DNA of 64,000 nt, taken from contig NZ_QTTQ01000009.1 in NCBI RefSeq assembly GCF_003384935.1, positions 868,001 through 932,000 on the forward strand, in the 5' to 3' direction. Both the position numbers and the translations under genes were made by a program. This document shows positions 1-64,000 of the stretch, one piece after another. This DNA comes from Lutibacter oceani. GTDB taxonomy: Bacteria; Bacteroidota; Bacteroidia; Flavobacteriales; Flavobacteriaceae. The stretch's first letter is position 1. Each line of letters starts with the position of its first letter. The notes under the pieces are model-generated. The model worked only from the letters and a program-made list of their open reading frames with translations. It had not been told where the DNA came from and ran no database searches.

Positions 1-2
1 CT

Positions 3-236
3 GGTAAAATTAAATTTACAGCAGACAGTGATGCTATTTTAACTAAAGGTATTGTAGCAATTTTATTACGCGTTTTTAACAACCAAAAACCTCAGGATAT
101 TTTAGAGGCAGACTTATACTTTATTGATGAAATTGGTTTAAAAGAGCACCTTTCACCAACAAGAGCAAATGGGTTGGTTTCTATGATTAAACAAATAAAA
201 TTATACGCATTAGCTTTTCAATCGAAATTAAGTTAA
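3..236 (+). CDS. sufE: SufE family Fe-S cluster assembly protein (3' end only)
   Basis: An open frame enters from the left edge and ends at the TAA at 234-236, giving the last 77 residues of a protein. The visible part includes the SufE-like C-terminal pattern with 'DADAI'-type residues (here ADSDAILTKGI), then 'LSPTRANG' and a closing basic helix. SufE accepts persulfide sulfur from the cysteine desulfurase SufS and passes it to the SufBCD scaffold in the cytoplasm. The catalytic Cys lies upstream of the window, so activity cannot be judged. The next two genes, a SufT-like protein and DUF2480, follow at short spacing, which fits a suf locus. The identification rests on the C-terminal pattern and context. 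Confidence 0.75.
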   Translation, partial: GKIKFTADSDAILTKGIVAILLRVFNNQKPQDILEADLYFIDEIGLKEHLSPTRANGLVSMIKQIKLYALAFQSKLS

Positions 237-242
237 TAATTG

Positions 243-250
243 TATATTTG
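243..250 (+). promoter_or_regulatory. Candidate -7 box for the sufT-like gene
   Basis: TATATTTG matches the Bacteroidota -7 consensus TAnnTTTG and lies 37 bases before the ATG at 288. No clear -33 TTTG is seen. Confidence 0.45.
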
Positions 251-287
251 CTCTTATTTAGAATGAATATAAAGAAAGGTTTTATAC

Positions 288-608
288 ATGAGTAGCACTA
301 GAGTTGAAGAGTTAGGAAACAAAATAGTAGAAGTTTTAAAAACTATTTATGATCCAGAAATTCCTGTTGACATATTTGAATTAGGCTTAATTTATGATGT
401 TATGGTTAGTGAAAACAATGATGTTAAAATATTAATGACCCTTACATCACCTAATTGCCCTGTTGCAGAAACATTACCTGTTGAAATTGAAGAAAAAGTA
501 AAAACAATTGAAGAAGTTAAAGATGCTATAGTTGAAATTACTTTTGACCCAATGTGGACACAAGATATGATGAGTGAAGAAGCTAAATTAGAATTAGGTT
601 TTTTATAA
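288..608 (+). CDS. SufT-like MIP18 family (DUF59) Fe-S assembly protein
   Basis: A 106-residue single-domain protein of the MIP18/DUF59 family. These proteins take part in maturation of Fe-S proteins, and the SUF-linked members are called SufT. Seen here are the family's 'IYDPEIPVDIFELGLIYD' start, the conserved 'TLTSPNCPVAETLP' segment with its single Cys, and a 'PMWTQDMMSEEAKLELG' C-terminus that is typical of the family. The length is normal. It lies 51 bases after sufE and abuts the DUF2480 gene, whose ATG directly follows its TAA. Its role is probably in carrier steps of cluster delivery; no enzymatic motif is present. Confidence 0.85.
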   Translation: MSSTRVEELGNKIVEVLKTIYDPEIPVDIFELGLIYDVMVSENNDVKILMTLTSPNCPVAETLPVEIEEKVKTIEEVKDAIVEITFDPMWTQDMMSEEAKLELGFL

Positions 609-1115
609 ATGGCTGATGAAATTTTAAATAGAGTAGCTAAAAGTAGCCTCAAAACAATAGACCTAGAGGATTATTATCCAAAAGGTATAAGAACAGTTAT
701 TGATATTAAAGATTGGTTGTTTCATGAACTTATTTTGAAGGAATCCGATTTCCGAGAACATTTAAATAATCATGACTGGAGTCAATATAAAAATCATTTT
801 ATTGCTTTAACTTGTTCTTCAGATGCAATAATTCCTTCCTGGGCATATATGCTAATTACTACTTTTATAGCACCATTTGCTAAAAAAACTATAGTTGGAA
901 ATTTAACTATTTTAGAAACATCAATTTTTCAAGATATTCTTCAAAAAATAAATTTAGAAGAGTTTAAAGGAAAACCAGTAATTATTAAAGGTTGCGCCAA
1001 CAAGCCCATTCCCGAAACTGCTTATATTCAGTTAATTGAAAAATTGCAACCAATTGCTAAATCAATTATGTTTGGTGAAGCTTGCTCTACAGTTCCTCTC
1101 TTTAAACGTAAATAA
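609..1115 (+). CDS. DUF2480 family protein
   Basis: A 168-residue soluble protein recognisable as DUF2480, a family found in Bacteroidota next to suf genes. There is no signal peptide or membrane segment. Four Cys residues are present, including 'CSSDAIIPSWA', 'KGCANKPIP' and 'GEACSTVP'; the last two fall in conserved C-terminal segments and could bind a metal or cluster, but this is inference. It begins immediately after the SufT-like stop codon, so the two are surely co-transcribed and probably translationally coupled. The biochemical role is unknown. Confidence 0.8.
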   Translation: MADEILNRVAKSSLKTIDLEDYYPKGIRTVIDIKDWLFHELILKESDFREHLNNHDWSQYKNHFIALTCSSDAIIPSWAYMLITTFIAPFAKKTIVGNLTILETSIFQDILQKINLEEFKGKPVIIKGCANKPIPETAYIQLIEKLQPIAKSIMFGEACSTVPLFKRK

Positions 1116-1158
1116 TACATTTTTTATCTTTTTCATTTAAAATATTCTTAATATTTTA

Positions 1159-1166
1159 TATTTTTG
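1159..1166 (+). promoter_or_regulatory. Candidate -7 box for the first DUF3078 gene
   Basis: TATTTTTG fits TAnnTTTG, 33 bases before the ATG at 1200. Confidence 0.45.
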
Positions 1167-1199
1167 CTTGCTTAAATTATAATATTCAACACGAATTTT

Positions 1200-2075
1200 A
1201 TGAAAAAAGTAGCCTTTTTAATACTTATTTTAAATTTTTCAATTTTATTTTCACAAGAAAATAAGCCTACTACACCAAAAAAAAGTTGGACTACAAAAGG
1301 AAAAGTATCTTTCTTGTTTAACCAATCTGCATTTTCTAATTGGGTTGCAAGAGGTGAAAATACTTTAGCAGGTAATATTGGTATTAACTATAACTTTAAT
1401 TATGCAAAAGGAAAATACACTTGGAAAAATAACATTTTAACTTCATACGGTTTAACAAAAAGTAAAAACACAGAATTTGAAAAGAAAACAGATGACAGGT
1501 TAGAATTTAACTCCTTATTAGGTATAAATGCTGAAAGTTATTGGTATTATTCAGTGCTGTTTAATTTTAAAACACAATTTACCAAAGGTTTTAAATACAG
1601 CAAAGATGAAAATGGAAAAGAAATTAGAACGGAACACACCAACTTTTTTTCACCTGCTACTTTTTTAATTGGACCGGGTATGTTATGGGAAAAAAATGAA
1701 AATTTTAAATTCAATATTGCTCCAGCAACCACAAAATTAGTAATTGTAGATAAAAATTTCACGTTGCCTAATAGTGCTTATTTTGGGGTTGAGGAAGGTG
1801 AAAATACACGTTTAGAGTTAGGTTTTAATGCTTCGGGAAGATTAAAAGTTGATTTAATGGAAAACATTTCAATGGAGCAACTTATAAATTTATATGCTAA
1901 CTATTTAGAAAATCCGGAAAATATTGATATTGATTATACCATGAATTTGGTAATGAAAATAAATAATCACTTTACAACAAATTTAATTTTTCAAACTATT
2001 TATGATGACAATGCCTTTGAAGGGTTTCAAATTAGAGAAGTTTTTGGGTTAAGTTTTAACTACGATTTTAAATAA
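1200..2075 (+). CDS. DUF3078 domain outer-membrane-type protein
   Basis: A 291-residue protein of the DUF3078 family, with unknown function in Bacteroidota. An N-terminal signal peptide (about residues 1-18, ending LFSQ) predicts export. The rest alternates polar and aromatic residues in short segments typical of a beta barrel (e.g. 'NNILTSYGL', 'LGINAESYWYYSVLFNFKTQF') and ends in 'LSFNYDFK', close to the aromatic end expected of an outer-membrane protein. The family hallmark 'FNQSAFSNWVARGENT' near residue 45 is present. It has its own candidate promoter. A second DUF3078 paralogue follows at 2447, but the two are only distantly similar. Confidence 0.8.
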   Translation: MKKVAFLILILNFSILFSQENKPTTPKKSWTTKGKVSFLFNQSAFSNWVARGENTLAGNIGINYNFNYAKGKYTWKNNILTSYGLTKSKNTEFEKKTDDRLEFNSLLGINAESYWYYSVLFNFKTQFTKGFKYSKDENGKEIRTEHTNFFSPATFLIGPGMLWEKNENFKFNIAPATTKLVIVDKNFTLPNSAYFGVEEGENTRLELGFNASGRLKVDLMENISMEQLINLYANYLENPENIDIDYTMNLVMKINNHFTTNLIFQTIYDDNAFEGFQIREVFGLSFNYDFK

Positions 2076-2446
2076 AAAAAATATCACTAAATAATTTATG
2101 AATAAGATTTTATTCTTAAGTATCTTATTCATAATTATTACAATCCTGTTTTAGTTATTAAATAACAGACTGCCTAACTCCAATAAGTTTTTTGACAGTT
2201 ACTTTTTATATGTCTTTGTGAGAAAGGTATAACCGAAGTAATTACATAAATAGTATTTCAAATTTTCTCTTCAATAAAAACAAGAAATTGGTTCATTGTT
2301 TTTTTTACTAACTTTAGTAATTGTAAAAATATCTGAATAAGGTTTTAGAGTAATATTAGAAAAATATCTAGTGTCTTTTTTCTAATTTTTTGATCTTATC
2401 TATAATTTTTTAAAACATTAAAAAATCTAAATTTAAAAAAAACATT
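2076..2446. other. 371-base intergenic region between the two DUF3078 genes
   Basis: No convincing gene is present. It contains an 11-bp inverted repeat (2098-2108 / 2122-2132) and a 9-bp inverted repeat followed by T residues (2356-2364 / 2377-2385). An 18-codon frame at 2098-2154 (start ATG, stop TAG) would make a wholly hydrophobic peptide, MNKILFLSILFIIITILF, resembling a signal peptide with nothing after it. The remainder is AT-rich without recognisable features. Confidence 0.4.
2356..2390 (+). terminator. Weak terminator or attenuator-like hairpin
   Basis: TTAGAAAAA (2356-2364) and TTTTTCTAA (2377-2385) can form a 9-bp stem with a 12-base loop, followed by a run of T. It lies 60 bases before the second DUF3078 gene, so it might end transcription from upstream or act in the leader. 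The stem has very little GC. Confidence 0.3.
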
Positions 2447-3367
2447 ATGAGAAAAGTAATTTTAGCAATTGTATTTATGTTTTCAATAACATATTCAAAT
2501 GCACAAACATTAGATGAATTAAAAGCCGAACAAGGGCCTAAAAAAGATTCAATTGCAGCTTTACAAGCTAAAGTAAATGCCATACAGCGTAAAATAAATG
2601 CACTTCCTGGCTGGAAAAAAGGAGCATTTGGTACCATTGGTGGAAATCTTTCTGGATTCGATAATTGGTATTCTAAGGGAAAGCCAAATTCATCAACAGG
2701 AAACATAGGCTTTACAGTAAATGCTTTTGCAAATTTGTTGGAAGAAAAGTTTTTTTGGAGAAATTCAGCAAATGTAAATTTAAGTTGGGTGAAATTTGAT
2801 GATAAAGACGACCCTACAGACAATAAAGATTTTCAAGAAGCTACAGATGTTTTTAGTATTACTTCTTTATATGGACATAAATTAAGCGATAAATTTGCGA
2901 TTTCAACTTTAGGTGAGTACAAAACTACTATTTTAAGTAATTTTAATGATCCTGGTTATTTGGATCTTGGAGTTGGTGCCACTTGGACACCAATTACAGA
3001 TTTAGTTGTTGTTATTCATCCAATGAACTACAATTTTGTATTCAGTAAAGGAGAAACTATTTTCGAGTCTTCTTTAGGTGCTAAAATAGTTGCTGATTAT
3101 ACCAAACAATTGGGAGCTGTAAAATTTAAAACAAATCTTTCTGCATTTCAAAGTTACAAAAGTGCTGATTATTCTAACTGGACTTGGACAAACTCTTTTG
3201 GTTATACCTTATGGAAAGGTATTGGTGTAGGATTTGATTTAGGACTTAGAAAAAACAAACAAGAAGCATTAAATTTTGCTCTTATTGATGATGCTACTGT
3301 AACTTTTAACAATGTTGATAATGAACTACAAACGTATTGGACGTTTGGTTTAAACTATTCTTTTTAA
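2447..3367 (+). CDS. DUF3078 domain protein with N-terminal coiled coil
   Basis: A 306-residue DUF3078 protein. A signal peptide (residues 1-20, ending YSNAQ) is followed by a short heptad-like stretch (about 21-50, 'LDELKAEQGPKKDSIAALQAKVNAIQ' region) and then the DUF3078 barrel-like domain with the hallmark 'GGNLSGFDNWYSKGKPNSSTG' region near residues 64-86. It ends in 'FGLNYSF', an aromatic C-terminus expected of an outer-membrane barrel. The N-terminal coiled coil distinguishes it from the paralogue at 1200. Function is unknown; an outer-membrane location is inferred. Confidence 0.8.
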   Translation: MRKVILAIVFMFSITYSNAQTLDELKAEQGPKKDSIAALQAKVNAIQRKINALPGWKKGAFGTIGGNLSGFDNWYSKGKPNSSTGNIGFTVNAFANLLEEKFFWRNSANVNLSWVKFDDKDDPTDNKDFQEATDVFSITSLYGHKLSDKFAISTLGEYKTTILSNFNDPGYLDLGVGATWTPITDLVVVIHPMNYNFVFSKGETIFESSLGAKIVADYTKQLGAVKFKTNLSAFQSYKSADYSNWTWTNSFGYTLWKGIGVGFDLGLRKNKQEALNFALIDDATVTFNNVDNELQTYWTFGLNYSF

Positions 3368-3395
3368 AAAATTTAGTTAAATTTTAATAATAAAT

Positions 3396-3430
3396 GCCTA
3401 ACATATTTTCATTACTTGTTAGGCTTTTTT
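3396..3430 (+). terminator. Intrinsic terminator after the second DUF3078 gene
   Basis: GCCTAACA (3396-3403) pairs with TGTTAGGC (3417-3424) and is followed directly by six T residues. Confidence 0.75.
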
Positions 3431-3532
3431 GCGTTTACTCTTTTCATATTATATGGTTTTGCTGTACAAGAGTTTTCAAAAATTCATAACTTTATTATTA
3501 TACAAGTAATTTTTTTCTATAATTATTTGATA

Positions 3533-3540
3533 TAAATTTG
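3533..3540 (+). promoter_or_regulatory. Candidate -7 box for ggt
   Basis: TAAATTTG fits TAnnTTTG, 25 bases before the ATG at 3566. Confidence 0.45.
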
Positions 3541-3565
3541 TTTACAACCTATAAAATCTTCAATT

Positions 3566-5245
3566 ATGAAATATTTATTAATAGTTATTATAGCATTTTC
3601 TTCATTTCAAATGTTTGCACAAGACAGAATTACAGGGGAAAATTTTGTTACACGATCAGAAGTAATTGCAAAAAACGGAATGGTCGCAACATCACACCCT
3701 TTAGCTACTCAAGTAGGTATTGATATTTTGAAACAGGGCGGTTCTGCAATTGATGCTGCCATTGCAGCCAATGCAGCTCTAGGATTAATGGAACCAACAG
3801 GAAGTGGTATTGGTGGAGACTTATTTGCTATAGTTTGGGATGCAAAAACCCAAAAATTACACGGTTTAAATGCAAGTGGTAGGTCTCCCGAAAATTTAAC
3901 CTTAAAATATTTTCGAGACAATAATTATAAAAAAATACCATCTTTAGGCCCCTTACCTGTTAGTGTACCCGGTTGTGTTGATGGTTGGTTTGAATTGCAT
4001 TCTAAATTTGGAAAATTACCAATGAATAAAATTTTAGCTCCAGCTATTAATTATGCAAATGAAGGCTTTCCAGTTACCGAATTAATTGGGTATTATTTAC
4101 AACGTTCTGTTCCTTATTTAGGCAGTAAATTTCCCAATGTATTAGAAACGTATACTATAAATGGTAAAGTGCCTTCAAAAGGAACAATTTTTAAAAATCC
4201 GTATTTAGCAACTACCTATTCTAAAATAGCCAAAGAAGGTCGTGATGCTTTTTATAAAGGAGCAATAGCAAGAACAATTGTTAATTTTATAAAAGAACAA
4301 GGAGGATTTTTATCGTATAATGATTTAGCAACTCACAAATCTGAATGGGTACAGCCAGTTTCAGTAAATTATAGAGGTTTTGATGTATGGGAATTGCCAC
4401 CAAACGGACAAGGAATTGCTGCTTTACAAATGCTCAATATTATTGAACAATATGATTTTACAAATATTGAATTTGGCTCGGCTGAACACATTCATATAGT
4501 TACCGAAGCTAAAAAACTGGCTTTTGAAGATAGAGCAAAATACTATGCAGATATGGATTTTGCGAAAGTACCAGTTCAAGAATTATTGGATAAAGCATAT
4601 GCGAAAAATAGAAAAAAATTAATTACTGAAAAGGCTGGGAAATACAATGCGGGAGAAATTAGTGCTGGTGAAACAATATATTTAACGGTAGCCGATAAAG
4701 ACGGAAATATGGTTTCTTTTATACAAAGTAATTATAGAGGAATGGGTTCTGGAATGGTTCCTCCAAAATTAGGTTTTATGTTACAAGATCGCGGTGAATT
4801 ATTTACGCTAGAAGAAGGGAAATTTAATACGTATGCTCCTAAAAAAAGACCTTTTCATACTATTATTCCAGCATTTATAACAAAAAACGGAAAGCCTTAT
4901 GTAAGTTTTGGTGTTATGGGTGGTGATTTTCAACCACAAGGTCATGTTCAAATAGTAATGAACTTGGTAGATTTTGGAATGAATTTGCAGGAAGCCGGAG
5001 ATGCTCCAAGAATTGAACACGCAGGTTCTTCTTCACCAACAGGTGAGGTTGCAGCTAATAAAGGTGAAATTAAATTAGAAAGCGGTATTTCGTTTAATGA
5101 AATTAGAAAATTAATTTCTAGGGGTCATAAAGTTGGTTATGGGGGAAGTTTTGGTGGCTATCAGGCAATTATGTTCGATGCCGAAAACGAAGTTTATTTG
5201 GGCGCTTCTGAATCTAGAAAAGACGGACAGGCTGGAGGTTATTAA
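3566..5245 (+). CDS. ggt: Gamma-glutamyltranspeptidase, periplasmic
   Basis: A 559-residue Ntn-hydrolase that cleaves the gamma-glutamyl bond of glutathione and related peptides. A signal peptide (about residues 1-18, ending FAQ) predicts the periplasm. The protein shows the family order: 'MVATSHPLATQVGIDILKQGG' region, 'GSGIGGDLFAIVWD', 'GRSPENLT', 'PVSVPGCVDGW', and the autoprocessing site. The catalytic Thr is at about residue 370 in 'GETIYLTVADKDGN', a variant of the E. coli TTHYSVVD motif closer to YwrD-type enzymes. 'GVMGGDFQPQGHVQ' and a Gly-rich C-terminus complete the small subunit. I chose the ATG at 3566 because it starts the signal peptide. The gene stands alone between a promoter box and a strong bidirectional terminator. 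Confidence 0.93.
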   Translation: MKYLLIVIIAFSSFQMFAQDRITGENFVTRSEVIAKNGMVATSHPLATQVGIDILKQGGSAIDAAIAANAALGLMEPTGSGIGGDLFAIVWDAKTQKLHGLNASGRSPENLTLKYFRDNNYKKIPSLGPLPVSVPGCVDGWFELHSKFGKLPMNKILAPAINYANEGFPVTELIGYYLQRSVPYLGSKFPNVLETYTINGKVPSKGTIFKNPYLATTYSKIAKEGRDAFYKGAIARTIVNFIKEQGGFLSYNDLATHKSEWVQPVSVNYRGFDVWELPPNGQGIAALQMLNIIEQYDFTNIEFGSAEHIHIVTEAKKLAFEDRAKYYADMDFAKVPVQELLDKAYAKNRKKLITEKAGKYNAGEISAGETIYLTVADKDGNMVSFIQSNYRGMGSGMVPPKLGFMLQDRGELFTLEEGKFNTYAPKKRPFHTIIPAFITKNGKPYVSFGVMGGDFQPQGHVQIVMNLVDFGMNLQEAGDAPRIEHAGSSSPTGEVAANKGEIKLESGISFNEIRKLISRGHKVGYGGSFGGYQAIMFDAENEVYLGASESRKDGQAGGY

Positions 5246-5280
5246 ATTTTTAGATATTTAATTGTAAATGTATAAAAAGA

Positions 5281-5306
5281 AAAGACCGCTTTTAAAAGCG
5301 GTCTTT
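5281..5306. terminator. Bidirectional intrinsic terminator
   Basis: A perfect 26-base palindrome (AAAGACCGCTTTT then its complement) sits between the convergent ggt and lipoprotein genes, with A-rich sequence on its left and T-rich sequence on its right. Confidence 0.9.
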
Positions 5307-5334
5307 ATATTTTTAAGAAAAAATAAGGTTTAAC

Positions 5335-6423
5335 TTATTGAAGAACGTAAGCTCCTCCAGATAAAACAACTTTCATTTCCCATACTTCTGCAGCACCAGA
5401 ATAAACATCGTATTTTATAGCAAATTTTTGCCCTTCAGCCATTCCTGGGAAGTTATTAAATAGTACGATATTGATATACGCTAGTATTGACTCAGGAGAT
5501 TCATAATTGTCGTTACCCTCTCTAACGTCAAAATTATTATAGTACCCAGGGTCTCCATATTCAGTTCCTAAAGAATCATAATCGGCTTGAGTTAACGTGT
5601 ATTTAATAGTGTTGTCTGGAACCCAAACACTACCGTCATGACCAAACTTAATTGTTTCTTTAGAAACATTATTATATTTAGACCAAGTTGAACCATCAAA
5701 AACGTAATTATTTACATAACTTTTTGTAACACCACCACCTTTATATAATTCATACATTGCTTGTACAATGTCTCCTGCACTTTTTGGGCTAAATTTAAAA
5801 ATGTCTGGCAATGCTAATGGTATTTTTAGAGCAGCTTCATCATGGCTTGAAAAGTTAGGGTAGCTTTCTCCCATTGCTTTGTACTCATCTTCTGTAAATC
5901 CAGCAAATCTAATCCATTCACCATTTTCAAATAAGAAACCATCTGTTAATGTACTTTCACCACCTGCGTAAAAACGATATCTTAAAGAATAAAAATCTCC
6001 ATTATTTGGTGTTGGATATGTAGCGTCTAAATAATTAAAAATATGGTAATCTCTATCAAAATTCCCATAAGTTTTCCCAGTTATAGCATTGTGTTCATCA
6101 TCACTTAATTCATAAACATCAGCACTTGGAGAGCTTAATGGATTGTATAATTTAAAAGTAACGGTTGCTAAAGAACCATCTCCCCATACCGGGTATTTAT
6201 CAGCTAATAACATTGGTATCATCGATTTAGCATCGTCGATAGAGCTGAAATTACCATATGATAAGTCTAATTCATCATAATCTTCATCACTCATTTCAAA
6301 TACAATCTCACCCGTTATAATTTCATTTTGAGCATCGATAGCATCATGAATATCTTCCATAGGATCACAACTGGTAGTTAATACCATTGTGAATGCCATT
6401 ATTAAATAAATTATTTTTTTCAT
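5335..6423 (-). CDS. Lipoprotein with four tandem repeats, paired with a TonB receptor
   Basis: A 362-residue lipoprotein; the signal peptide ends in the lipobox LTTSC with Cys19, followed by an acidic stretch (DPMEDIHD) that could serve as a surface-export signal. The mature part is made of four divergent repeats of about 75-90 residues that begin near 41, 112, 176 and 275. Each has a 'S/T-x-x-x-D/E-Y' start, then a 'YGNF' or 'YxNF' motif (YGNFSS, YGNFDR, YPNFSS, YNNFDV), an amphipathic helix ending near 'FP' or 'YP', and a strand with 'Y.LY' or 'Y.VYSG'. It follows the TonB receptor by 14 bases and is probably its substrate-binding partner. I do not recognise a named family; the substrate is unknown. 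Confidence 0.75.
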   Translation of the reverse strand: MKKIIYLIMAFTMVLTTSCDPMEDIHDAIDAQNEIITGEIVFEMSDEDYDELDLSYGNFSSIDDAKSMIPMLLADKYPVWGDGSLATVTFKLYNPLSSPSADVYELSDDEHNAITGKTYGNFDRDYHIFNYLDATYPTPNNGDFYSLRYRFYAGGESTLTDGFLFENGEWIRFAGFTEDEYKAMGESYPNFSSHDEAALKIPLALPDIFKFSPKSAGDIVQAMYELYKGGGVTKSYVNNYVFDGSTWSKYNNVSKETIKFGHDGSVWVPDNTIKYTLTQADYDSLGTEYGDPGYYNNFDVREGNDNYESPESILAYINIVLFNNFPGMAEGQKFAIKYDVYSGAAEVWEMKVVLSGGAYVLQ

Positions 6424-6437
6424 TGTCTTATGTTTTT

Positions 6438-8957
6438 TTAAAATTTAATTTTAGCACTTACGTTAAAAGTTCTTCCATATCCGTACCAAACAAGTGCAGT
6501 TTCGTCAACTGAACCATTACCATCTGTTGCATCTGCTATATACTGTGTATCAAATACATTATTCATTCTACCTATTAATGTAGCATCTAAGTCACCAATT
6601 TTAAATCCGTGTCTCACACTCATATCAAAAGTTGTATAATTAGGCGCTTTCCATGCTTGTGGCCCTACAGAACCTCTTGAGTTAGGGTCGTATCTAGCAT
6701 ATAAATCAGCAAAATAGTTAAAGTCAACTGTAAAGTTTGTTTTATCCATTAATTCATAATCAAAACCTAAAGAAGCAGTTGTTTGTGCTGCATCAGAAAC
6801 TTTTAAACCTGCAATAAATAAGTCAACAGTTTGTACTAAGTTTTGTTCTTCATCAAAAATTTGAACATTTGTTACATCGTTATCCCACGTCCAATCACCT
6901 AAAGAAAGCATTCCAATAATGCTTAATTTATTTCCTGGTCTATACGTAAAATCAAACTCTGCACCTTGGTGAATTGCATTAACACCTAAAATATTTGCTG
7001 AATTAAATGATCCGTCTGGGTTTTGAAAACCTCTAGTTAAAGTTCTATCTTTCCATTCGGTTCTATAAATATTAACATTTGCAGCAAAAGTAGCACCTCT
7101 AAATCCATAGCCTAATTCAGTACTAAATATTTTTTGGTTTTCAGCATCAGCATTTATGTGATCATTGTCAAATTGTAAGAATACAGCATCAAAACCTGGT
7201 GCTTTTTCAAAATATCCAACATTAGCAAACACATTATGTTGATCATTAATATTGTAGTTAGCTCCTCCTTTTACACTAAACCCTGTGAAATTGTATTTAT
7301 CAGTTTCTTGATTTCCTGGTAAGTATTGGAAATAATCTATTCTTTTGTAAGATGTATTGGAAACAGCTGCAGAAATAAAACCAGCAACATTATCTCTATC
7401 ATATTCTAATTGAGTGAAAAGACCTTGCCATCCAACTTCACCATCATTCCAATAATCACGTTTGTCTCCAACTTTTAATGCAGCATTAGGGTTGTTTACG
7501 TTACTGTTGTCAAGAGCATAATCTGCACCTAATAAATCTGTAACTTCTGAGAAGTGTTTTCCTGTATAATCTCTAATATCAACACCAGCAATTAAAGATA
7601 CATTTTCGTTTAAATCAGTTTTTAGTGTAGATAATACACCAAACCAACTATGGTCATTTCTTGAAGCTCTTAAATATGCTTCAGCACCTAAAGAACCATT
7701 TGCACGATTTATTGCAACAATATTATCAATATCTATTGGTTGGTCATCACCACCAATTCTTTGTTGGAATAAACTTGTGTTACCAGCAGTACCACCACCT
7801 CCTCCTGTTCCCCAGGAAGCATATAATGCAGTAGACACATTAGTTTTGTCACTAATAGTCCAGTAATGATTTAAAGAAGTTTGTGATTTGTGGTAGAAAT
7901 TATCTTCAACATTCACAACATTACCATCTCTAAGTCCCCAGTTTGGATTAAATTTTATACCACTCTCTGCATTTCTATAGGTAGAAATTAAGCTTTGATT
8001 TTGTCTCTGACCATGCCATTGTGGAGCACCAAAAGAAGTAAGTGCAATTTTGTGGTTGTCATTAATTTGTTTTGAAATATTAACAAAGTAGTTGTAACCT
8101 TCAAATTGAGTTCCATCTACATAACCATCACCTTTTGTTTTTGAAGCAGAAACAGTTGCAGCAAAACCATTGTCTAACAATCCAGTAGAAACAGTTGCGC
8201 CATATTTTTGGTAACCATCATTACCAACAGCAGTAAAAATATTTCCACCTTTTTCTACATCAGTAGTTTTAGATAAAATATTTACTGTACCACCAATAGA
8301 AGGCACAGCTAATTTAGAAGCTCCTAAACCTCTTTGTACCTGCATAGCACTAGTAACGTCAGCTAAACCAGCCCAATTAGACCAGTAAACTCTACCATTT
8401 TCCATATCATTTACAGGAACACCATTAATCATAACGGCAACATTTTCAGAATTAAATCCTCTTAATGTTAATCTACCATCACCAAAACCACCACCCGATT
8501 TAGTAGCATAAACACCTGGAGTAGATTTTAAAATTTCAGGAAATTCTTGAGAACCTAATTTGTTTTCAATAACCTCTGCTTTTACAGTTGAAACTGCAAC
8601 TGGTGTTTTTCTGTCAATAGCAAAAGAAGTTGCCGTAATAATAATTTCTTCTAACGATTCTGCAGAAGGATTTAATGCAATTGATCCAAAGTTTTTAGAT
8701 CCATTGAAAGTTAAATTTTTAGCTTCATATCCAACAAATGAAACCAAAATAGTACCACTAGAATCTGAAGTTTCTAATGTAAAATTTCCATCAAAATCTG
8801 TAGAAACTCCTGTGCTAGATCCTTTAACAACAATAGAAGCTCCAGGTAAAGGTTGACTTGTTTCATCAACTACTTTTCCAGTAAGTTTTGTTTGAGCAAA
8901 AATAGTAGCTGAAGTACATAATACCACTACCATTAATAAATTTTTAAATTTTCTCAT
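6438..8957 (-). CDS. TonB-dependent outer membrane receptor
   Basis: An 839-residue receptor. A signal peptide (1-21, ending IFAQ) is followed by a carboxypeptidase-like regulatory domain (about 23-107, with 'GKVVDETSQPLPGASIVVKG' and 'FDGNFTLE'), a plug domain (about 115-230, including 'LRGFNSENVAVMINGVPVND' and 'SIGGTVNILSK') and a long beta barrel that ends in 'FNVSAKIKF'. Such receptors import large or scarce ligands using TonB energy. It lacks the typical SusC length (about 1,000) and there is no SusD; the partner is the repeat lipoprotein downstream. A -7-like CATTTTTG is at about 8990-8997 (one mismatch). The 214 bases upstream hold nothing else that I can support. Confidence 0.92.
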   Translation of the reverse strand: MRKFKNLLMVVVLCTSATIFAQTKLTGKVVDETSQPLPGASIVVKGSSTGVSTDFDGNFTLETSDSSGTILVSFVGYEAKNLTFNGSKNFGSIALNPSAESLEEIIITATSFAIDRKTPVAVSTVKAEVIENKLGSQEFPEILKSTPGVYATKSGGGFGDGRLTLRGFNSENVAVMINGVPVNDMENGRVYWSNWAGLADVTSAMQVQRGLGASKLAVPSIGGTVNILSKTTDVEKGGNIFTAVGNDGYQKYGATVSTGLLDNGFAATVSASKTKGDGYVDGTQFEGYNYFVNISKQINDNHKIALTSFGAPQWHGQRQNQSLISTYRNAESGIKFNPNWGLRDGNVVNVEDNFYHKSQTSLNHYWTISDKTNVSTALYASWGTGGGGGTAGNTSLFQQRIGGDDQPIDIDNIVAINRANGSLGAEAYLRASRNDHSWFGVLSTLKTDLNENVSLIAGVDIRDYTGKHFSEVTDLLGADYALDNSNVNNPNAALKVGDKRDYWNDGEVGWQGLFTQLEYDRDNVAGFISAAVSNTSYKRIDYFQYLPGNQETDKYNFTGFSVKGGANYNINDQHNVFANVGYFEKAPGFDAVFLQFDNDHINADAENQKIFSTELGYGFRGATFAANVNIYRTEWKDRTLTRGFQNPDGSFNSANILGVNAIHQGAEFDFTYRPGNKLSIIGMLSLGDWTWDNDVTNVQIFDEEQNLVQTVDLFIAGLKVSDAAQTTASLGFDYELMDKTNFTVDFNYFADLYARYDPNSRGSVGPQAWKAPNYTTFDMSVRHGFKIGDLDATLIGRMNNVFDTQYIADATDGNGSVDETALVWYGYGRTFNVSAKIKF

Positions 8958-9171
8958 GTTTAAATTTTAATTTGAATTAAATGTCTTGCAAAAATGCAAT
9001 TTTTTGTTGACTCTATCTTTAATTAAATGTTAAAATTTAACAAATAATTAAGAAAATTAAAGATACGAAAAACTCATACTTTAACTGATAATCAAGCAGA
9101 TAAATATTAACAAATATTAATTAAAACTTAAGAAATTGTTAAAAACTTTATTTTTTTATTAAAAAAGTATT

Positions 9172-10746
9172 TTATATATTTTTTTGCAGGTTTTTATGCG
9201 CTAATTCTTTCCCTAATTCAACACCAAATTGGTCAAAACTATAGATATTCCAAATGATGCCTTGTACAAATATTTTATGTTCATAAAATGCTATTAAACT
9301 TCCTAAAGTTTTAGGAGATAATTTTTCTATTAAAATAGTTGTACTGGGTTTATTCCCCTCAAAAACCTTAAAAGGCAATAAGGTTTCCATTTCATTTAAT
9401 TTCCCTTGAGTTTTTAAATCTAAATGTGCTTCTTCTTTTGTTTTTCCTTCAGCCAAAGCTTGAGTTTGCGCATAAAAATTAGCCATTAATTTAGAATGGT
9501 GATCTGTATTACCATAAAGCGACTCTTTAAATCCAATAAAATCAGCTGGAATTAATTTAGTTCCTTGGTGTAATAACTGCATAAATGCATGTTGTGAATT
9601 TGTTCCTGGACTTCCCCAAATAATATTACCCGTTTGGTAATCTACTTTATTTCCATTTCTATCAACACTTTTGCCATTGCTCTCCATAATAGCTTGCTGT
9701 AAATAAGGAGCAAGTTTGCTTAAATATTGTGAATATGGTAAAATAACTTCAGTTTCACAATTAAAAAAGTTGGTATACCAAATTCCTATTAAGCTTAAAA
9801 TTATTGGTGCATTATTTTCAAAAGGAGTATTTTTAAAATGCTCATCCATTTCAAAAGCACCAATTAATAAATCTTTAAAATTTTTGAATCCTACTGCCAA
9901 ACTTATTGTTAATCCAACAGTACTCCAAAGTGAAAAACGACCGCCAACCCAGTCCCACATTGTAAAAATATTGTCTTGATCTATCCCAAATTCGCTTACA
10001 GTTTTTAGGTTGGTTGAAACTGCAACAAAATGCTTTGCTACATCTTTTTCTGAAGCCGATTGTAAAAACCATTTTTTTATGGTTGTAGCATTTGTTAATG
10101 TTTCTTGCGTTGTAAATGTTTTTGAAACTATTACAAATAAAGTAGTTTCTGGGTTTAAGTTTTTAATTACTTCCTGAACGTGATCTCCATCTATATTTGA
10201 AACAAAATGAACATTTAAATGGTTTTTATAATATTTTAAAGACTCAACAACCATATCCGGGCCTAAATCTGATCCTCCAATACCTATATTTACAACATCT
10301 GTTATTGATTTATTTGTAAAACCTTTCCAATCTCCTGAAACTACTTTATTAGTAAAAGCTTCCATTTTATTTAAGGCTTCTTTAACTTCAGGCATTACAT
10401 TTTTCCCATCAACTAAAATTTCGGAATCAGATTGATTTCTTAAAGCAGTATGCAAAACGGCTCTTTTTTCTGTTTCATTAATTTTTTTTCCCGAAAAATA
10501 TGCATCCATTGCACTTTTTAAACCAGCTTCATTTGCTAATTCTAATAAATATTCTAAAGTTTCATTAGTTATTCTATTTTTAGAATAATCAAATTCAAAT
10601 TCATTAAAATTTATTGTAAAATTATTTTTTCTATTAGTATCGTTATTAAATAATGATTTTATGTGAAGATCTTTTGCGGTATTATAATGGTTGCTAAGTT
10701 TTTTCCAAGCATTGGTTTCAGTTGGGTTTACATTTTTCATCATCAT
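9172..10746 (-). CDS. pgi: Glucose-6-phosphate isomerase
   Basis: A 524-residue cytoplasmic enzyme that interconverts glucose 6-phosphate and fructose 6-phosphate. The family signatures are present: '[15 protein letters not shown]' (phosphate binding), '[14 protein letters not shown]', 'ESNGKSV', '[20 protein letters not shown]' with the catalytic His, and the C-terminal '[11 protein letters not shown]' carrying the catalytic Lys. Length is normal. Three consecutive ATG codons start the gene; the third gives MKNVN. It begins 3 bases after the M23 peptidase stop, so it is co-transcribed with that gene and DUF3108. Confidence 0.95.
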
Positions 10747-10749
10747 GAT

Positions 10750-12018
10750 TTAAGAGTTTAATTCCTCTTCTGGAATATTAATTTCATTATTAATTGTTGA
10801 AAATTCTATTGCATCTAATTGTTGCTTTATTGATTCAATAAAATTAAAATAAACTGGTTTAATGTTTTCTTTCATAGGTTCAGCAGCAGGTAGTTTTTGC
10901 TTCAATGGATCAACCTGAACACCATTTTTCCAAAATCGGTAACAAACATGTGGCCCAGCGGTATTTCCTGTCATTCCAATATAACCAATTACATCTCCTT
11001 GTTTTACTACATCGCCAACTTTAACTGCTCGCCTACTCATATGTAAATATTGCGTACTATATGTTCCATTATGGCGTATTTTTACATAGTTTCCATTTCC
11101 TCCTTTTCTCCTAGATTCCGTAACAGTTCCATTTGCAGTAGCCATAATTTCGGTTCCAATTGAAGCAGCAAAATCCGTTCCTTTATGTGGCCTAACTTTA
11201 TTACCATAATAAGCAATACGTCTTTTTAAATTATAACGTGAAGAAATTCTACTAAACTTTACAGGCATTTTTAGAAATTGACGACGCAGGTTTGTAGCTT
11301 CATCATCAAAATAATCAGGAATATTAAGTATTGAGTCTGCCACATATTTAAAAGCATAAAACGGTTTTCCACCATGTTCAAAATAAGCTGCTTTTATTTC
11401 TCCAATACCAACGGGAATAGTATCATTAATATATAATTGTTCATAAATTAGTTTGAACTTATCATTTTTTTGAAGTCTTGAAAAATCAATTGTCCATGCA
11501 TAAATATCATCAGCCATTTTATATGTTAAATAAGAACTTAACCCCTGACTTTCAATGGCCTCGGACAAATGACTTGTAATTACACCAGAAGCTGTTTTTA
11601 TTACTGTTTTTACCGGTTTTTTTCCGTTATATGCTGTTGGAATTGAATCTCTAAAATCTATTACAGTATATCTTACTTTTGAATGTTGGTAGATAAAAAC
11701 CTGCGCTTGTTCTGTAGTGTCATTTTTTGCTAAAATAGTATATGGAATACCACTTTTTATTCTTCGAACATTAAAGGTGTCTCTAATTTTATTTACAATT
11801 TCTAATACTCTTGGGTACTCTATATGATTTCTATCTAAAATTTCACTGAAATTTTCACCTGGTTTTATAGTATCATTAATTACTTTAAAATTATTTAATT
11901 TAAAGCCAAACTCTTGTATTATTTTAGGTTTTGGGGGTGTTGTTAAAATAGCTTGTGGTTTTTCATCTTTACAGGAAATAAGTAAAACCAATAATAGGAT
12001 TGTAAATATTTTTTTCAA
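10750..12018 (-). CDS. M23 family metallopeptidase lipoprotein
   Basis: A 422-residue murein endopeptidase-like protein when started at the TTG at 12018. That start gives a clean lipoprotein signal peptide (LKKIFTILLLVLLISC, Cys16), and a -7 box (12059-12066) lies just upstream; the frame does continue to a TTG at 12081 but would add 21 residues before the signal. No ATG is available. The C-terminal M23 domain has the HxxxD zinc motif (PHKGTDF, His278/Asp282), 'TQYLHMS', and 'GPHVCYRFW'. In the last motif the usual HxH is HxC, so one zinc ligand is Cys359. The role is presumably cell-wall remodelling in the periplasm. Activity with the Cys ligand is not proven. Confidence 0.85.
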   Translation of the reverse strand: MKKIFTILLLVLLISCKDEKPQAILTTPPKPKIIQEFGFKLNNFKVINDTIKPGENFSEILDRNHIEYPRVLEIVNKIRDTFNVRRIKSGIPYTILAKNDTTEQAQVFIYQHSKVRYTVIDFRDSIPTAYNGKKPVKTVIKTASGVITSHLSEAIESQGLSSYLTYKMADDIYAWTIDFSRLQKNDKFKLIYEQLYINDTIPVGIGEIKAAYFEHGGKPFYAFKYVADSILNIPDYFDDEATNLRRQFLKMPVKFSRISSRYNLKRRIAYYGNKVRPHKGTDFAASIGTEIMATANGTVTESRRKGGNGNYVKIRHNGTYSTQYLHMSRRAVKVGDVVKQGDVIGYIGMTGNTAGPHVCYRFWKNGVQVDPLKQKLPAAEPMKENIKPVYFNFIESIKQQLDAIEFSTINNEINIPEEELNS

Positions 12019-12058
12019 CGGTTTATATCTTTTTTTAATTGAATTAAAAAATAAAACG

Positions 12059-12066
12059 CAAAAGTA
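12059..12066 (-). promoter_or_regulatory. Candidate -7 box for the M23 peptidase gene
   Basis: Read on the minus strand the sequence is TACTTTTG, matching TAnnTTTG. It is 40 bases before the TTG at 12018 and inside the region that a TTG start at 12081 would translate, which supports the shorter start. Confidence 0.45.
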
Positions 12067-12070
12067 CAAT

Positions 12071-12877
12071 TTAATTGTCAAAAATAATGTTAAATGGATG
12101 TGCTAAACCTTTAAAAGCATCTAAATCTGCTCTTAGTGATCCAACTGCTAAAGATGCTTTAATACGAAGTGGAATTTTATTTTTATCATCCGTAATCCAA
12201 ATTGTAACACTTTCCTGCTCTTTAAAAACCCGTCCTGCTTGTACCATTGGCCTAAAGGCAAGTGTTTTAATTTTTCCAAATTTTGTTTTAATAACTTCTT
12301 TCCCTAAAAAATGAAGTTTAAAATTATTAATTTCCTGATCAAAAAACATCTGTAATTCAATTTCCTGACCTATTTCTAAATTATTTAAATTTTGATTTCT
12401 TAAAAAATATAAAGATGACAATATGTCTTGTATATCACTACTAATTGGATGTTTTGTTTCAGTATTGTGCTTGTAGTTTTTAACAGTAGCTTCATTTGTA
12501 CTATAATCAAACAGAATTTCTTGATCCTTTGTATAGCCTCCTTCATCTATTTTTCTAATAAATCTATAAGGCTTCAAAGATTCCTTGTACATAAATGTTT
12601 GATAATCATCTTTTACGCTAAAAAACAAGCTCATAAATCCCGAAGATTTTCCTTTCCCTGTAATATGAAAAGCTTCTAAGCTTTTGTTTTTGGTATCTTT
12701 TACTTCAATTGTGGAATAACCCGCATTTAAAAAATTACTATAACTTATTCTAAACTTTAACCATTCTCCACCTTTAAAAGCAAGTTTTGTTTCAGTATTT
12801 TCATTTTCAATTTTAACAGATTGACTAAATGAAAGTACCGAAATAAAAAAGAATAGTATGTATAAATAATTTTTCAT
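12071..12877 (-). CDS. DUF3108 domain protein
   Basis: A 268-residue exported protein of the DUF3108 family. The signal peptide (1-18, ending SFSQ) is followed by the family's beta-rich domain, with 'GEWLKFRISYSNFLNAGYSTIEV', 'FHITGKGKSSGFMSLFFSVKDDYQTFM' and 'VTIWITDDKNKIPLRIKA' regions. Members are periplasmic and of unknown function. The gene precedes the M23 peptidase by 52 bases to its preferred start and shares the operon with pgi. It has its own promoter box at 12924-12931. Confidence 0.85.
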   Translation of the reverse strand: MKNYLYILFFFISVLSFSQSVKIENENTETKLAFKGGEWLKFRISYSNFLNAGYSTIEVKDTKNKSLEAFHITGKGKSSGFMSLFFSVKDDYQTFMYKESLKPYRFIRKIDEGGYTKDQEILFDYSTNEATVKNYKHNTETKHPISSDIQDILSSLYFLRNQNLNNLEIGQEIELQMFFDQEINNFKLHFLGKEVIKTKFGKIKTLAFRPMVQAGRVFKEQESVTIWITDDKNKIPLRIKASLAVGSLRADLDAFKGLAHPFNIIFDN

Positions 12878-12923
12878 TTACTTAATTGATAATAATTCAG
12901 TATTAAAAAAGCAATTATTGTTC

Positions 12924-12931
12924 CAAAAATA
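12924..12931 (-). promoter_or_regulatory. Candidate -7 box for the DUF3108 gene
   Basis: The minus strand reads TATTTTTG, matching TAnnTTTG, 46 bases before the start codon. Confidence 0.45.
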
Positions 12932-13002
12932 ATAAAAGTCGAACATTTAAAAGTTAAGCTTACATTAAAACTATAAATCGTAATTTTTAATGTGAAATTT
13001 AA

Positions 13003-13251
13003 TTAAAATGTAATTCCGTTTATCTCAATAACTCTTTTAATTTGTGGTGCGTGTCTTTTAATAGTAGCCTCAACACCATTTTTTAAAGTCATTTGATTTA
13101 CAGAACAACCTAAACAAGCACCTTCTAATTGTACACTTACAGTATCTTCGGTAATTTCAACTAAAGAAATATTACCTCCGTCTGCTTCCAAATAAGGCCT
13201 TATTTCTTGTAAAGCAGTTTCTACATTAATTTTAAGTTCTTCTGAATTCAT
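13003..13251 (-). CDS. NifU C-terminal domain Fe-S scaffold protein
   Basis: An 82-residue protein consisting of only the NifU C-terminal (Nfu-type) domain. It contains the 'LRPYLEADGGNISLVEI'-type start (here IRPYLEADGGNISL) and the CxxC motif in 'GACLGCSVNQMTLKNGVE', where two monomers together hold a 4Fe-4S cluster. It starts 8 bases after the Mrp gene, so the two form a cluster-transfer pair. Length is typical of stand-alone members. Confidence 0.92.
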   Translation of the reverse strand: MNSEELKINVETALQEIRPYLEADGGNISLVEITEDTVSVQLEGACLGCSVNQMTLKNGVEATIKRHAPQIKRVIEINGITF

Positions 13252-13259
13252 ATATGTAA

Positions 13260-14384
13260 TTAATTTGTGCTACATCCACTCATAGTTGTAATTCTAACAA
13301 CCTCAGTTGGTGGTAAATCTGTATTTCTTTTTACTAATTGAGATAAGGTGTTTTTTGTTATTTCACTAAAGGCGTTTTCTAATGGAGTATTATTTTGCAA
13401 TGCTACAGGATGACCAACGTCTCCTGCTTCTCTAATACTTTGCACTAATGGAACTTCCCCTAAAAATGCAGTATCAATATCTTCTGCTAAATTTTTTGCA
13501 CCATCTTTTCCAAAGATATAATATTTATTATCAGGTAATTCCGCAGGAGTAAAATAACTCATATTTTCAACAATACCCAAAACAGGTACATTAATATTCT
13601 CTTGTTTAAACATTGCTACACCTTTTTTTGCATCAGCCAACGCTATATTTTGTGGTGTGCTAACAATTACCGCTCCAGTAACTGGAACTGATTGAACGAT
13701 AGATAAATGAATATCTCCTGTTCCTGGAGGTAAATCAATTAAAAGAAAGTCTAAATCGCCCCAATGTGCATCAAAAATCATTTGATTTAATGCTTTTGAA
13801 GCCATTGCGCCACGCCAAATAACAGCTTGGTTTGCATCTGTGAAAAATCCTAATGATAATATTTTTACACCATAACTTTCAACAGGTTGCATTTTTGATC
13901 GTCCATCAATCTCTATAGATAATGGTCTTGCATTTGCAACATCAAACATTAAATGTGTTGAAGGCCCATACACATCAGCATCTAAAACACCTACTTTAAA
14001 ACCCATTTTTTGCAATGAAATAGCCATGTTTGATGTAATTGTAGATTTCCCTACACCACCTTTTCCAGAGGCAATTGCAATAATATTTTGTATACCTGGT
14101 ACTTTTGGTTTTTCTGGTTTAAAAGGTTCATTTTTAACATCAGAAGTTACATTTACTTTTACATCTGCCTTTACATCAATTTCTTGATGAAGAACCTTCA
14201 TAATTTCAACTTCAACTTTCTTTTTTGCTTGTAAACTTGGATTCCCAATGGTTACATCTATAATTATTTCCTTATCAAAAGTAACAATATTTTTAACTGA
14301 TCCGCTTTCAACTAAACTTTTCCCCTCGCCAGGCGCAGTAATGGTTTCAAGTGCTTTTGTAATATCTTTTTTACTATATGCCAT
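13260..14384 (-). CDS. Mrp/NBP35 family Fe-S carrier ATPase
   Basis: A 374-residue P-loop ATPase of the Mrp/ApbC family, thought to bind and transfer Fe-S clusters. Residues 1-80 form an N-terminal MIP18-like domain; the deviant Walker A 'GKGGVGKST' is at 107-115, and 'DADVYGPSTH' and 'LLIDLPPGTGD' follow. The family's usual CxxC after 'ENMS' is replaced by 'YFTPAELPDNKYY', so the cluster-bridging Cys pair is absent; a single Cys sits near the C-terminus (SGCSTN). I recall this form in other flavobacteria but cannot check. The NifU-domain gene directly downstream has CxxC and may supply the cluster site. Confidence 0.9.
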   Translation of the reverse strand: MAYSKKDITKALETITAPGEGKSLVESGSVKNIVTFDKEIIIDVTIGNPSLQAKKKVEVEIMKVLHQEIDVKADVKVNVTSDVKNEPFKPEKPKVPGIQNIIAIASGKGGVGKSTITSNMAISLQKMGFKVGVLDADVYGPSTHLMFDVANARPLSIEIDGRSKMQPVESYGVKILSLGFFTDANQAVIWRGAMASKALNQMIFDAHWGDLDFLLIDLPPGTGDIHLSIVQSVPVTGAVIVSTPQNIALADAKKGVAMFKQENINVPVLGIVENMSYFTPAELPDNKYYIFGKDGAKNLAEDIDTAFLGEVPLVQSIREAGDVGHPVALQNNTPLENAFSEITKNTLSQLVKRNTDLPPTEVVRITTMSGCSTN

Positions 14385-14412
14385 ATTCTTTATATAAAAT
14401 CATTCTAAACAA

Positions 14413-14420
14413 CAAAGATA
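14413..14420 (-). promoter_or_regulatory. Candidate -7 box for mrp-nfu
   Basis: The minus strand reads TATCTTTG, matching TAnnTTTG, 28 bases before the ATG. Confidence 0.45.
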
Positions 14421-14492
14421 CAGAGTTCTAATGAATATAAAAAGACTTGTTTTAAAAAGAAATGCAGTTGATGTTACAGTAAAATAGTTGAA

Positions 14493-14831
14493 TTATTTTA
14501 TGGGTAATTCTTTAAAAGGATCCCAAAAAACATGTTCAAAATCCTGAATTTGATAATCACTAACTTTAACACCTTCACTTTCTAATAATTGCTGCATTAA
14601 ATTAGTACCGTCAAAATGATGCTTTCCAGTTAATAACCCCTTTCTATTTACAACCCTATGAGCAGGAACTTCTTCCATAGAATGTGAAGCGTTCATTGCC
14701 CAACCCACCATTCGAGCTGAACGTGCAGCACCCAAATACTTTGCAATTGCACCGTAACTGGTAACACGTCCATAAGGTATTAATTTAGCTACTTCATACA
14801 CTTTTTCAAAAAAGTTTTCAGATTTGCTCAT
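14493..14831 (-). CDS. Alkyltransferase-like protein (MGMT family, no catalytic Cys)
   Basis: A 112-residue protein covering the C-terminal half of O6-methylguanine-DNA methyltransferases. Conserved features are 'IPYGRVTSYGAIAKYLG', the Arg finger in 'ARSARMVGWAM' (Arg40) and the active-site loop 'VPAHRVVNRKG'. The normal PCHRV is PAHRV (Ala57), so it cannot accept an alkyl group. Such alkyltransferase-like proteins flip O6-alkylguanine and recruit nucleotide excision repair. The gene lies 26 bases after the LD-carboxypeptidase gene in the same direction. The DNA-binding role is inferred from the family. Confidence 0.88.
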   Translation of the reverse strand: MSKSENFFEKVYEVAKLIPYGRVTSYGAIAKYLGAARSARMVGWAMNASHSMEEVPAHRVVNRKGLLTGKHHFDGTNLMQQLLESEGVKVSDYQIQDFEHVFWDPFKELPIK

Positions 14832-14857
14832 TTGTTATAATTCATTTTAAAATTTAA

Positions 14858-15754
14858 TTAAACAATAGAAATTATTGATGTATGTTCATCAACATTTAAT
14901 TCAATTTTTCTCCCAAATATTAATGCATTGTTGTCATTTAAATGTCCGGCAGGAAAATCAAAAACTATAGGGAAATCAAAATCAGAAACAGCATCCAATA
15001 TAATTTCATGAGCTGTTTTACCAAACGGAATCGTATTGTCGCGCATATCCGTCATTCCCCCTACAATTAAGCCTTTTATATTGTTAAAATAACCATTGCG
15101 CTTTAAATTCATCAGGATTCTATCTATATGGTAAAAATATTCGTCTAAATCTTCAATAAATAATATTTTCCCACTTGTATTAATACTTGAATTACTTCCT
15201 AACAAACTGTATAAAATAGATAAATTTCCACCAACCAATTCCCCTGAAACTTTCCCTACTTTATTATCTTTTGAGGAATTGATTTTATAAGAAATTGTAT
15301 TGCTAAAAAGACATTTTTTTAGGGATGCTAATGCTTTTTCGGAGTTTTTGGAAACATTTATTGGCATTGTAGCATGTAATGTTTCAATTCCAAAATTATG
15401 GATGTGATTGTGTAAAACGGTAATATCTGAATACCCAATAATCCACTTTGGAATTTTTTTGAATTCAGTAAAATCCAATTTATCAATAATTCTGACAGTT
15501 CCATAACCTCCACGAGCGCACCAAATTGCTTTAATTTTTGGGTTATTTAGCATTTCTTGAAAGTCAGTAATTCGTTGTTCATCAGTTCCTGCGAATTGAT
15601 TTTCTTCAAAACCAATAGTATTACCAATAACAACTTTTAATCCCCAATTTTTTAATAAATTAATTGCAGGTTGAATTTCTTTTAATGAAATTTTTCTCGC
15701 TGTTGAAACAATAGCAACTGTATCGTTTTTTTGTAAATATGTGGGTTGAATCAT
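14858..15754 (-). CDS. LD-carboxypeptidase (peptidase S66)
   Basis: A 298-residue enzyme of the LdcA/MccF family, which removes the terminal D-Ala from murein tetrapeptides during peptidoglycan recycling in the cytoplasm. The ATG at 15754 gives 'MIQPTYLQKNDTVAIVSTA', the normal family start; the open frame extends 14 codons further to 15796 but those residues are not conserved. 'WCARGGYGTVRI', the nucleophile Ser in 'IIGYSDIT', the Glu in 'FIEDLDE' and the His in 'PAGHLND' are all present. It shares a divergent intergenic region with metG. No signal peptide is seen. Confidence 0.88.
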   Translation of the reverse strand: MIQPTYLQKNDTVAIVSTARKISLKEIQPAINLLKNWGLKVVIGNTIGFEENQFAGTDEQRITDFQEMLNNPKIKAIWCARGGYGTVRIIDKLDFTEFKKIPKWIIGYSDITVLHNHIHNFGIETLHATMPINVSKNSEKALASLKKCLFSNTISYKINSSKDNKVGKVSGELVGGNLSILYSLLGSNSSINTSGKILFIEDLDEYFYHIDRILMNLKRNGYFNNIKGLIVGGMTDMRDNTIPFGKTAHEIILDAVSDFDFPIVFDFPAGHLNDNNALIFGRKIELNVDEHTSIISIV

Positions 15755-15827
15755 CTTAAAATTTAATAAATCATATTGCAAATTACGAAAAGCCAATTAA
15801 CTATTCACTTTTCTAATAAACAATCCT

Positions 15828-15835
15828 TATTTTTG
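15828..15835 (+). promoter_or_regulatory. Candidate -7 box for metG
   Basis: TATTTTTG fits TAnnTTTG, 21 bases before the ATG at 15857. Confidence 0.5.
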
Positions 15836-15856
15836 CACTTTCTTAAACAAATTTTG

Positions 15857-17914
15857 ATGAGCAATTCAAAGAGATATACAATTACAGCCGCATTACCATA
15901 TACTAACGGACCGGTTCATATTGGGCATTTAGCGGGTGTTTATGTACCAGCTGATATTTACGCACGTTATTTGCGTAATACAGGAAACGATGTGCTATAC
16001 ATTTGTGGTTCTGATGAACACGGAGTTCCTATTACGTTAAAAGCTAAAAAAGAAGGTGTTTCTCCACAAGATATTGTAGATAAATACCATGCAATTATTA
16101 AAAAGTCTTTTGAGGATTTTGGAATTTCTTTTGATAATTATTCAAGAACTTCAGCAAAAGTTCATCACGAAACAGCTTCAGAGTTTTTTAAGAAATTATA
16201 TGATGAAGGGAAATTTATTGAAGAATCTTCAGAGCAATTATATGACGCAGAAGCGAACCAGTTTTTAGCAGATAGATTTGTAGTTGGAACGTGTCCAAAA
16301 TGTGGAAATGAAGAAAGTTATGGAGATCAATGCGAAAGTTGTGGAACAAGTCATAATGCTACAGATTTAATCAATCCAAAATCTGCAATTACCGGGAATG
16401 TACCAACAACTAAAGTAACAAAACATTGGTATTTACCATTAGATAAATACGAGAAATGGTTGCGAGAGTGGATTGTTGAAGGGCATAAAAACGATTGGAA
16501 AACAAATGTATTAGGGCAAGTAAAATCATGGCTAGACGACGGTTTAAAACCAAGAGCTGTAACACGCGATTTAGATTGGGGAATTCCAGTTCCGGTTGAA
16601 GGTGGAGAAGGAAAAGTATTGTACGTTTGGTTTGATGCACCTATTGGATATATTTCTTCAACCAAAGAATGGGCTGCACACGAAGGAAAAGATTGGGAAC
16701 CATATTGGAAAGATAAAGACACCAAATTAATACATTTTATAGGAAAAGACAATATTGTATTTCACTGTATTATTTTCCCTGCAATGTTAAAAGCTGAAGG
16801 AAGTTATATTTTACCTGAAAATGTACCAGCTAATGAGTTTTTAAATCTGGAAGGAAACAAAATCTCAACATCTAAAAATTGGGCAGTTTGGCTACATGAA
16901 TATTTACAAGATTTTCCTGATAAGCAAGATGTTTTACGTTATGCATTAACGGCAAATGCGCCAGAAACTAAAGATAACGATTTTACTTGGAAAGATTTTC
17001 AAGCTAGAAATAACAACGAATTGGTGGCTATTTTTGGAAATTTTATTAATAGGGTAGTAGTTTTAACCAATAAATATTATGAAGGGGTTATTCCAGAACC
17101 AAACGAGTTTTCTGATGTTGATAATGAAACATTAGAAAAATTAAGAAAATTCCCTTCAATTATAGCAAGTTCAATTGAGCGTTATCGTTTTAGAGAAGCT
17201 TCACAAGAATTAATGAATTTAGCGCGTTTGGGTAATAAATACTTGGCTGATGAAGAGCCTTGGAAACAAATTAAAACGGATCCAGAACGTGTAAAAACAA
17301 TTATGTATGTTGCATTGCAAATTGCTGCAGGATTAGCTGTTGTTTGTGAGCCTTTTTTACCATTTACTTCTAAAAAATTAAACCAAATTTTAAATATTTC
17401 TGAAAACATCGCTTGGGATTCAATAGCTGAAACGGAAGAACTGATTGCAGCAAATCATCAAATTGGAAAAGCACAATTGTTATTTGCAAAAATTGAAGAT
17501 CAAGAAATTCAAGCGCAATTAGATAAATTAGAAGCAACAAAATTGGCAAATGAAGCTTCAACGAAAGTTATAGAGCCGCAAAAAGAAACGATTGAATTTG
17601 ATGATTTCACCAAATTAGATATGCGTGTAGGAACTATTATTGAAGCTATAAAAGTACCAAAAACTAAAAAGTTATTACAACTTAAAGTAGATGTTGGTAT
17701 TGATGTTAGAACCATAGTTTCTGGTATTGCAGAAAGTTTTAAACCTGAAGATATTATTGGGCAAAGAGTTACGGTTTTAGTGAATTTAGCACCAAGAAAA
17801 TTACGAGGAGTAGAAAGTCAAGGAATGATTTTAATGACTGATACACCTGATGGGAAATTGGCTTTTATTGAACCAGAAAATGATTCAGTTGCTAATGGAG
17901 AGCAGGTGAGTTAA
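15857..17914 (+). CDS. metG: Methionyl-tRNA synthetase with C-terminal tRNA-binding domain
   Basis: A 685-residue class I synthetase. The ATG at 15857 gives '[19 protein letters not shown]'; the frame is open 27 codons further upstream, but that segment lies over the promoter box. The HIGH motif begins at His21, a Cys4 zinc knuckle ('[18 protein letters not shown]') is near residue 146, and the KMSKS-type loop is 'KISTSKNW' near residue 335. Residues from about 577 form a Trbp111-like tRNA-binding domain ('LDMRVGTII', '[13 protein letters not shown]'), so this is the long, dimeric form. It charges tRNA-Met. A strong terminator follows. Confidence 0.96.
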
Positions 17915-17935
17915 ACTCAATAAAAAATATATTTT

Positions 17936-17964
17936 AAACCCTGAACTTGTTTCAGGGTTTTTTG
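17936..17964 (+). terminator. Intrinsic terminator after metG
   Basis: AAACCCTGAA (17936-17945) pairs with TTCAGGGTTT (17951-17960), with a 5-base loop and a T run. Confidence 0.85.
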
Positions 17965-17990
17965 TTAAATTCGGATTCAAACTTTTTAAA

Positions 17991-20117
17991 ATGCAATTAT
18001 TAAATTTTATAAAATCACAAACAAATCTTCCTTCAAAAGGTATAGAAAATACCATTCAACTTTTAAATGAAGACTGTACAATTCCATTTATTTCAAGGTA
18101 TAGAAAAGAGCTTACAGGAAATTTAGATGAAGTTCAGATTGGAGAAATTGTAAAATATAAAACGCAATTTGAGGAGTTAGAAAAACGAAAAGACACAATT
18201 TTAAAAGCTTTAGAAGAACAGAAAGTTTTAACAGATGAATTAAAGCAAAAAATTGATGTTACAACAGATTTAACAACCTTAGAGGATATTTACCTTCCTT
18301 ATAAGAAAAAACGCAAGACTAAGGCTGAAACTGCTCGTAAAAACGGATTAGAACCTCTGGCTAAAATGATAATGAGTCAGCGCGTAAACGATTTGGAATA
18401 TACAGCTTCAAAATATATAACTAATGAAGTTGAAACCGAAGACGCTGCTATAGAAGGTGCTAGATTTATTATTGCCGAGTGGATTAATGAACGTACAGAT
18501 ATTAGAAATAACATTCGTTATCAATTAGAGCGTTTTGCTACTATAAATACCAAAGTAGTAAAAACGAAAGAAAACGATGAAAAAGCACAAAAATTTAGAG
18601 ATTATTTTGATTGGTCTGAAAGTTTAAATCGCTGCCCTTCACATCGTTTTTTAGCAATTTTAAGAGCAGAAAAAGAAGGTTTTATTCGTGTAAAAATTGA
18701 AATAGACAATGAGCGTGCATTGGAAAAAATGGAAGATCGAATTATCCGATCAAATAATGACTGTTCAAAGCAATTAAAATTAGCCATCCAAGACGCATAC
18801 AAAAGGCTATTATTTCCTGCCTTATCCAACGAAATATTAAATACTTCAAAAGAAAAAGCAGATGAAGGCGCTATAAAAGTCTTTGCAAAAAACCTACAAC
18901 AATTATTGTTAGGTGCGCCTTTAGGTGAAAAAACAATTTTGGCTATAGATCCGGGTTTTAGAACGGGTTGTAAAGTGGTTTGCTTAAATGCGCAAGGTGG
19001 TTTAGTGTATAATGAAACTATTTATCCGCACGCTCCAAAAAACGATTCCATTGGCGCAATGAAAAAGATAAATTCGTTGGTTGATGCATATAAAATTGAA
19101 GCCATTGCTATTGGAAATGGTACTGCATCTCGTGAAACGGAACAGTTAATTCGAAAAATGCGGTTTAATAAGGATGTTGAGGTATTTGTTGTAAGTGAAG
19201 CTGGGGCGAGTATTTATTCGGCTTCAAAAATTGCGCGTGACGAATTTCCTAATTATGATGTAACCGTTCGTGGTTCGGTTTCTATTGGGCGAAGATTGGC
19301 TGATCCTTTGGCTGAATTGGTTAAAATAGATGCAAAATCTATTGGAGTTGGGCAATATCAGCACGATGTTGACCAAACTAAATTAAAAAATTCGTTGGAT
19401 GCGGTTGTAGAAAGTTGTGTGAATTCCGTAGGTGTAAATATTAATACAGCGAGTGTTTCTTTGTTGAGTTATGTGTCAGGAATTGGATCAAAATTAGCGG
19501 AGAATATTGTAAATTATAGAAATGAAAACGGTGCGTTTACTTCAAGAAATGACATAAAGAAAGTTCCGCGTTTAGGAAATAAAGCCTATGAGCAAGGTGC
19601 TGGTTTTTTACGAATTAAAAATGCTAAAAACCCATTAGATGATTCTGCTGTGCATCCGGAAAGTTATAATATAGTCGCAAAAATGGCAAAAGATGAAAAA
19701 TGTACCGTATCAGATTTGATTGGAAATAAAGAGTTGCTTCAAAAAATAGAACTTCAAAAATATTGTACCCAAACCATCGGTTTACCCACGCTAAAAGATA
19801 TTATTTCAGAGTTAGAAAAACCTGGATTAGATCCTCGTGAAAAAGCAAAAGTATTCACTTTTAATCAAAATATTAGAACAATTTCTGATTTACATGAAGG
19901 TCAATTATTACCGGGAATTGTAAATAATATTACCAATTTTGGCTGCTTTGTTGATATTGGAATTAAAGAAAGTGGCTTGATACATGTCTCAAATTTATCG
20001 GATAAATTTGTAAGTGATGTTACTGAAATTGTAAGTTTACATCAGCAGGTAATTGTAAAAGTTTTAGAGATTGATATAGCCAGAAAACGAATTCAATTGT
20101 CATTAAAGAAATCTTAA
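17991..20117 (+). CDS. tex: Tex-family RNA-binding transcription accessory protein
   Basis: A 708-residue cytoplasmic protein. The Tex order is visible: N-terminal helical region with 'TIPFISRYRKELTGNLDEVQI', the YqgF/RuvX-like RNase H fold ('ILAIDPGFRTGCKVV', near residue 316), helix-hairpin-helix repeats ('NINTASVSLLSYVSGIGSKLAENIV') and a C-terminal S1 RNA-binding domain ('GQLLPGIVNNITNFGCFVDIGIKESGLIHVS'). Tex proteins bind nucleic acids and affect transcription and stress tolerance. Its last four bases overlap the end of the convergent batE gene (20114-20117). Confidence 0.93.
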   Translation: MQLLNFIKSQTNLPSKGIENTIQLLNEDCTIPFISRYRKELTGNLDEVQIGEIVKYKTQFEELEKRKDTILKALEEQKVLTDELKQKIDVTTDLTTLEDIYLPYKKKRKTKAETARKNGLEPLAKMIMSQRVNDLEYTASKYITNEVETEDAAIEGARFIIAEWINERTDIRNNIRYQLERFATINTKVVKTKENDEKAQKFRDYFDWSESLNRCPSHRFLAILRAEKEGFIRVKIEIDNERALEKMEDRIIRSNNDCSKQLKLAIQDAYKRLLFPALSNEILNTSKEKADEGAIKVFAKNLQQLLLGAPLGEKTILAIDPGFRTGCKVVCLNAQGGLVYNETIYPHAPKNDSIGAMKKINSLVDAYKIEAIAIGNGTASRETEQLIRKMRFNKDVEVFVVSEAGASIYSASKIARDEFPNYDVTVRGSVSIGRRLADPLAELVKIDAKSIGVGQYQHDVDQTKLKNSLDAVVESCVNSVGVNINTASVSLLSYVSGIGSKLAENIVNYRNENGAFTSRNDIKKVPRLGNKAYEQGAGFLRIKNAKNPLDDSAVHPESYNIVAKMAKDEKCTVSDLIGNKELLQKIELQKYCTQTIGLPTLKDIISELEKPGLDPREKAKVFTFNQNIRTISDLHEGQLLPGIVNNITNFGCFVDIGIKESGLIHVSNLSDKFVSDVTEIVSLHQQVIVKVLEIDIARKRIQLSLKKS

Positions 20118-20866
20118 ATTTCTTTTAAATCATTTGTATAAATCCAGCCAATTTTACCATCGGCTATTTTTATTTTTTTCCAGTTATCAAGTTCATCTAA
20201 AACAATAACTTTAGTGCCTTCGTGTAATTCAAAAACATCATCACTACTCATAGAAGGTGCATTTTTTATTTCAACCTTAGGCACAAAAATAATTGCAACC
20301 CTATTTTTTTGAACAGTTTTAAAGTTATTAAAAGCAAAAATTACACTGGTAATTAAAACAAAAACAGCTAAAATACTCGTATTAAAATAAAATAACTTCT
20401 TTTTTGAAGAAGATGAAAAATAATATAATAAAAATAAAAGTGAAGCTAAAAATGAAGCAATAACTGCTATTATTGCCCAAGTATCAAAAGGTAATTTTTG
20501 AATTATAGATGCTGAAAAACGTTGAAAAAAAGTTTTAGGCAAGTCTTCAATTACATCAATAGTCATTCTTTTTGCAAATGCTAAATTTGCAATTGCATCT
20601 TCATTAGTTGGGTTTGTTTTTAATGCTTTTTCATAATAATAAATTGCTGGTGCAACTTTATTCATTTTATAATAGCAGTTTGCAATATTAAAATACAACT
20701 CATCTGACTCTAAACCTTGCTCTTCAATTGATAAATAAACACCAACTGCTCTAGAATAATTTTCTTCTTTATAAAATGTATTTCCTTCAGCAAATAACTT
20801 ATCAGCCTCTTGTGAATAAGCAACTAAACTAAAAAGCAATACAACTATGTAAATTATTTTTTTCAT
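20114..20866 (-). CDS. batE: BatE: TPR and SH3-domain aerotolerance protein
   Basis: A 250-residue membrane protein, last gene of the Bat operon. A signal peptide (1-18) is followed by tetratricopeptide repeats ('LYFNIANCYYKMNKVAPAIYYYEKALKTNPTNEDAIANLAF'), two membrane helices (about 132-151 and 160-180) and a C-terminal bacterial SH3 domain ('ALNIKNAPS'-like part, 'FELHEGTKVIVLDELDNWKKIKIADGKIGWI'). Bat proteins were named for aerotolerance in Bacteroides. It starts 1 base after batD stops, and overlaps tex tail to tail. Confidence 0.88.
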   Translation of the reverse strand: MKKIIYIVVLLFSLVAYSQEADKLFAEGNTFYKEENYSRAVGVYLSIEEQGLESDELYFNIANCYYKMNKVAPAIYYYEKALKTNPTNEDAIANLAFAKRMTIDVIEDLPKTFFQRFSASIIQKLPFDTWAIIAVIASFLASLLFLLYYFSSSSKKKLFYFNTSILAVFVLITSVIFAFNNFKTVQKNRVAIIFVPKVEIKNAPSMSSDDVFELHEGTKVIVLDELDNWKKIKIADGKIGWIYTNDLKEI

Positions 20867-20867
20867 A

Positions 20868-22634
20868 TTACAACTGTTTATCTATAGTGGTTATTACTTC
20901 TTTTGCTTTTTCAAATTCTTGCTCCATCATCACATTGGTTGTTGGTGTATATCGTGCAAAATCACAATCGTTTAAAACTTCTACAAATTGTTTAATGTTA
21001 GCTGAATCAACATTTTTTTCCTTCAATATTTCTGAAATTTTTTCTTTTGAAATATCAGAAGTTTCTACTTGAAGTTTTGCTTTTAAAAAGTTGTGCAATG
21101 CTTTTTCCAACGCTATATAAAATGCTTCTTGATTTCCTAATTGTTTTTTTGCTTCAGATAAATATTTCTTCGCCAATCTATCTGCTTTTCTTATTTTATT
21201 ACCAAACACATCACCAGCACGTTCTGCACGTTTTTTGCCAATTAGTATTCCTATTGGAATCGCCAAAAATGGTAAGAACAGTAATAAATAAAACAAGTTT
21301 GAATTTAAGAACTGTGATTTTATTTTAGGTTTTAAATTTGTATCTAAAGCTATAAATCTAAAATTATTACCATTTGTAACCACTTGTTGTTTTGGAGTAA
21401 CAGCTACATTATTAGCAGTTGAAGGCAATTCTTTTCCTTCGGTTACATCAACAATAATTGCTTCCGTTTTTATTGTATTATATTTTTCTTCAACTGGATT
21501 AAAATATGAAAAAGTTACTTCAGGTATTTTATATTTTCCCTTAAATTGCGGAACCACCGTATAAATGTCTGAAATACTTCCCCGTAAACCACTTAATGAT
21601 GTTATTACTTGTTCTTTATGTTCTGGTGTGTAAACTTCTAATTCTGTAGGGGTTGTAATTTTAGGAATTTCAAACAATTTTAAATTCCCTTTTCCTGAAA
21701 CTTCTACTTTTAATTGTGCAGCATCATTGGCTTTAAGCACATTTTTATTAGCGGTAACTTTAAATTCAAACTCACCTACAGCACCAGAAAAATCAATTGG
21801 TTTTCCTTGTTCAGGTAAGGCTTTAACATTTACCGTTTTTATTGGAGATTCAGCAGCATAATTAATGTTCTTGGTAATCATATTACCAAAAAAATCACCT
21901 CTTCCGGTTGGGATTCCAACTGAAAAATCCATTTTCATTGGTTCTATTTTTAATTTCCCATCTCTTTGAGGAATTAGAACTGCTCTTTTTAAAATAATAT
22001 AACGGTAGTCTTCACCATTGTATTTACCCTTTTTAACATTGATATCTTTTACTTCAATATCCTGGTTCCAAAAGCCATTATATTGAGGAGACTCACTAAC
22101 TCTCCAATCGTTAACACTTATATTTTCGCTTACGTAAAGCTTATATACAACATAAATTCCTTCACCAACATAAGGATTTAAATTAGAAACTTCAGCAACC
22201 AAATGAATATTTTGCTGTGCTACATATTCCGGATTATTAGGATCTTTTGGTATTTCTACCGCTTTTAAAACGCTAATTTTTACCGAATTAGATTTTACAA
22301 TTTGGTCGTTATATTCAATTGACGCTGGTGCAATTATAAATTCACCTTCTTTTTTTGGTTCTAGAATATAAATATAAGATTGAGCATAACTGGCTTTACC
22401 ATTAATCCAAGATTGATTTACAGATGAACTTGGACCTCCAACCACTTTAAAATTTGTAAAAGGCGGTGCCTTAAAATTGTCTGCACCTTGTTTATTAACC
22501 GTAAATTCAATTCTAAAACGTTGATTTACACCTAATTTGTTTTTACTCACATTTGTTTTAAACTCTATTTGAGCAAAAAACACTTGCGAAGTAAATAATA
22601 AAATAGTTACTATGTAAAACTTCATTAATTTCAT
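20868..22634 (-). CDS. batD: BatD: oxygen tolerance protein
   Basis: A 588-residue exported membrane protein of the BatD family. The signal peptide ends near residue 22 (VFFAQ), followed by repeated beta-sandwich domains including 'NKLGVNQRFRIEFTVN' and 'AVGEFEFKVTANKNVLKANDAAQLKVEVSGKGNLKLFEIP'. One membrane segment lies near 445-465 ('LFYLLLFLPFLAIPIGILIG'), with a cytoplasmic helical tail. The large periplasmic part suggests a scaffold for the VWA proteins BatA/BatB. It lies between batC (5 bases) and batE (1 base). Confidence 0.9.
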   Translation of the reverse strand: MKLMKFYIVTILLFTSQVFFAQIEFKTNVSKNKLGVNQRFRIEFTVNKQGADNFKAPPFTNFKVVGGPSSSVNQSWINGKASYAQSYIYILEPKKEGEFIIAPASIEYNDQIVKSNSVKISVLKAVEIPKDPNNPEYVAQQNIHLVAEVSNLNPYVGEGIYVVYKLYVSENISVNDWRVSESPQYNGFWNQDIEVKDINVKKGKYNGEDYRYIILKRAVLIPQRDGKLKIEPMKMDFSVGIPTGRGDFFGNMITKNINYAAESPIKTVNVKALPEQGKPIDFSGAVGEFEFKVTANKNVLKANDAAQLKVEVSGKGNLKLFEIPKITTPTELEVYTPEHKEQVITSLSGLRGSISDIYTVVPQFKGKYKIPEVTFSYFNPVEEKYNTIKTEAIIVDVTEGKELPSTANNVAVTPKQQVVTNGNNFRFIALDTNLKPKIKSQFLNSNLFYLLLFLPFLAIPIGILIGKKRAERAGDVFGNKIRKADRLAKKYLSEAKKQLGNQEAFYIALEKALHNFLKAKLQVETSDISKEKISEILKEKNVDSANIKQFVEVLNDCDFARYTPTTNVMMEQEFEKAKEVITTIDKQL

Positions 22635-22639
22635 TTCAA

Positions 22640-23449
22640 TTACCAGTCTTTTTCTTGTTTAACTTTTTTGCCTTTTGCCTTTTGAGCATTTAATTTTTTC
22701 TGAGTTTTATTTTCTTCGTTATTCATTGCTTCTAACAACTGTTTCATTTGCTCTGGAGACAATTGATTAGGGCGTGGTTTTTGATCTTGTTTTTTATCCT
22801 CATCTTTCTTTTCATCATTCTTTTTAGGATCACCTTTTTCATCTTCTTTATCTTTTCCTTTATCTTTTTCGTCTTTTTTATCTTCTTTCTTTTCGTCGTC
22901 TCCTCCTTCTTTATCTTTTTGGTCTTTATTTTTATCGTCCTTTTTATCGTCTTTGTTATCCTTATTATCTTTATTGTCCTTATTATCCTTATTTTGTTGG
23001 TCTTTTAACAATTCTTGAGCCATTGCTAAATTATAACGAGTTTCATCATCCTTTGAATTATTTCTCATTGAATTTTTATAGGCTTCAACTGCTTTATCAT
23101 ATTGTTTTTCATTCATAAAAGCATTTCCCATGTTATGGTACGTTTCTGCCTTACTCATTTTATCTGGTGCAGTTTTTTCAACTAATTCAAATTGAGCAAC
23201 AGCTTCCTTATTTCTACTTTGCTGATAAATTGCATTTCCTAAATTATAAGAAGCTTTAGGGTAATTCGGGTTTTTAGCCAAGGCTTTTTTATAAGCAACT
23301 TCAGCCTCATCAAATTTTAATTGATTGTATAACTTGTTTCCTTCTCTAACATCCTCTCTTGCTTCACGTTCTAATTTTTCGGCATTTTCTTGTTGAGAAA
23401 AAACCAAACTAGTAAAACATAAAAATAATATGAATAATCTATTTTTCAT
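22640..23449 (-). CDS. batC: BatC: TPR protein with charged low-complexity tail
   Basis: A 269-residue exported protein. After a signal peptide (1-18) there are three to four tetratricopeptide repeats (about 35-150; 'EVAYKKALAKNPNYPKASYNLGNAIYQ'). Residues 153-228 are an extreme Lys/Asp/Glu tract that begins with DNK-type triplet repeats (NKDNKDNKDNKD). The tail ends in 'LSPEQMKQLLEAMNNEE', a conserved BatC-type helix. The start codon overlaps batB by 11 bases. The low-complexity stretch makes an artificial hydrophobic frame on the opposite strand. Confidence 0.88.
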   Translation of the reverse strand: MKNRLFILFLCFTSLVFSQQENAEKLEREAREDVREGNKLYNQLKFDEAEVAYKKALAKNPNYPKASYNLGNAIYQQSRNKEAVAQFELVEKTAPDKMSKAETYHNMGNAFMNEKQYDKAVEAYKNSMRNNSKDDETRYNLAMAQELLKDQQNKDNKDNKDNKDNKDDKKDDKNKDQKDKEGGDDEKKEDKKDEKDKGKDKEDEKGDPKKNDEKKDEDKKQDQKPRPNQLSPEQMKQLLEAMNNEENKTQKKLNAQKAKGKKVKQEKDW

Positions 23450-24488
23450 TCTTTTCAGTTTGATTAAATAAATTTAACTTTTGAATCCATTTTGTTTTCT
23501 TCTCTAGCAATAATACATCTATAATAAGAAATAACAATCCTAAACCAATAAACCACTGAAATTGATCTTTATAATCTGCAAATTTTTTTGTTTCAAATTC
23601 ACTTTTTTCAGCTTTTAATAATAAATCTTCAATAATATCAATTGTTTCTTGAGTTTTATTTCCATTAATATATTTCCCGTTTCCTTGGTTTGCAATATCT
23701 CTTAAAACATTTTCTACCATTTTGGTTATAACAACTTCACCTTTATTATCCTTTTTATAGCTTATAACGGATCCATTATTTTTTATAGGAATTGGACCAC
23801 CTTTTTCTGAACCAACACCAACAGTATAAATTTTTATTCCTTGTTTTGCGGCATCCTGGGCCAAAGAAACTGTATTTTCTTCGTGATCTTCACCATCCGA
23901 AACAATAAATAAAAAGCGGTTGGTTTGTTCTTCATTATCAAAATAGGAAAGAGCTCTTTCAATAGCATCATTTATAGCAGTTCCCTGACTTGAAACCATA
24001 TCCGGATTTGCATTTTGCAAAAACATTTTTGCTGCAGCATGGTCTGTTGTTATTGGTAACAATGGGTACGAGTTTCCAGCATAAATAATAATTCCAATTC
24101 TATCGCTTCCTAACTTTTCAATAACTCTTGTTATAATTTGTTTGGCTTTTTCTAATCTACTCGGAGCAATATCTTCAGCTAACATACTTCGTGATACATC
24201 CAAAGCAAAGACAATATCAACTCCTTCTCGTTTAACAGTTTCAAGCTTTGTTCCCATTTTTGGGTTTGTTAAGGATATTACCAAAAAAGCGAGTCCCAAA
24301 CAAATAGCAATAATTTTTAAAAACGATTTAAATGTAGATTTTTCTGGACTTAATTTATCTATTAAACCTGTATCTGCAAATTGCTTTTGTTTTCGTTTTT
24401 TCCACCAAAACACAAATAAAAACAACACAAATACTACTGGAATAATTGTTAAGTATAAAAAATATGTTGGTTCTTCTATTTGATACAT
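23439..24488 (-). CDS. batB: BatB: VWA-domain aerotolerance protein
   Basis: A 349-residue inner-membrane protein with two N-terminal membrane helices (about 10-28 and 56-75), a von Willebrand factor A domain with a complete MIDAS motif ('FALDVSRSMLAEDI', then Thr in 'SSQGTAINDAI' and 'VSDGEDHEENT'), and a C-terminal membrane helix (about 312-330). It pairs with BatA. It overlaps batC by 11 bases and is separated from batA by a 108-base insert with palindromic repeats. Confidence 0.92.
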   Translation of the reverse strand: MYQIEEPTYFLYLTIIPVVFVLFLFVFWWKKRKQKQFADTGLIDKLSPEKSTFKSFLKIIAICLGLAFLVISLTNPKMGTKLETVKREGVDIVFALDVSRSMLAEDIAPSRLEKAKQIITRVIEKLGSDRIGIIIYAGNSYPLLPITTDHAAAKMFLQNANPDMVSSQGTAINDAIERALSYFDNEEQTNRFLFIVSDGEDHEENTVSLAQDAAKQGIKIYTVGVGSEKGGPIPIKNNGSVISYKKDNKGEVVITKMVENVLRDIANQGNGKYINGNKTQETIDIIEDLLLKAEKSEFETKKFADYKDQFQWFIGLGLLFLIIDVLLLEKKTKWIQKLNLFNQTEKNEK

Positions 24489-24596
24489 AAGCCCCTTTTA
24501 ATTCCCCAAAGGGGAAAATTAATTTGTTTTAGTTTAACTACTCTTCTAATTCTCAAGTCTTTTATCATTCTTGCATTCACAGGAATGCCATTTTCT
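24489..24596. repeat. Palindromic repeat remnants between batA and batB
   Basis: The 108-base spacer interrupts an otherwise gapless operon. It contains TTCCCC-AAA-GGGGAA (near 24497-24511) and GCATTC-ACAG-GAATGC (24573-24588). Both resemble short interspersed palindromes I know from flavobacterial intergenic regions; the copy number here cannot be determined from this window. Confidence 0.45.
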
Positions 24597-25601
24597 TTAT
24601 ATAAAACTTTTAAATACCGTATGTTTTAAAAACATTTCAATTACAATTAATAAGCCTGCTAAAAGCACTAAAAGTCTATATTTTTCTTGATAATTATAAT
24701 ATTTAAATTCCTCAATTTCAGTTTTTTCTAACTTATTTATTTCTTCATAAATAGCTTTTAACTTTGTGTTATCGGTTGCTCTAAAATATTTCCCTTCAGT
24801 TTCCTTTGCTATATATTGTAATAATTCTTCATCAATTTCAACAGGTGAACTTCTAAATAATAATTTTCCTGTTCTTGGGTCTTTAGCATATGGAAATGAA
24901 GCTGTTCCATTAGTTCCTAATCCAATTGTATAAACTTTTATTCCTAATCCAACAGCTAATTCGGTTGCGGTTTTAGGATCAACAAAACCAGTATTATTTA
25001 CACCATCAGTCAATAAAATTATTACCTTGCTTTTAGCTTTACTCTCTTTTAACCTGTTTACTGCCGAGCCTAATCCCATTCCAATAGCTGTACCTCCATC
25101 AAGATCTCCCCATTTTATATTTGAAATGGTATTTCGTACAATTCTTTTATCACTGGTAATTGGAGTTTGCGTAAAACTTTCTCCTGCATAAACTACAATT
25201 CCTATCCTATCATTTGGACGTTGATTTACAAAATCTGTAGCCACTTTTTTAAGTGCCTCTAATCTGTTAGGTTTTAAATCACGTGCCAACATACTTGCTG
25301 AAACATCAATTGCCATAACAATATCAATTCCTTTATTTGTTTTGGTACGTTTACTAACCGAAACATTTCGTGGACGCGCCAATGCAATTATTAGTAATGT
25401 TAATGCCAACAGCCTTAATACATTTAATAAGGGTTTTAATTTGGCTACTATTGAAGGTTTAACTTCAAAACCTTTTGTACTTGCAATTGTTAATGTAGCG
25501 CTATCATTTTTTCGAACCAAATAAAGCCAAATAGCCAAAAATGGTATTAAAACTAATAACCATAAAAACTGCGGATGTAAAAATTCAAAATTCTGCCACA
25601 T
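24597..25601 (-). CDS. batA: BatA: VWA-domain aerotolerance protein
   Basis: A 334-residue inner-membrane protein with N-terminal helices (about 9-26 and 57-75), a VWA domain with MIDAS residues ('MAIDVSASMLARDL', 'GGTAIGMGLGSA', 'LLTDGVNNTG') and a C-terminal helix (about 308-326). It follows the BatD-like gene after 2 bases. BatA and BatB are homologous and probably bind the same partners through metal-dependent contacts. Confidence 0.92.
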   Translation of the reverse strand: MWQNFEFLHPQFLWLLVLIPFLAIWLYLVRKNDSATLTIASTKGFEVKPSIVAKLKPLLNVLRLLALTLLIIALARPRNVSVSKRTKTNKGIDIVMAIDVSASMLARDLKPNRLEALKKVATDFVNQRPNDRIGIVVYAGESFTQTPITSDKRIVRNTISNIKWGDLDGGTAIGMGLGSAVNRLKESKAKSKVIILLTDGVNNTGFVDPKTATELAVGLGIKVYTIGLGTNGTASFPYAKDPRTGKLLFRSSPVEIDEELLQYIAKETEGKYFRATDNTKLKAIYEEINKLEKTEIEEFKYYNYQEKYRLLVLLAGLLIVIEMFLKHTVFKSFI

Positions 25602-25603
25602 AA

Positions 25604-27196
25604 CTATGGTTTTAATGATACTGATTTTATTATTCTGTTAACTACACTTTCGGCAGAATCATCACTCCACAATGAAGACACATATACTTGTCTCATTCCT
25701 TTTTTATCTGCAAAAAACAACATTGTTAATTTATAATCTTCTTTTAATTGAGTGGACTCATTCAACCTTTTATATTCTACTTCTGCTTTTTTACCACGAA
25801 CTCCATCAATATTAATATTCTTCTTTTTAATATTTGTAAACCTGGTATTTAATTGCTTTTCCATTGCATTTAATGCTCCCGACATACCAACGTCTAAGTC
25901 CATTTCATCTAATTCTTTTATGAAATTTGTTGTAGAAACTGCAACGTAAAAATTACTTATTGGACTTCCATATGTATAAATTGAAAATTCACCAATTGTA
26001 GATACACCATTGTCTGGTAGTTGAACAGATTGAACTGTTAAAATTTCTGGTGTTTCCATGGTGATTTTAGGAAAACCATATGTGGCTTTATACCACTGCT
26101 CTTCCATCATTTCAGTAGTAGTTTTTCCTAAAATATTATTTTTTACAAATTTATACCCAAAATAACCTATAGCACCAATGCCCAAAGCAATTAAGATTAA
26201 GAAAATAATTAAATACTTTTTAAATGTGCTTTTCTTTTCAATTGGTGCTTCAATAACAATTTCGTTATTTTTATCAATGGTTTCTTGTTGTTTTAAGTCA
26301 TTAATATGAACCGCAGTTTGGGTATTTTTCAGTATTTCTTCAACAATTGTTCTGTCACTTTTTATTTCATCAATAATTGGTTTGGACTTAGCAAATTTTA
26401 CTAAATCGGCACTTTGCAATACTTGTTTAAGTTGCTTAATTGTTTCTTTTGAAATTCCTAATTTACTGGATTCGTTAAAGTCAATTATAGTTTCTATTAA
26501 CTCGTTTGTTGTTGATTCTAAAGCTGGAATTTTAATATCCTTTTCAATATAAGTTCTAACAATATTAGTTAACTCTGAATAATAGATTTTAATTTTATTT
26601 TGTTGTAATAATTGCTTTTCATCTAGCTCCTTAAGACGTTGTAATGCCTCCTGAATTGGCGCTACATATATTTTTGGAATAGCTTTTTCTTTTTTCTTTC
26701 TAAAAATGAAATACAATATTATTGCAAACAATAACAAAATAGGAATAGCCCACCACCATAAGTGTTTGTAATCATCAAAAGTTTTAGGTTCCCTTTTAAT
26801 GGATTTAATTAAAAACATTTTTTGCTTAGTAGTATCTACTTTTACTGTAGCAACATTTACTAGTAAAGAATCTGTTAAAAATTGTTGATTGTTAATTATA
26901 ACTTGCTGTTGTGGTATTATATATTGTCCGCTATCAAAACTGGTTAATACATATTTTTTTTCAATTTTTTCTTTTAGAGTATCAACTGCCAAAGCCTCAA
27001 CAACCTCAATTTTTCCCAAACTATCTAATTTTAATTCCGGGAAAACTACATTAGCTGTTTGATTAACTGAAATTTTAAACTGAATTTGTTCTCCAATTCT
27101 AATATTAGTGGTATCTGCTGAAATAGAAACGGGAGTTTCTTGAGCAAATCCTATTAAACCAATAAAATATAATATATAAAATAACTGTTTCTTCAT
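25604..27196 (-). CDS. BatD-like membrane protein of the Bat operon
   Basis: A 530-residue protein. The ATG at 27196 gives a proper signal peptide (MKKQLFYILYFIGLIGFAQ); the frame is open to a GTG four codons earlier. An N-terminal beta domain ('NIRIGEQIQFKISVN') resembles BatD. Membrane helices lie near 148-165 and 328-348, separated by a cytoplasmic helical region resembling DUF4381 proteins. The C-terminal half, 'FPKITMETPEILTVQSVQLP' onward, is unrelated to BatD. It lies between a DUF58 protein and batA, as usual in this operon. Precise function is unknown. Confidence 0.8.
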   Translation of the reverse strand: MKKQLFYILYFIGLIGFAQETPVSISADTTNIRIGEQIQFKISVNQTANVVFPELKLDSLGKIEVVEALAVDTLKEKIEKKYVLTSFDSGQYIIPQQQVIINNQQFLTDSLLVNVATVKVDTTKQKMFLIKSIKREPKTFDDYKHLWWWAIPILLLFAIILYFIFRKKKEKAIPKIYVAPIQEALQRLKELDEKQLLQQNKIKIYYSELTNIVRTYIEKDIKIPALESTTNELIETIIDFNESSKLGISKETIKQLKQVLQSADLVKFAKSKPIIDEIKSDRTIVEEILKNTQTAVHINDLKQQETIDKNNEIVIEAPIEKKSTFKKYLIIFLILIALGIGAIGYFGYKFVKNNILGKTTTEMMEEQWYKATYGFPKITMETPEILTVQSVQLPDNGVSTIGEFSIYTYGSPISNFYVAVSTTNFIKELDEMDLDVGMSGALNAMEKQLNTRFTNIKKKNINIDGVRGKKAEVEYKRLNESTQLKEDYKLTMLFFADKKGMRQVYVSSLWSDDSAESVVNRIIKSVSLKP

Positions 27197-27211
27197 TATA
27201 AAATTCACTTG

Positions 27212-28084
27212 CTACCTTGCACCTTTATGTTTAAAATATCCTAATAATTTTTTTACATAACTTTCATCAATACGAGAACTTATTGTACCGGCACCACTAT
27301 GGGTAAAAGATTTTTCAAAATAATCTACCGATTTTTTGTAATATGCTTCATAGCTTCTTCTAACATTTTTTGAAGCTGTATTTACCAACATTGTTTTTCC
27401 TGTTTCGGCATCTAACATGGGTACCATTCCTAAATTTGGAATTGAAACATCGTGTTTATCAAAAACTCTAATACCCGTAACATCATGTTTTCTACCAACA
27501 ATTTTTAAGGTATGTTCATAATGTGTATCCATAAAATCTGAAAGCACAAAAACTATGGCTTTCTTTTTCATAACACTTGATAAAAATTTTAGCGCTTCAT
27601 TAATACTTGTCTTAGTACTTTTTGGTTTAAATTCAATAAGCTCCCTTATAATTCTAAGTACGTGACTTTTTCCCTTTTTTGGAGGAATAAACAATTCCAT
27701 TTCATCAGAAAAAAGCAATAAACCTACTTTATCATTATTTTGAATTGCTGAAAAAGCTAATGTTGCAGCTATTTCAGTAATAGTATCTTTTTTAAATTGT
27801 TGTGTTGTACCAAAAAATTCAGATCCGCTTATATCAACCATAAGCATCATTGTTAATTCACGCTCTTCTTCAAAAACCTTCACATAAGGCTCGTTATAAC
27901 GTGCAGTAACATTCCAATCAATTGCTCTTACATCATCTCCGTATTGATATTGACGAACTTCAGAGAAAGTCATACCTCGCCCTTTAAACGAACTATGATA
28001 TTCGCCTGAAAATATATGATCAGACAAACGACGTGTCTTAATCTCAATTTTTCGAACTTTTTTTAGTATTTCTTTAGTATCCAT
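27212..28084 (-). CDS. DUF58 domain protein of the Bat operon
   Basis: A 290-residue cytoplasmic protein. The ATG at 28084 gives 'MDTKEILKKVRKIEIKTRRL', the family start; the open frame extends upstream to a TTG at 28141 through a tandem repeat and is not credible. The DUF58 signature is 'GDDVRAIDWNVTARYNEPYVK', followed by a VWA-like fold ('MLMVDISGSEFFG'). DUF58 proteins accompany MoxR ATPases, presumably as client or adaptor. It follows moxR by 77 bases. Confidence 0.9.
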   Translation of the reverse strand: MDTKEILKKVRKIEIKTRRLSDHIFSGEYHSSFKGRGMTFSEVRQYQYGDDVRAIDWNVTARYNEPYVKVFEEERELTMMLMVDISGSEFFGTTQQFKKDTITEIAATLAFSAIQNNDKVGLLLFSDEMELFIPPKKGKSHVLRIIRELIEFKPKSTKTSINEALKFLSSVMKKKAIVFVLSDFMDTHYEHTLKIVGRKHDVTGIRVFDKHDVSIPNLGMVPMLDAETGKTMLVNTASKNVRRSYEAYYKKSVDYFEKSFTHSGAGTISSRIDESYVKKLLGYFKHKGAR

Positions 28085-28093
28085 GTTTTTTAA

Positions 28094-28128
28094 TTTGAAA
28101 GTTGAAAAGTTTGAAAGTTGAAAAGTTT
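28094..28128. repeat. Short tandem repeat before the DUF58 gene
   Basis: Two adjacent copies of a 16-base unit, TTGAAAGTTGAAAAGT, lie within the 5' leader, 10 bases from the DUF58 start codon. Confidence 0.7.
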
Positions 28129-28161
28129 TTAAAGCCTTCAACTAATAAACCATTACACTCT

Positions 28162-29169
28162 CTAAGGCACTTCTACTTCATTAACTATTTGATTAATAAT
28201 ATCTTCTGAAGATACATTTTCAGCTTCGGCTTCGTATGTTATTCCTATTCTATGACGCAAAACATCATGTACAACTGCACGAACATCTTCAGGAATTACA
28301 TAACCTCTACGCTTAATAAATGCATAACATTTTGCTGCCATTGCTAAATTTATACTTCCACGTGGTGAAGCTCCAAAACTTATTAATCCTTTTAAATCTG
28401 GTAAGTTATATTTTTCAGGGTAACGCGTTGCAAAAACAATATCAAGTATATATTTTTCAATTTTTTCATCCATATATACTTCTTTTACAGCTTGTCTGGC
28501 TCTTCTAATTTGATCTAAAGAAGCTACAGAATTTACAGTTCCAAAACTCCCCATTAAATTATGGCGCATAATTAACTGTTCCTCATCTAATTTAGGGTAG
28601 TCAATTACAGTTTTTAACATAAAACGGTCAACTTGAGCTTCTGGTAATGGATAAGTTCCTTCTTGTTCAACAGGGTTTTGCGTTGCCATTACTAAAAATG
28701 GTTCATCTAACTTAAAAGTTGTGTCTCCAATAGTTATTTGACGTTCCTGCATGGCTTCAAGCAATGCTGATTGTACTTTTGCAGGCGCACGATTAATCTC
28801 ATCTGCCAGCACAAAATTTGCGAATATTGGACCTTTTTTAATTGTAAAATCATTGTCTTTTACGCTATAAATCATGGTACCAATAACATCTGCTGGTAAT
28901 AAATCTGGAGTAAACTGAATTCTACTAAAATCACCATGAACAGCTTTAGCTAGTGTATTAATTGCTAAAGTTTTTGCTAACCCAGGAACTCCTTCTAACA
29001 AAATGTGTCCATTTCCCAATAAACCAATAAGTAATCGTTCAATCATATGTTTTTGACCAACAATTACTTTGTTCATCTCCATTATTAACAAATCTACAAA
29101 TGCACTTTCCTTTTCAATTTTTTCATTGATAGCTTTTATATCTATCGAAATGTTATTTTCTTCAATCAT
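28162..29169 (-). CDS. MoxR family AAA+ ATPase
   Basis: A 335-residue AAA+ ATPase of the MoxR class, first gene of the Bat operon. Walker A is 'GVPGLAKT', Walker B is 'VLADEINRAPAKVQ', followed by 'ATQNPVEQEGTYPLPEAQVDRF' and sensor 2 'GASPRGSINLAMAAK'. MoxR ATPases act as chaperones that insert cofactors or remodel VWA-containing complexes; the Bat VWA proteins encoded downstream are the likely clients. No membrane segment is present. Confidence 0.94.
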   Translation of the reverse strand: MIEENNISIDIKAINEKIEKESAFVDLLIMEMNKVIVGQKHMIERLLIGLLGNGHILLEGVPGLAKTLAINTLAKAVHGDFSRIQFTPDLLPADVIGTMIYSVKDNDFTIKKGPIFANFVLADEINRAPAKVQSALLEAMQERQITIGDTTFKLDEPFLVMATQNPVEQEGTYPLPEAQVDRFMLKTVIDYPKLDEEQLIMRHNLMGSFGTVNSVASLDQIRRARQAVKEVYMDEKIEKYILDIVFATRYPEKYNLPDLKGLISFGASPRGSINLAMAAKCYAFIKRRGYVIPEDVRAVVHDVLRHRIGITYEAEAENVSSEDIINQIVNEVEVP

Positions 29170-29284
29170 TTTTATAGTTTTTTACCGCGTGAATTTAACA
29201 TGCTTTATAACACAATGCAAATAGCATAAATATTTTTTTAAATCTTGTTAAAAATTGGTTAAAAAATAACCTAAAACACTAGGT

Positions 29285-30031
29285 TTAATAAGATTTTAAC
29301 ACCATTTGGTCTCCATCAAAAATTCCATAGGTGAAATGTGAAATCCAATCTCCGGTATTAATATATTTTGAGTTTTCTGAAAGTTGAATATCCATAGGTA
29401 AATGGCGATGTCCAAAAATAAAAAAATCGTAATGTTTTTTAGTTAATTTTCTTTTGCAATAATGAACCAACCATTCATGCTCTTCACCTAAAAATTTAAC
29501 ATCTTCTTTACCTGAAATTAATTTATTTTTTACTGATAAATACTGCGCCAATTTAACACCAATATCTGGATGTAACCATTTATAAAGCCATTTTGAAAAA
29601 GGATTCGTAAACACTTTTTTCATACGTTTATAGCCTTTATCTCCAGGCCCTAAACCATCACCATGACCAATTAAAAAGGTTTTATTATTAAACTTAAATT
29701 CAGTTGGTTTGTGGTAAATTGGAATATTTAATTCGGTTTCAAAGTAGTCTTTCATCCAAAGATCGTGATTTCCAACAAAAAAATAAATTTGAATTCCACC
29801 ATCTCTTAATTCTGCAAGTTTTCCTAAAACCCTTACAAAACCTTTAGGTACAACTTTTTCATATTCGAACCAAAAATCGAATAGATCACCTAACAAAAAA
29901 ATTACTTCAGCATCCTTTTTTATTGAATCTAACCAACCAACAAACTTTTGTTCGCGAATTTTACTTTGTTCTATATTTGGAGCTCCAAAATGTTGATCGG
30001 AAGCAAAATATATTTTTCTTTTGGTCGTCAA
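29285..30031 (-). CDS. lpxH: UDP-2,3-diacylglucosamine diphosphatase (LpxH-like)
   Basis: A 248-residue calcineurin-like metallophosphoesterase. All metal-binding blocks are visible: 'FASDQHFG', 'LLGDLFDFW', 'VGNHDLWM', 'IGHGDGLGPGD' and 'FGHRHLP'. LpxH hydrolyses UDP-2,3-diacylglucosamine to lipid X in lipid A synthesis at the inner membrane. Length matches the family. It has its own promoter box and a short AACCTA/TAGGTT hairpin overlaps its end (29268-29285). Confidence 0.9.
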   Translation of the reverse strand: MTTKRKIYFASDQHFGAPNIEQSKIREQKFVGWLDSIKKDAEVIFLLGDLFDFWFEYEKVVPKGFVRVLGKLAELRDGGIQIYFFVGNHDLWMKDYFETELNIPIYHKPTEFKFNNKTFLIGHGDGLGPGDKGYKRMKKVFTNPFSKWLYKWLHPDIGVKLAQYLSVKNKLISGKEDVKFLGEEHEWLVHYCKRKLTKKHYDFFIFGHRHLPMDIQLSENSKYINTGDWISHFTYGIFDGDQMVLKSY

Positions 30032-30052
30032 AATGAAAGTTAATTAAGAACT

Positions 30053-30060
30053 CAAATATA
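30053..30060 (-). promoter_or_regulatory. Candidate -7 box for lpxH
   Basis: The minus strand reads TATATTTG, 21 bases before the ATG. Confidence 0.5.
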
Positions 30061-30087
30061 CGTATAAGTTATGATTAGGTAAAGAAT

Positions 30088-31713
30088 TTATTGATTACTG
30101 TCTAATTCAATAACTTTTAAAATCATGTTGTCTTTTTCCTGAGTTACCATAAAATAGCCAGTTTGACCAAATAAATCACGTGCAAAAAAAGCTTTAAAAT
30201 ATCTTTTCAAATCTTCTTTTGATTTAGGTCCTATAGGGTTTTTTAAATCTAATTCTTCTAAATACAGATTCAAAACCTTCTCATTTTTATCAAAATTAGT
30301 TACAAAATCTTCTAATTTCCACTCATTTAATTCCTCTCTATGGTTATCAATATATTTAAATACGAAGGCATTTAAACCTCTGTAATATCTATTATTATAA
30401 GTTCTTGTGGTATCGACAGGAACAAAAACATCTGGAATTATTCCTCCTCCACCATATACAACTTTACCTTTTGGCGTGGTATATTTTAAAGTGTCATTTA
30501 CTTTTATACTATCTTTAGAAACTAATTCTCCATTATGAATTCTATTTAAATAGTCGCTACTATATGAATTGTCATTATTGTGGCTATAAGGTTTTTGAAT
30601 GGATCTTCCTGTTGGTGTATAGTATCTTGAAGTTGTAAGCCTAACAGCTGAACCATCTCCTAAATCCATCTCTTGCTGAACCAATCCTTTTCCAAAAGAA
30701 CGGCGTCCAACAATGGTTCCTTTATCATTATCTTGTAAAGCACCAGCCACAATTTCACTTGCTGAAGCAGAGTTTTGATCAATTAACACAAATACTTTTC
30801 CTTCTTCAAAATCACCCTTTTCAGTAGCATAAGATTTATCTACCTCTCCGTTTTTATTTTTAGTAAAAACAATCAGTTTTCCATCTTCAAGAAATTCATC
30901 TATAATATCATTAGCAATATCCATATATCCACCAGGGTTTCCTCTTAAATCTAATACTAAAGAGGTCATTCCTTTATTTAATAGTTCATTTAAAGCTAAT
31001 TTAAACTCTAAATAAGTTGTTCTTGCAAAGCGTTCAACATTTATATAACCCAACTTATTATTAATCATATAATAACCTGGTACGCTTTTTATTGGAACTT
31101 CATCTCGAGCAATTGGTATGTTTAAAATTTCATTTGTAGATCTTCTGTATACTGAAACTAATACATTAGTTTCTGCTTCCCCTTTTAAAGAATTCATTAC
31201 AGCTTCAGAAATTTTTCTGCTTCCTAAAAGTGTTCCTTTCTCATTTTCTTTAACACCAGCTTTTTTTTCTATACTTTCACCAAATAAAGAATCTTTACCT
31301 GCTATTATTATTCTATCTCCTGCTTTTATACCAGCTTTATAACTTGGCCCACCTTCAATAACACTAGTTACAGCAACAGAATCTTCATGCATTAAAAAAG
31401 TTACACCAATCCCAACAAACTTGCCTTGCATGTTTTCAGTTACTTGCTTTAATTCTTCTTTTGGAATATATACTGAATGTGGATCTAGTTTTACCAGCAT
31501 ATTTGTAATTGCATCATCTAAAAGGCTATCGGTATTAACCTTATCTACATAATCATATTGTATGTAATTTATTAAACGTTTTATTTTAGCTTCATTGGTA
31601 TTTGAACTAAATAAAACAGCTTTGTTTTTAAAATTAATTGAACTACCAATTAGTATTCCTATAGCTACTGCCAATCCAATAAATATTGGCAAATTTGCTT
31701 TCCCTTTTATCAT
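30088..31713 (-). CDS. S41 family C-terminal processing protease (CtpA type)
   Basis: A 541-residue periplasmic or membrane-anchored serine protease. A single N-terminal hydrophobic helix (about 8-28) serves as an anchor or signal. The PDZ domain covers about 85-180 ('VIEGGPSYKAGIKAGDRII'); the protease core includes 'LVLDLRGNPGGYMDIAN', the nucleophile Ser in 'DQNSASASEIVAGALQD' and the general-base Lys in 'GRRSFGKGLVQQ'. The C-terminal 130 residues are family-specific. It overlaps the dCMP deaminase gene by 4 bases, which indicates coupling. Confidence 0.92.
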   Translation of the reverse strand: MIKGKANLPIFIGLAVAIGILIGSSINFKNKAVLFSSNTNEAKIKRLINYIQYDYVDKVNTDSLLDDAITNMLVKLDPHSVYIPKEELKQVTENMQGKFVGIGVTFLMHEDSVAVTSVIEGGPSYKAGIKAGDRIIIAGKDSLFGESIEKKAGVKENEKGTLLGSRKISEAVMNSLKGEAETNVLVSVYRRSTNEILNIPIARDEVPIKSVPGYYMINNKLGYINVERFARTTYLEFKLALNELLNKGMTSLVLDLRGNPGGYMDIANDIIDEFLEDGKLIVFTKNKNGEVDKSYATEKGDFEEGKVFVLIDQNSASASEIVAGALQDNDKGTIVGRRSFGKGLVQQEMDLGDGSAVRLTTSRYYTPTGRSIQKPYSHNNDNSYSSDYLNRIHNGELVSKDSIKVNDTLKYTTPKGKVVYGGGGIIPDVFVPVDTTRTYNNRYYRGLNAFVFKYIDNHREELNEWKLEDFVTNFDKNEKVLNLYLEELDLKNPIGPKSKEDLKRYFKAFFARDLFGQTGYFMVTQEKDNMILKVIELDSNQ

Positions 31714-32132
31714 TTTAAATCATTAAGATATGTTAATTCAACTCCAGCTTTTTCTAAAAATTGTAAGCCTGAAATATCCTTATATTGATTTGCATATACC
31801 ACTCGTTTAATTCCTGATTGATGTATTAATTTACTACATTCTTTACACGGTGATAATGTAATATATAACGTAGAATTTTTACAAGATTGTGTTGAACTGG
31901 CAACTTTTAAAATAGCATTTGCTTCTGCATGTAATACATACCACTTTGTATTTCCTAATTCTTCACAACAATTTTCAAATCCTGTTGGAGTTCCATTGAA
32001 CCCATCGGAAATTATCATTCTGTCTTTTACAATTAATGCCCCTACTTGTTTTCTTTCACAATACGATAATTTTGCCCATTCTAATGCCATTCGCATGTAT
32101 GCCTGATCGTATTTTAATTGTTTTTTATTCAT
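31710..32132 (-). CDS. Deoxycytidylate (dCMP) deaminase
   Basis: A 140-residue zinc-dependent deaminase that converts dCMP to dUMP for dTTP synthesis. The zinc and catalytic motifs are 'HAEANAI' and 'PCKEC', and the substrate-side segment 'DGFNGTPTGFENC' is typical of dCMP deaminases. Length is normal. The ATGA-type overlap with the downstream S41 protease gene makes them one transcription unit. Confidence 0.92.
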   Translation of the reverse strand: MNKKQLKYDQAYMRMALEWAKLSYCERKQVGALIVKDRMIISDGFNGTPTGFENCCEELGNTKWYVLHAEANAILKVASSTQSCKNSTLYITLSPCKECSKLIHQSGIKRVVYANQYKDISGLQFLEKAGVELTYLNDLK

Positions 32133-32184
32133 TTTTTAATGCTTACGAAAGTAAAGAGTTTATGATTAACTACACGTTAAAATT

Positions 32185-32769
32185 TTACCAAAATATTGCT
32201 GCTTTCAAAATAGGCAGTACAATACCAATTACTATTGATGATATAATTACAATCCAATCTCGTTTTGAAAATCTGAAAATAGTTTGAAAAATAAAACCTA
32301 AAATAAGAATTATCAAAACAATTATTATTTGTGCTAATTCCACGCCTAAAGCAAATTCTAAAAGCGGTATTAATTTACTTTCAGATTTACCAATAAGAAT
32401 TTTAAAATAACTGGAAAAACCAAGTCCGTGAATTAGACCAAAAAACAGCGCAAAAATTAAATTGGTATTGGTTTTTAGTTGTTTTGTTGTTTTTCTAACA
32501 TAAAAAATATTAAATATTGCAGTAATAATAATTGTTACAGGAATAAGAAATTCAATCCATTTTGTATCTACGGATACAATTTTATATGCGGCCAAAATTA
32601 ATGATAATGTATGCCCAATTGTAAAAAGTGAAATTAACCAAATCACTTTTTTCCAATTTCTAAATTCATACACTACAGCCAGAGCAATTAAAAAAAGTAT
32701 ATGATCATATGCATTCCAGTCTAAAACATGAAATAAACCTTCTCGGCTAAAAAAAATAAGATTATCCAT
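32185..32769 (-). CDS. HupE/UreJ family membrane protein
   Basis: A 194-residue protein with six predicted membrane helices and the family motif 'FGLIHGLGFSSYF' near the middle, plus 'HILFLIALAVVYEF' near the start and a conserved 'GVELAQ' later. HupE/UreJ proteins are thought to move nickel or related metals, though these short Bacteroidota members are not characterised. No hydrogenase or urease gene is in the window, so the substrate is unknown. Confidence 0.8.
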   Translation of the reverse strand: MDNLIFFSREGLFHVLDWNAYDHILFLIALAVVYEFRNWKKVIWLISLFTIGHTLSLILAAYKIVSVDTKWIEFLIPVTIIITAIFNIFYVRKTTKQLKTNTNLIFALFFGLIHGLGFSSYFKILIGKSESKLIPLLEFALGVELAQIIIVLIILILGFIFQTIFRFSKRDWIVIISSIVIGIVLPILKAAIFW

Positions 32770-32790
32770 TTATTAAATTTTACAAGCAAC

Positions 32791-32798
32791 CAAATATA
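32791..32798 (-). promoter_or_regulatory. Candidate -7 box for the HupE-like gene
   Basis: The minus strand reads TATATTTG, 21 bases before the ATG. Confidence 0.5.
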
Positions 32799-32818
32799 GA
32801 AAAAACTTTGCCTTTAAA

Positions 32819-34321
32819 TTATTGCTTAAACCAATTATTTACCAGCGAAGTTTCAATAGCATTTGCCGTTTTATGAATAAATTCATTTTTAGCTGAATTG
32901 TAATCGTAATCCTTACCCCATTCTTTCCAGTTTTCTGCTACTTGTTTAATACTTTCACAAACAAATAATACTTCTTTATTTGAGATTGTTGGGTGAATAG
33001 ACATTCGAATCCAGCCTGGTCTTTCCATTAAACAGCCTTCATGAATCTTTTCTTCAATATTTTTTGAAGTATATTGATCTACATGTAATAAATAATGACC
33101 ATACGTTCCTGCACATGAACAACCTCCACGTGTTTGCACTCCAAACTTATCATTTAACAACTTTACAATTAAATTAAAATGCACATTTTCAATATAGAAA
33201 GAAAAAATCCCCAGTCTATTTGTATGCTCTGGCGCTAAAATTTTTAGGTTGGATATTTTAGAAAGCTTATTGAAGATTATTTTATTTATTTCGTGCTCAC
33301 GGTCTAAAATATTTTTTACTCCCATTTGTTCTTTTAACTGAATTGCCAATGCAATTTTTATAGTTTGTAAAAAACCTGGTGTACCACCATCTTCGCGAGT
33401 TTCAATATCATCAATATAATCGTGATCACCCCAAGGATTTGTATAATTTACGGTACCTCCTCCTGGATTGTCAGGCACCAGATTTTTATACAGTTTTTTA
33501 TTGAAAATCAATACGCCTGATGTACCTGGACCCCCTAAAAATTTATGAGGCGAAAAGAAAATTACATCCAAATATTCTTCATCAACTTTAGGATGCATAT
33601 CAATTTGCACATAAGGTGCAGAGCAAGCAAAATCCACAAAACAAAGTCCTCCGTTTTGATGAATTATTTTTGCAATTTTATGATAATCCGTTCTAATACC
33701 TGTAACATTAGAACAAGCTGTTATTGAAGCTATTTTTATTGGTCTATCACTATATTGAATTACCAATTTTTCAAAACTTTTTAAACAAATTAAACCTGAT
33801 TCTTCACAAGGAATAATTTCTACATCAGCTATTGTTTCTAACCATGATGTTTGATTAGAATGGTGTTCCATATGAGAAATAAAAACTATTGGTCTTAATT
33901 CATCTGGAACATTTGTATGCTCTTTTAAATTTTCAGATACTTTTAACCCTAAAATACGTTGTAATTTATTAATTACACCCGTCATACCCGTACCTGCGGT
34001 AATTAAAACATCATCTTCATTTGCGTTTACGTGTTTTTTAATAATGTTTCTTGCTTTATGATACGCCATAGTCATAGCTGAACCTGTTACGGAAGTTTCA
34101 GTATGCGTATTTGCAACAAAAGGACCAAATTCATTTACTATTTTTTCTTCAATTGGACGGTATAAACGACCACTTGCAGTCCAATCTGTATAAATAATTT
34201 CTTTTTCACCATAAGGTGATTCAAATTTTTGATGCACTCCAACAATGTGTTTTTTAAATTGCTGAAAATACTTTTCTAATTTAGAAGGAGTATCAACTAT
34301 TTTATTTGAAAGATAATTCAT
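32819..34321 (-). CDS. Class V aminotransferase-fold PLP enzyme
   Basis: A 500-residue PLP enzyme related to SufS/CsdA cysteine desulfurases but longer than the usual 400-410. The Schiff-base Lys lies in 'FFSPHKFLGGPGTSGVL', the PLP His and Asp in 'SHMEHHSN' and 'CFVDFACSAPY', and the catalytic-loop Cys region reads 'QTRGGCSCAGTYGHYLL'. The extra length is at the N-terminus and C-terminal tail. It follows the dsbD-like gene by 12 bases. A role in sulfur or selenium transfer is possible but not shown; treat as an unassigned aminotransferase/desulfurase. Confidence 0.85.
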   Translation of the reverse strand: MNYLSNKIVDTPSKLEKYFQQFKKHIVGVHQKFESPYGEKEIIYTDWTASGRLYRPIEEKIVNEFGPFVANTHTETSVTGSAMTMAYHKARNIIKKHVNANEDDVLITAGTGMTGVINKLQRILGLKVSENLKEHTNVPDELRPIVFISHMEHHSNQTSWLETIADVEIIPCEESGLICLKSFEKLVIQYSDRPIKIASITACSNVTGIRTDYHKIAKIIHQNGGLCFVDFACSAPYVQIDMHPKVDEEYLDVIFFSPHKFLGGPGTSGVLIFNKKLYKNLVPDNPGGGTVNYTNPWGDHDYIDDIETREDGGTPGFLQTIKIALAIQLKEQMGVKNILDREHEINKIIFNKLSKISNLKILAPEHTNRLGIFSFYIENVHFNLIVKLLNDKFGVQTRGGCSCAGTYGHYLLHVDQYTSKNIEEKIHEGCLMERPGWIRMSIHPTISNKEVLFVCESIKQVAENWKEWGKDYDYNSAKNEFIHKTANAIETSLVNNWFKQ

Positions 34322-34333
34322 TCTTTTTTTAGC

Positions 34334-36295
34334 TTATTTGAAATTTGAAATCCCTTCTTTTAACCAATTATAATATTCATCAACGTCAGGAGTATATGCA
34401 ACCGGGTTAATTAAATTTTCTTCATTATGATTCATCAAAACATAAAAAGGTTGTGCATTTGCTCCATATTTTATGGTTTGAAATTCACTCCATTTTTGTC
34501 CAATATATTTCAACTTCTTTCCGGGTCTTAATTTAGATTCAATTTCTTCACCATCTTTTAATTTACGCTTATCATCAACATATAATGAAATTAAAACTAC
34601 ATCATTTTTTAAAATGGGTAATACTTTATCTTTAGCCCAAACGTTTTGTTCCATTTTTCTGCAATTTACACAAGCGTGCCCGGTAAAATCAATCATTACA
34701 GGTTTGTTAACTTTTTTAGCATAAGCCAAACCTAAATTATATTCATTAAATGCTAAAATATTATGTGGTGCCATTAAGTGGGCTCCTTCAGGAATATCCG
34801 CATGATTTTCTATAGAACCTTCTCCTAACTTTGAAAATCCAACCCCATACGGTGACTCGCTATAATGTTGTGCTGGTGGAAATGCACTTATTAAGTTTAA
34901 CGGTGCTCCCCAAAGACCTGGAATCATATATATTGTAAATGATAAAGTTATCAACCCTAGGCTTAATCTTCCAACAGAAATATGCGACAATGGTGAATCA
35001 TGTGGCAATTGAATTTTTCCGAATAAATACAATGCTAACGTTCCAAATATTGCAATCCAGATTGCTAAAAATACTTCACGCTCTAACCAATGTAATTGTA
35101 AAACCAAATCGGCATTTGATAAAAATTTAAATGCTAAAGCTAACTCTAAAAATCCTAAAACAACTTTTACAGTATTTAACCAACCTCCAGATTTTGGTAA
35201 AGAATTTAACCAACCTGGAAATGCAGCAAATAATGCAAATGGAATTGCCAATGCTAATGAGAAACCGAGCATACCAACAATTGGTCCTATTTGGCTTCCT
35301 CCTGCCGCTGCTTCAACTAGTAAAGTTCCGACAATTGGTCCGGTACAAGAAAATGACACAATAGCTAAAGCCAAAGCCATAAAAAATATACCTATAATTC
35401 CACCTCTATCTGCTTGCGCATCAACTTTTGTGCCCCAAGAACTAGGTAAAGTAATTTCAAAAGCACCTAAAAATGAAACCGCAAAAACAACTAATAATAA
35501 AAAGAAAATTATATTGAACCATACATTAGTTGATAGTGCATTTAAAGCATCAGCACCAAAAACAGCACTTACTAAAATTCCTAATAGTACGTATATAATT
35601 ACAATAGATGCTCCATAAATAATAGCATTTTTAATTCCAGCAGCTTTACTTTTACTTTGTTTGGTAAAAAAGCTCACAGTCATTGGAATCATTGGAAAAA
35701 CACAAGGTGTTAACAATGCTGCAAACCCAGAAAAAAAGGCTATTATAAATATGGTTATTAAACTTTTATTTGAAGAATCATTTTTTTTAGATTTTACAAC
35801 TTCGCTCTTTTCAATAGCAATAGTTTCTGAAATTGAAGTATTTCCTGGAATTGTAAAGCTTAAATCTTCGAAAGTTGGAGGTAAGCATAAACCATCATCA
35901 CAAACCATAAATTCAACTTCCCCAACAATATTTATAGCATTTTTGGTTTTAGATTTTATACGTTGTTTAAAAACTGCATTGTTTTCAAAATATTTAACTA
36001 TCATATTATCAAAAACTGGTTCAGGAGCAGCATGTCCTTCACCCTCACTTGGAGTACCAACTAAAGTATACTCATTGGTATCAACAAATGTAAACGTAGT
36101 AGGAATTGGACCTCCTTCTCCAATATTTTGAGAATATAAATGCCAATTCCCTTCAATTGCTGCAGTAATTATTAAATCATATTCTGTATCCGATACTTTT
36201 TCTACAGATGTTGACCATTTAACAGGGTCATGAATTTGAGAATAACTTGCTGTTAAAAGCAATAAAAAGAAAAGAGTGGAAAGTATTTTTTTCAT
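34334..36295 (-). CDS. DsbD-family thiol:disulfide interchange protein
   Basis: A 653-residue membrane protein. After a signal peptide (1-19) comes a DsbD alpha-like domain (about 20-150, with the Cys pair in '[11 protein letters not shown]'), then a central membrane domain of about eight helices with the paired Cys in '[12 protein letters not shown]' and '[10 protein letters not shown]', and a C-terminal thioredoxin domain with '[11 protein letters not shown]'. All three Cys pairs are present, so electrons can pass from cytoplasmic thioredoxin to the periplasm. Its promoter box is at 36327-36334. Confidence 0.93.
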
Positions 36296-36326
36296 ATTAT
36301 AAGTGGTTTCGCTTATTTAGAATTTT

Positions 36327-36334
36327 CAAAAATA
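36327..36334 (-). promoter_or_regulatory. Candidate -7 box for the dsbD-like gene
   Basis: The minus strand reads TATTTTTG, 31 bases before the ATG. Confidence 0.5.
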
Positions 36335-36456
36335 AACAATATTACTCACTAAGTCGTTTACAAATCTATTTTCCCTTAATTCAATATGTTAAATTTTTCT
36401 TAATGAAAATTATTCTTGTATATAAATTCTAAAAATAAGGCTTCCATAATGTGTTT

Positions 36457-36508
36457 TTTCCTTACCTAAACTAGGTTGAAACCATAAACTTTTAGGTATT
36501 TAAGGAAA
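36457..36508. repeat. Nested inverted repeat upstream of the dsbD-like gene
   Basis: TTTCCTT / AAGGAAA form the outer arms, TACCTAAA (36463-36470) / TTTAGGTA (36491-36498) the middle arms, and GGTT-GA-AACC (36474-36483) an inner hairpin. Together they could fold into one cruciform-like or RNA structure. Confidence 0.5.
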
Positions 36509-36600
36509 TAAATTACAAATAATTTTTCCAAACATAAATTTAGTTTACATTTGAATAGACTATAGAAATAAATTCAACCCCAAAGACATTTTTATAGCAA

Positions 36601-36626
36601 AAAGGGTTTATTTAAATAAACCCTTT
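36601..36626. terminator. Bidirectional terminator at the end of the response regulator gene
   Basis: A perfect 26-base palindrome (AAAGGGTTTATTT and its complement) followed by T residues on the plus strand and preceded by A residues. It overlaps the last codons of the response regulator. Confidence 0.8.
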
Positions 36627-37289
36627 TTCTTTTGCTTTTAATATTAATTCTCTGTCGTCGTTATCTTGAACTTTGAACAATTCCTTCAAGTTTTTCTTTC
36701 TTTTTTCAAGTCCAGCCATAGACATTGGAATTATATTTGGAAGATCTTTCATTTTTGTTCCAATAGACATTTCATATAATAACTGACGGTCAATTTTATC
36801 TAATTTATAGTCGGTAGATGATTGTTTTCTAAATAATTCCAAAACAGATTTGCTATAATATGGAGTACCATCCATTACCGTTTTTATTGAAGTTACCAGT
36901 TCTTCTTTATTTACATCATTTTTTATTAAAAAACCATCTGGATTTACGTTTTTAAGTATTGCTTGAATTCTATAATTATCGTTAAAAGTTGTTGCTACAA
37001 TAATTTTACATTTGGGTAGTACTTTTCTAATATTTACTCCTAAATCTTCCCCGGATAAAATTTTCCCATCTGATGATGGAGGTATTGATATATCTAAAAA
37101 AACAATATCAATTCCATTTTTTTTGGAAGCTTCAGTAATTTTTAAAATTGCTTCATCACAATTAACTGCTATTGCAATTTTAAATGCAATATTAATATTT
37201 TCCGTACTTATATATTCAAACGCACTTTTATATGCATCTGCTATAATTGGATGATCATCAATTATTAATACATTAAATTTTTTACTCAT
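36612..37289 (-). CDS. NarL/FixJ-type response regulator
   Basis: A 225-residue two-component regulator when started at the ATG at 37289 ('MSKKFNVLIIDDHPIIADA'); the frame is open 15 codons upstream but that part overlaps the kinase gene. The receiver has Asp11, Asp12 and the phospho-acceptor Asp66 ('IVFLDISIP'), plus a conserved Lys in 'FLIKNDVN'. The C-terminal part (about 160-225) is a divergent LuxR-type helix-turn-helix. The gene starts 4 bases after the kinase stop and is its cognate partner. A terminator overlaps the end. Confidence 0.88.
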   Translation of the reverse strand: MSKKFNVLIIDDHPIIADAYKSAFEYISTENINIAFKIAIAVNCDEAILKITEASKKNGIDIVFLDISIPPSSDGKILSGEDLGVNIRKVLPKCKIIVATTFNDNYRIQAILKNVNPDGFLIKNDVNKEELVTSIKTVMDGTPYYSKSVLELFRKQSSTDYKLDKIDRQLLYEMSIGTKMKDLPNIIPMSMAGLEKRKKNLKELFKVQDNDDRELILKAKEKGFI

Positions 37290-37293
37290 AATT

Positions 37294-39342
37294 TTATTTT
37301 TGTATTGGGCACCTAACAAAAATAGTGGTTCCATTATTTTTTATAGAATTCACCTTTAAAATACCTTGAAGCTTTTTGGCTCTAGATTCCATATTTTTTA
37401 AACCAATTCCTTTTCTTTTATCATGAATATCAAAACCAATTCCATTATCTTTTATAAATAATTCTAATTGATCTTTATCTCTGTCAATGCTAACCTCTAC
37501 AGAAGAAGCTTTCGCATATTTTATTATGTTTTGAATCGCTTCTTGAAGTATTCTATAAAAGTTAATTTTTATGTCATCATTTATTGAATCCCAGAAAATA
37601 TTCTGACTACAATAGAAGTCATATTCCAAACCATCTAATTTAGTCTTTTTTTCTATTAAATCCTCTATAATTTTTGAAAAATCTTCTTTGGATGATAGAA
37701 TTTCATTTTTTAATTCATGTGAAATTGTTCTAATTTCCTTCTCAATATTCTGAAGTTCATCAATATAATATTTATGTTTTTCAATGGTTATTGTATCTCC
37801 TTTAATATTTAAAAACCCTAAACCTAACCTTGCTCCAAATATTTTTCCCAAAACGCCATCATGTAGATCTTCTGAAATTCTATGACGCTCTTTTAATCGT
37901 CCTTCTTCTAACTTAGATTGCTGTTTTAACATTAAAGAAAATATTTCATGATTAGATTTCTGCTGTTCTTTTTCAAATAATAATTCTTTATTTCTTGTTC
38001 TTTGCACCCTCATAATATATGCAAAAGTTAAGATTACAATTGTTAAAAAACCGCCTAAAGATATTAATACCTTTTCTTTAGAAAGTTTTTCTGTCTCTTG
38101 AATATATTCATCTGTTTCAAAACGAATTCGGGTAAACTTATTACGTATTTTTCTGTCTTCAATTTGCAGACTATCATTTAAATGTACGTACTCTTTCAAG
38201 TATTTATTCGATTTACTATTATCAACATTTGAAAGCAGTAATAAGGTGGCTAATTTATCTCTATTATTATCTACTTGTCCTGCCAAATTATAAGCATCAT
38301 TTGCAAGTTTTATTGCTAAAGTTGTATCTTTTTTTGCTGCAAAAAATTCTGACAAATGTCTTTTACTAATAACTAATCCTGAAATATTATTTAAACTATC
38401 TCTAATGTATAGTGATTTATATAAATCTTCAGCAATATTTATAGTATCTCCCCTTAAAAACTTTGTATAGGCAATATTATCAATAAGTCTGGCATAAAAA
38501 TTGGGATCTTGAGTTTTTAAATCTCTGTATTTTAAGGCTTTTTGAAAATTTTGTATGGCTTTTTCAAAATTATTTAATTTTTGATAAACCAACCCCAAAT
38601 TACTTAAACTCCATTCTTTGAAATTTTTTTTATCATTAACATTTTTTAAATAATCTATCGCTTTGTTATGATAAAAAACTGCTTTATCAAACTCTTCTAA
38701 ATTAGAATATATTAAACCCAAATAATTATAAGACTGGTATAACATTTCATACTTCTTCTCTTTTTCAAACCTTGTAATTGCCTCAAAAATTAATACTTCA
38801 CTTCCTGTATAATCTTTTAAACGCCCCTGTATAAAAGCCATATTATAAAGCATTTTTGCAGTATAATAATCGTGTTTAGCTATTTTAAAATTTTCGTAAG
38901 CTTTATGAAAATGATAATATGCGCTATCCACCACTTCAATATCAGTATAATAATTTCCGAAATTCCAATGGGCATCGCCCATTTTAAAAAAATCATTTAG
39001 TTTTGTAGCTAACTTAAGAGATCCCCTATTCACTTTTTTGAATAAATCATCAATATTATCATATTCAGTTTCAATGGCAATTTCAGCTAATAAAATATTT
39101 TGGATGGAATCTGAATTAATTAATTTGGTTAGTTGATATGCTTTTTCTAAAGCAATTGATTTATTTTCAAAATCTGTGGCTTTAAGTTTTGAAAAATTAA
39201 TCCAATAATTAATACTATCTATTTCCTTAGCGAAATTATTCTCATTATTACTCTTAGTTTCTTTACAACTAAAACATGTTGATATTACTATGGTTAGTAT
39301 AGTAATTCTTATAAGAGATGCTATGTGAAATTTTAGTTTAAT
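37294..39342 (-). CDS. TPR-containing lipoprotein sensor histidine kinase
   Basis: A HisKA_3-type kinase. The open frame runs from a stop at 39367-39369 to 37294. The first ATG/GTG/TTG is a GTG at 39033, but 103 further codons upstream encode a clear lipoprotein signal (KLKFHIASLIRITIL, then STCFSC) and conserved-looking sequence, and a -7 box lies at 39362-39369. I therefore place the start at the ATT at 39342, giving 682 residues; an ATA at 39324 is another option. The extracytoplasmic part has about six tetratricopeptide repeats, followed by one membrane helix (about 426-444), the phospho-acceptor His in 'SEDLHDGVLG' (about 494) and an ATPase domain with 'DNGIGFD'. It pairs with the regulator downstream. 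Confidence 0.78.
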   Translation of the reverse strand: MKLKFHIASLIRITILTIVISTCFSCKETKSNNENNFAKEIDSINYWINFSKLKATDFENKSIALEKAYQLTKLINSDSIQNILLAEIAIETEYDNIDDLFKKVNRGSLKLATKLNDFFKMGDAHWNFGNYYTDIEVVDSAYYHFHKAYENFKIAKHDYYTAKMLYNMAFIQGRLKDYTGSEVLIFEAITRFEKEKKYEMLYQSYNYLGLIYSNLEEFDKAVFYHNKAIDYLKNVNDKKNFKEWSLSNLGLVYQKLNNFEKAIQNFQKALKYRDLKTQDPNFYARLIDNIAYTKFLRGDTINIAEDLYKSLYIRDSLNNISGLVISKRHLSEFFAAKKDTTLAIKLANDAYNLAGQVDNNRDKLATLLLLSNVDNSKSNKYLKEYVHLNDSLQIEDRKIRNKFTRIRFETDEYIQETEKLSKEKVLISLGGFLTIVILTFAYIMRVQRTRNKELLFEKEQQKSNHEIFSLMLKQQSKLEEGRLKERHRISEDLHDGVLGKIFGARLGLGFLNIKGDTITIEKHKYYIDELQNIEKEIRTISHELKNEILSSKEDFSKIIEDLIEKKTKLDGLEYDFYCSQNIFWDSINDDIKINFYRILQEAIQNIIKYAKASSVEVSIDRDKDQLELFIKDNGIGFDIHDKRKGIGLKNMESRAKKLQGILKVNSIKNNGTTIFVRCPIQK

Positions 39343-39361
39343 TGTTAGCCAGGGTTTTAAA

Positions 39362-39369
39362 CAAAGCTA
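39362..39369 (-). promoter_or_regulatory. Candidate -7 box for the histidine kinase gene
   Basis: The minus strand reads TAGCTTTG, matching TAnnTTTG. It lies just downstream of the terminator that follows the small lipoprotein, and would give a leader of only about 10-15 bases before the ATT at 39342. Confidence 0.5.
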
Positions 39370-39373
39370 CTAA

Positions 39374-39405
39374 AAAAAGCCTTAAACAAATGCTTAAGGC
39401 TTTTT
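39374..39405 (-). terminator. Terminator after the 52-residue lipoprotein gene
   Basis: AAAAAGCCTTAA (39374-39385) and TTAAGGCTTTTT (39394-39405) form a 12-bp stem with an 8-base loop. On the minus strand the stem ends in a T run, separating the small lipoprotein from the kinase. Confidence 0.85.
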
Positions 39406-39449
39406 AAAATTTAGTATTTCTAAACAATTTTTTGCTATTATCAATAAAT

Positions 39450-39608
39450 TTAATCTCTGGTTCTTGTAATATCTGCACTTCCTTCTTCACCTGTAGCCTG
39501 CACCTGTTCTTTTGCATATAATTCTTCATCTTCAGCACTATCTGAAGTACAAGAAATAAATAATGATGTAAATAATAAGAAAGCGAAAATAAATTTAATT
39601 GATTTCAT
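39450..39608 (-). CDS. Small acidic lipoprotein (52 residues)
   Basis: A complete small gene. The start ATG is at 39608 and the TAA ends at 39450. Residues 1-19 are a signal peptide (MKSIKFIFAFLLFTSLFIS) and Cys20 is the lipid-modified residue. The mature peptide of 33 residues is acidic at its start (CTSDSAEDEELYAKEQ), a pattern compatible with the Bacteroidota lipoprotein surface-export signal, and ends in 'SADITRTRD'. It has its own terminator, a candidate promoter (39658-39686) and six phased direct repeats upstream. The LytTR regulator gene lies next to it. I do not recognise a named family; a signalling or surface role is inferred from context only. Confidence 0.8.
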   Translation of the reverse strand: MKSIKFIFAFLLFTSLFISCTSDSAEDEELYAKEQVQATGEEGSADITRTRD

Positions 39609-39657
39609 AATAGTATGTTTTAAAGTTGATTTTATGTTTTTTGCTTTGTGTTTAATT

Positions 39658-39686
39658 CTAAACTATAGTGTAAAAGTAATACACAA
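39658..39686 (-). promoter_or_regulatory. Candidate promoter of the small lipoprotein gene
   Basis: On the minus strand TTG (39684-39686) is followed after 18 bases by TAGTTTAG (39658-39665), one mismatch from TAnnTTTG. It lies about 25 bp downstream of the nearest ACCATTT repeat. Confidence 0.4.
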
Positions 39687-39709
39687 CTGAAACAAAATAA
39701 CAATAAAAA

Positions 39710-39825
39710 ACCATTTATTAGTGAAAACAAACCATTTGTACGTGAAAACAAACCGTTTATACGTGAAATGATTCATTTACAGAAATAAACATACCATTCA
39801 TTAAATAAAACATACCATTTATTTA
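39710..39825. repeat. Six phased ACCATTT-type direct repeats, likely LytTR binding sites
   Basis: Six copies of an ACCATTTAT-like element begin at about 39710, 39731, 39752, 39772, 39793 and 39814 (21, 21, 20, 21 and 21 bp apart, two helical turns). Copies read ACCATTTAT, ACCATTTGT, ACCGTTTAT, TTCATTTAC, ACCATTCAT and ACCATTTAT. The third copy fits the LytTR consensus [TA][AC][CA]GTTN[AG][TG] fully; the others differ mainly by A for G. Spacers of about 12 bp are as seen for AgrA/LytTR sites. The array fills most of the space between the LytTR gene and the small lipoprotein promoter. Confidence 0.75.
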
Positions 39826-39832
39826 AATCATT

Positions 39833-40558
39833 TTAACTTACAGAAAGATAAGAATATTCGGATAAGGATTTATTTATCCTTTTAATACTTGTAATATAGG
39901 TTTTTGTAAAAGGAACTTCATGACTATTTCTTTTAATAGTACAGGTAGATTTTCCAAATTGTATTCTTGAAATAAAATTTTTGTTAATAATGTAGCTTTT
40001 ATGAATTCTGTGAAAATTATTAGGTAAAATATTTTCGAAAGTTTTTAGTGTTTTATAAGCATTTACAATATTACCATCATTCATGTAAAAATCTGTTGTA
40101 TTGTTATCTGCTTTTAAATAAAGTATTTCATCTGTTTTAAGATACTGATAATCTTTATAGGATTTTAAACAGATGGTTTTTCTAGATTGGGCTGGGATTT
40201 TTTTTAATATTTTTAATACTGTTTTTCGAATTTCTAATTCAGCTAAAGGATTTAATAAAAAATCAAAGAAACCAGTTTTTATTACCTCATAAACATTTTT
40301 TTTTGATGAAGAAATTGCAATAAAAACAGGAAAACCTTCATTAAATAAATTTAGTTCTTGCGCAAATTCAAAAGGGTTTTCAATTACATTATCTATATTA
40401 AAAAAAACAACATCAGGGTTTTCTTTTAAAATAATGTTCATAGCATTAGTATAAGTGCAAGAAATGCCTATACAATTAAATGTTTCGTAATCTTCTAAAA
40501 CATTTTTTATGCTTTGAATAGATTCTGGGTCTTTATCTATAATAAAATAATTACGCAT
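39833..40558 (-). CDS. LytTR-family regulator with degenerate receiver domain
   Basis: A 241-residue protein with an N-terminal receiver-like domain (1-118) and a C-terminal LytTR DNA-binding domain (about 140-235; 'YLKADNNTTDFYM', 'FHRIHKSYIINKNFI'). The receiver lacks key residues: the phospho-acceptor position is Asn54 ('VVFFNID'), the acidic pocket reads D-K-D (8-10), and the usual Lys before Pro is Asn ('FLLNPL'). Phosphorylation by a kinase is therefore unlikely and it may work as a constitutive or ligand-controlled factor. No LytS-like kinase is adjacent. The repeat array between it and the small lipoprotein is the probable target. Confidence 0.85.
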   Translation of the reverse strand: MRNYFIIDKDPESIQSIKNVLEDYETFNCIGISCTYTNAMNIILKENPDVVFFNIDNVIENPFEFAQELNLFNEGFPVFIAISSSKKNVYEVIKTGFFDFLLNPLAELEIRKTVLKILKKIPAQSRKTICLKSYKDYQYLKTDEILYLKADNNTTDFYMNDGNIVNAYKTLKTFENILPNNFHRIHKSYIINKNFISRIQFGKSTCTIKRNSHEVPFTKTYITSIKRINKSLSEYSYLSVS

Positions 40559-40568
40559 TTGGAGGGGA

Positions 40569-40576
40569 CAAATTTA
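40569..40576 (-). promoter_or_regulatory. Candidate -7 box for the LytTR regulator gene
   Basis: The minus strand reads TAAATTTG, matching TAnnTTTG; it lies only 10 bases before the ATG, so the mRNA would have almost no leader. Confidence 0.4.
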
Positions 40577-40769
40577 ATAATGCTAAGTTAAAAAAAGTTT
40601 TGAATAAAACTATACGGATTATCCTTCCTTTTTTTACGGAGAAACAAATACTTATTAAACTAATATTAATTAATTTTAATATGTTCTTTATAACAACTTG
40701 TATTTAATTAAGTCTGTTTGCTAGGATATTAGTTAAATTATAAGCTTAAAAAAGTTTTATTATTAAATA

Positions 40770-40946
40770 ATGAAAGGTAAAGAAGATAAAAAATATAATA
40801 GAAAAATGAGTAAAAACAATAAACTTGGTATTAATAATAATACTAAAAATTTAAAAAATAAAAGCGCTAAAAATAATTCTGAAAAACAAAACGATGTTTA
40901 CCCGAACAATATTTTAGGATTATTTAAACATCTTGGAATTGAATAA
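40770..40946 (+). CDS. Small Lys/Asn-rich ORF (58 residues), hypothetical
   Basis: A complete frame from ATG 40770 to TAA 40946. The product is strongly basic and rich in Lys and Asn (begins MKGKEDKKYNRKMSKNNK, ends in 'VYPNNILGLFKHLGIE'), without a signal peptide or membrane segment. The last 16 residues look like an ordered amphipathic helix rather than random sequence, which argues for a real gene; the AT-rich composition alone could make a Lys/Asn frame by chance. No clear promoter was found. It is divergent from the LytTR gene and is followed by two strong hairpins. Confidence 0.45.
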   Translation: MKGKEDKKYNRKMSKNNKLGINNNTKNLKNKSAKNNSEKQNDVYPNNILGLFKHLGIE

Positions 40947-40985
40947 TTATACAATGTAGCACATAACCCAAAGACCCCCGTTGAT

Positions 40986-41035
40986 AATAAAAATTGTTTT
41001 TTAACCCCAAATTTACTCAACAAACAATTTTTATT
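40986..41035. repeat. Perfect 14-bp inverted repeat
   Basis: AATAAAAATTGTTT (40986-40999) and its exact complement (41022-41035) flank a 22-base loop containing a CCCC run. It is not followed by a T run and may be a structural RNA element. Confidence 0.6.
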
Positions 41036-41054
41036 AAACTAAAGCTATGAAATC

Positions 41055-41088
41055 AAAAACCTGCTAATAAATTATTAGCAGGTTTTTT
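41055..41088. terminator. Bidirectional intrinsic terminator
   Basis: A 16-bp stem (41055-41070 / 41072-41087) built on AAACCTGCTAATAA and its complement ends in T residues on both strands. It can serve the 58-residue ORF on one side and the GH92 gene or a small RNA on the other. Confidence 0.85.
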
Positions 41089-41152
41089 ACATTAACTAAG
41101 CTAATATTAAAATTTCACCCCAAAAGAAGATTCTTTTAGTGATGTATAATAT
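41055..41152 (-). ncRNA. Candidate small RNA between GH92 and the 58-residue ORF
   Basis: The minus strand has TATTTTTG (41158-41165), which matches the -7 box; about 7 bases later a transcript could start and would end after about 97 nucleotides at the 41055-41088 terminator. An internal AAAAGAA/TTCTTTT hairpin is present. There is no coding gene in this interval. The call depends on one promoter match and one terminator. Confidence 0.3.
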
Positions 41153-41228
41153 CTATGCAAAAATACTATAAACATTAATGGTATAAGCAATCGCAAACCT
41201 ATAAAATCAACAAAAAATTTCAGTTACT

Positions 41229-43604
41229 TTATTTATAAAGTTGTTTATTTGGTTTACTATTCATAAAAAACTGCAATTCACCTCCATTCATTATTTCCGC
41301 ATGAGTAATAAAAGGCTTTGTTAATTCTTTACCATTTAATTCCACTTTTTCAACATATACATTTTCATCCGACTGATTTTTTGCCATTACTTTAAAGGTA
41401 TTTCCATTATCAAGATTTAAGATAGCTTCGTGTATTGATGGGCTTCCTAAAGCATAATCAACTGATCCAGGAGCAACTGGATAAAATCCAAGCGAACTAA
41501 AAATATACCACGCACTCATTTGTCCAAAATCATCATTTCCACTAAGTCCATCTGCACCTGTTTGGTATTTTTGCTTTAAAATCATCCTGATTTTATCTTG
41601 AGATTTATAAGGTGTATTTGTCCAATTATATAAATAAGCTACATGATGTGATGGTTCATTTCCATGCACATAATTACCAATAATTCCTTCTCTTGAAATA
41701 TCTTCGGTATTTTCAAAATATTTATCAGGAAGTTCCATTGAAAACAATTTATCTAATCGTTTTGAAAATTTTTCTTTCCCCCCCATCAATTCAATCATTT
41801 CATTTGGTTCATGTGGAACATACAAACTATAATTCCAAGAATTTCCTTCAATAAAACCTTGTCCGTGAGTATCTAATTCATCAAAATCTTTTTTAAAACT
41901 ACCATTGCTTAATTTTGGGCGCATAAAACCTGTTTCAGCATCATATACATTTTTGTAGTTTTCAGAACGCTTCATAAATTCCTCAAAAACAGCAGTATTA
42001 CCCAATTTTTTAGCAGCTTGAGCAACAGCCCAATCATCATAAGCATATTCTAGGGTTTTAGAAACTGAAGCTCCATTTTTATCTTCTGGCACATAACCCA
42101 TATCTATATAATACTGCAATCCATCATAATACCTGGTATTTGCGGTATTAACCATAGCTTCCAATGCTTTTTCCTTGTCAAAATCAGCATTCCCTTTTAC
42201 AATTGCATCTGCTATTACAGATACACTATGATACCCAATCATACACCAGTTTTCATTGCCGTAATGCGACCAAACAGGAAGCATTGTATGTACACTTTGG
42301 TTATAATGCGCCATCATAGATTGTACCATATCCTGATTTCTTTTAGGTTGCAAAATATTAAATAATGGATGTAATGCTCTGTATGTATCCCAAAGTGAAA
42401 AACTGGTATAATTGGTAAATTTTTCTGCATTGTATACATTACGGTCAATTCCCATATAATTGCCATTTACGTCCATATATTCAGTTGGTCCTAAAAAAGC
42501 ATGGTACATAGCTGTATAAAAATTGGTTTTTTCAGTAACACTTTCAGTATCAATATCAATTTTATTTAACTCTTTATTCCACTCGTTTTTAGCTTGTTGT
42601 TTAACCTTTTCAAAATTCCAATGAGGAACTTCTTTTTTCATATTTTCTAAAGCTCCATTAGTACTTACAGGAGAAATAGCAAATTTTATTTGTAGTTTTT
42701 CATCCTTTTTCATATCAAAATCAAAATACATTTTTATTTGTTCTCCAGCAATTTCAGGAAAGTTTTCATCCTGCCTGAATTTTCTCCAAAACCCTCCATA
42801 CGGCTGCTTATCATGTCTTTCTCTTCCATATTTTTGGATAGGTTTATTAAAAGACATTGCAAAATATACTTTTCTGGTTCGTGCCCAGCCATTTGTTTGG
42901 CGGTATCCAGTTACCAGAGTATCATTTTCAACGCGCACAAAAGTCCAAATATTTTTACTATCGTAATTATAAATACCAGCCATTAAATCTAAAATAATAT
43001 GCGATGTTTCTTCCTTTGGAAACGTGTATTGGTGCATACCCACTCTTGTAGTTGCAGTCATTTCAGCTTTAATATTGTAATCATCTAAAATAACACTGTA
43101 ATAACCAGCTTCAGCGGTTTCTCTTTCATGTGAAAACCGTGAACGGTACCCACTATCAGGATTTGTAGCTGTTCCGGGATTTAATTTTAATTCACCAGTT
43201 GTTGGCATAATTAAAAAATCGCCCAAATCTGAATGCCCAGTGCCACTAAAATGTGTATGGCTAAAACCTACAATTGTTTTATCATCATATTGATAACCAG
43301 CACAATACTTATAAACATCTGGATTATAATGACCATCTACTGCATAAGGTATTGTATCAGTATCAGGGCTCAATTGAACGCTTCCAAAAGGAACTGTAAC
43401 GCCTGGATATGTATGTCCCATTTTAGCTGTACCAATCATAGGATCTACATATTTAGCAAAGTCTTTAAGGTTTTTATCCATTTTTTCTGAATGTTTTTCA
43501 TCCCCAGTAGTTGAATTACAACTGCTAAAAAATAATAATGAGCTCATAATAATTCCTAAAGAAATTACTTTGAATACCGAATTTAATTTATGTAATTCAA
43601 CCAT
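41229..43604 (-). CDS. GH92 alpha-mannosidase lipoprotein
   Basis: A 791-residue glycoside hydrolase of family 92, whose members are calcium-dependent exo-alpha-mannosidases. The signal peptide ends in a lipobox (LLFFSSC, Cys29). GH92 landmarks are the start of the N-terminal domain 'YVDPMIGTAKMGHTYPG', 'AGYQYDDKTIVGFSHTHFSG', 'SFSLWDTYRALHPLF', 'EGNSWNYSLYVPHE' and 'SGNDDFGQMSAWYIFSSLGFYPVAPG'. A lipid anchor suggests the outer membrane. It follows the second GH92 by 22 bases in one operon. Linkage specificity cannot be read from sequence. Confidence 0.93.
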   Translation of the reverse strand: MVELHKLNSVFKVISLGIIMSSLLFFSSCNSTTGDEKHSEKMDKNLKDFAKYVDPMIGTAKMGHTYPGVTVPFGSVQLSPDTDTIPYAVDGHYNPDVYKYCAGYQYDDKTIVGFSHTHFSGTGHSDLGDFLIMPTTGELKLNPGTATNPDSGYRSRFSHERETAEAGYYSVILDDYNIKAEMTATTRVGMHQYTFPKEETSHIILDLMAGIYNYDSKNIWTFVRVENDTLVTGYRQTNGWARTRKVYFAMSFNKPIQKYGRERHDKQPYGGFWRKFRQDENFPEIAGEQIKMYFDFDMKKDEKLQIKFAISPVSTNGALENMKKEVPHWNFEKVKQQAKNEWNKELNKIDIDTESVTEKTNFYTAMYHAFLGPTEYMDVNGNYMGIDRNVYNAEKFTNYTSFSLWDTYRALHPLFNILQPKRNQDMVQSMMAHYNQSVHTMLPVWSHYGNENWCMIGYHSVSVIADAIVKGNADFDKEKALEAMVNTANTRYYDGLQYYIDMGYVPEDKNGASVSKTLEYAYDDWAVAQAAKKLGNTAVFEEFMKRSENYKNVYDAETGFMRPKLSNGSFKKDFDELDTHGQGFIEGNSWNYSLYVPHEPNEMIELMGGKEKFSKRLDKLFSMELPDKYFENTEDISREGIIGNYVHGNEPSHHVAYLYNWTNTPYKSQDKIRMILKQKYQTGADGLSGNDDFGQMSAWYIFSSLGFYPVAPGSVDYALGSPSIHEAILNLDNGNTFKVMAKNQSDENVYVEKVELNGKELTKPFITHAEIMNGGELQFFMNSKPNKQLYK

Positions 43605-43626
43605 TTAGAAATAAATTTTTATTTAA

Positions 43627-45924
43627 TTATTTTTCATTAGATAATGAATACGGAAAATCTTCTTTATTAATTCCCCTATTTTTATTGGGTACTTTATCCA
43701 TTTCAATATTAATAATAGCTCCTTTCATTAATTCTGAATAATTTAAATAATTTTTGGTGTATTCTTTTCCATTAAAGGTCATATTTTTAATATAACGATT
43801 TTCGTTGCTATTTTCTGGAGCATTAATTATAATTTCATTTCCATTTTCAAGATTCAATGTAATTTTTTTAAACAACGGAGCACCAATTACATACTCGTCT
43901 GTAGCTGGAGCAACAGAATAAAAGCCCATTGCAGAAAAAACATACCAAGCTGAAGTTTGTCCGTTATCTTCATCGCCACAATACCCATCTGGTGTTGGCA
44001 AATACATCCTATTCATAGTTTCTCTTACCCAATATTGACTTTTCCAAGGTTGCCCTGCATAATTGTATAAATAAGTCATATGCTGAATTGGTTGGTTTCC
44101 GTGAGCATATTGTCCCATATTGGCAATTTGCATTTCTCGTATTTCATGTATTACACCTCCATAATATTTATCTCCAAATATTGGAGGAAGTGAAAAAACC
44201 TGATCTAATTGCGCAACAAATTGATCATTACCACCCATTAAATCAACCAAACCTTGCATGTCATGAAAAACGGACCAGGAATAATGCCAACTATTTCCTT
44301 CGGTAAAATCTCCTCCCCAATCAAAAGGGCTAAAAGGGGTTCTAAATTCTCCTTTTTCACTTTTCCCACGCATCAATTTTGATGCAGGGTCAAACAATTT
44401 TTTATAATTTAAGCTTCTATTTTTATAAAGCATTATTTCTTTTTTGGGCTTATTTAATGATTTTGCTAATTGGTAAATTGAAAAATCATCATAGGCATAT
44501 TCTAAGGTTCTTGCAGCACTTTCATTAATTCCAATATCAAAAGGCACGTATCCTAATTTTTTATAGTATGCTGCACCTGCTCTACCAACAGCTGTCATAG
44601 GTCCCGCATTATTAGCTCCATGAATTAAAGCTTCATATAGCTTTTCAATATCATATTTATAATTATTTCCTATTTTTAAATATGCATCTGAAACTACTGA
44701 AGCAGAATTGTTACCCACCATAATATTCCGTAAACCTGGACTTGCCCACTCTGGCAACCAGCCTGATTCTTTATAGGCATTTACAAGACCTTCCTGCATT
44801 TGAGCACTCATTTCAGGATACATAAAGTTTAGGAATGGAAATAAGGATCTAAATGTATCCCAAAAACCAGTATCTGTAAACATATAGCCGGGTAAAACCT
44901 CACCATTATATGGGCTGTAATGTACTACGTTTCCATTTTCATCATATTCAAAAAACTTTCTTGGAAATAATAACGAACGGTATAAACAAGAATAAAAAGT
45001 TTTAAACTGATCAGCTGTTCCGCCTTCAACTTTTATTTTACTTAATTCTTTGTTCCAATTAGATTTCCCTAATTCTTTAAGTGCGTCAAAATCATTGTTT
45101 CCAATTTCCTTTAAGTTTCTTTCAGCTTGCTCATAACTTATAAAAGATGATGCTACTTTTGCATTTACTTTTTCTCCTTTTGAAGTTTTAAATCCGATAA
45201 TAGCACCTGCATGGTTTGATTTTGACACTAAAGATTCTGATAATTCAGCATCACTAAATGTGTTTGTAATTGTGAATTTTTTATCAAATTTAATTACAAA
45301 ATAATTCTTAAAATTTTCTGGTACACCTCCACTGTTTCGGGTTGTATAACCTATAATTTTATTTTCTTCAGGAATAATTTTCACATAAGAACCTCTATCA
45401 AAAGCATCAATAACAACGTAAGCATTATCTGTTTCAGGAAACGTAAATCTGAATCTTGCAGCGCGATCAGTAGGTGTTATTTCAGTAGTAACATCGTAAT
45501 CCGCTAAATAAACACTGTAATAATACGGTGTAACAATTTCTGCTTTATGCGAAAACCAACTTTCTCGTTCTTCTTCCTTAAAAACCTTTTTACCGGTTAC
45601 AGGCATTATTGAAAACTGTCCGTAATCGTTCATCCAAGGTGATGGTTGATGTGTTTGCTTAAATCCTTTTATTTTGGTAGCATCATAGGTATATGCCCAA
45701 CCGTCTCCCATTTTTCCAGTTTGTGGTGTCCAAAAATTCATTCCCCAAGGAGTAGCAATAGCCGGATATGTATTTCCGTTAGATAAACTATGATGAGAAT
45801 CGGTTCCCATAAGTGGATTTACCCAATCTACTGGATTATCAATAACATTAATTTTTGTAGTTTGTGCCAATAGAAACTGGAAGCAAAAAACAGTAGTTAA
45901 TAAGGTTGTTAAAATTGTTTTCAT
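43627..45924 (-). CDS. GH92 alpha-mannosidase, periplasmic
   Basis: A 765-residue GH92 protein with a cleavable signal peptide (1-20, ending LLAQ) rather than a lipobox. Landmarks are 'WVNPLMGTDSHHSLSNGNTYPA', 'FTDTGFWDTFRSLFPFLN', 'EGNSWHYSWSVFHD' and 'CGDEDNGQTSAWYVFSAMGFYSVAPA'. It differs from the neighbour at the entry motif (GTDSHHSLSNG versus GTAKMGHTYPG), so the two probably cut different alpha-mannosidic linkages or act in different compartments. It lies between the GH43-like gene and the lipoprotein GH92. Confidence 0.93.
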   Translation of the reverse strand: MKTILTTLLTTVFCFQFLLAQTTKINVIDNPVDWVNPLMGTDSHHSLSNGNTYPAIATPWGMNFWTPQTGKMGDGWAYTYDATKIKGFKQTHQPSPWMNDYGQFSIMPVTGKKVFKEEERESWFSHKAEIVTPYYYSVYLADYDVTTEITPTDRAARFRFTFPETDNAYVVIDAFDRGSYVKIIPEENKIIGYTTRNSGGVPENFKNYFVIKFDKKFTITNTFSDAELSESLVSKSNHAGAIIGFKTSKGEKVNAKVASSFISYEQAERNLKEIGNNDFDALKELGKSNWNKELSKIKVEGGTADQFKTFYSCLYRSLLFPRKFFEYDENGNVVHYSPYNGEVLPGYMFTDTGFWDTFRSLFPFLNFMYPEMSAQMQEGLVNAYKESGWLPEWASPGLRNIMVGNNSASVVSDAYLKIGNNYKYDIEKLYEALIHGANNAGPMTAVGRAGAAYYKKLGYVPFDIGINESAARTLEYAYDDFSIYQLAKSLNKPKKEIMLYKNRSLNYKKLFDPASKLMRGKSEKGEFRTPFSPFDWGGDFTEGNSWHYSWSVFHDMQGLVDLMGGNDQFVAQLDQVFSLPPIFGDKYYGGVIHEIREMQIANMGQYAHGNQPIQHMTYLYNYAGQPWKSQYWVRETMNRMYLPTPDGYCGDEDNGQTSAWYVFSAMGFYSVAPATDEYVIGAPLFKKITLNLENGNEIIINAPENSNENRYIKNMTFNGKEYTKNYLNYSELMKGAIINIEMDKVPNKNRGINKEDFPYSLSNEK

Positions 45925-45960
45925 AAGAAGCTACTATTTAAAAGTTATATTATTTATGGT

Positions 45961-46947
45961 TTATTTTTTTAATGGATTTGCTTTTACGCCTTTATTTGTA
46001 ATTATTATTGGCTTTATTAAACCATTTTTATCAAATTTCATTTCATCTATGCAAGTTACTCTAGAATTTCCATCAGTTTCGTTTAAAGGTCTTCTATGGT
46101 AAACAATATAATAAGTATCTTTTTTAGGATCTTTTATAACAGAATGATGACCTGCACCTGTTGCAATTTTAGCATCTTGCTGTAAAATTTTTCCAATACG
46201 TTTAAAAGGTCCCATCGGAGAATCTGAAATAGCATAGGCTACACTATAATCTGGGCCTGTCCAACCACCTTCTGACCACATAAAGTAATATTTACCATTT
46301 CTAATAAACATAAAAGGACCTTCAACATAATTTTCAGGAGTAATTTCTTTAAAAATAGTACCATTTTCAAAAGGGATAAAACCTGTAAAATCATCATTTA
46401 ATTTTGAAACATTACAGTGTCTCCAACCTCCATAAAAAAGGTAATATTGACCGTCTTTATCTTTAAAAGCAAATTGATCTATAGGTTGTGCTCCGTTGTA
46501 AAATTTATCAATTAACGGTTTTCCTAAATGATCTTTATAAGGTCCTTCCGGTTTGGAAGCAACAGCAACTCCAATACCGCCTTCTTCATTATCATTTTGT
46601 ATGTCGTTTGCTCCAAAAAAAAGAAAGTATTTTTTATCTTTTTCTATAATAGAAGGTGCCCACATTGCACGTTTGGCCCATTTAACTGAAATGGTATCCA
46701 ATACCTTTTCGTGTTTTGTCCAGTTTACCAAATCTGGTGAAGAAAACGCGTCTAAAAAAACTTGTTTTTCATAAGGAGCGGAATACGTAGGAAATACCCA
46801 ATATTGATTATCAAAAATAATCCCTTCAGGATCGGCATACCAACCTTTAAAAATTGGATTTCCAGCAGTTTTTTTATTTGAATTATTGTTTTGAGAAACA
46901 GTAACTATGCTGACTAAAAAAATTAAGTAAATAACTATTTTTTTCAT
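45961..46947 (-). CDS. GH43-like glycoside hydrolase
   Basis: A 328-residue exported protein (signal peptide 1-19) of the five-bladed beta-propeller GH43 type. Candidate catalytic residues are Asp39 in 'GWYADPEGI', Asp157 in 'AQPIDQFAF' and Glu209 in 'YVEGPFMF', matching the base, pKa-modulator and acid positions. GH43 enzymes usually attack arabino- or xylo-sugars; the association with two GH92 enzymes suggests a decorated mannan or N-glycan-like target, but this is inference. It follows the transporter gene by 47 bases. Confidence 0.82.
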   Translation of the reverse strand: MKKIVIYLIFLVSIVTVSQNNNSNKKTAGNPIFKGWYADPEGIIFDNQYWVFPTYSAPYEKQVFLDAFSSPDLVNWTKHEKVLDTISVKWAKRAMWAPSIIEKDKKYFLFFGANDIQNDNEEGGIGVAVASKPEGPYKDHLGKPLIDKFYNGAQPIDQFAFKDKDGQYYLFYGGWRHCNVSKLNDDFTGFIPFENGTIFKEITPENYVEGPFMFIRNGKYYFMWSEGGWTGPDYSVAYAISDSPMGPFKRIGKILQQDAKIATGAGHHSVIKDPKKDTYYIVYHRRPLNETDGNSRVTCIDEMKFDKNGLIKPIIITNKGVKANPLKK

Positions 46948-46994
46948 TTTATGAATTTTATTTTTAAGTTTCCTATCAATTAAAAACTTAGCGT

Positions 46995-48311
46995 TTAGAC
47001 AACCTTAAATTTATGATTTTTACTTACCCAGTTTCCATAGAGTGCTATAAAAACAAAACATATAGCTGGAAGTAAAAATGAAAAATTTATTTCTGATACT
47101 CCCAAAATTTTAATATCACTTACTCCATTTCCACCTAAATCTATAATAATTCCTTGTAATTTAGGCATTAATGCACCCCCTACAATTGCCATAACCAAAC
47201 CGGCAGCGCCAATTTTAGATTCTTCTTCTTTTAAACCTTCCAAAGCAATTCCATAAATGGTTGGAAACATTAAAGACATACAAAAAGAAATACCCACCAA
47301 ACTATAAAGCCCAGAAATTCCTTCAATAAAAATAGTACCTAATGAAAATATAACAGCCAATACTGAAAAATACATTAACAATTTTCCTGAGCTTATAAAA
47401 CGTAACATATAAGTTCCAATAATACGTCCAACCAAAAATATTATAAAAGCAAAAAATTGATAATTAGCAGCAAATTCACTTTGTATATGTATTGCCTCTG
47501 CATATTGATAAATATAGGTCCAACACATAATTTGCGCACCCACATAAAGCACTTGTGACAAAACACCGAAAACATATTTTTTATTAGCAAATAACTTTTT
47601 AAATGTGGTTGACAAAGGAGGAATAACTCCTTCTCCTTTAGCCTGAGGCATTTTATTAATAGCGATTAGAACAAAAACAAATAAAACTACAATCCCTAAA
47701 ATTACATAAGGATCTCTAATTACCATTAAATCGGAAGTTCTTATTAAAATTTTACGCGCTTCTTCTAACGATGCAAAATCGGTAATATCATCTGATTGTA
47801 ATTTACGGAGTACAAAATATTGCGCCACTAAAAGTCCGCCAACCAAACCTACAGGATTAAATGCCTGCGCTAAATTTAATCTTTGAGTTGCTGTTTTTTC
47901 ATCTCCCATAGCAAGAATGTATGGATTTGCAGTAGTTTCTAAAAAAGCCAATCCAAAAGTTAATACATACAATCCTAAACAGAAAAACCAAAATTGTTCA
48001 GTAATTGCCGCTGGATAAAATAAAAGTGCACCCGCTCCATACAACGCAAGCCCAATTAATACACCTGTTTTATAAGAATATTTTCTAACAAAAAGTGCTG
48101 CTGGTAATGCCATACAAAAATAACCTCCATAAAAAGCCATTTGTACCCACGCTGCTTGTGAATTTGATAGTTCCAATACTTTTTTAAAAGCTTGTACCAT
48201 AGGATCGGTTACTGCATTTGCAAAACCCCATAATGCAAATAAGGAAGTAATTAAAATAAAAGGAAAGATTTGTTTTTTGGGAACAACAGGTATTTTATTT
48301 ATAGCGCTCAT
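46995..48311 (-). CDS. FucP-family sugar:proton symporter (MFS)
   Basis: A 438-residue inner-membrane transporter with 12 predicted helices. The FucP/GluP subfamily marks are 'FALWGFANAVTDPMVQAFKKV' at the start of helix 1, 'YGGYFCMALPAALFVRKYSYKTGVLIGL' and 'ETTANPYILAMGDEKTATQRLNLAQAFNPVG'. Members move fucose, glucose, galactose or mannose. With GH92 enzymes and a ROK kinase beside it, mannose is the likely substrate. It lies 70 bases after the kinase gene. Confidence 0.9.
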   Translation of the reverse strand: MSAINKIPVVPKKQIFPFILITSLFALWGFANAVTDPMVQAFKKVLELSNSQAAWVQMAFYGGYFCMALPAALFVRKYSYKTGVLIGLALYGAGALLFYPAAITEQFWFFCLGLYVLTFGLAFLETTANPYILAMGDEKTATQRLNLAQAFNPVGLVGGLLVAQYFVLRKLQSDDITDFASLEEARKILIRTSDLMVIRDPYVILGIVVLFVFVLIAINKMPQAKGEGVIPPLSTTFKKLFANKKYVFGVLSQVLYVGAQIMCWTYIYQYAEAIHIQSEFAANYQFFAFIIFLVGRIIGTYMLRFISSGKLLMYFSVLAVIFSLGTIFIEGISGLYSLVGISFCMSLMFPTIYGIALEGLKEEESKIGAAGLVMAIVGGALMPKLQGIIIDLGGNGVSDIKILGVSEINFSFLLPAICFVFIALYGNWVSKNHKFKVV

Positions 48312-48381
48312 TTTTTATTTACTGTTTTTATATTATTTGATTAAAACTCTTTGAAAAATTAGTTAAAAAATTTTATTGAAA

Positions 48382-49305
48382 TTAAAATAGTGGTAAGTCG
48401 TTTTTAATGGTTTCCCAAAAATTCGTATTAAATAAATACGAAGCACCAATTATGTTTGCTTGTTCTGTATTTTCTAAAACAAGCACTTCTATATTTATAT
48501 TTTTTTTCTTCCAAATATTTACAAGGTTTGATAAAAATAAATGATGTGCTTTTGAAATACTACCGCCTAATACCAACAGGTTACTGTTAAAATCCAATAC
48601 ATATGAGGCTAAAAAATCACTTAAATTTATAGCAAATTCATTAAATATTTTTAAACTATACACATCATTTTTAGTAACAATTTCTTTAACCCCTTCAACA
48701 TTTTCACCATTTGAATACATTTTATATTTTGAAACAAACCAACGTGTAGAAAAATAGTCATCTGCTATACCTTTTTGAAAAGGTTTATCCCATAAACAAC
48801 CACCTAAAGGGACAGATTTACCTTTAACAACAGGAATAAAATTATTTAAAAAAGCTGCTCCAAACCCTGTTCCTAAAGTAATTGCCAACACTTTTTTACA
48901 AATACCATGACCTCCCTTTAAAGAACCTCCAACACCAAAAGCAGTTGCATCATTTAAAAACCGAATTGGTATGTTTTTTATTAATAAATATTTAGGCAAT
49001 TCTAAAGCTATTGAAACTTCATATAGAGATTCATATTTATCATTCCCCTTAAATAAAGCTGTACCTGTTTTATAATTGAATGGACCAGGCATTGCAAATC
49101 CAATTCCAATAATTTCTTTATTTCTTATTTCATTTATAGTTTTATTAATAACATTTCCCCAGGTTTGTAAAATTAACTCTTTGGTATCTTTATTATTTAT
49201 AACACTATAATAATATGATTCTTCTATTATAGTTAAAGTTTCTATATCTATTGCGGCACACGCAATGTGGCTTCCACCAACATCTACTCCAATTGCTATT
49301 GGCAT
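48382..49305 (-). CDS. ROK family sugar kinase
   Basis: A 307-residue cytoplasmic kinase of the ROK superfamily. The phosphate-binding motif 'GVDVGGSHIACAAID', the substrate-side 'FLNDATAFGVGGS', 'LAITLGTGFGAAFL' and a C-terminal 'LGGSISKAHHLF' are visible. The usual ROK zinc knuckle (CxCGxxGC) is absent. It probably phosphorylates the hexose brought in by the adjacent transporter. The candidate LacI operator (49395-49406) lies 90 bases before the start, so this is the first gene of the operon. Confidence 0.88.
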   Translation of the reverse strand: MPIAIGVDVGGSHIACAAIDIETLTIIEESYYYSVINNKDTKELILQTWGNVINKTINEIRNKEIIGIGFAMPGPFNYKTGTALFKGNDKYESLYEVSIALELPKYLLIKNIPIRFLNDATAFGVGGSLKGGHGICKKVLAITLGTGFGAAFLNNFIPVVKGKSVPLGGCLWDKPFQKGIADDYFSTRWFVSKYKMYSNGENVEGVKEIVTKNDVYSLKIFNEFAINLSDFLASYVLDFNSNLLVLGGSISKAHHLFLSNLVNIWKKKNINIEVLVLENTEQANIIGASYLFNTNFWETIKNDLPLF

Positions 49306-49394
49306 TCATTCTATTTTTTAAATTAATAGATCTTATTTATAATGCTGCTGTAATAACTTATTTTAAACATTTTATTAAAGCATTGCTAAAATAC

Positions 49395-49406
49395 TAAATC
49401 GTTTTA
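49395..49406. promoter_or_regulatory. Candidate LacI-type operator
   Basis: TAAATCGTTTTA (plus strand) is a near-palindrome with the central CG typical of LacI/PurR operators, and lies inside a wider GCTAAAA ... TTTTAGC inverted repeat (49385-49408). It lies between the lacI stop and the kinase start. Confidence 0.5.
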
Positions 49407-49463
49407 GCTTAAAAAAATAAAAAATAAAAAAAAATGATCTTTTTATTTTTTTTAATGAAAGGC

Positions 49464-50498
49464 TTATTCTTTAACTTTTGATGATTCTCTAACAACAAGT
49501 TTAGCTTTTAAAACAATTTTTTTTGGAGGATGTGCTACTTTAGGGTTTTTTAGTAGTGCTAACATAGTTTTCATAAGTTCTTTTGCCATTTCTTCAAGAG
49601 GCTGAGATACTGCTGTTATTGTTGGGGTATAAATAGTAAAAAGTTCATTATCATCAAATGTTACTATTCCCATTTTATTAAGCGCATTAGGAAAACTTTC
49701 TTTTATTACTGCTAATCCATTTTTAGTGAGGTAATTAGTTGTAAAAAAAGCAGCATCCAAATCAGGGTTTTCATAAAAAAATTTGGTAATACTTTCTTTT
49801 CCTTGAAGCGTTGTTTTTTCTTTATAAGGCAATATTAGAACATTGGTTGGCAGCTGGTATGCCGCCATTGCTTTTTTATACCCTTCTAACCTACCTAGCA
49901 TTTGAGTTTGCCGAACATCTGTAGTAATTAAAGCAATATTTTTAAAATTATTTTTAATTAAATGCTCACAAGCACAATAGGAAGCTTTTTCATTATCAAT
50001 AATTACATGGTCTATATCTAAATCCGGAAAATACCTGTCACATAAAACTACTGGTATTTTTTCGGCTTTTAATGCAGCAATTTTATCTTGAATCCCAGGA
50101 GATGGAACAATCATAAACCCATCTACCTGGCGTTCTTTAAATAAATCTATAAGTTCTAAGGATTTTTTATCATCATTTTCATTACTACAAAAAAGCACTT
50201 TATACCCTTTTTGGTATGCAATATCTTCTATTATTCTTGCCAATCTGGAAAAGAAATGATTAGAAATATCTTCAACCATAAAAACTATAATTTTAGATTT
50301 TCCTGTTCGAAGACTTTGTGCTAATTGATTTGGTCTGTAGCCAATGAGTTCAATATAATCTAGAATTTTTTTTGTAACCGCTTCTGAAATCCTTTTTTCC
50401 TTCGCTTTTCCATTCAAAACAAATGACACCGTTGTAACAGAAACTCCTAATTCTGCAGCTATACCTTTTATAGAATTACGTTTACTTTTATTCTTCAT
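49464..50498 (-). CDS. LacI-family transcriptional regulator
   Basis: A 344-residue regulator. The N-terminal helix-turn-helix is 'SIKGIAAELGVSVTTVSFVLNGK', followed by the hinge helix 'GYRPNQLAQSLRTGKS' and a periplasmic-binding-protein-like effector domain ('IIVFMVEDISNHFFSRLARIIEDIAYQKGYKV'). It is the probable controller of the downstream carbohydrate operon, presumably as a repressor released by a mannose-derived ligand. The gap of 158 bases to the kinase gene contains the candidate operator. Confidence 0.92.
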   Translation of the reverse strand: MKNKSKRNSIKGIAAELGVSVTTVSFVLNGKAKEKRISEAVTKKILDYIELIGYRPNQLAQSLRTGKSKIIVFMVEDISNHFFSRLARIIEDIAYQKGYKVLFCSNENDDKKSLELIDLFKERQVDGFMIVPSPGIQDKIAALKAEKIPVVLCDRYFPDLDIDHVIIDNEKASYCACEHLIKNNFKNIALITTDVRQTQMLGRLEGYKKAMAAYQLPTNVLILPYKEKTTLQGKESITKFFYENPDLDAAFFTTNYLTKNGLAVIKESFPNALNKMGIVTFDDNELFTIYTPTITAVSQPLEEMAKELMKTMLALLKNPKVAHPPKKIVLKAKLVVRESSKVKE

Positions 50499-50576
50499 AT
50501 AAATTTAATAATTACAACTCATAAAACATTTATACCATTTTAAATGACCTGATTTTATTTGGTAAAATTAGTTTTT

Positions 50577-51392
50577 TTATTTCATAGTATTAGATTTGAT
50601 GAAATTCAATAATAATGGATATGCTGGTGCTGTCATATTATGACCGTAACCTTGCATTTCAAACTGCGTAATGTTTTCTTGACCTGAAACTTTCATCATC
50701 CTGTAGAAATAAGCATTTTCTTCATAGCGTCCCAACATTTCTAATTCACGATCTCCTGTAATTAACAATGTGGGTGGTGCATCATTTCTAACAAAAAACA
50801 ATGGAGCCCATTCATCAATTATTGGTTGTTCTCCAGAAATTCCTTGTTCTTTACGAATTGTGAAATGCGTAATTGTATGTCCGCTAAATGGAACAAGCCC
50901 TGCAACTTTATTGGCATCTATTTTATGTTTCTCTAAATATTCCTTATTCATAACGGTCATTAAGGCTAAGTACCCTCCGGCTGAATGTCCCGAAACAAAA
51001 ATTGCATTTACATCTCCATTGTATTTTTCTATATTATTAAAAACCCAAGCAATTGCAGCCGCTGCATCATCTATACAAACTTTTGCTTTTACTTTTGGTG
51101 CAAGCCTATAACCAACACCTACAATACAATATCCTTTTTCTTTTAAATCTTGTGGTATTTCTTTTTGCCCTCCAGTTAATCCACCTCCGTGAAACCAAAT
51201 AATAACAGGTACTTTTTTAGCTCCTTTTGGAGAATAAATATCTAAAATACATTGTTCATTTTGATATGTATTTTGGTTTTCATCTGTGATTTTATAATAT
51301 GGAATATTATCAGCTTCTATATAATTACTATCCTGAGAATAAACACTTATTGAAGTAGTTATTATGAGAATATAAAGGAGTATTTTTTTCAT
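50577..51392 (-). CDS. Alpha/beta-hydrolase fold esterase, exported
   Basis: A 271-residue protein when started at the ATG at 51392, which gives the signal peptide MKKILLYILIITTSISVYSQ; the open frame is 8 codons longer. The oxyanion motif 'WFHGGGLTGGQK' and the nucleophile elbow 'SGHSAGGYLAL' place it in the acetylxylan-esterase/carboxylesterase (BD-FAE-like) group, and the His is in 'GYGHNMTAP'. It may remove acetyl groups from the polysaccharide handled by the adjacent enzymes. It is transcribed toward lacI, 78 bases away. Confidence 0.87.
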   Translation of the reverse strand: MKKILLYILIITTSISVYSQDSNYIEADNIPYYKITDENQNTYQNEQCILDIYSPKGAKKVPVIIWFHGGGLTGGQKEIPQDLKEKGYCIVGVGYRLAPKVKAKVCIDDAAAAIAWVFNNIEKYNGDVNAIFVSGHSAGGYLALMTVMNKEYLEKHKIDANKVAGLVPFSGHTITHFTIRKEQGISGEQPIIDEWAPLFFVRNDAPPTLLITGDRELEMLGRYEENAYFYRMMKVSGQENITQFEMQGYGHNMTAPAYPLLLNFIKSNTMK

Positions 51393-51638
51393 TTTTAGTT
51401 TACTATTTAATATCAAATATACTTATAAGTTGTAAATTATTCAGGTTTAAAATACATTAATTATCAGTTTTAATAGTAATGTTTCCTCCATAAAAATTAA
51501 TAAGTCTGGGCATATATTGAGGTACAAAAAATGAAACTTGCCAAAAGTGTTTACCTCTCTCTCTATATATATATTCCTAATACGGTGAGGATTAATAACG
51601 AGTAATTAAATCACCATTTTCCAATCTTCCGCCTCTAA

Positions 51639-51737
51639 AAATTGGTACTTGATACAACAGATGCAGAAATTGAGCGCATGGTTTACAAATTATACAAGCT
51701 AACCGAAGATGAGGTTGCAATAGTTGAAAACAAATAA
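51639..51737 (+). pseudogene. C-terminal remnant of a restriction-modification type protein
   Basis: A frame preceded by a stop at 51636-51638 encodes about 32 residues (LVLDTTDAEIERMVYKL, then YKLTEDEVAIVENK) ending at TAA 51735-51737. The pattern 'IxxMVYxLYxLTxxExxIVE' is one I know as the tail of type II restriction-modification methyltransferases and related specificity subunits. There is no start or upstream domain. The remnant lies 125 bases from tRNA-Leu, a common integration target. Confidence 0.5.
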
Positions 51738-51825
51738 AATTGACCAACATACTTTATAATAAAGTACGTTTAAAAAATGGTAAAAAAATAAATATTTGAT
51801 ACTATTTCGGTATCAATAAATATGC

Positions 51826-51860
51826 AAAAAGCTGATAATTAAATAATTATCAGCTTTTTT
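51826..51860 (-). terminator. Terminator after tRNA-Leu
   Basis: AAAAAGCTGATAATT (51826-51840) and its exact complement (51845-51859) form a 15-bp stem with a 4-base loop; on the minus strand, 3' of the tRNA, the stem ends in a T run. Confidence 0.85.
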
Positions 51861-51862
51861 AG

Positions 51863-51946
51863 TACCTCGAGTGGGAATCGAACCCACACTCCGTTGCCAG
51901 AACTGGATTTTGAATCCAGCGCGTCTACCAATTCCGCCATCGAGGC
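51863..51946 (-). tRNA. tRNA-Leu (anticodon CAA)
   Basis: An 84-base class II tRNA without encoded CCA. The acceptor stem GCCTCGA / TCGAGGT, the D-arm, an anticodon stem CTGGA / TCCAG with loop TTCAAAA (anticodon CAA at 51910-51912), a short variable arm and the T-arm GTGGGTTCGATTCCCAC are visible. The first acceptor pair is G-T, a wobble. Confidence 0.95.
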
Positions 51947-52032
51947 TTGTTTACGGATTGCAAATTTATAAATAATTTTCATCTAAAGCCTAAAAAAAAC
52001 GTGAAGTTGTTTAATAACTCTATAATTAATTT

Positions 52033-52040
52033 TAAATTTG
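52033..52040 (+). promoter_or_regulatory. Candidate -7 box for prs
   Basis: TAAATTTG fits TAnnTTTG, 29 bases before the ATG at 52070; a TTG lies 22 bases upstream. Confidence 0.5.
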
Positions 52041-52069
52041 CGCACAACAAACAACAACACAACTTAAAA

Positions 52070-53011
52070 ATGGGAAACAGTCAACTAGCACCAAAAATTT
52101 TTGCTTGCAGGCAAAGTAGGGTTTTGGCACAAAAAATTGCCGATTCTTATGGCCTTGAACTTGGAAATGTTAAAATTTCAGAATTCAGTGATGGTGAATT
52201 TCAACCAGCTTTAGTAGAATCCGTTAGAGGAAGACGTATATTTATTATTGGTTCCACTTTTCCTTCATCAGATAATTTAATGGAAATGCTTTTAATATTA
52301 GACGCTGCAAAAAGAGCATCTGCACGTCATATAACAGCAGTTATTCCATATTTTGGTTGGGCAAGACAAGACAGAAAAGACCAACCACGCGTAGCAATAG
52401 GTGCAAAATTGGTAGCAAACCTAATTCAGGCTGCTGGTGCAACAAGAATTATGACCATGGATTTACATGCCGATCAAATTCAAGGATTTTTTGAAAAACC
52501 AGTAGATCATTTATATGCATCAACAATTTTCCTTCCTTATATAGATAGACTTAACTTAGAAAACATTACAATTGCATCTCCTGATATGGGTGGTTCAAAA
52601 CGTGCCTATGCTTATTCTAAATTTTTAGAAAGTGAAGTTGTAATTTGCTACAAACAACGTTTAAAAGCAAATATAATTGACACTATGGAACTTATAGGGG
52701 AAGTGGAAGGAAGAAATGTAATTTTAGTTGATGATATGATAGATACTGGAGGTACGCTGGCTAAAGCAGCCGATTTAATGATGGAAAAAGGTGCTTTAAG
52801 TGTTCGTGCAATTTGTACACATCCTATTTTATCGGGCGAAGCCTATAGCAGAATAGAAAACTCTAAATTAAAAGAATTAATAGTTTCAGACACAATTCCT
52901 TTAAAAAGAGAGAGTTCTAAAATAAAAGTTGTATCTTGCGCGCCTTTGTTCGCAGACGTGATGCATAAAGTGCAAGATAACAGGTCAATAAGCGGGCAAT
53001 TTTTAATGTAA
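52070..53011 (+). CDS. prs: Ribose-phosphate pyrophosphokinase
   Basis: A 313-residue enzyme that makes PRPP from ribose 5-phosphate and ATP, feeding nucleotide, His and Trp synthesis. The ATG at 52070 gives 'MGNSQLAPKIFACRQSRVLA'; the frame is open to 51947 but that part overlaps tRNA-Leu. Motifs include 'KISEFSDGEFQ', 'IPYFGWARQDRKD', the metal site 'TMDLHADQIQGFF' and the PRPP loop 'VILVDDMIDTGGTL'. Co-transcribed with rplY 22 bases downstream. Confidence 0.96.
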   Translation: MGNSQLAPKIFACRQSRVLAQKIADSYGLELGNVKISEFSDGEFQPALVESVRGRRIFIIGSTFPSSDNLMEMLLILDAAKRASARHITAVIPYFGWARQDRKDQPRVAIGAKLVANLIQAAGATRIMTMDLHADQIQGFFEKPVDHLYASTIFLPYIDRLNLENITIASPDMGGSKRAYAYSKFLESEVVICYKQRLKANIIDTMELIGEVEGRNVILVDDMIDTGGTLAKAADLMMEKGALSVRAICTHPILSGEAYSRIENSKLKELIVSDTIPLKRESSKIKVVSCAPLFADVMHKVQDNRSISGQFLM

Positions 53012-53033
53012 ATAATTAATAAACAATAAATAA

Positions 53034-53657
53034 ATGAAATCAATTACAATCAAAGGATCTCAAAGAGAAAGCGTGGGTAAAGTGTCAACTAAAGCCTTAC
53101 GTAATGCTGGAAAGGTACCTTGCGTATTATACGGAGGGGATAAACCATTACACTTTTCAGCTGACGAAGTATCGTTCAAAAAATTAGTGTATACCGCTAA
53201 CGTTTATACTGCAACGATTGAATTAGAAGGTGCTAAATATCATGCAATTTTACAAGATATTCAGTTTCACCCAGTATCAGACAAAATTTTACACGTCGAT
53301 TTTTACCAATTATTTGATGATAAAATGGTAACTATGGAAATTCCTGTAAGATTAGTTGGTACTTCTCCAGGTGTAATTAATGGTGGTTCTTTACGTTTTG
53401 CAATGCGTAAATTAAGTGTACGAGCTTTACCAGCTGATTTACCAGACTTTATAAATGCTGATATTTCTAAATTAAGAATTGGACATAAATTATTTGTAAC
53501 TGCATTAGCAGATGAAAAATTTACAATTTTACACCCAGATAATACAGTAGTTGTTCAGGTTAGAACTGCACGTAGTGCCGTATTAACTGAAGATGAAGAT
53601 GAAGAAGAAGGAGAAGGTGGAGAAGAAGGAGCAACTGAAGAAGCTGCTACAGAATAA
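53034..53657 (+). CDS. rplY: Ribosomal protein bL25 (Ctc type)
   Basis: A 207-residue long-form L25. The N-terminal domain binds 5S rRNA ('[28 protein letters not shown]'), the C-terminal TL5-like domain is at about 95-180 ('[20 protein letters not shown]'), and the last 25 residues are a Glu/Gly-rich acidic tail. It follows prs, the usual flavobacterial order, and ends before a strong terminator. Confidence 0.95.
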
Positions 53658-53678
53658 AAACATCTTTTATTTTATATT

Positions 53679-53706
53679 AAAAAGCGTTGCAATTGCAACG
53701 CTTTTT
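53679..53706 (+). terminator. Intrinsic terminator after rplY
   Basis: A perfect 28-base palindrome (AAAAAGCGTTGCAA and its complement) that ends in TTTTT, 22 bases after the stop codon. Confidence 0.9.
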
Positions 53707-53733
53707 GTTTTTAAACAATCCACTTACTTTTAT

Positions 53734-53741
53734 TACTTTTG
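53734..53741 (+). promoter_or_regulatory. Candidate -7 box for pth
   Basis: TACTTTTG fits TAnnTTTG. It is only 4 bases before the ATG at 53746 and 70 bases before the ATG at 53812, so it bears on start choice. Confidence 0.45.
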
Positions 53742-53745
53742 TTGT

Positions 53746-54378
53746 ATGAAAATTTTACAGTTCATAAAACAATTATTCGGTTCTAAAAAAGTAGTTTTAA
53801 AAGAAGACCTTATGAAAAAATTCTTAATTGTTGGTTTAGGAAATATTGGTGAAAAATACGAGGAAACTCGCCATAATATTGGGTTTAAAATTTTAGATGA
53901 ATTAGCTTTAAATGAAAAAATTACTTTTGAAAGTGAAAAACTTGGATCTATTTCTAAATTTAGATTTAAAGGGAGAACTTTTATTTTGCTAAAACCTTCA
54001 ACATATATGAATTTAAGTGGTAAAGCTGTTAAATACTGGCTAACAAAAGAAAATATTCCACTTGAAAATTTATTGGTTATTTGTGACGATTTAAATTTAG
54101 ATTTTGGAGCAATAAGACTTAAAGCTAAAGGTAGTGATGGTGGCCATAATGGTTTAAAAGATATAAATGCTGTTTTACAAACTCAACAATATGCTCGTTT
54201 TAGATTTGGTGTTGGGGCTGAATTTTCAAAAGGTCGCCAGGTAGATTATGTGTTGGGAAAATGGGATACTGATGAAATTAAACAACTTCCCGAACGTTTA
54301 GATAAATCTATTCAACTTATAAAATCTTTTGGTACTGCCGGTATAAATATTACAATGAATACTTTTAATGGCAAATAA
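53746..54378 (+). CDS. pth: Peptidyl-tRNA hydrolase
   Basis: A Pth enzyme that frees stalled peptidyl-tRNAs. Conserved parts are 'FLIVGLGNIGEKYEETRHNIGF' with the catalytic His, 'KPSTYMNLSGKAV', 'ICDDLNLDFG' and 'GSDGGHNGLKDI'. The conserved domain starts at the ATG at 53812 (188 residues). The ATG at 53746 adds a 22-residue basic, amphipathic leader (MKILQFIKQLFGSKKVV...), a type of extension I recall in other flavobacterial Pth proteins. A promoter box at 53734-53741 would make the long form nearly leaderless. I list the longer form but the shorter is equally possible. Confidence 0.88.
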   Translation: MKILQFIKQLFGSKKVVLKEDLMKKFLIVGLGNIGEKYEETRHNIGFKILDELALNEKITFESEKLGSISKFRFKGRTFILLKPSTYMNLSGKAVKYWLTKENIPLENLLVICDDLNLDFGAIRLKAKGSDGGHNGLKDINAVLQTQQYARFRFGVGAEFSKGRQVDYVLGKWDTDEIKQLPERLDKSIQLIKSFGTAGINITMNTFNGK

Positions 54379-54426
54379 TCTTATAAGATTCTGTAATAAC
54401 TATAAAATAGTATTTTCCAAAAAATA

Positions 54427-54879
54427 TTAATTATTATCACTCTCATACCATTCGGCATGGGAAGTTCCTGTTTCTTGTAGTTTTAATGAATGTAATTTAA
54501 TTGTTTCAGGTAATCTTTTTTTGATTTTTTTAGCAAAATCAATCAACATCATTTCACTTGTTGGCTGGTAATCCACTAAAATAACACTATGTCCTCTTTT
54601 TTCAAGTTCAGCAGCCAATTCAATATGAGGCGTGTTTTTATTAAAAACAGTAGCGTGGTCAAATTTGTCAACAATTTCAGATAAAACAATTTTTTTTAAG
54701 TCTCCAAAATCAATTACCATTCCGTATTTAACATTGGAGGAATCATTAATTGGAGTTCCAATAACCGTAACTGAAAGTTTGTAACTATGCCCATGAACAT
54801 TTTTACATTTTCCATCGTAGCCATATAATGCATGACCTGTTTCAAAATCGAATTGTTTGGTAATTCTAATATTACTCAT
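54427..54879 (-). CDS. 6-pyruvoyl-tetrahydropterin synthase / QueD family
   Basis: A 150-residue T-fold enzyme. Zinc ligands are in 'FETGHALYG' and 'NVHGHSYKLSV'; the family Cys lies in 'KCKNVHGH', and 'DFGDLKK', 'DHATVFN' and 'QETGTSHAEWYE' complete the active site. The bacterial form usually makes 6-carboxytetrahydropterin for queuosine (QueD). The neighbouring genes give no further clue. It is the last gene of a seven-gene unit. Confidence 0.88.
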   Translation of the reverse strand: MSNIRITKQFDFETGHALYGYDGKCKNVHGHSYKLSVTVIGTPINDSSNVKYGMVIDFGDLKKIVLSEIVDKFDHATVFNKNTPHIELAAELEKRGHSVILVDYQPTSEMMLIDFAKKIKKRLPETIKLHSLKLQETGTSHAEWYESDNN

Positions 54880-54905
54880 TCTTCATTTAGCTTTAAAATT
54901 CATAA

Positions 54906-55088
54906 TTAATCATCTAAATCCTTTCTGTTTTTGGCTTTATAGTATACAAAATATGCCAATAAAACCAATACAACAAAAGGCAAATAAGTACCAATAACAA
55001 CCCCTATTTCGTACCCTTTATCAGGAGCATTTTTTATTTTTTCTTGCACATCAACTTGTTGCAATAACATTATGAAATTTGCTAACAT
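54906..55088 (-). CDS. Small membrane protein (60 residues)
   Basis: A short protein with an N-terminal amphipathic part, one strong membrane helix (about 26-50, 'YEIGVVIGTYLPFVVLVLLAYF' region) and a charged tail (KAKNRKDLDD). It starts 3 bases after the enoyl-CoA hydratase-like gene, so it is surely translated in the operon. I do not recognise the family; a small membrane protein of unknown role. Confidence 0.7.
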   Translation of the reverse strand: MLANFIMLLQQVDVQEKIKNAPDKGYEIGVVIGTYLPFVVLVLLAYFVYYKAKNRKDLDD

Positions 55089-55091
55089 ATA

Positions 55092-55847
55092 CTACTTTTT
55101 AAATTTTTGAAGCGCATTTTTAGTGAAATCTGACAAAACTAATTTACCGCTAATTTCAGCTCTTTTTTCTAATAATTCATCCCAGTTTTCAGTTCCTTCC
55201 CAAAACACTTTTTTTAGTTCTTTTAATGCTGCCAAATTGTACTTTGAAAGTTTATCCGCAAAAATATCCACTTCAAAATCCAGTTCTTTTATTGTTTCAA
55301 AAACCTTAGCATATAAGCCTTTTTCTTTTGCCCAATAAGCATTTTGCCAACTAGTTGCATCAAGTGCTAATTCACTAAATGCTGCCAAACCCATTTTACG
55401 AGTAACTACTGGAGCAATTACAAACGGGCCAATACCAATTGAAAGTTCAGATAATTTAATAGCAGCCTGAACAGTTGCAAAACAATAATCGCAAGCCGCA
55501 GCCAAACCAACACCTCCACCTACTGCCTTTCCTTGAATACGCCCAATTATTATTTTTGAACAGTTACGCATTGCATTTATAACATTTGCAAAGCCCAAAA
55601 AGAATTGTTTGCCTTCTTCTAAATTATCAATTTTAATTAGTTCATTAAATGAAGCTCCAGCACAAAAAACGCCTTCTTTTTCACTTTTTAAAACTATGAC
55701 GTGTACTTCTTTATTGGTACTTAACTCGTTAAAAGTAGTTGCCAATCTTTCCAATAATTCAGATGGAAAAGAATTACTAGCCTGATGATAAAATTCAACA
55801 GTAGCGATATTATTTTGAATATGTGTGTATAAACTTCCGTTACTCAT
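55092..55847 (-). CDS. Enoyl-CoA hydratase/isomerase family protein
   Basis: A 251-residue crotonase-fold protein. The oxyanion-hole segments are 'FCAGASFNEL' and 'GKAVGGGVGLAAACDYCFAT', and the trimer helix follows. The catalytic Glu region reads 'ELSIGIGPFVIAPVVTRKMG', typical of the group but not decisive between hydratase and isomerase. No other fatty-acid genes are adjacent. It lies 10 bases after the MATE transporter gene. Confidence 0.87.
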   Translation of the reverse strand: MSNGSLYTHIQNNIATVEFYHQASNSFPSELLERLATTFNELSTNKEVHVIVLKSEKEGVFCAGASFNELIKIDNLEEGKQFFLGFANVINAMRNCSKIIIGRIQGKAVGGGVGLAAACDYCFATVQAAIKLSELSIGIGPFVIAPVVTRKMGLAAFSELALDATSWQNAYWAKEKGLYAKVFETIKELDFEVDIFADKLSKYNLAALKELKKVFWEGTENWDELLEKRAEISGKLVLSDFTKNALQKFKK

Positions 55848-55857
55848 AATGCCAAAG

Positions 55858-57192
55858 TTACGTGTTTTTATGTAAATAGTTATTTCTAAATTTAACTACC
55901 AAAATACCTGATCTTAATAACATCCAAACTGTAAAAGCTATCCAAATTGCATACAGTTTTAAATTAAAATAATCTCCAATTAACAATGTTGGGATAAACC
56001 CAAAAAAAGTGGCGATTAACAATAGGTTTCTTAAAGTAACAGCTTCCGCCAAACCTTTAAAAATACCATCAAATACAAAAGCTACAGCATTAATTGGCTG
56101 CATTAAAAGCACTATCCAAAAAATACTGTAAAACGTTTGTAATACGTTTTTATCTTGTGAAAAAAGCTTCCCTATTTCAACATAAAATACACCACAAATT
56201 ATTGCTAATAATATGGCTATTATTATAGAGTATCTACTTAATTTTATACTTAATTTCCATAATTTCTGATAATTTTTTTCTCCTAACAGTTTTCCAGAAA
56301 CAATATTCCCAACACTAGAATAACCATCAATAAAAAAGGCAAAAAATAACCAAATTTGAAACGCTATAGTTTGTGCTGCAATGTAGTTATCTCCATATTT
56401 TGTAGCATAAGAATTTGCCAAATACAATGCTACATTTAAAGCAATAGCTCTTATAATTAAATTAAAACTTATTGAAAGTAAATTCTTAATTTCTTTATTA
56501 AATGGAAATTTTAATTGATAACTAAAAGGTGTTTTTTTCAACAATAAAATTAATGCTAAAATTGCCATAACAGCCTGTGCAATTACACTTGCCCAAGCAG
56601 CACCTTTTACATGCATTGGCGTAATTAACCCTTCAATTCCATATACTAAAATAAAATCTAATCCAACATTTAAAATAGCCCCAACAATACTTATAACCAT
56701 TGGCCAATAGGTATTTTGCAAACCTCTAAAAACTCCAAAAGCAGAGAATACAAAAAGTGTTAACGGAAATCCAATAGCACGTATTTTATAATAATCTACA
56801 GCGTAATTTAAAATTAACCCATCGGCATTGTATAATTGAAAAATCTCATTCACAAAAAATAATGTTACTAAATAAATAACAATACTTAATGCTAAATTTA
56901 TTGCAATAATTTGTGCTGGTAATGTACCAATTTCCTCTAGCTTTTTTGCTCCCAAATACTTGCCTACTGTAGCTGAAATTGCGGAACGTGTTTGTGCCAA
57001 AATCCAAACCAATGCTGAAATAAACGAACCTGCAATACCCACAGCTGCTAATGCCTCGGTTGGGTTTATTTGAATATTACCAACAATTGCAGTATCTGTT
57101 ATTGATAATAAAGGCTCGGCTATTCCAGAAATTATTGCAGGAATGGCGAGTTTATTAATACCTTTAAAAGTAATATTGGATTCTTTATACAT
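55858..57192 (-). CDS. MATE family efflux transporter
   Basis: A 444-residue membrane protein with 12 predicted helices. The ATG at 57192 gives 'MYKESNITFKGINKLAIPAIISG', the family start; the open frame extends 12 codons to a GTG. Landmarks are 'PLLSITDTAIVGNI', 'GFPLTLFVFSAFGVFRGLQNTYWPM' and a second half beginning at 'FSYQLKFPFNKEIKNLLSIS'. It resembles DinF-type MATE exporters that move drugs or metabolites out by Na+ or H+ exchange. Its start overlaps the GNAT gene by 8 bases. Confidence 0.9.
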   Translation of the reverse strand: MYKESNITFKGINKLAIPAIISGIAEPLLSITDTAIVGNIQINPTEALAAVGIAGSFISALVWILAQTRSAISATVGKYLGAKKLEEIGTLPAQIIAINLALSIVIYLVTLFFVNEIFQLYNADGLILNYAVDYYKIRAIGFPLTLFVFSAFGVFRGLQNTYWPMVISIVGAILNVGLDFILVYGIEGLITPMHVKGAAWASVIAQAVMAILALILLLKKTPFSYQLKFPFNKEIKNLLSISFNLIIRAIALNVALYLANSYATKYGDNYIAAQTIAFQIWLFFAFFIDGYSSVGNIVSGKLLGEKNYQKLWKLSIKLSRYSIIIAILLAIICGVFYVEIGKLFSQDKNVLQTFYSIFWIVLLMQPINAVAFVFDGIFKGLAEAVTLRNLLLIATFFGFIPTLLIGDYFNLKLYAIWIAFTVWMLLRSGILVVKFRNNYLHKNT

Positions 57193-57694
57193 GTAACACT
57201 TTTTCGTAACAATAAAATGGGTGTTCACTTTGTTTTGGAAAATAAATGGACTCCAGTTTTATATAATTCCGTTTTTCATAAAATTGCTGATTGCGTATAT
57301 TTTTACTAAAAGTATCTAACCTAATTGAATCATAATTATGTTCTTTCGCATAGTTTTCAGCAAAATTCATTAATTGCTGCGCATATCCTTTACCTTGATA
57401 GTCTGGATGAACAGCCAATCTATGAATATATAAATTAGTGTCATTTTCTGTCAACCATTTTACAGATTTATATTCAACATCTTCAATTTCTGTAAGTGCA
57501 ATTATGCCAATTATTAGGTTGTTTTCAACTAATTTCCAAAGCTGATTTAATTCAATGTCATTTTTTAAAACTTCTTTTGAAGGATAGTACTCATTCCATT
57601 GAAATATTTCATTTTCAATTAAATGTTTTGCACAACTTTTTGTAAGCGAAAAAATAGCATCTAAATTTGATATGTGTACTTTTTCAATTTTCAT
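57185..57694 (-). CDS. GNAT family N-acetyltransferase
   Basis: A 169-residue acetyltransferase. The acetyl-CoA binding motif is 'LAVHPDYQGKGYAQQLMNFAE', preceded by a beta strand 'IIGIIALTEI' and followed by the 'DSIRLDTFSKNIRNQQFYEKRNY' motif B. The acceptor substrate is unknown. It overlaps the hydrolase gene by 4 bases and the MATE gene by 8 bases, indicating coupled translation. Confidence 0.9.
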   Translation of the reverse strand: MKIEKVHISNLDAIFSLTKSCAKHLIENEIFQWNEYYPSKEVLKNDIELNQLWKLVENNLIIGIIALTEIEDVEYKSVKWLTENDTNLYIHRLAVHPDYQGKGYAQQLMNFAENYAKEHNYDSIRLDTFSKNIRNQQFYEKRNYIKLESIYFPKQSEHPFYCYEKVLHV

Positions 57695-58542
57695 GTATGC
57701 CTTAAAACAAATGCAACACTTAAATTTACAACTTCCTCTAAGTGAATTGGCATTTTATCACTTTCCCAAGGTTGTGTACACCCTAACGGATGGTTCATTT
57801 CAGGTATTATAATAAGTTCACTTTTTGGATTCCAAGCATGTAAATTTTTTGCTTCATCAGGTAAAACTACTGCATCATCTTCTCCCTGAATAATTAAATG
57901 TGGAATTTTTATTGTTGAAGCAGCTCTTTTAATTGTCAAGCGTTCTATATGCTCTTTAAAACTTTTATAAAACTGAAAATAATGAGGCATTTTTTGTTTT
58001 GTTCTTGTATTTTCTATAAAGGAAACACCAGCTTTTTCCCAAAATTCCAATACTTCTCCTTTAGGAAAACGAGCTTCAAAATCAGAAACTCCAGACCAGG
58101 AAATAACTTTAGAAATATGCTTGTTTTCTGAAGCTTTTAAAGTTACAATTCCTCCTCCACGAGAATGTCCAATTAAGGTAATATTATTTATGTCAATTTC
58201 ATTTTTATAATCGGCATTGGTAATTAACCATTCAATTATATTTTCTAAATCATTTAATTCTATAATAAAATTATTTTGCCCAAAAGCTTCTAAATCGGGA
58301 AAATCGATAGGGTTTTCAACGGTTCCTCCGTTGTGTGAAAAATTGAATTTCACAAAAAACAAGTTGTTCTTCACAAATTCATTGGCGGCTAAATTCCAAG
58401 CGCCCCAATCTTTATAGCCTTTATAGCCGTGACAAAAAATTACAACTGGTTTTTTAATATTGTTTTTAGTGTAAAAAACATCTGTTAAAATTGGCTTATT
58501 ATGATAGCTACTTTTTACAATTATATTAGGTGTTTTAATCAT
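57691..58542 (-). CDS. Alpha/beta-hydrolase family protein
   Basis: A 283-residue cytoplasmic hydrolase. The 'IFCHGYKGYKDWGAWNL' oxyanion segment, the Ser elbow 'LIGHSRGGGIV', the Asp in 'IQGEDDAVV' and the His in 'EMNHPLGC' make a complete triad of the dienelactone-hydrolase-like group. The substrate is unknown. It lies 9 bases after the AddB-like gene and overlaps the GNAT gene by 4 bases. Confidence 0.88.
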   Translation of the reverse strand: MIKTPNIIVKSSYHNKPILTDVFYTKNNIKKPVVIFCHGYKGYKDWGAWNLAANEFVKNNLFFVKFNFSHNGGTVENPIDFPDLEAFGQNNFIIELNDLENIIEWLITNADYKNEIDINNITLIGHSRGGGIVTLKASENKHISKVISWSGVSDFEARFPKGEVLEFWEKAGVSFIENTRTKQKMPHYFQFYKSFKEHIERLTIKRAASTIKIPHLIIQGEDDAVVLPDEAKNLHAWNPKSELIIIPEMNHPLGCTQPWESDKMPIHLEEVVNLSVAFVLRHT

Positions 58543-58551
58543 TCTTATTTT

Positions 58552-61293
58552 TTAAAATGGTAAATTTTCGTTTTGAATAAATGGAATTTTAGGATTTAAA
58601 ATTTCTTGAATTAAACTTTTAATTTCATGCATAAAATTGTCAATTCTTTCTTCAGAAACCTGACTGTCCATTCCTCTAAATTTTTCGGAAAAATTCATTT
58701 TTAAAAACCCTGCGTTTAAGTTTTTAAATGAAATAATACCGCTCTCTAGTTGGCTTAAATTAATAGTTGAACTTGAGGCGTACATATAAGAATACAACAT
58801 AACTTGCATTGCTTTTGTGTACTTATAATCTTCTTTAATAACACTAAAATCATTCATTTTTAACTGATTAGCATCTACTTTTCCTGTTTTATAATCAATA
58901 ATTCTGGTAACACCATCCAATTCATCAATTCGATCAACTATTCCTCTTAAATTTATAGGAAAATCAATTTCTTCAACAATAATTTCTGTATTTAGTTTTG
59001 CCTCTAATGCAATAATTTTTAAGGTTTTATTTTGCTTTAACAATTTTAATTCTTGCTTTAAAAAGCGATTAATATGATTTTTACAAACTTCAAAAATTAA
59101 TTTATTTTTCCCTATTTCTATATTTCCTTTTAAGTAATGTTTTTCAAAATACTTAACAAGTAATTTTTCAGTGTTTTTCTGCATTTCATCAATATTTTCT
59201 ACTGATAAAAACTTATTGATAAAAGGTTTATACAAATGCTCTAACACATCGTGTATAACTGAACCCATTGTATTGGCTGCAATGGTTTCTTCAACTTCAT
59301 CATCATCTCTAATTTTCAATATTTTTTGTTCATAAAAACTAACTGGATTATAAATATAGGTTGCTAATGCTGAAGGTGAAATTCCTTGGGTAAAAACTTC
59401 TTTTAAACTTTTAATAATGTCTGAATTTTTTTCAATTTCGATTAAAACATCTTCTTCAAGTTGTACTTTAGGACTTATAATTGTTTTTTTAATTGTTGGA
59501 TTTTTAATTTCAAGTTGAGTTAAAAATCGACTTTTTTCTCCAGCGCCATAACCATCTGTTTCTGTATTATATATTAAATACACCTTTCTTGCTCGTTGTA
59601 ATAATCGCTGAAAATGATAGGAAAAAATAGCATCTTTTTCTTTGTAAGTTGGCAATCCAAAGTGTTTTTTTACATCAAAAGGTATAAAGGAATTTTCATT
59701 TTTATTTCCTGGTAAAACTCCTTCATTAACTGAAGTAATTATAACCGTTTCAAAATCTAACACTCTGGTTTCCAGCATTCCCATTAACTGTAAACCTTGC
59801 AGTGGCTCTCCTTGAAAAGATAATTTTTCACTTTTTAATAATGAATTATAAAAAATAGTAAGTGTTTTTAAATCGGAAATATGATTGTATTGGCTGTTTA
59901 AGGTTTCTAACTGTTGAAACAACATATAAAAACGATATAAATATTCCTTATCAACACCATCAACTAAATTCTTTAATTCATTAATTAAACTGCTACATTG
60001 TTTTATTACATCGTTAACATTATCTGAAAATTTAAACAATGAAAAAATAATAGACAATTGTTCTAAGTCAACATCATCAATATAATTTTTTAATGTTTTT
60101 AGTGATAAAAATATATTATTTTCAGTTTTTACTTTTGAAATTATTTTTTGAAGCAATTCACCTTCCAACTTATTTAAAAAAGGGTCATTTAAAAGGTTTA
60201 GAATGTCTTTATAGTAAAATTGCTCCTGACTTACCTTATTAAATTTTTGTTGATTTAAATGGAGTTTAAAAAGCTTGTCGAACAAATTTGAAACAGGAAT
60301 ATCTTTTAAAGGATACCCCATTGTAATATTTATATTTTTAACAGTATTTGGGAGTGAATTAAGGGTTAATGATAATAAATTTTCGTCAGCCAAAACCAAG
60401 GCTGTTTTATTAAAATTATCAAATTTTGACATTAATTCTCCAACAAATTTTATTTGAGTTATATTTTTTGGAGCTCCAATAAACTCTATATTTTTATCTA
60501 TTAATTCACTATCATCAATCCATAAAAAGGGATGATTTTTGTAATACGTCCAATTTCTTTTATACTTTCTTAAAAATACACCAGCCTCATTATCCTTATT
60601 TAAAAAAGCCTCACTTGTATCCCAATATACGGTAGCTATATTATTATTTAATAACTCCTGAAATATAGTTTCTTCTGCCTTATTTAAAGCATTAAAACCA
60701 ACAAAAACAACTTGTTTATCAGGATCATTATTTATATAATATTCTAAATTTTCAGTAGCCTCTCTATAAATTAATCCTTGATATCCGAATTTATTGACTT
60801 TAAGTGTTTCATACAATGCATTATATAATAGGTTTAAATACTCAAAAAATTGCAGGTAGTTTAAAGCAAGTTTACTAGGGGTTTTATCTTGAAACCAATG
60901 ATCTAATTTTTTTAAGTCTCTTAAATTTGCAAAGAAATCTTCAGAATTTACTAAATAACTATCAATTTCGTTAAAATCATGTAGTGCTATTGTGGCCCAT
61001 TGGGAAAATGTTTCAAAAGGTTCTACTATATCTTGCGATAATTCTTTTTTATAAATGCTATAAAACTCGAAAAGCAATTGAGTATTATCTATTAAATTAA
61101 TGTCAGCCAATTCCTGAATATAATTTTCTATGCTTACTATTTTAGGAAGAAATAAACTTGAAGATGCTCTATTTATAATTTCTTTTTTTAAAAACAAACA
61201 AGCACGCTGGCTTGGCAGAACAAAAACTAATTTATTTAAATTGCTGTTTTTAGAAGAAATATCCTCTACAACTTTTGAGATGAATGATTTCAT
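58552..61293 (-). CDS. PD-(D/E)XK nuclease / inactivated helicase (AddB-like)
   Basis: A 913-residue protein of the AddB type. The N-terminal part carries a degenerate helicase-like motif ('KLVFVLPSQRACLFLKKEI'), and the C-terminal nuclease domain has 'PSALATYIYNPVSFYEQKIL', a His in 'GSVIHDVLEHLY', and the core 'LRGIVDRIDELDGVTRIIDYKTGK'. It presumably works with an AddA/UvrD-type helicase in double-strand-break repair; the partner is not in the window. The usual AddB Fe-S Cys cluster is not evident. First gene of the seven-gene unit. Confidence 0.85.
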   Translation of the reverse strand: MKSFISKVVEDISSKNSNLNKLVFVLPSQRACLFLKKEIINRASSSLFLPKIVSIENYIQELADINLIDNTQLLFEFYSIYKKELSQDIVEPFETFSQWATIALHDFNEIDSYLVNSEDFFANLRDLKKLDHWFQDKTPSKLALNYLQFFEYLNLLYNALYETLKVNKFGYQGLIYREATENLEYYINNDPDKQVVFVGFNALNKAEETIFQELLNNNIATVYWDTSEAFLNKDNEAGVFLRKYKRNWTYYKNHPFLWIDDSELIDKNIEFIGAPKNITQIKFVGELMSKFDNFNKTALVLADENLLSLTLNSLPNTVKNINITMGYPLKDIPVSNLFDKLFKLHLNQQKFNKVSQEQFYYKDILNLLNDPFLNKLEGELLQKIISKVKTENNIFLSLKTLKNYIDDVDLEQLSIIFSLFKFSDNVNDVIKQCSSLINELKNLVDGVDKEYLYRFYMLFQQLETLNSQYNHISDLKTLTIFYNSLLKSEKLSFQGEPLQGLQLMGMLETRVLDFETVIITSVNEGVLPGNKNENSFIPFDVKKHFGLPTYKEKDAIFSYHFQRLLQRARKVYLIYNTETDGYGAGEKSRFLTQLEIKNPTIKKTIISPKVQLEEDVLIEIEKNSDIIKSLKEVFTQGISPSALATYIYNPVSFYEQKILKIRDDDEVEETIAANTMGSVIHDVLEHLYKPFINKFLSVENIDEMQKNTEKLLVKYFEKHYLKGNIEIGKNKLIFEVCKNHINRFLKQELKLLKQNKTLKIIALEAKLNTEIIVEEIDFPINLRGIVDRIDELDGVTRIIDYKTGKVDANQLKMNDFSVIKEDYKYTKAMQVMLYSYMYASSSTINLSQLESGIISFKNLNAGFLKMNFSEKFRGMDSQVSEERIDNFMHEIKSLIQEILNPKIPFIQNENLPF

Positions 61294-61377
61294 ATTTTAT
61301 ATAAAGTATAAAAATATAAAACCCATTTTAATTGAAATAGCTTAAATAGGTATTTATTAAATATATTTTGAGAAAAT

Positions 61378-61408
61378 AAAAAAGCCATTCTAATAGAATG
61401 GCTTTTTT
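61378..61408. terminator. Bidirectional intrinsic terminator
   Basis: AAAAAAGCCATTCTA (61378-61392) and its complement (61394-61408) form a 15-bp stem ending in T residues, 20 bases after the OmpA-family stop on the minus strand. Confidence 0.9.
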
Positions 61409-61427
61409 AAACTTATAAGTTATGTAA

Positions 61428-62792
61428 TTAATTTACTAATTTAACTTCAACTCTTCTGTTTTCGGCTCTACCAGCTCTTGTATTATTACTTGCAACCGGC
61501 ATATCTTCTCCATAACCTTTTGCTGTTAAATTATTTGAAGAAACTCCCTTAGTCACTAAATAATTTTTTACAGCATTCGCTCTTTCTTCAGACAATTTCA
61601 TATTGCTTTTACTATTCCCAACACTATCTGTATGTCCAGATATTGCAAATTTAGCAGTTGGATATTTTTTCATAATTGAAGCAGCTTCATCTAATTTAGA
61701 GATAGTTTCAGGTTTAAAAGTATTTTTAGCCGTATCAAAATATACAGTTTTAAATAAATCTTCTAATTTTGCAACTACATCTGCAGTAATCTCTGGGCAA
61801 CCTTTATTTGCGGCTGTACCAGCAACATTTACACAATTATCATCTTTATCAAAAACGCCATCACCGTCAGTATCAGGCCAAGGACAACCTTTATTTGCTT
61901 CAGGACCCGCTACTGCTGGACAAACATCATCTTTATCTACAACACCATCACCATCTGTATCAGGACAACCTTTGTTTACTTTAGTACCTTTATCATTTGG
62001 ACAAGCATCATCTTTGTCTGTAATTCCATCACCATCTGTATCAGGACAACCATTTAAAGATGCTAAGCCTGCAACATTAGGGCAATCATCTTTTGAATCT
62101 ATAACTCCATCATTATCACTGTCTGGGCAACCATTATATTCAACTAAACCATAAACTTCAGGACAAGCATCCTCATTATCATATACTCCATCTTTGTCTG
62201 TGTCGATTCCTCCAAATTTAATAATTAAACCTGCTGAATGTTGAAAATGTTGTACTATATTGCTTTCAAAAGCATGTTTATATTTAGATTCTAAGTTGAA
62301 TCCTACATTGTCATTAAACCAAAAGTTTATACCTAAACCTCCGTTAAATGTTCCTGTTCCAAAATTACCCATCCAAACATACCCACCACCAACTGATGCA
62401 TAAGGATCAAACCATGAGGTTTCTCCAATCATATTGTTTAAATCATATTTTACAGCTCCATCTAATGAAAAATAAGAATCATTACTTACACTGTTATCTC
62501 CAATATTTGAAATTGTATTAATCGATCCTGCTGCTTCAATACTAAAACCATCTGCAATATACTTACCTACAGTAACTCTTGAAATAGCTGGAACAATATT
62601 ATAATGATCCCCTACATTTACAAACTCGTTAAACCAAGACCCATGCCCCATTAACCCAGGATTTGTTGGGTAAAAATCGACTGCATTTAATCCAAACCCA
62701 ACAGCCCAAGGATTATTATTGTCTTGTGCTTTTAATGAACTAAATCCAATAATTAACACTAAGGTAAATAATGTTACTTTTAAATTTTTCAT
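61428..62792 (-). CDS. OmpA-family protein with thrombospondin type 3 repeats
   Basis: A 454-residue outer-membrane protein. The signal peptide (1-22) precedes an eight-strand barrel-like domain (about 25-195). Six calcium-binding thrombospondin type 3 repeats (about 195-335; '[15 protein letters not shown]', '[15 protein letters not shown]') form a stalk, and an OmpA C-terminal domain (about 340-454) binds peptidoglycan ('[20 protein letters not shown]', '[12 protein letters not shown]'). It links the outer membrane to the cell wall. It is a paralogue of the next gene. Confidence 0.93.
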
Positions 62793-62832
62793 AATTATAT
62801 TCTTTTATTAATATTCATTTTATAATTGTAAA

Positions 62833-62865
62833 GTTAATTTATTTTTTACTAAAAAATAAATTAAC
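62833..62865 (-). repeat. Perfect 15-bp AT-rich inverted repeat
   Basis: GTTAATTTATTTTTT (62833-62847) and its exact complement (62851-62865) are separated by 3 bases, 40 bases before the OmpA-family start. No promoter match is visible, so it may lie in a leader or mark the promoter region. Confidence 0.6.
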
Positions 62866-62868
62866 ACT

Positions 62869-62900
62869 AAAAAAGCCACTTTTTTAAAAGTGGCTTTTTT
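62869..62900 (-). terminator. Terminator after the second OmpA-family gene
   Basis: AAAAAAGCCACTTTT (62869-62883) pairs with AAAAGTGGCTTTTTT (62886-62900); on the minus strand the stem is 3' of the OmpA-family gene that ends at 62920. Confidence 0.9.
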
Positions 62901-62919
62901 AATATTTATTTAAATGAAA

Positions 62920-64000
62920 CTATTTTACTTCATTTATTTCTACCCTTCTGTTGTTAAATCTACCTTCCTTAGTTGCATTAGAATCTATAGGCGATGTTTG
63001 ACCAAAGCCTTTAGTTGTTAATCTATTTGCACTAACTCCTTTATTAACTAAATAAGTTTTTACTGCATTAGCTCTAGCATTAGATAAATCCATATTTCTA
63101 GCAGCAGAACCTGTACTATCTGTATGACCCTCTATTGAGAATCTAAATTGTAAATTTTGATTTTGTTTTAAAATGTCTGCAACATTATCTAAAATAGTTG
63201 CAACTTCTGGTCTAATTGCAGATTTACCTGTATCAAAATTAATCCCTTTTGCTGCTTCATTTACAGTTTCTTGATCTACAAATATTTCTGGGCATCCTTC
63301 ATTAGAAGCAGGACCAGGAACTTCAACACATCTATCAATTATATCAATAACTCCATCTTCATCAGTATCTTTATAAGGACATCCTGAATTTCCTTTTGGA
63401 CCAGGAACGTCAATACAAGCGTCATCTCCATCAGCAACACCATCTCCGTCTGTATCAGGACAACCGTGTAAAGTTTTTAAACCTGCAACTTCTGGACATT
63501 TATCTTTAGAATCTTGAACACCATCTCCATCTGTATCAGGACAACCTTTAAATTCAGCTAAACCTGCAACTTCTGGACATTTATCACAACAATCCATAAC
63601 ACCATCGTTATCGATATCTGTATCAGGACAACCCCCAAATTCAGCTAAACCAGCAACTTCTGGACATTTATCATCTTTATTGTTTACACCATCACCATCA
63701 TTATCCTTGTTTCCAAATTTCCAAGTTAAACCTAAAGAGTGTTGAAACATTTTAAAGTCTACTGGAGTATTTACTTTTTTGTAACCTGATGTAAAGTTAA
63801 TCCCTACATTATCACTAATCCAAGCATTAAAACCAGCTCCAAGATTTAAGCCTAAACCATTTTCAGCACCAACCCAGTTTTCACCAAGACCAGCATAAAG
63901 AAATGGATCAAACCAACCTGTTTGTCCAAATGCATTATTTAAATCATATTTAACATTTAAATCTAAACCAAAAAATGTTACATCTGATCCAGCTCCCCAA
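62920..64000 (-). CDS. OmpA-family protein with thrombospondin type 3 repeats (5' end outside window)
   Basis: The frame runs off the right edge, so the signal peptide and first strands are missing. The visible part starts in the barrel ('GQTGWFDPFLYAGLGENW') and continues through five thrombospondin type 3 repeats ('DTDGDGVQDSKDKCPEVAG') into an OmpA C-terminal domain ('EGHTDSTGSAARNMDLSNA', 'FNNRRVEINEV'). It is a tandem paralogue of the gene at 61428, with which it shares the GWFDP/SWFDP barrel motif. Confidence 0.93.
   Translation of the reverse strand, partial: WGAGSDVTFFGLDLNVKYDLNNAFGQTGWFDPFLYAGLGENWVGAENGLGLNLGAGFNAWISDNVGINFTSGYKKVNTPVDFKMFQHSLGLTWKFGNKDNDGDGVNNKDDKCPEVAGLAEFGGCPDTDIDNDGVMDCCDKCPEVAGLAEFKGCPDTDGDGVQDSKDKCPEVAGLKTLHGCPDTDGDGVADGDDACIDVPGPKGNSGCPYKDTDEDGVIDIIDRCVEVPGPASNEGCPEIFVDQETVNEAAKGINFDTGKSAIRPEVATILDNVADILKQNQNLQFRFSIEGHTDSTGSAARNMDLSNARANAVKTYLVNKGVSANRLTTKGFGQTSPIDSNATKEGRFNNRRVEINEVK

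Follow-up and report, generated by a model that had tools for sequence, protein, structure and literature searches.

The window, i.e. the whole 64,000-nucleotide stretch of the Lutibacter oceani genome analysed here (C1:868001-932000 of genome G000), carries a gene cassette on its minus strand, in which a LytTR regulator gene is followed by an array of direct repeats, a small lipoprotein gene, a TPR histidine kinase gene and a response regulator gene:

39833..40558, minus strand: LytTR regulator, 241 aa, with a receiver-like and a LytTR DNA-binding domain (Pfam)
39450..39608, minus strand: small lipoprotein, 52 aa, with a lipobox signal peptide and an acidic tail (ORF list; codon bias of relatives)
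37294..39033, minus strand: TPR histidine kinase (Pfam TPR and HATPase_c above cut-off, HisKA_3 just below)
36612..37334, minus strand: response regulator, overlapping the 3' end of the kinase gene (Pfam Response_reg)

Two adjoining long genes on the minus strand at window positions 41229-45924 apparently encode related glycoside hydrolases, which we take to be alpha-mannosidase-like.

The initial annotation had described six ACCATTT-type repeats spaced by 21, 21, 20, 21 and 21 bp, and both coordinates and spacings proved accurate, with the repeats themselves at 39710-39822. On the plus strand, the cores start at 39710 (ACCATTTAT), 39731 (ACCATTTGT), 39752 (ACCGTTTAT), 39772 (TTCATTTAC), 39793 (ACCATTCAT) and 39814 (ACCATTTAT). 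Five of the six match ACC[AG]TT[TC][AG][TC] perfectly, and the fourth, which follows the 20-bp step, has two mismatches. Read in the direction of transcription (both neighbouring genes are on the minus strand), the unit is TTTCAC..AATAAATGGT. With steps of 20-22 bp and at most two mismatches per core, this chain of six is the longest in the window on either strand. When the 223-bp intergenic region was dinucleotide-shuffled 5000 times, the longest chain had four members (1/5000), as did the longest in 20 one-strand shuffles of the whole window (2/20).

The cassette is shared by many related bacteria. A genus search found the LytTR gene at 61-82% identity in 20 of 37 other Lutibacter genomes; the remaining 17 hold only relatives of about 40% identity or less. 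A scan of genome records returned 193 relatives, of which the best 80 were retained, nearly all labelled Flavobacteriaceae. One of them (L093), whose stretch has no stop codon, was left out; adding five of the 21 whole-genome loci and discarding a duplicate gave the final set of 83 distinct loci. These are the closest relatives and not the whole family; counts over them are not independent and are biased to close relatives, because the loci are related and derive from the best 80 of 193.

Periodicity is visible in these loci even when no motif is assumed. Within the 75 bp after the LytTR stop codon, self-similarity across the 83 loci was 0.420 at lag 21, 0.360 at lag 42 and 0.24-0.32 at other lags, and a control stretch 300-375 bp downstream reached at most 0.340, at multiples of three. 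The cassette motif, trained on 63 loci (one of which, L149, is labelled uncultured Lutibacter) with 20 Lutibacter-group loci held out, reads TTTCACTMAYARAA on the gene strand, and its most conserved letters are the C and T of CACT (97% and 91%). The initial annotation had named a missing repeat spacing in orthologous loci as one ground for refutation, and this comparison did not refute it: at least three sites at 20-22 bp follow the LytTR stop codon in 54 of the 83 loci, namely in 42 of the 63 trained loci, for which training and test set coincide, and in 12 of the 20 held-out ones. At least two sites were present in 70 loci, and 29 loci have fewer than three detectable sites; among 1660 shuffles, at least three sites occurred in 0.12% and at least two in 6.8%. 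The proximal site starts 43-45 bp after the stop codon in 36 of the 54 loci. Three sites are the usual form of this putative operator in relatives.

Chains of at least three sites were absent from the opposite strand and from the LytTR gene itself in all 83 loci, and from the DNA after the lipoprotein gene in all 72 loci concerned. Upstream of the LytTR gene, at least three sites were found in 1 of 82 loci and at least two in 8 of 82, and autoregulation through such sites is not supported on the former count. The repeats might also be nothing but curved or low-complexity A/T DNA that has no dedicated binder, since the region is A/T-rich and every unit contains A/T tracts. However, the letters conserved best are the C and T of CACT and not A-tracts, and the chains are specific for strand, place and spacing, which makes this explanation highly improbable.

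A search of 199 genomes of the family with the cassette motif gave 80 matches compared to 56 in the reversed control, and a family-wide regulon of this motif was not established; an off-register (20-bp) control pattern had matches in 3 of the 199 genomes. Seven of the 30 family loci taken from the cassette-motif matches adjoin a LytTR gene, and two of these seven, L211 and L213, are probably the cassette itself. In four loci of other family genomes (L201, L214, L217 and L226), TTCACTAAAAAAAA-type repeats at 21 bp stand beside other LytTR genes. Repeats of 21 bp beside a LytTR gene may be a general layout for flavobacterial LytTR systems.

The individual sites of the window array were scored with the cassette motif and with a second motif, AAAYGGT, which recurs across Lutibacter:

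39711..39726, minus strand: site 1 (proximal), TTTCACTAATAAATGG; cassette motif 10.8 bits, Lutibacter-wide motif 16.4 bits
39732..39747, minus strand: site 2, TTTCACGTACAAATGG; cassette 5.3 bits, Lutibacter-wide 12.6 bits
39753..39768, minus strand: site 3, TTTCACGTATAAACGG; cassette 4.2 bits, Lutibacter-wide 11.7 bits
39773..39788, minus strand: site 4, degenerate and offset by 20 bp, TTATTTCTGTAAATGA; cassette -5.6 bits, Lutibacter-wide 1.6 bits
39794..39809, minus strand: site 5, Lutibacter-wide motif only, TTTATTTAATGAATGG; cassette -7.8 bits, Lutibacter-wide 11.7 bits
39815..39830, minus strand: site 6 (distal), Lutibacter-wide motif only, TGATTTAAATAAATGG; cassette -9.9 bits, Lutibacter-wide 13.9 bits

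The array has a 3+3 structure: sites 1-3 match both motifs, site 4 matches neither well, and sites 5 and 6 match the Lutibacter-wide motif only. The C that is 97% conserved in relatives is kept only in the three proximal sites, and a stricter profile threshold, which site 4 does not reach, leaves only these three as a chain. One other Lutibacter locus, L006, has a chain of seven sites: its three proximal sites agree with the cassette motif, and of its four distal sites three match the Lutibacter-wide motif only; the other 19 Lutibacter loci have one to three sites each by the same profile script. Six repeats in a row, as the initial annotation had seen them, are thus present, but three are usual in relatives, and a single six-site operator was dropped in view of the differing scores on the two motifs. 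Little weight seems to fall on the earlier remark that one copy fits the published LytTR consensus exactly; what relatives share is TTTCACTMAYARAA on the gene strand. Of the six window sites only site 3 carries GTT. We set the published consensus aside as a key to the array, since relatives conserve CACT and not the GTT core. LytTR sites have no common consensus according to the YpdB paper (PMC4847170).

Alignment on the proximal site revealed a promoter at a fixed distance from the array in the 54 loci with at least three sites:

39671..39678, minus strand: -7 promoter element TACTTTTA, 48 bp from the start of site 1 (offset 48 in 43/54 loci)

The -7 box, as a match to TAnnTTWD, has an offset of exactly 48 bp, counted from the first base of the proximal site, in 43 of these loci, and the next commonest offset occurs in 3. 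The T, A, T and T of TAnnTT at columns 48, 49, 52 and 53 are present in 50, 50, 51 and 52 of the 54 loci, respectively, and the spacer columns 16-47 hold at most 0.27 bits. No conserved -33 element was found between array and promoter in the aligned loci; the -33 element that the initial annotation had proposed is not conserved in relatives, and the conserved element is the -7 box. Shared descent alone hardly explains this geometry, because the letters of the spacer have drifted and its length has stayed fixed. TAnnTTTG at -12 to -5 is given as the main promoter box of Flavobacterium psychrophilum in the available portion of PMC9723704, and on the scale of that box the proximal unit lies at about -60 to -45, its end 32 bp from the -7 box.

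The fixed distance to the -7 box, together with the missing -33 conservation, points to an activator operator. Alternatively, the LytTR protein could be a repressor whose filaments on the array silence the lipoprotein gene, in the manner of CoxC, a LytTR protein that acts as a repressor on three direct repeats spaced by 18-21 bp according to the text of PMC11347149. The same text places the CoxC operator across the -35 box, however, whereas the proximal unit here stops well short of the -7 box and the lack of a conserved -33 is the layout expected for an activator. Repression is therefore a decidedly unlikely reading.

The window LytTR protein matches the Pfam LytTR domain with 4.4e-16, and its match to Response_reg (3.5e-6, 27.6 bits) lies under the cut-off of 30.2. 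An alignment of 21 Lutibacter proteins places Asn at the phospho-acceptor position (residue 54) of the window protein, which therefore lacks the Asp of a response regulator controlled by phosphorylation. Across the 83 proteins, this position holds Asn in 71, Asp in 8, and Ser, Cys, Thr and His once each. A phospho-switch is unlikely given the Asn in 71 of 83 proteins, and the regulator of the cassette probably does not need its own receiver to be phosphorylated.

The AAAYGGT motif extends beyond the cassette. In the 21 cassette genomes, pairs at 21 bp gave 164 matches compared to 22 in the reversed control; in the 17 genomes lacking the cassette, the figures were 102 and 21. Each Lutibacter genome has 0 to 13 matches. 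The dedicated switch first proposed is not supported, since the AAAYGGT version also exists in genomes that lack this LytTR gene. We read 73 AAAYGGT loci (33 returned by searches and 40 chosen from the matches listed), and 72 of them, the window array included twice, have at least two sites. Judged by eye from their N-termini, the products of the genes that follow are CAP-like lipoproteins at 16 of the 72 loci, LRR-like proteins at 8 and dihydrolipoyl-dehydrogenase-like proteins at 7. At G000:C3:460725-460758 (L073), an AAAYGGT array precedes the gene of a CAP-domain lipoprotein (Pfam PF00188), and by eye comparable arrays stand before CAP-like lipoprotein genes in other Lutibacter genomes. 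A strict -7 box was located 47-50 bp from the proximal AAAYGGT site 12 times and 58-61 bp from it 11 times; the geometry of these arrays is less tight, and the two distances differ by about one helical turn.

Some AAAYGGT arrays lie near a LytTR gene. One, at G000:C1:981633-981663, with counterparts in 11 other genomes, is near a LytTR gene about 27% identical to that of the window. Among the matches listed, such a LytTR gene, taken as one gene across genomes by match alone, has an AAAYGGT array at a distance of 1.4-1.9 kb in 12 of 19 Lutibacter genomes. In all 12 the motif lies on the strand opposite to that gene, which is not the case in the cassette. Each of the six window sites obtains a better score with the Lutibacter-wide motif than with the cassette motif, a rough comparison as the two profiles differ in total information, and the adjacent LytTR protein is therefore not necessarily the principal binder. 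The window array may be shared by a second LytTR protein. The array in Lutibacter could even be run by a genus-wide LytTR regulator, for example the paralogue at G000:C1:983216-983848, which has a strong Pfam receiver match and is intact in this respect, with the adjacent LytTR gene merely a neighbour. The excess of AAAYGGT pairs over the control with and without the cassette, the arrays that precede genes of CAP-like lipoproteins, LRR-like proteins and other products, the array near such a LytTR gene in the 12 genomes and the preference of six out of six window sites all agree with this. Outside Lutibacter, however, a different sequence occupies the same place with the same geometry and is tied to the cassette LytTR gene, and in the window the cassette C is kept only by the three proximal sites, whose distance to the -7 box is the conserved one. 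We regard control by a genus-wide regulator as possible, though rather less probable than control by the adjacent LytTR protein.

The lipoprotein frame is open after the LytTR stop codon in 20 of the 21 Lutibacter loci, as judged by eye, and in L025 it closes after 24 codons. A downstream lipoprotein of 46-101 aa (median 53) is present in 72 of the 83 loci, and its frame is coding, as the mismatches at codon positions 1, 2 and 3 numbered 124, 83 and 282 in 16 close pairs of equal length. The tails are acidic (median net charge -9), and their mean identity is 25%, compared to 42% for the signal peptides (161 ungapped pairs of equal length). In several genera a tail consists of a short stretch repeated two to five times in nearly the same form. 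Eight of the 72 repeat a five-letter stretch, and the tail of L134 has a unit of about 13 residues five times, one copy altered. In Robiginitalea (L143 and L146), the tails are repeats with CxxC pairs. Among four lipoproteins tested, none reached the Pfam or NCBIfam cut-off of a known family, and three gave weak PG1828-family matches over their first 27-38 residues. By eye, a terminator-like hairpin followed by T's lies 3' of the window lipoprotein gene, so that the kinase may have its own promoter.

A homologue of the TPR kinase is encoded downstream in 70 of the 83 loci; lipoprotein and kinase are both present in 69, and in these 69 of the 72 lipoprotein loci the kinase gene comes next. An N-terminal hydrophobic stretch was found in 61 of the 70 kinases, and 50 also have a lipobox-like motif by a loose pattern, from which we infer that the TPR kinase is an exported sensor. 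The window kinase is outside this count, because a usual start codon is lacking there: the frame remains open upstream of the GTG at 39033 to about 39354 and includes the lipobox-like stretch STCFSCKET, and no ATG, GTG or TTG occurs in this upstream part (39033-39354, minus strand). Either an unusual start codon or a sequence error could be behind this. A response regulator takes the place of the kinase in nine loci, and neither is present in four, two of which (L092 and L138) have little downstream DNA. In the nine (L096, L097, L100, L103, L104, L105, L107, L110 and L111), the LytTR gene and the array, with three sites each and two in L110, are immediately followed by a homologue of the window's response regulator at 36612..37334; small lipoprotein and TPR kinase are both missing. 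All nine belong to one well-supported group of 12, which includes three loci with lipoprotein and kinase, and they therefore reflect few events.

These patterns of co-occurrence allow a bolder idea, namely that the cassette is a Gram-negative peptide-signalling system. A LytTR filament would induce the lipoprotein, whose acidic tail, either displayed or released, would be the signal for the exported TPR domain of the kinase, and in Lutibacter the cassette operator would have merged with the one serving a second LytTR regulon, of surface proteins. The kinase next to the lipoprotein in 69 of 72 loci, the joint absence of both from the nine regulator loci, the five-letter repeats in 8 of 72 tails and the lower likeness of tails than of signal peptides are hints in this direction, but we consider the idea unlikely and offer it as speculation.

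Our preferred reading, which we think likely, is that the array is a LytTR activator operator through which the adjacent regulator drives the lipoprotein gene, and that in the window three sites were extended to six, possibly for shared use. From the arrangement of the DNA we infer binding, activation, the identity of the binder and the sharing. LytTR subunits would line up head to tail along a single face of the DNA, each bound to a 21-bp unit of two helical turns, and the proximal subunit would sit just upstream of RNA polymerase and substitute for the missing -33 contact. The promoter with its -7 box at fixed distance would then express the small lipoprotein, and could feed the adjoining TPR kinase/regulator pathway by read-through or via its product. 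The adjacent LytTR protein is the likeliest candidate for the operating regulator and would probably act without phosphorylation of its own receiver. The extension to six sites may reflect drift towards, or capture by, the second, genus-wide LytTR system, which apparently uses the drifted sequence, and two regulators may thus meet on the array. What endures of the initial annotation is a phased LytTR-type operator that adjoins a LytTR gene and faces the lipoprotein promoter at an activator position, with spacing and promoter distance conserved; the six-site unit, the dedicated use and the -33 element do not.

The conserved promoter represents a natural alignment of an activator site at fixed spacing to a -7 box that has no -33 partner, which makes the activation geometry directly testable. 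With its uncharacterised small lipoprotein and its TPR kinase, the cassette is a candidate envelope or peptide signalling system of a large bacterial family. The six-site array could be an example of operator growth, and perhaps of operator sharing by two regulators.

Among open PubMed Central papers, no study was found of this cassette (among the titles and starts of abstracts listed), of LytTR proteins in Lutibacter, of a link between flavobacterial LytTR, lipoprotein and direct repeats, or of LytTR promoter activation in Bacteroidota. Two flavobacterial papers that name LytTR are, in their accessible parts, unrelated to the cassette.

The agr system of Staphylococcus aureus has a gene for a small exported peptide precursor nearby, and the cassette is alike in that a small putative exported precursor is encoded beside a kinase and a LytTR gene, an order found in 69 of the 83 loci. 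The AgrA receiver is phosphorylated, whereas the cassette regulator has Asn at the phospho-site. AgrA binds direct repeats just upstream of the suboptimally spaced promoters P2 and P3, which is similar to the layout described here, but does so at a repeat pair centred about -60 in the available text (PMC4227749), compared to three to six repeats here.

LytTR proteins in general typically use direct repeats that have spacers of 10-13 bp and lie upstream of promoters (PMC4847170, PMC11347149, PMC6193735). The present array agrees in its adjacent LytTR gene, in its 21-bp period, as expected for repeats of 9-11 bp with spacers of 10-13 bp, and in its position just upstream of a promoter. Usually two repeats are bound, and three by RcoM-1 and CoxC, in the excerpts of PMC11347149 and PMC4847170; in our loci, a pair is replaced by the usual three in relatives and six in the window. 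The RcoM-1 and CoxC operators, in which three LytTR direct repeats follow one another at about two helical turns, resemble this arrangement, but these proteins are CO-responsive, have other sensor domains and another repeat sequence, and a six-site case is absent from the accessible text (PMC11347149). The LytTR Regulatory Systems HdrRM and BrsRM likewise use direct repeats, mostly with 12-bp spacers, in a promoter-proximal upstream position; they differ in autoregulating their own operon and in their paired inhibitory membrane protein, as far as the excerpt tells (PMC6193735), whereas the cassette array lies downstream of its regulator gene. As a model for head-to-tail oligomers on varying numbers of direct repeats, BldC of Streptomyces is similar, although it is an unrelated MerR-like protein with 9-bp repeats in the text available (PMC5859096). 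The kind of operator is known; as far as our search reached, the conserved cassette, its fixed geometry, the Asn receiver and the composite six-site array are new.
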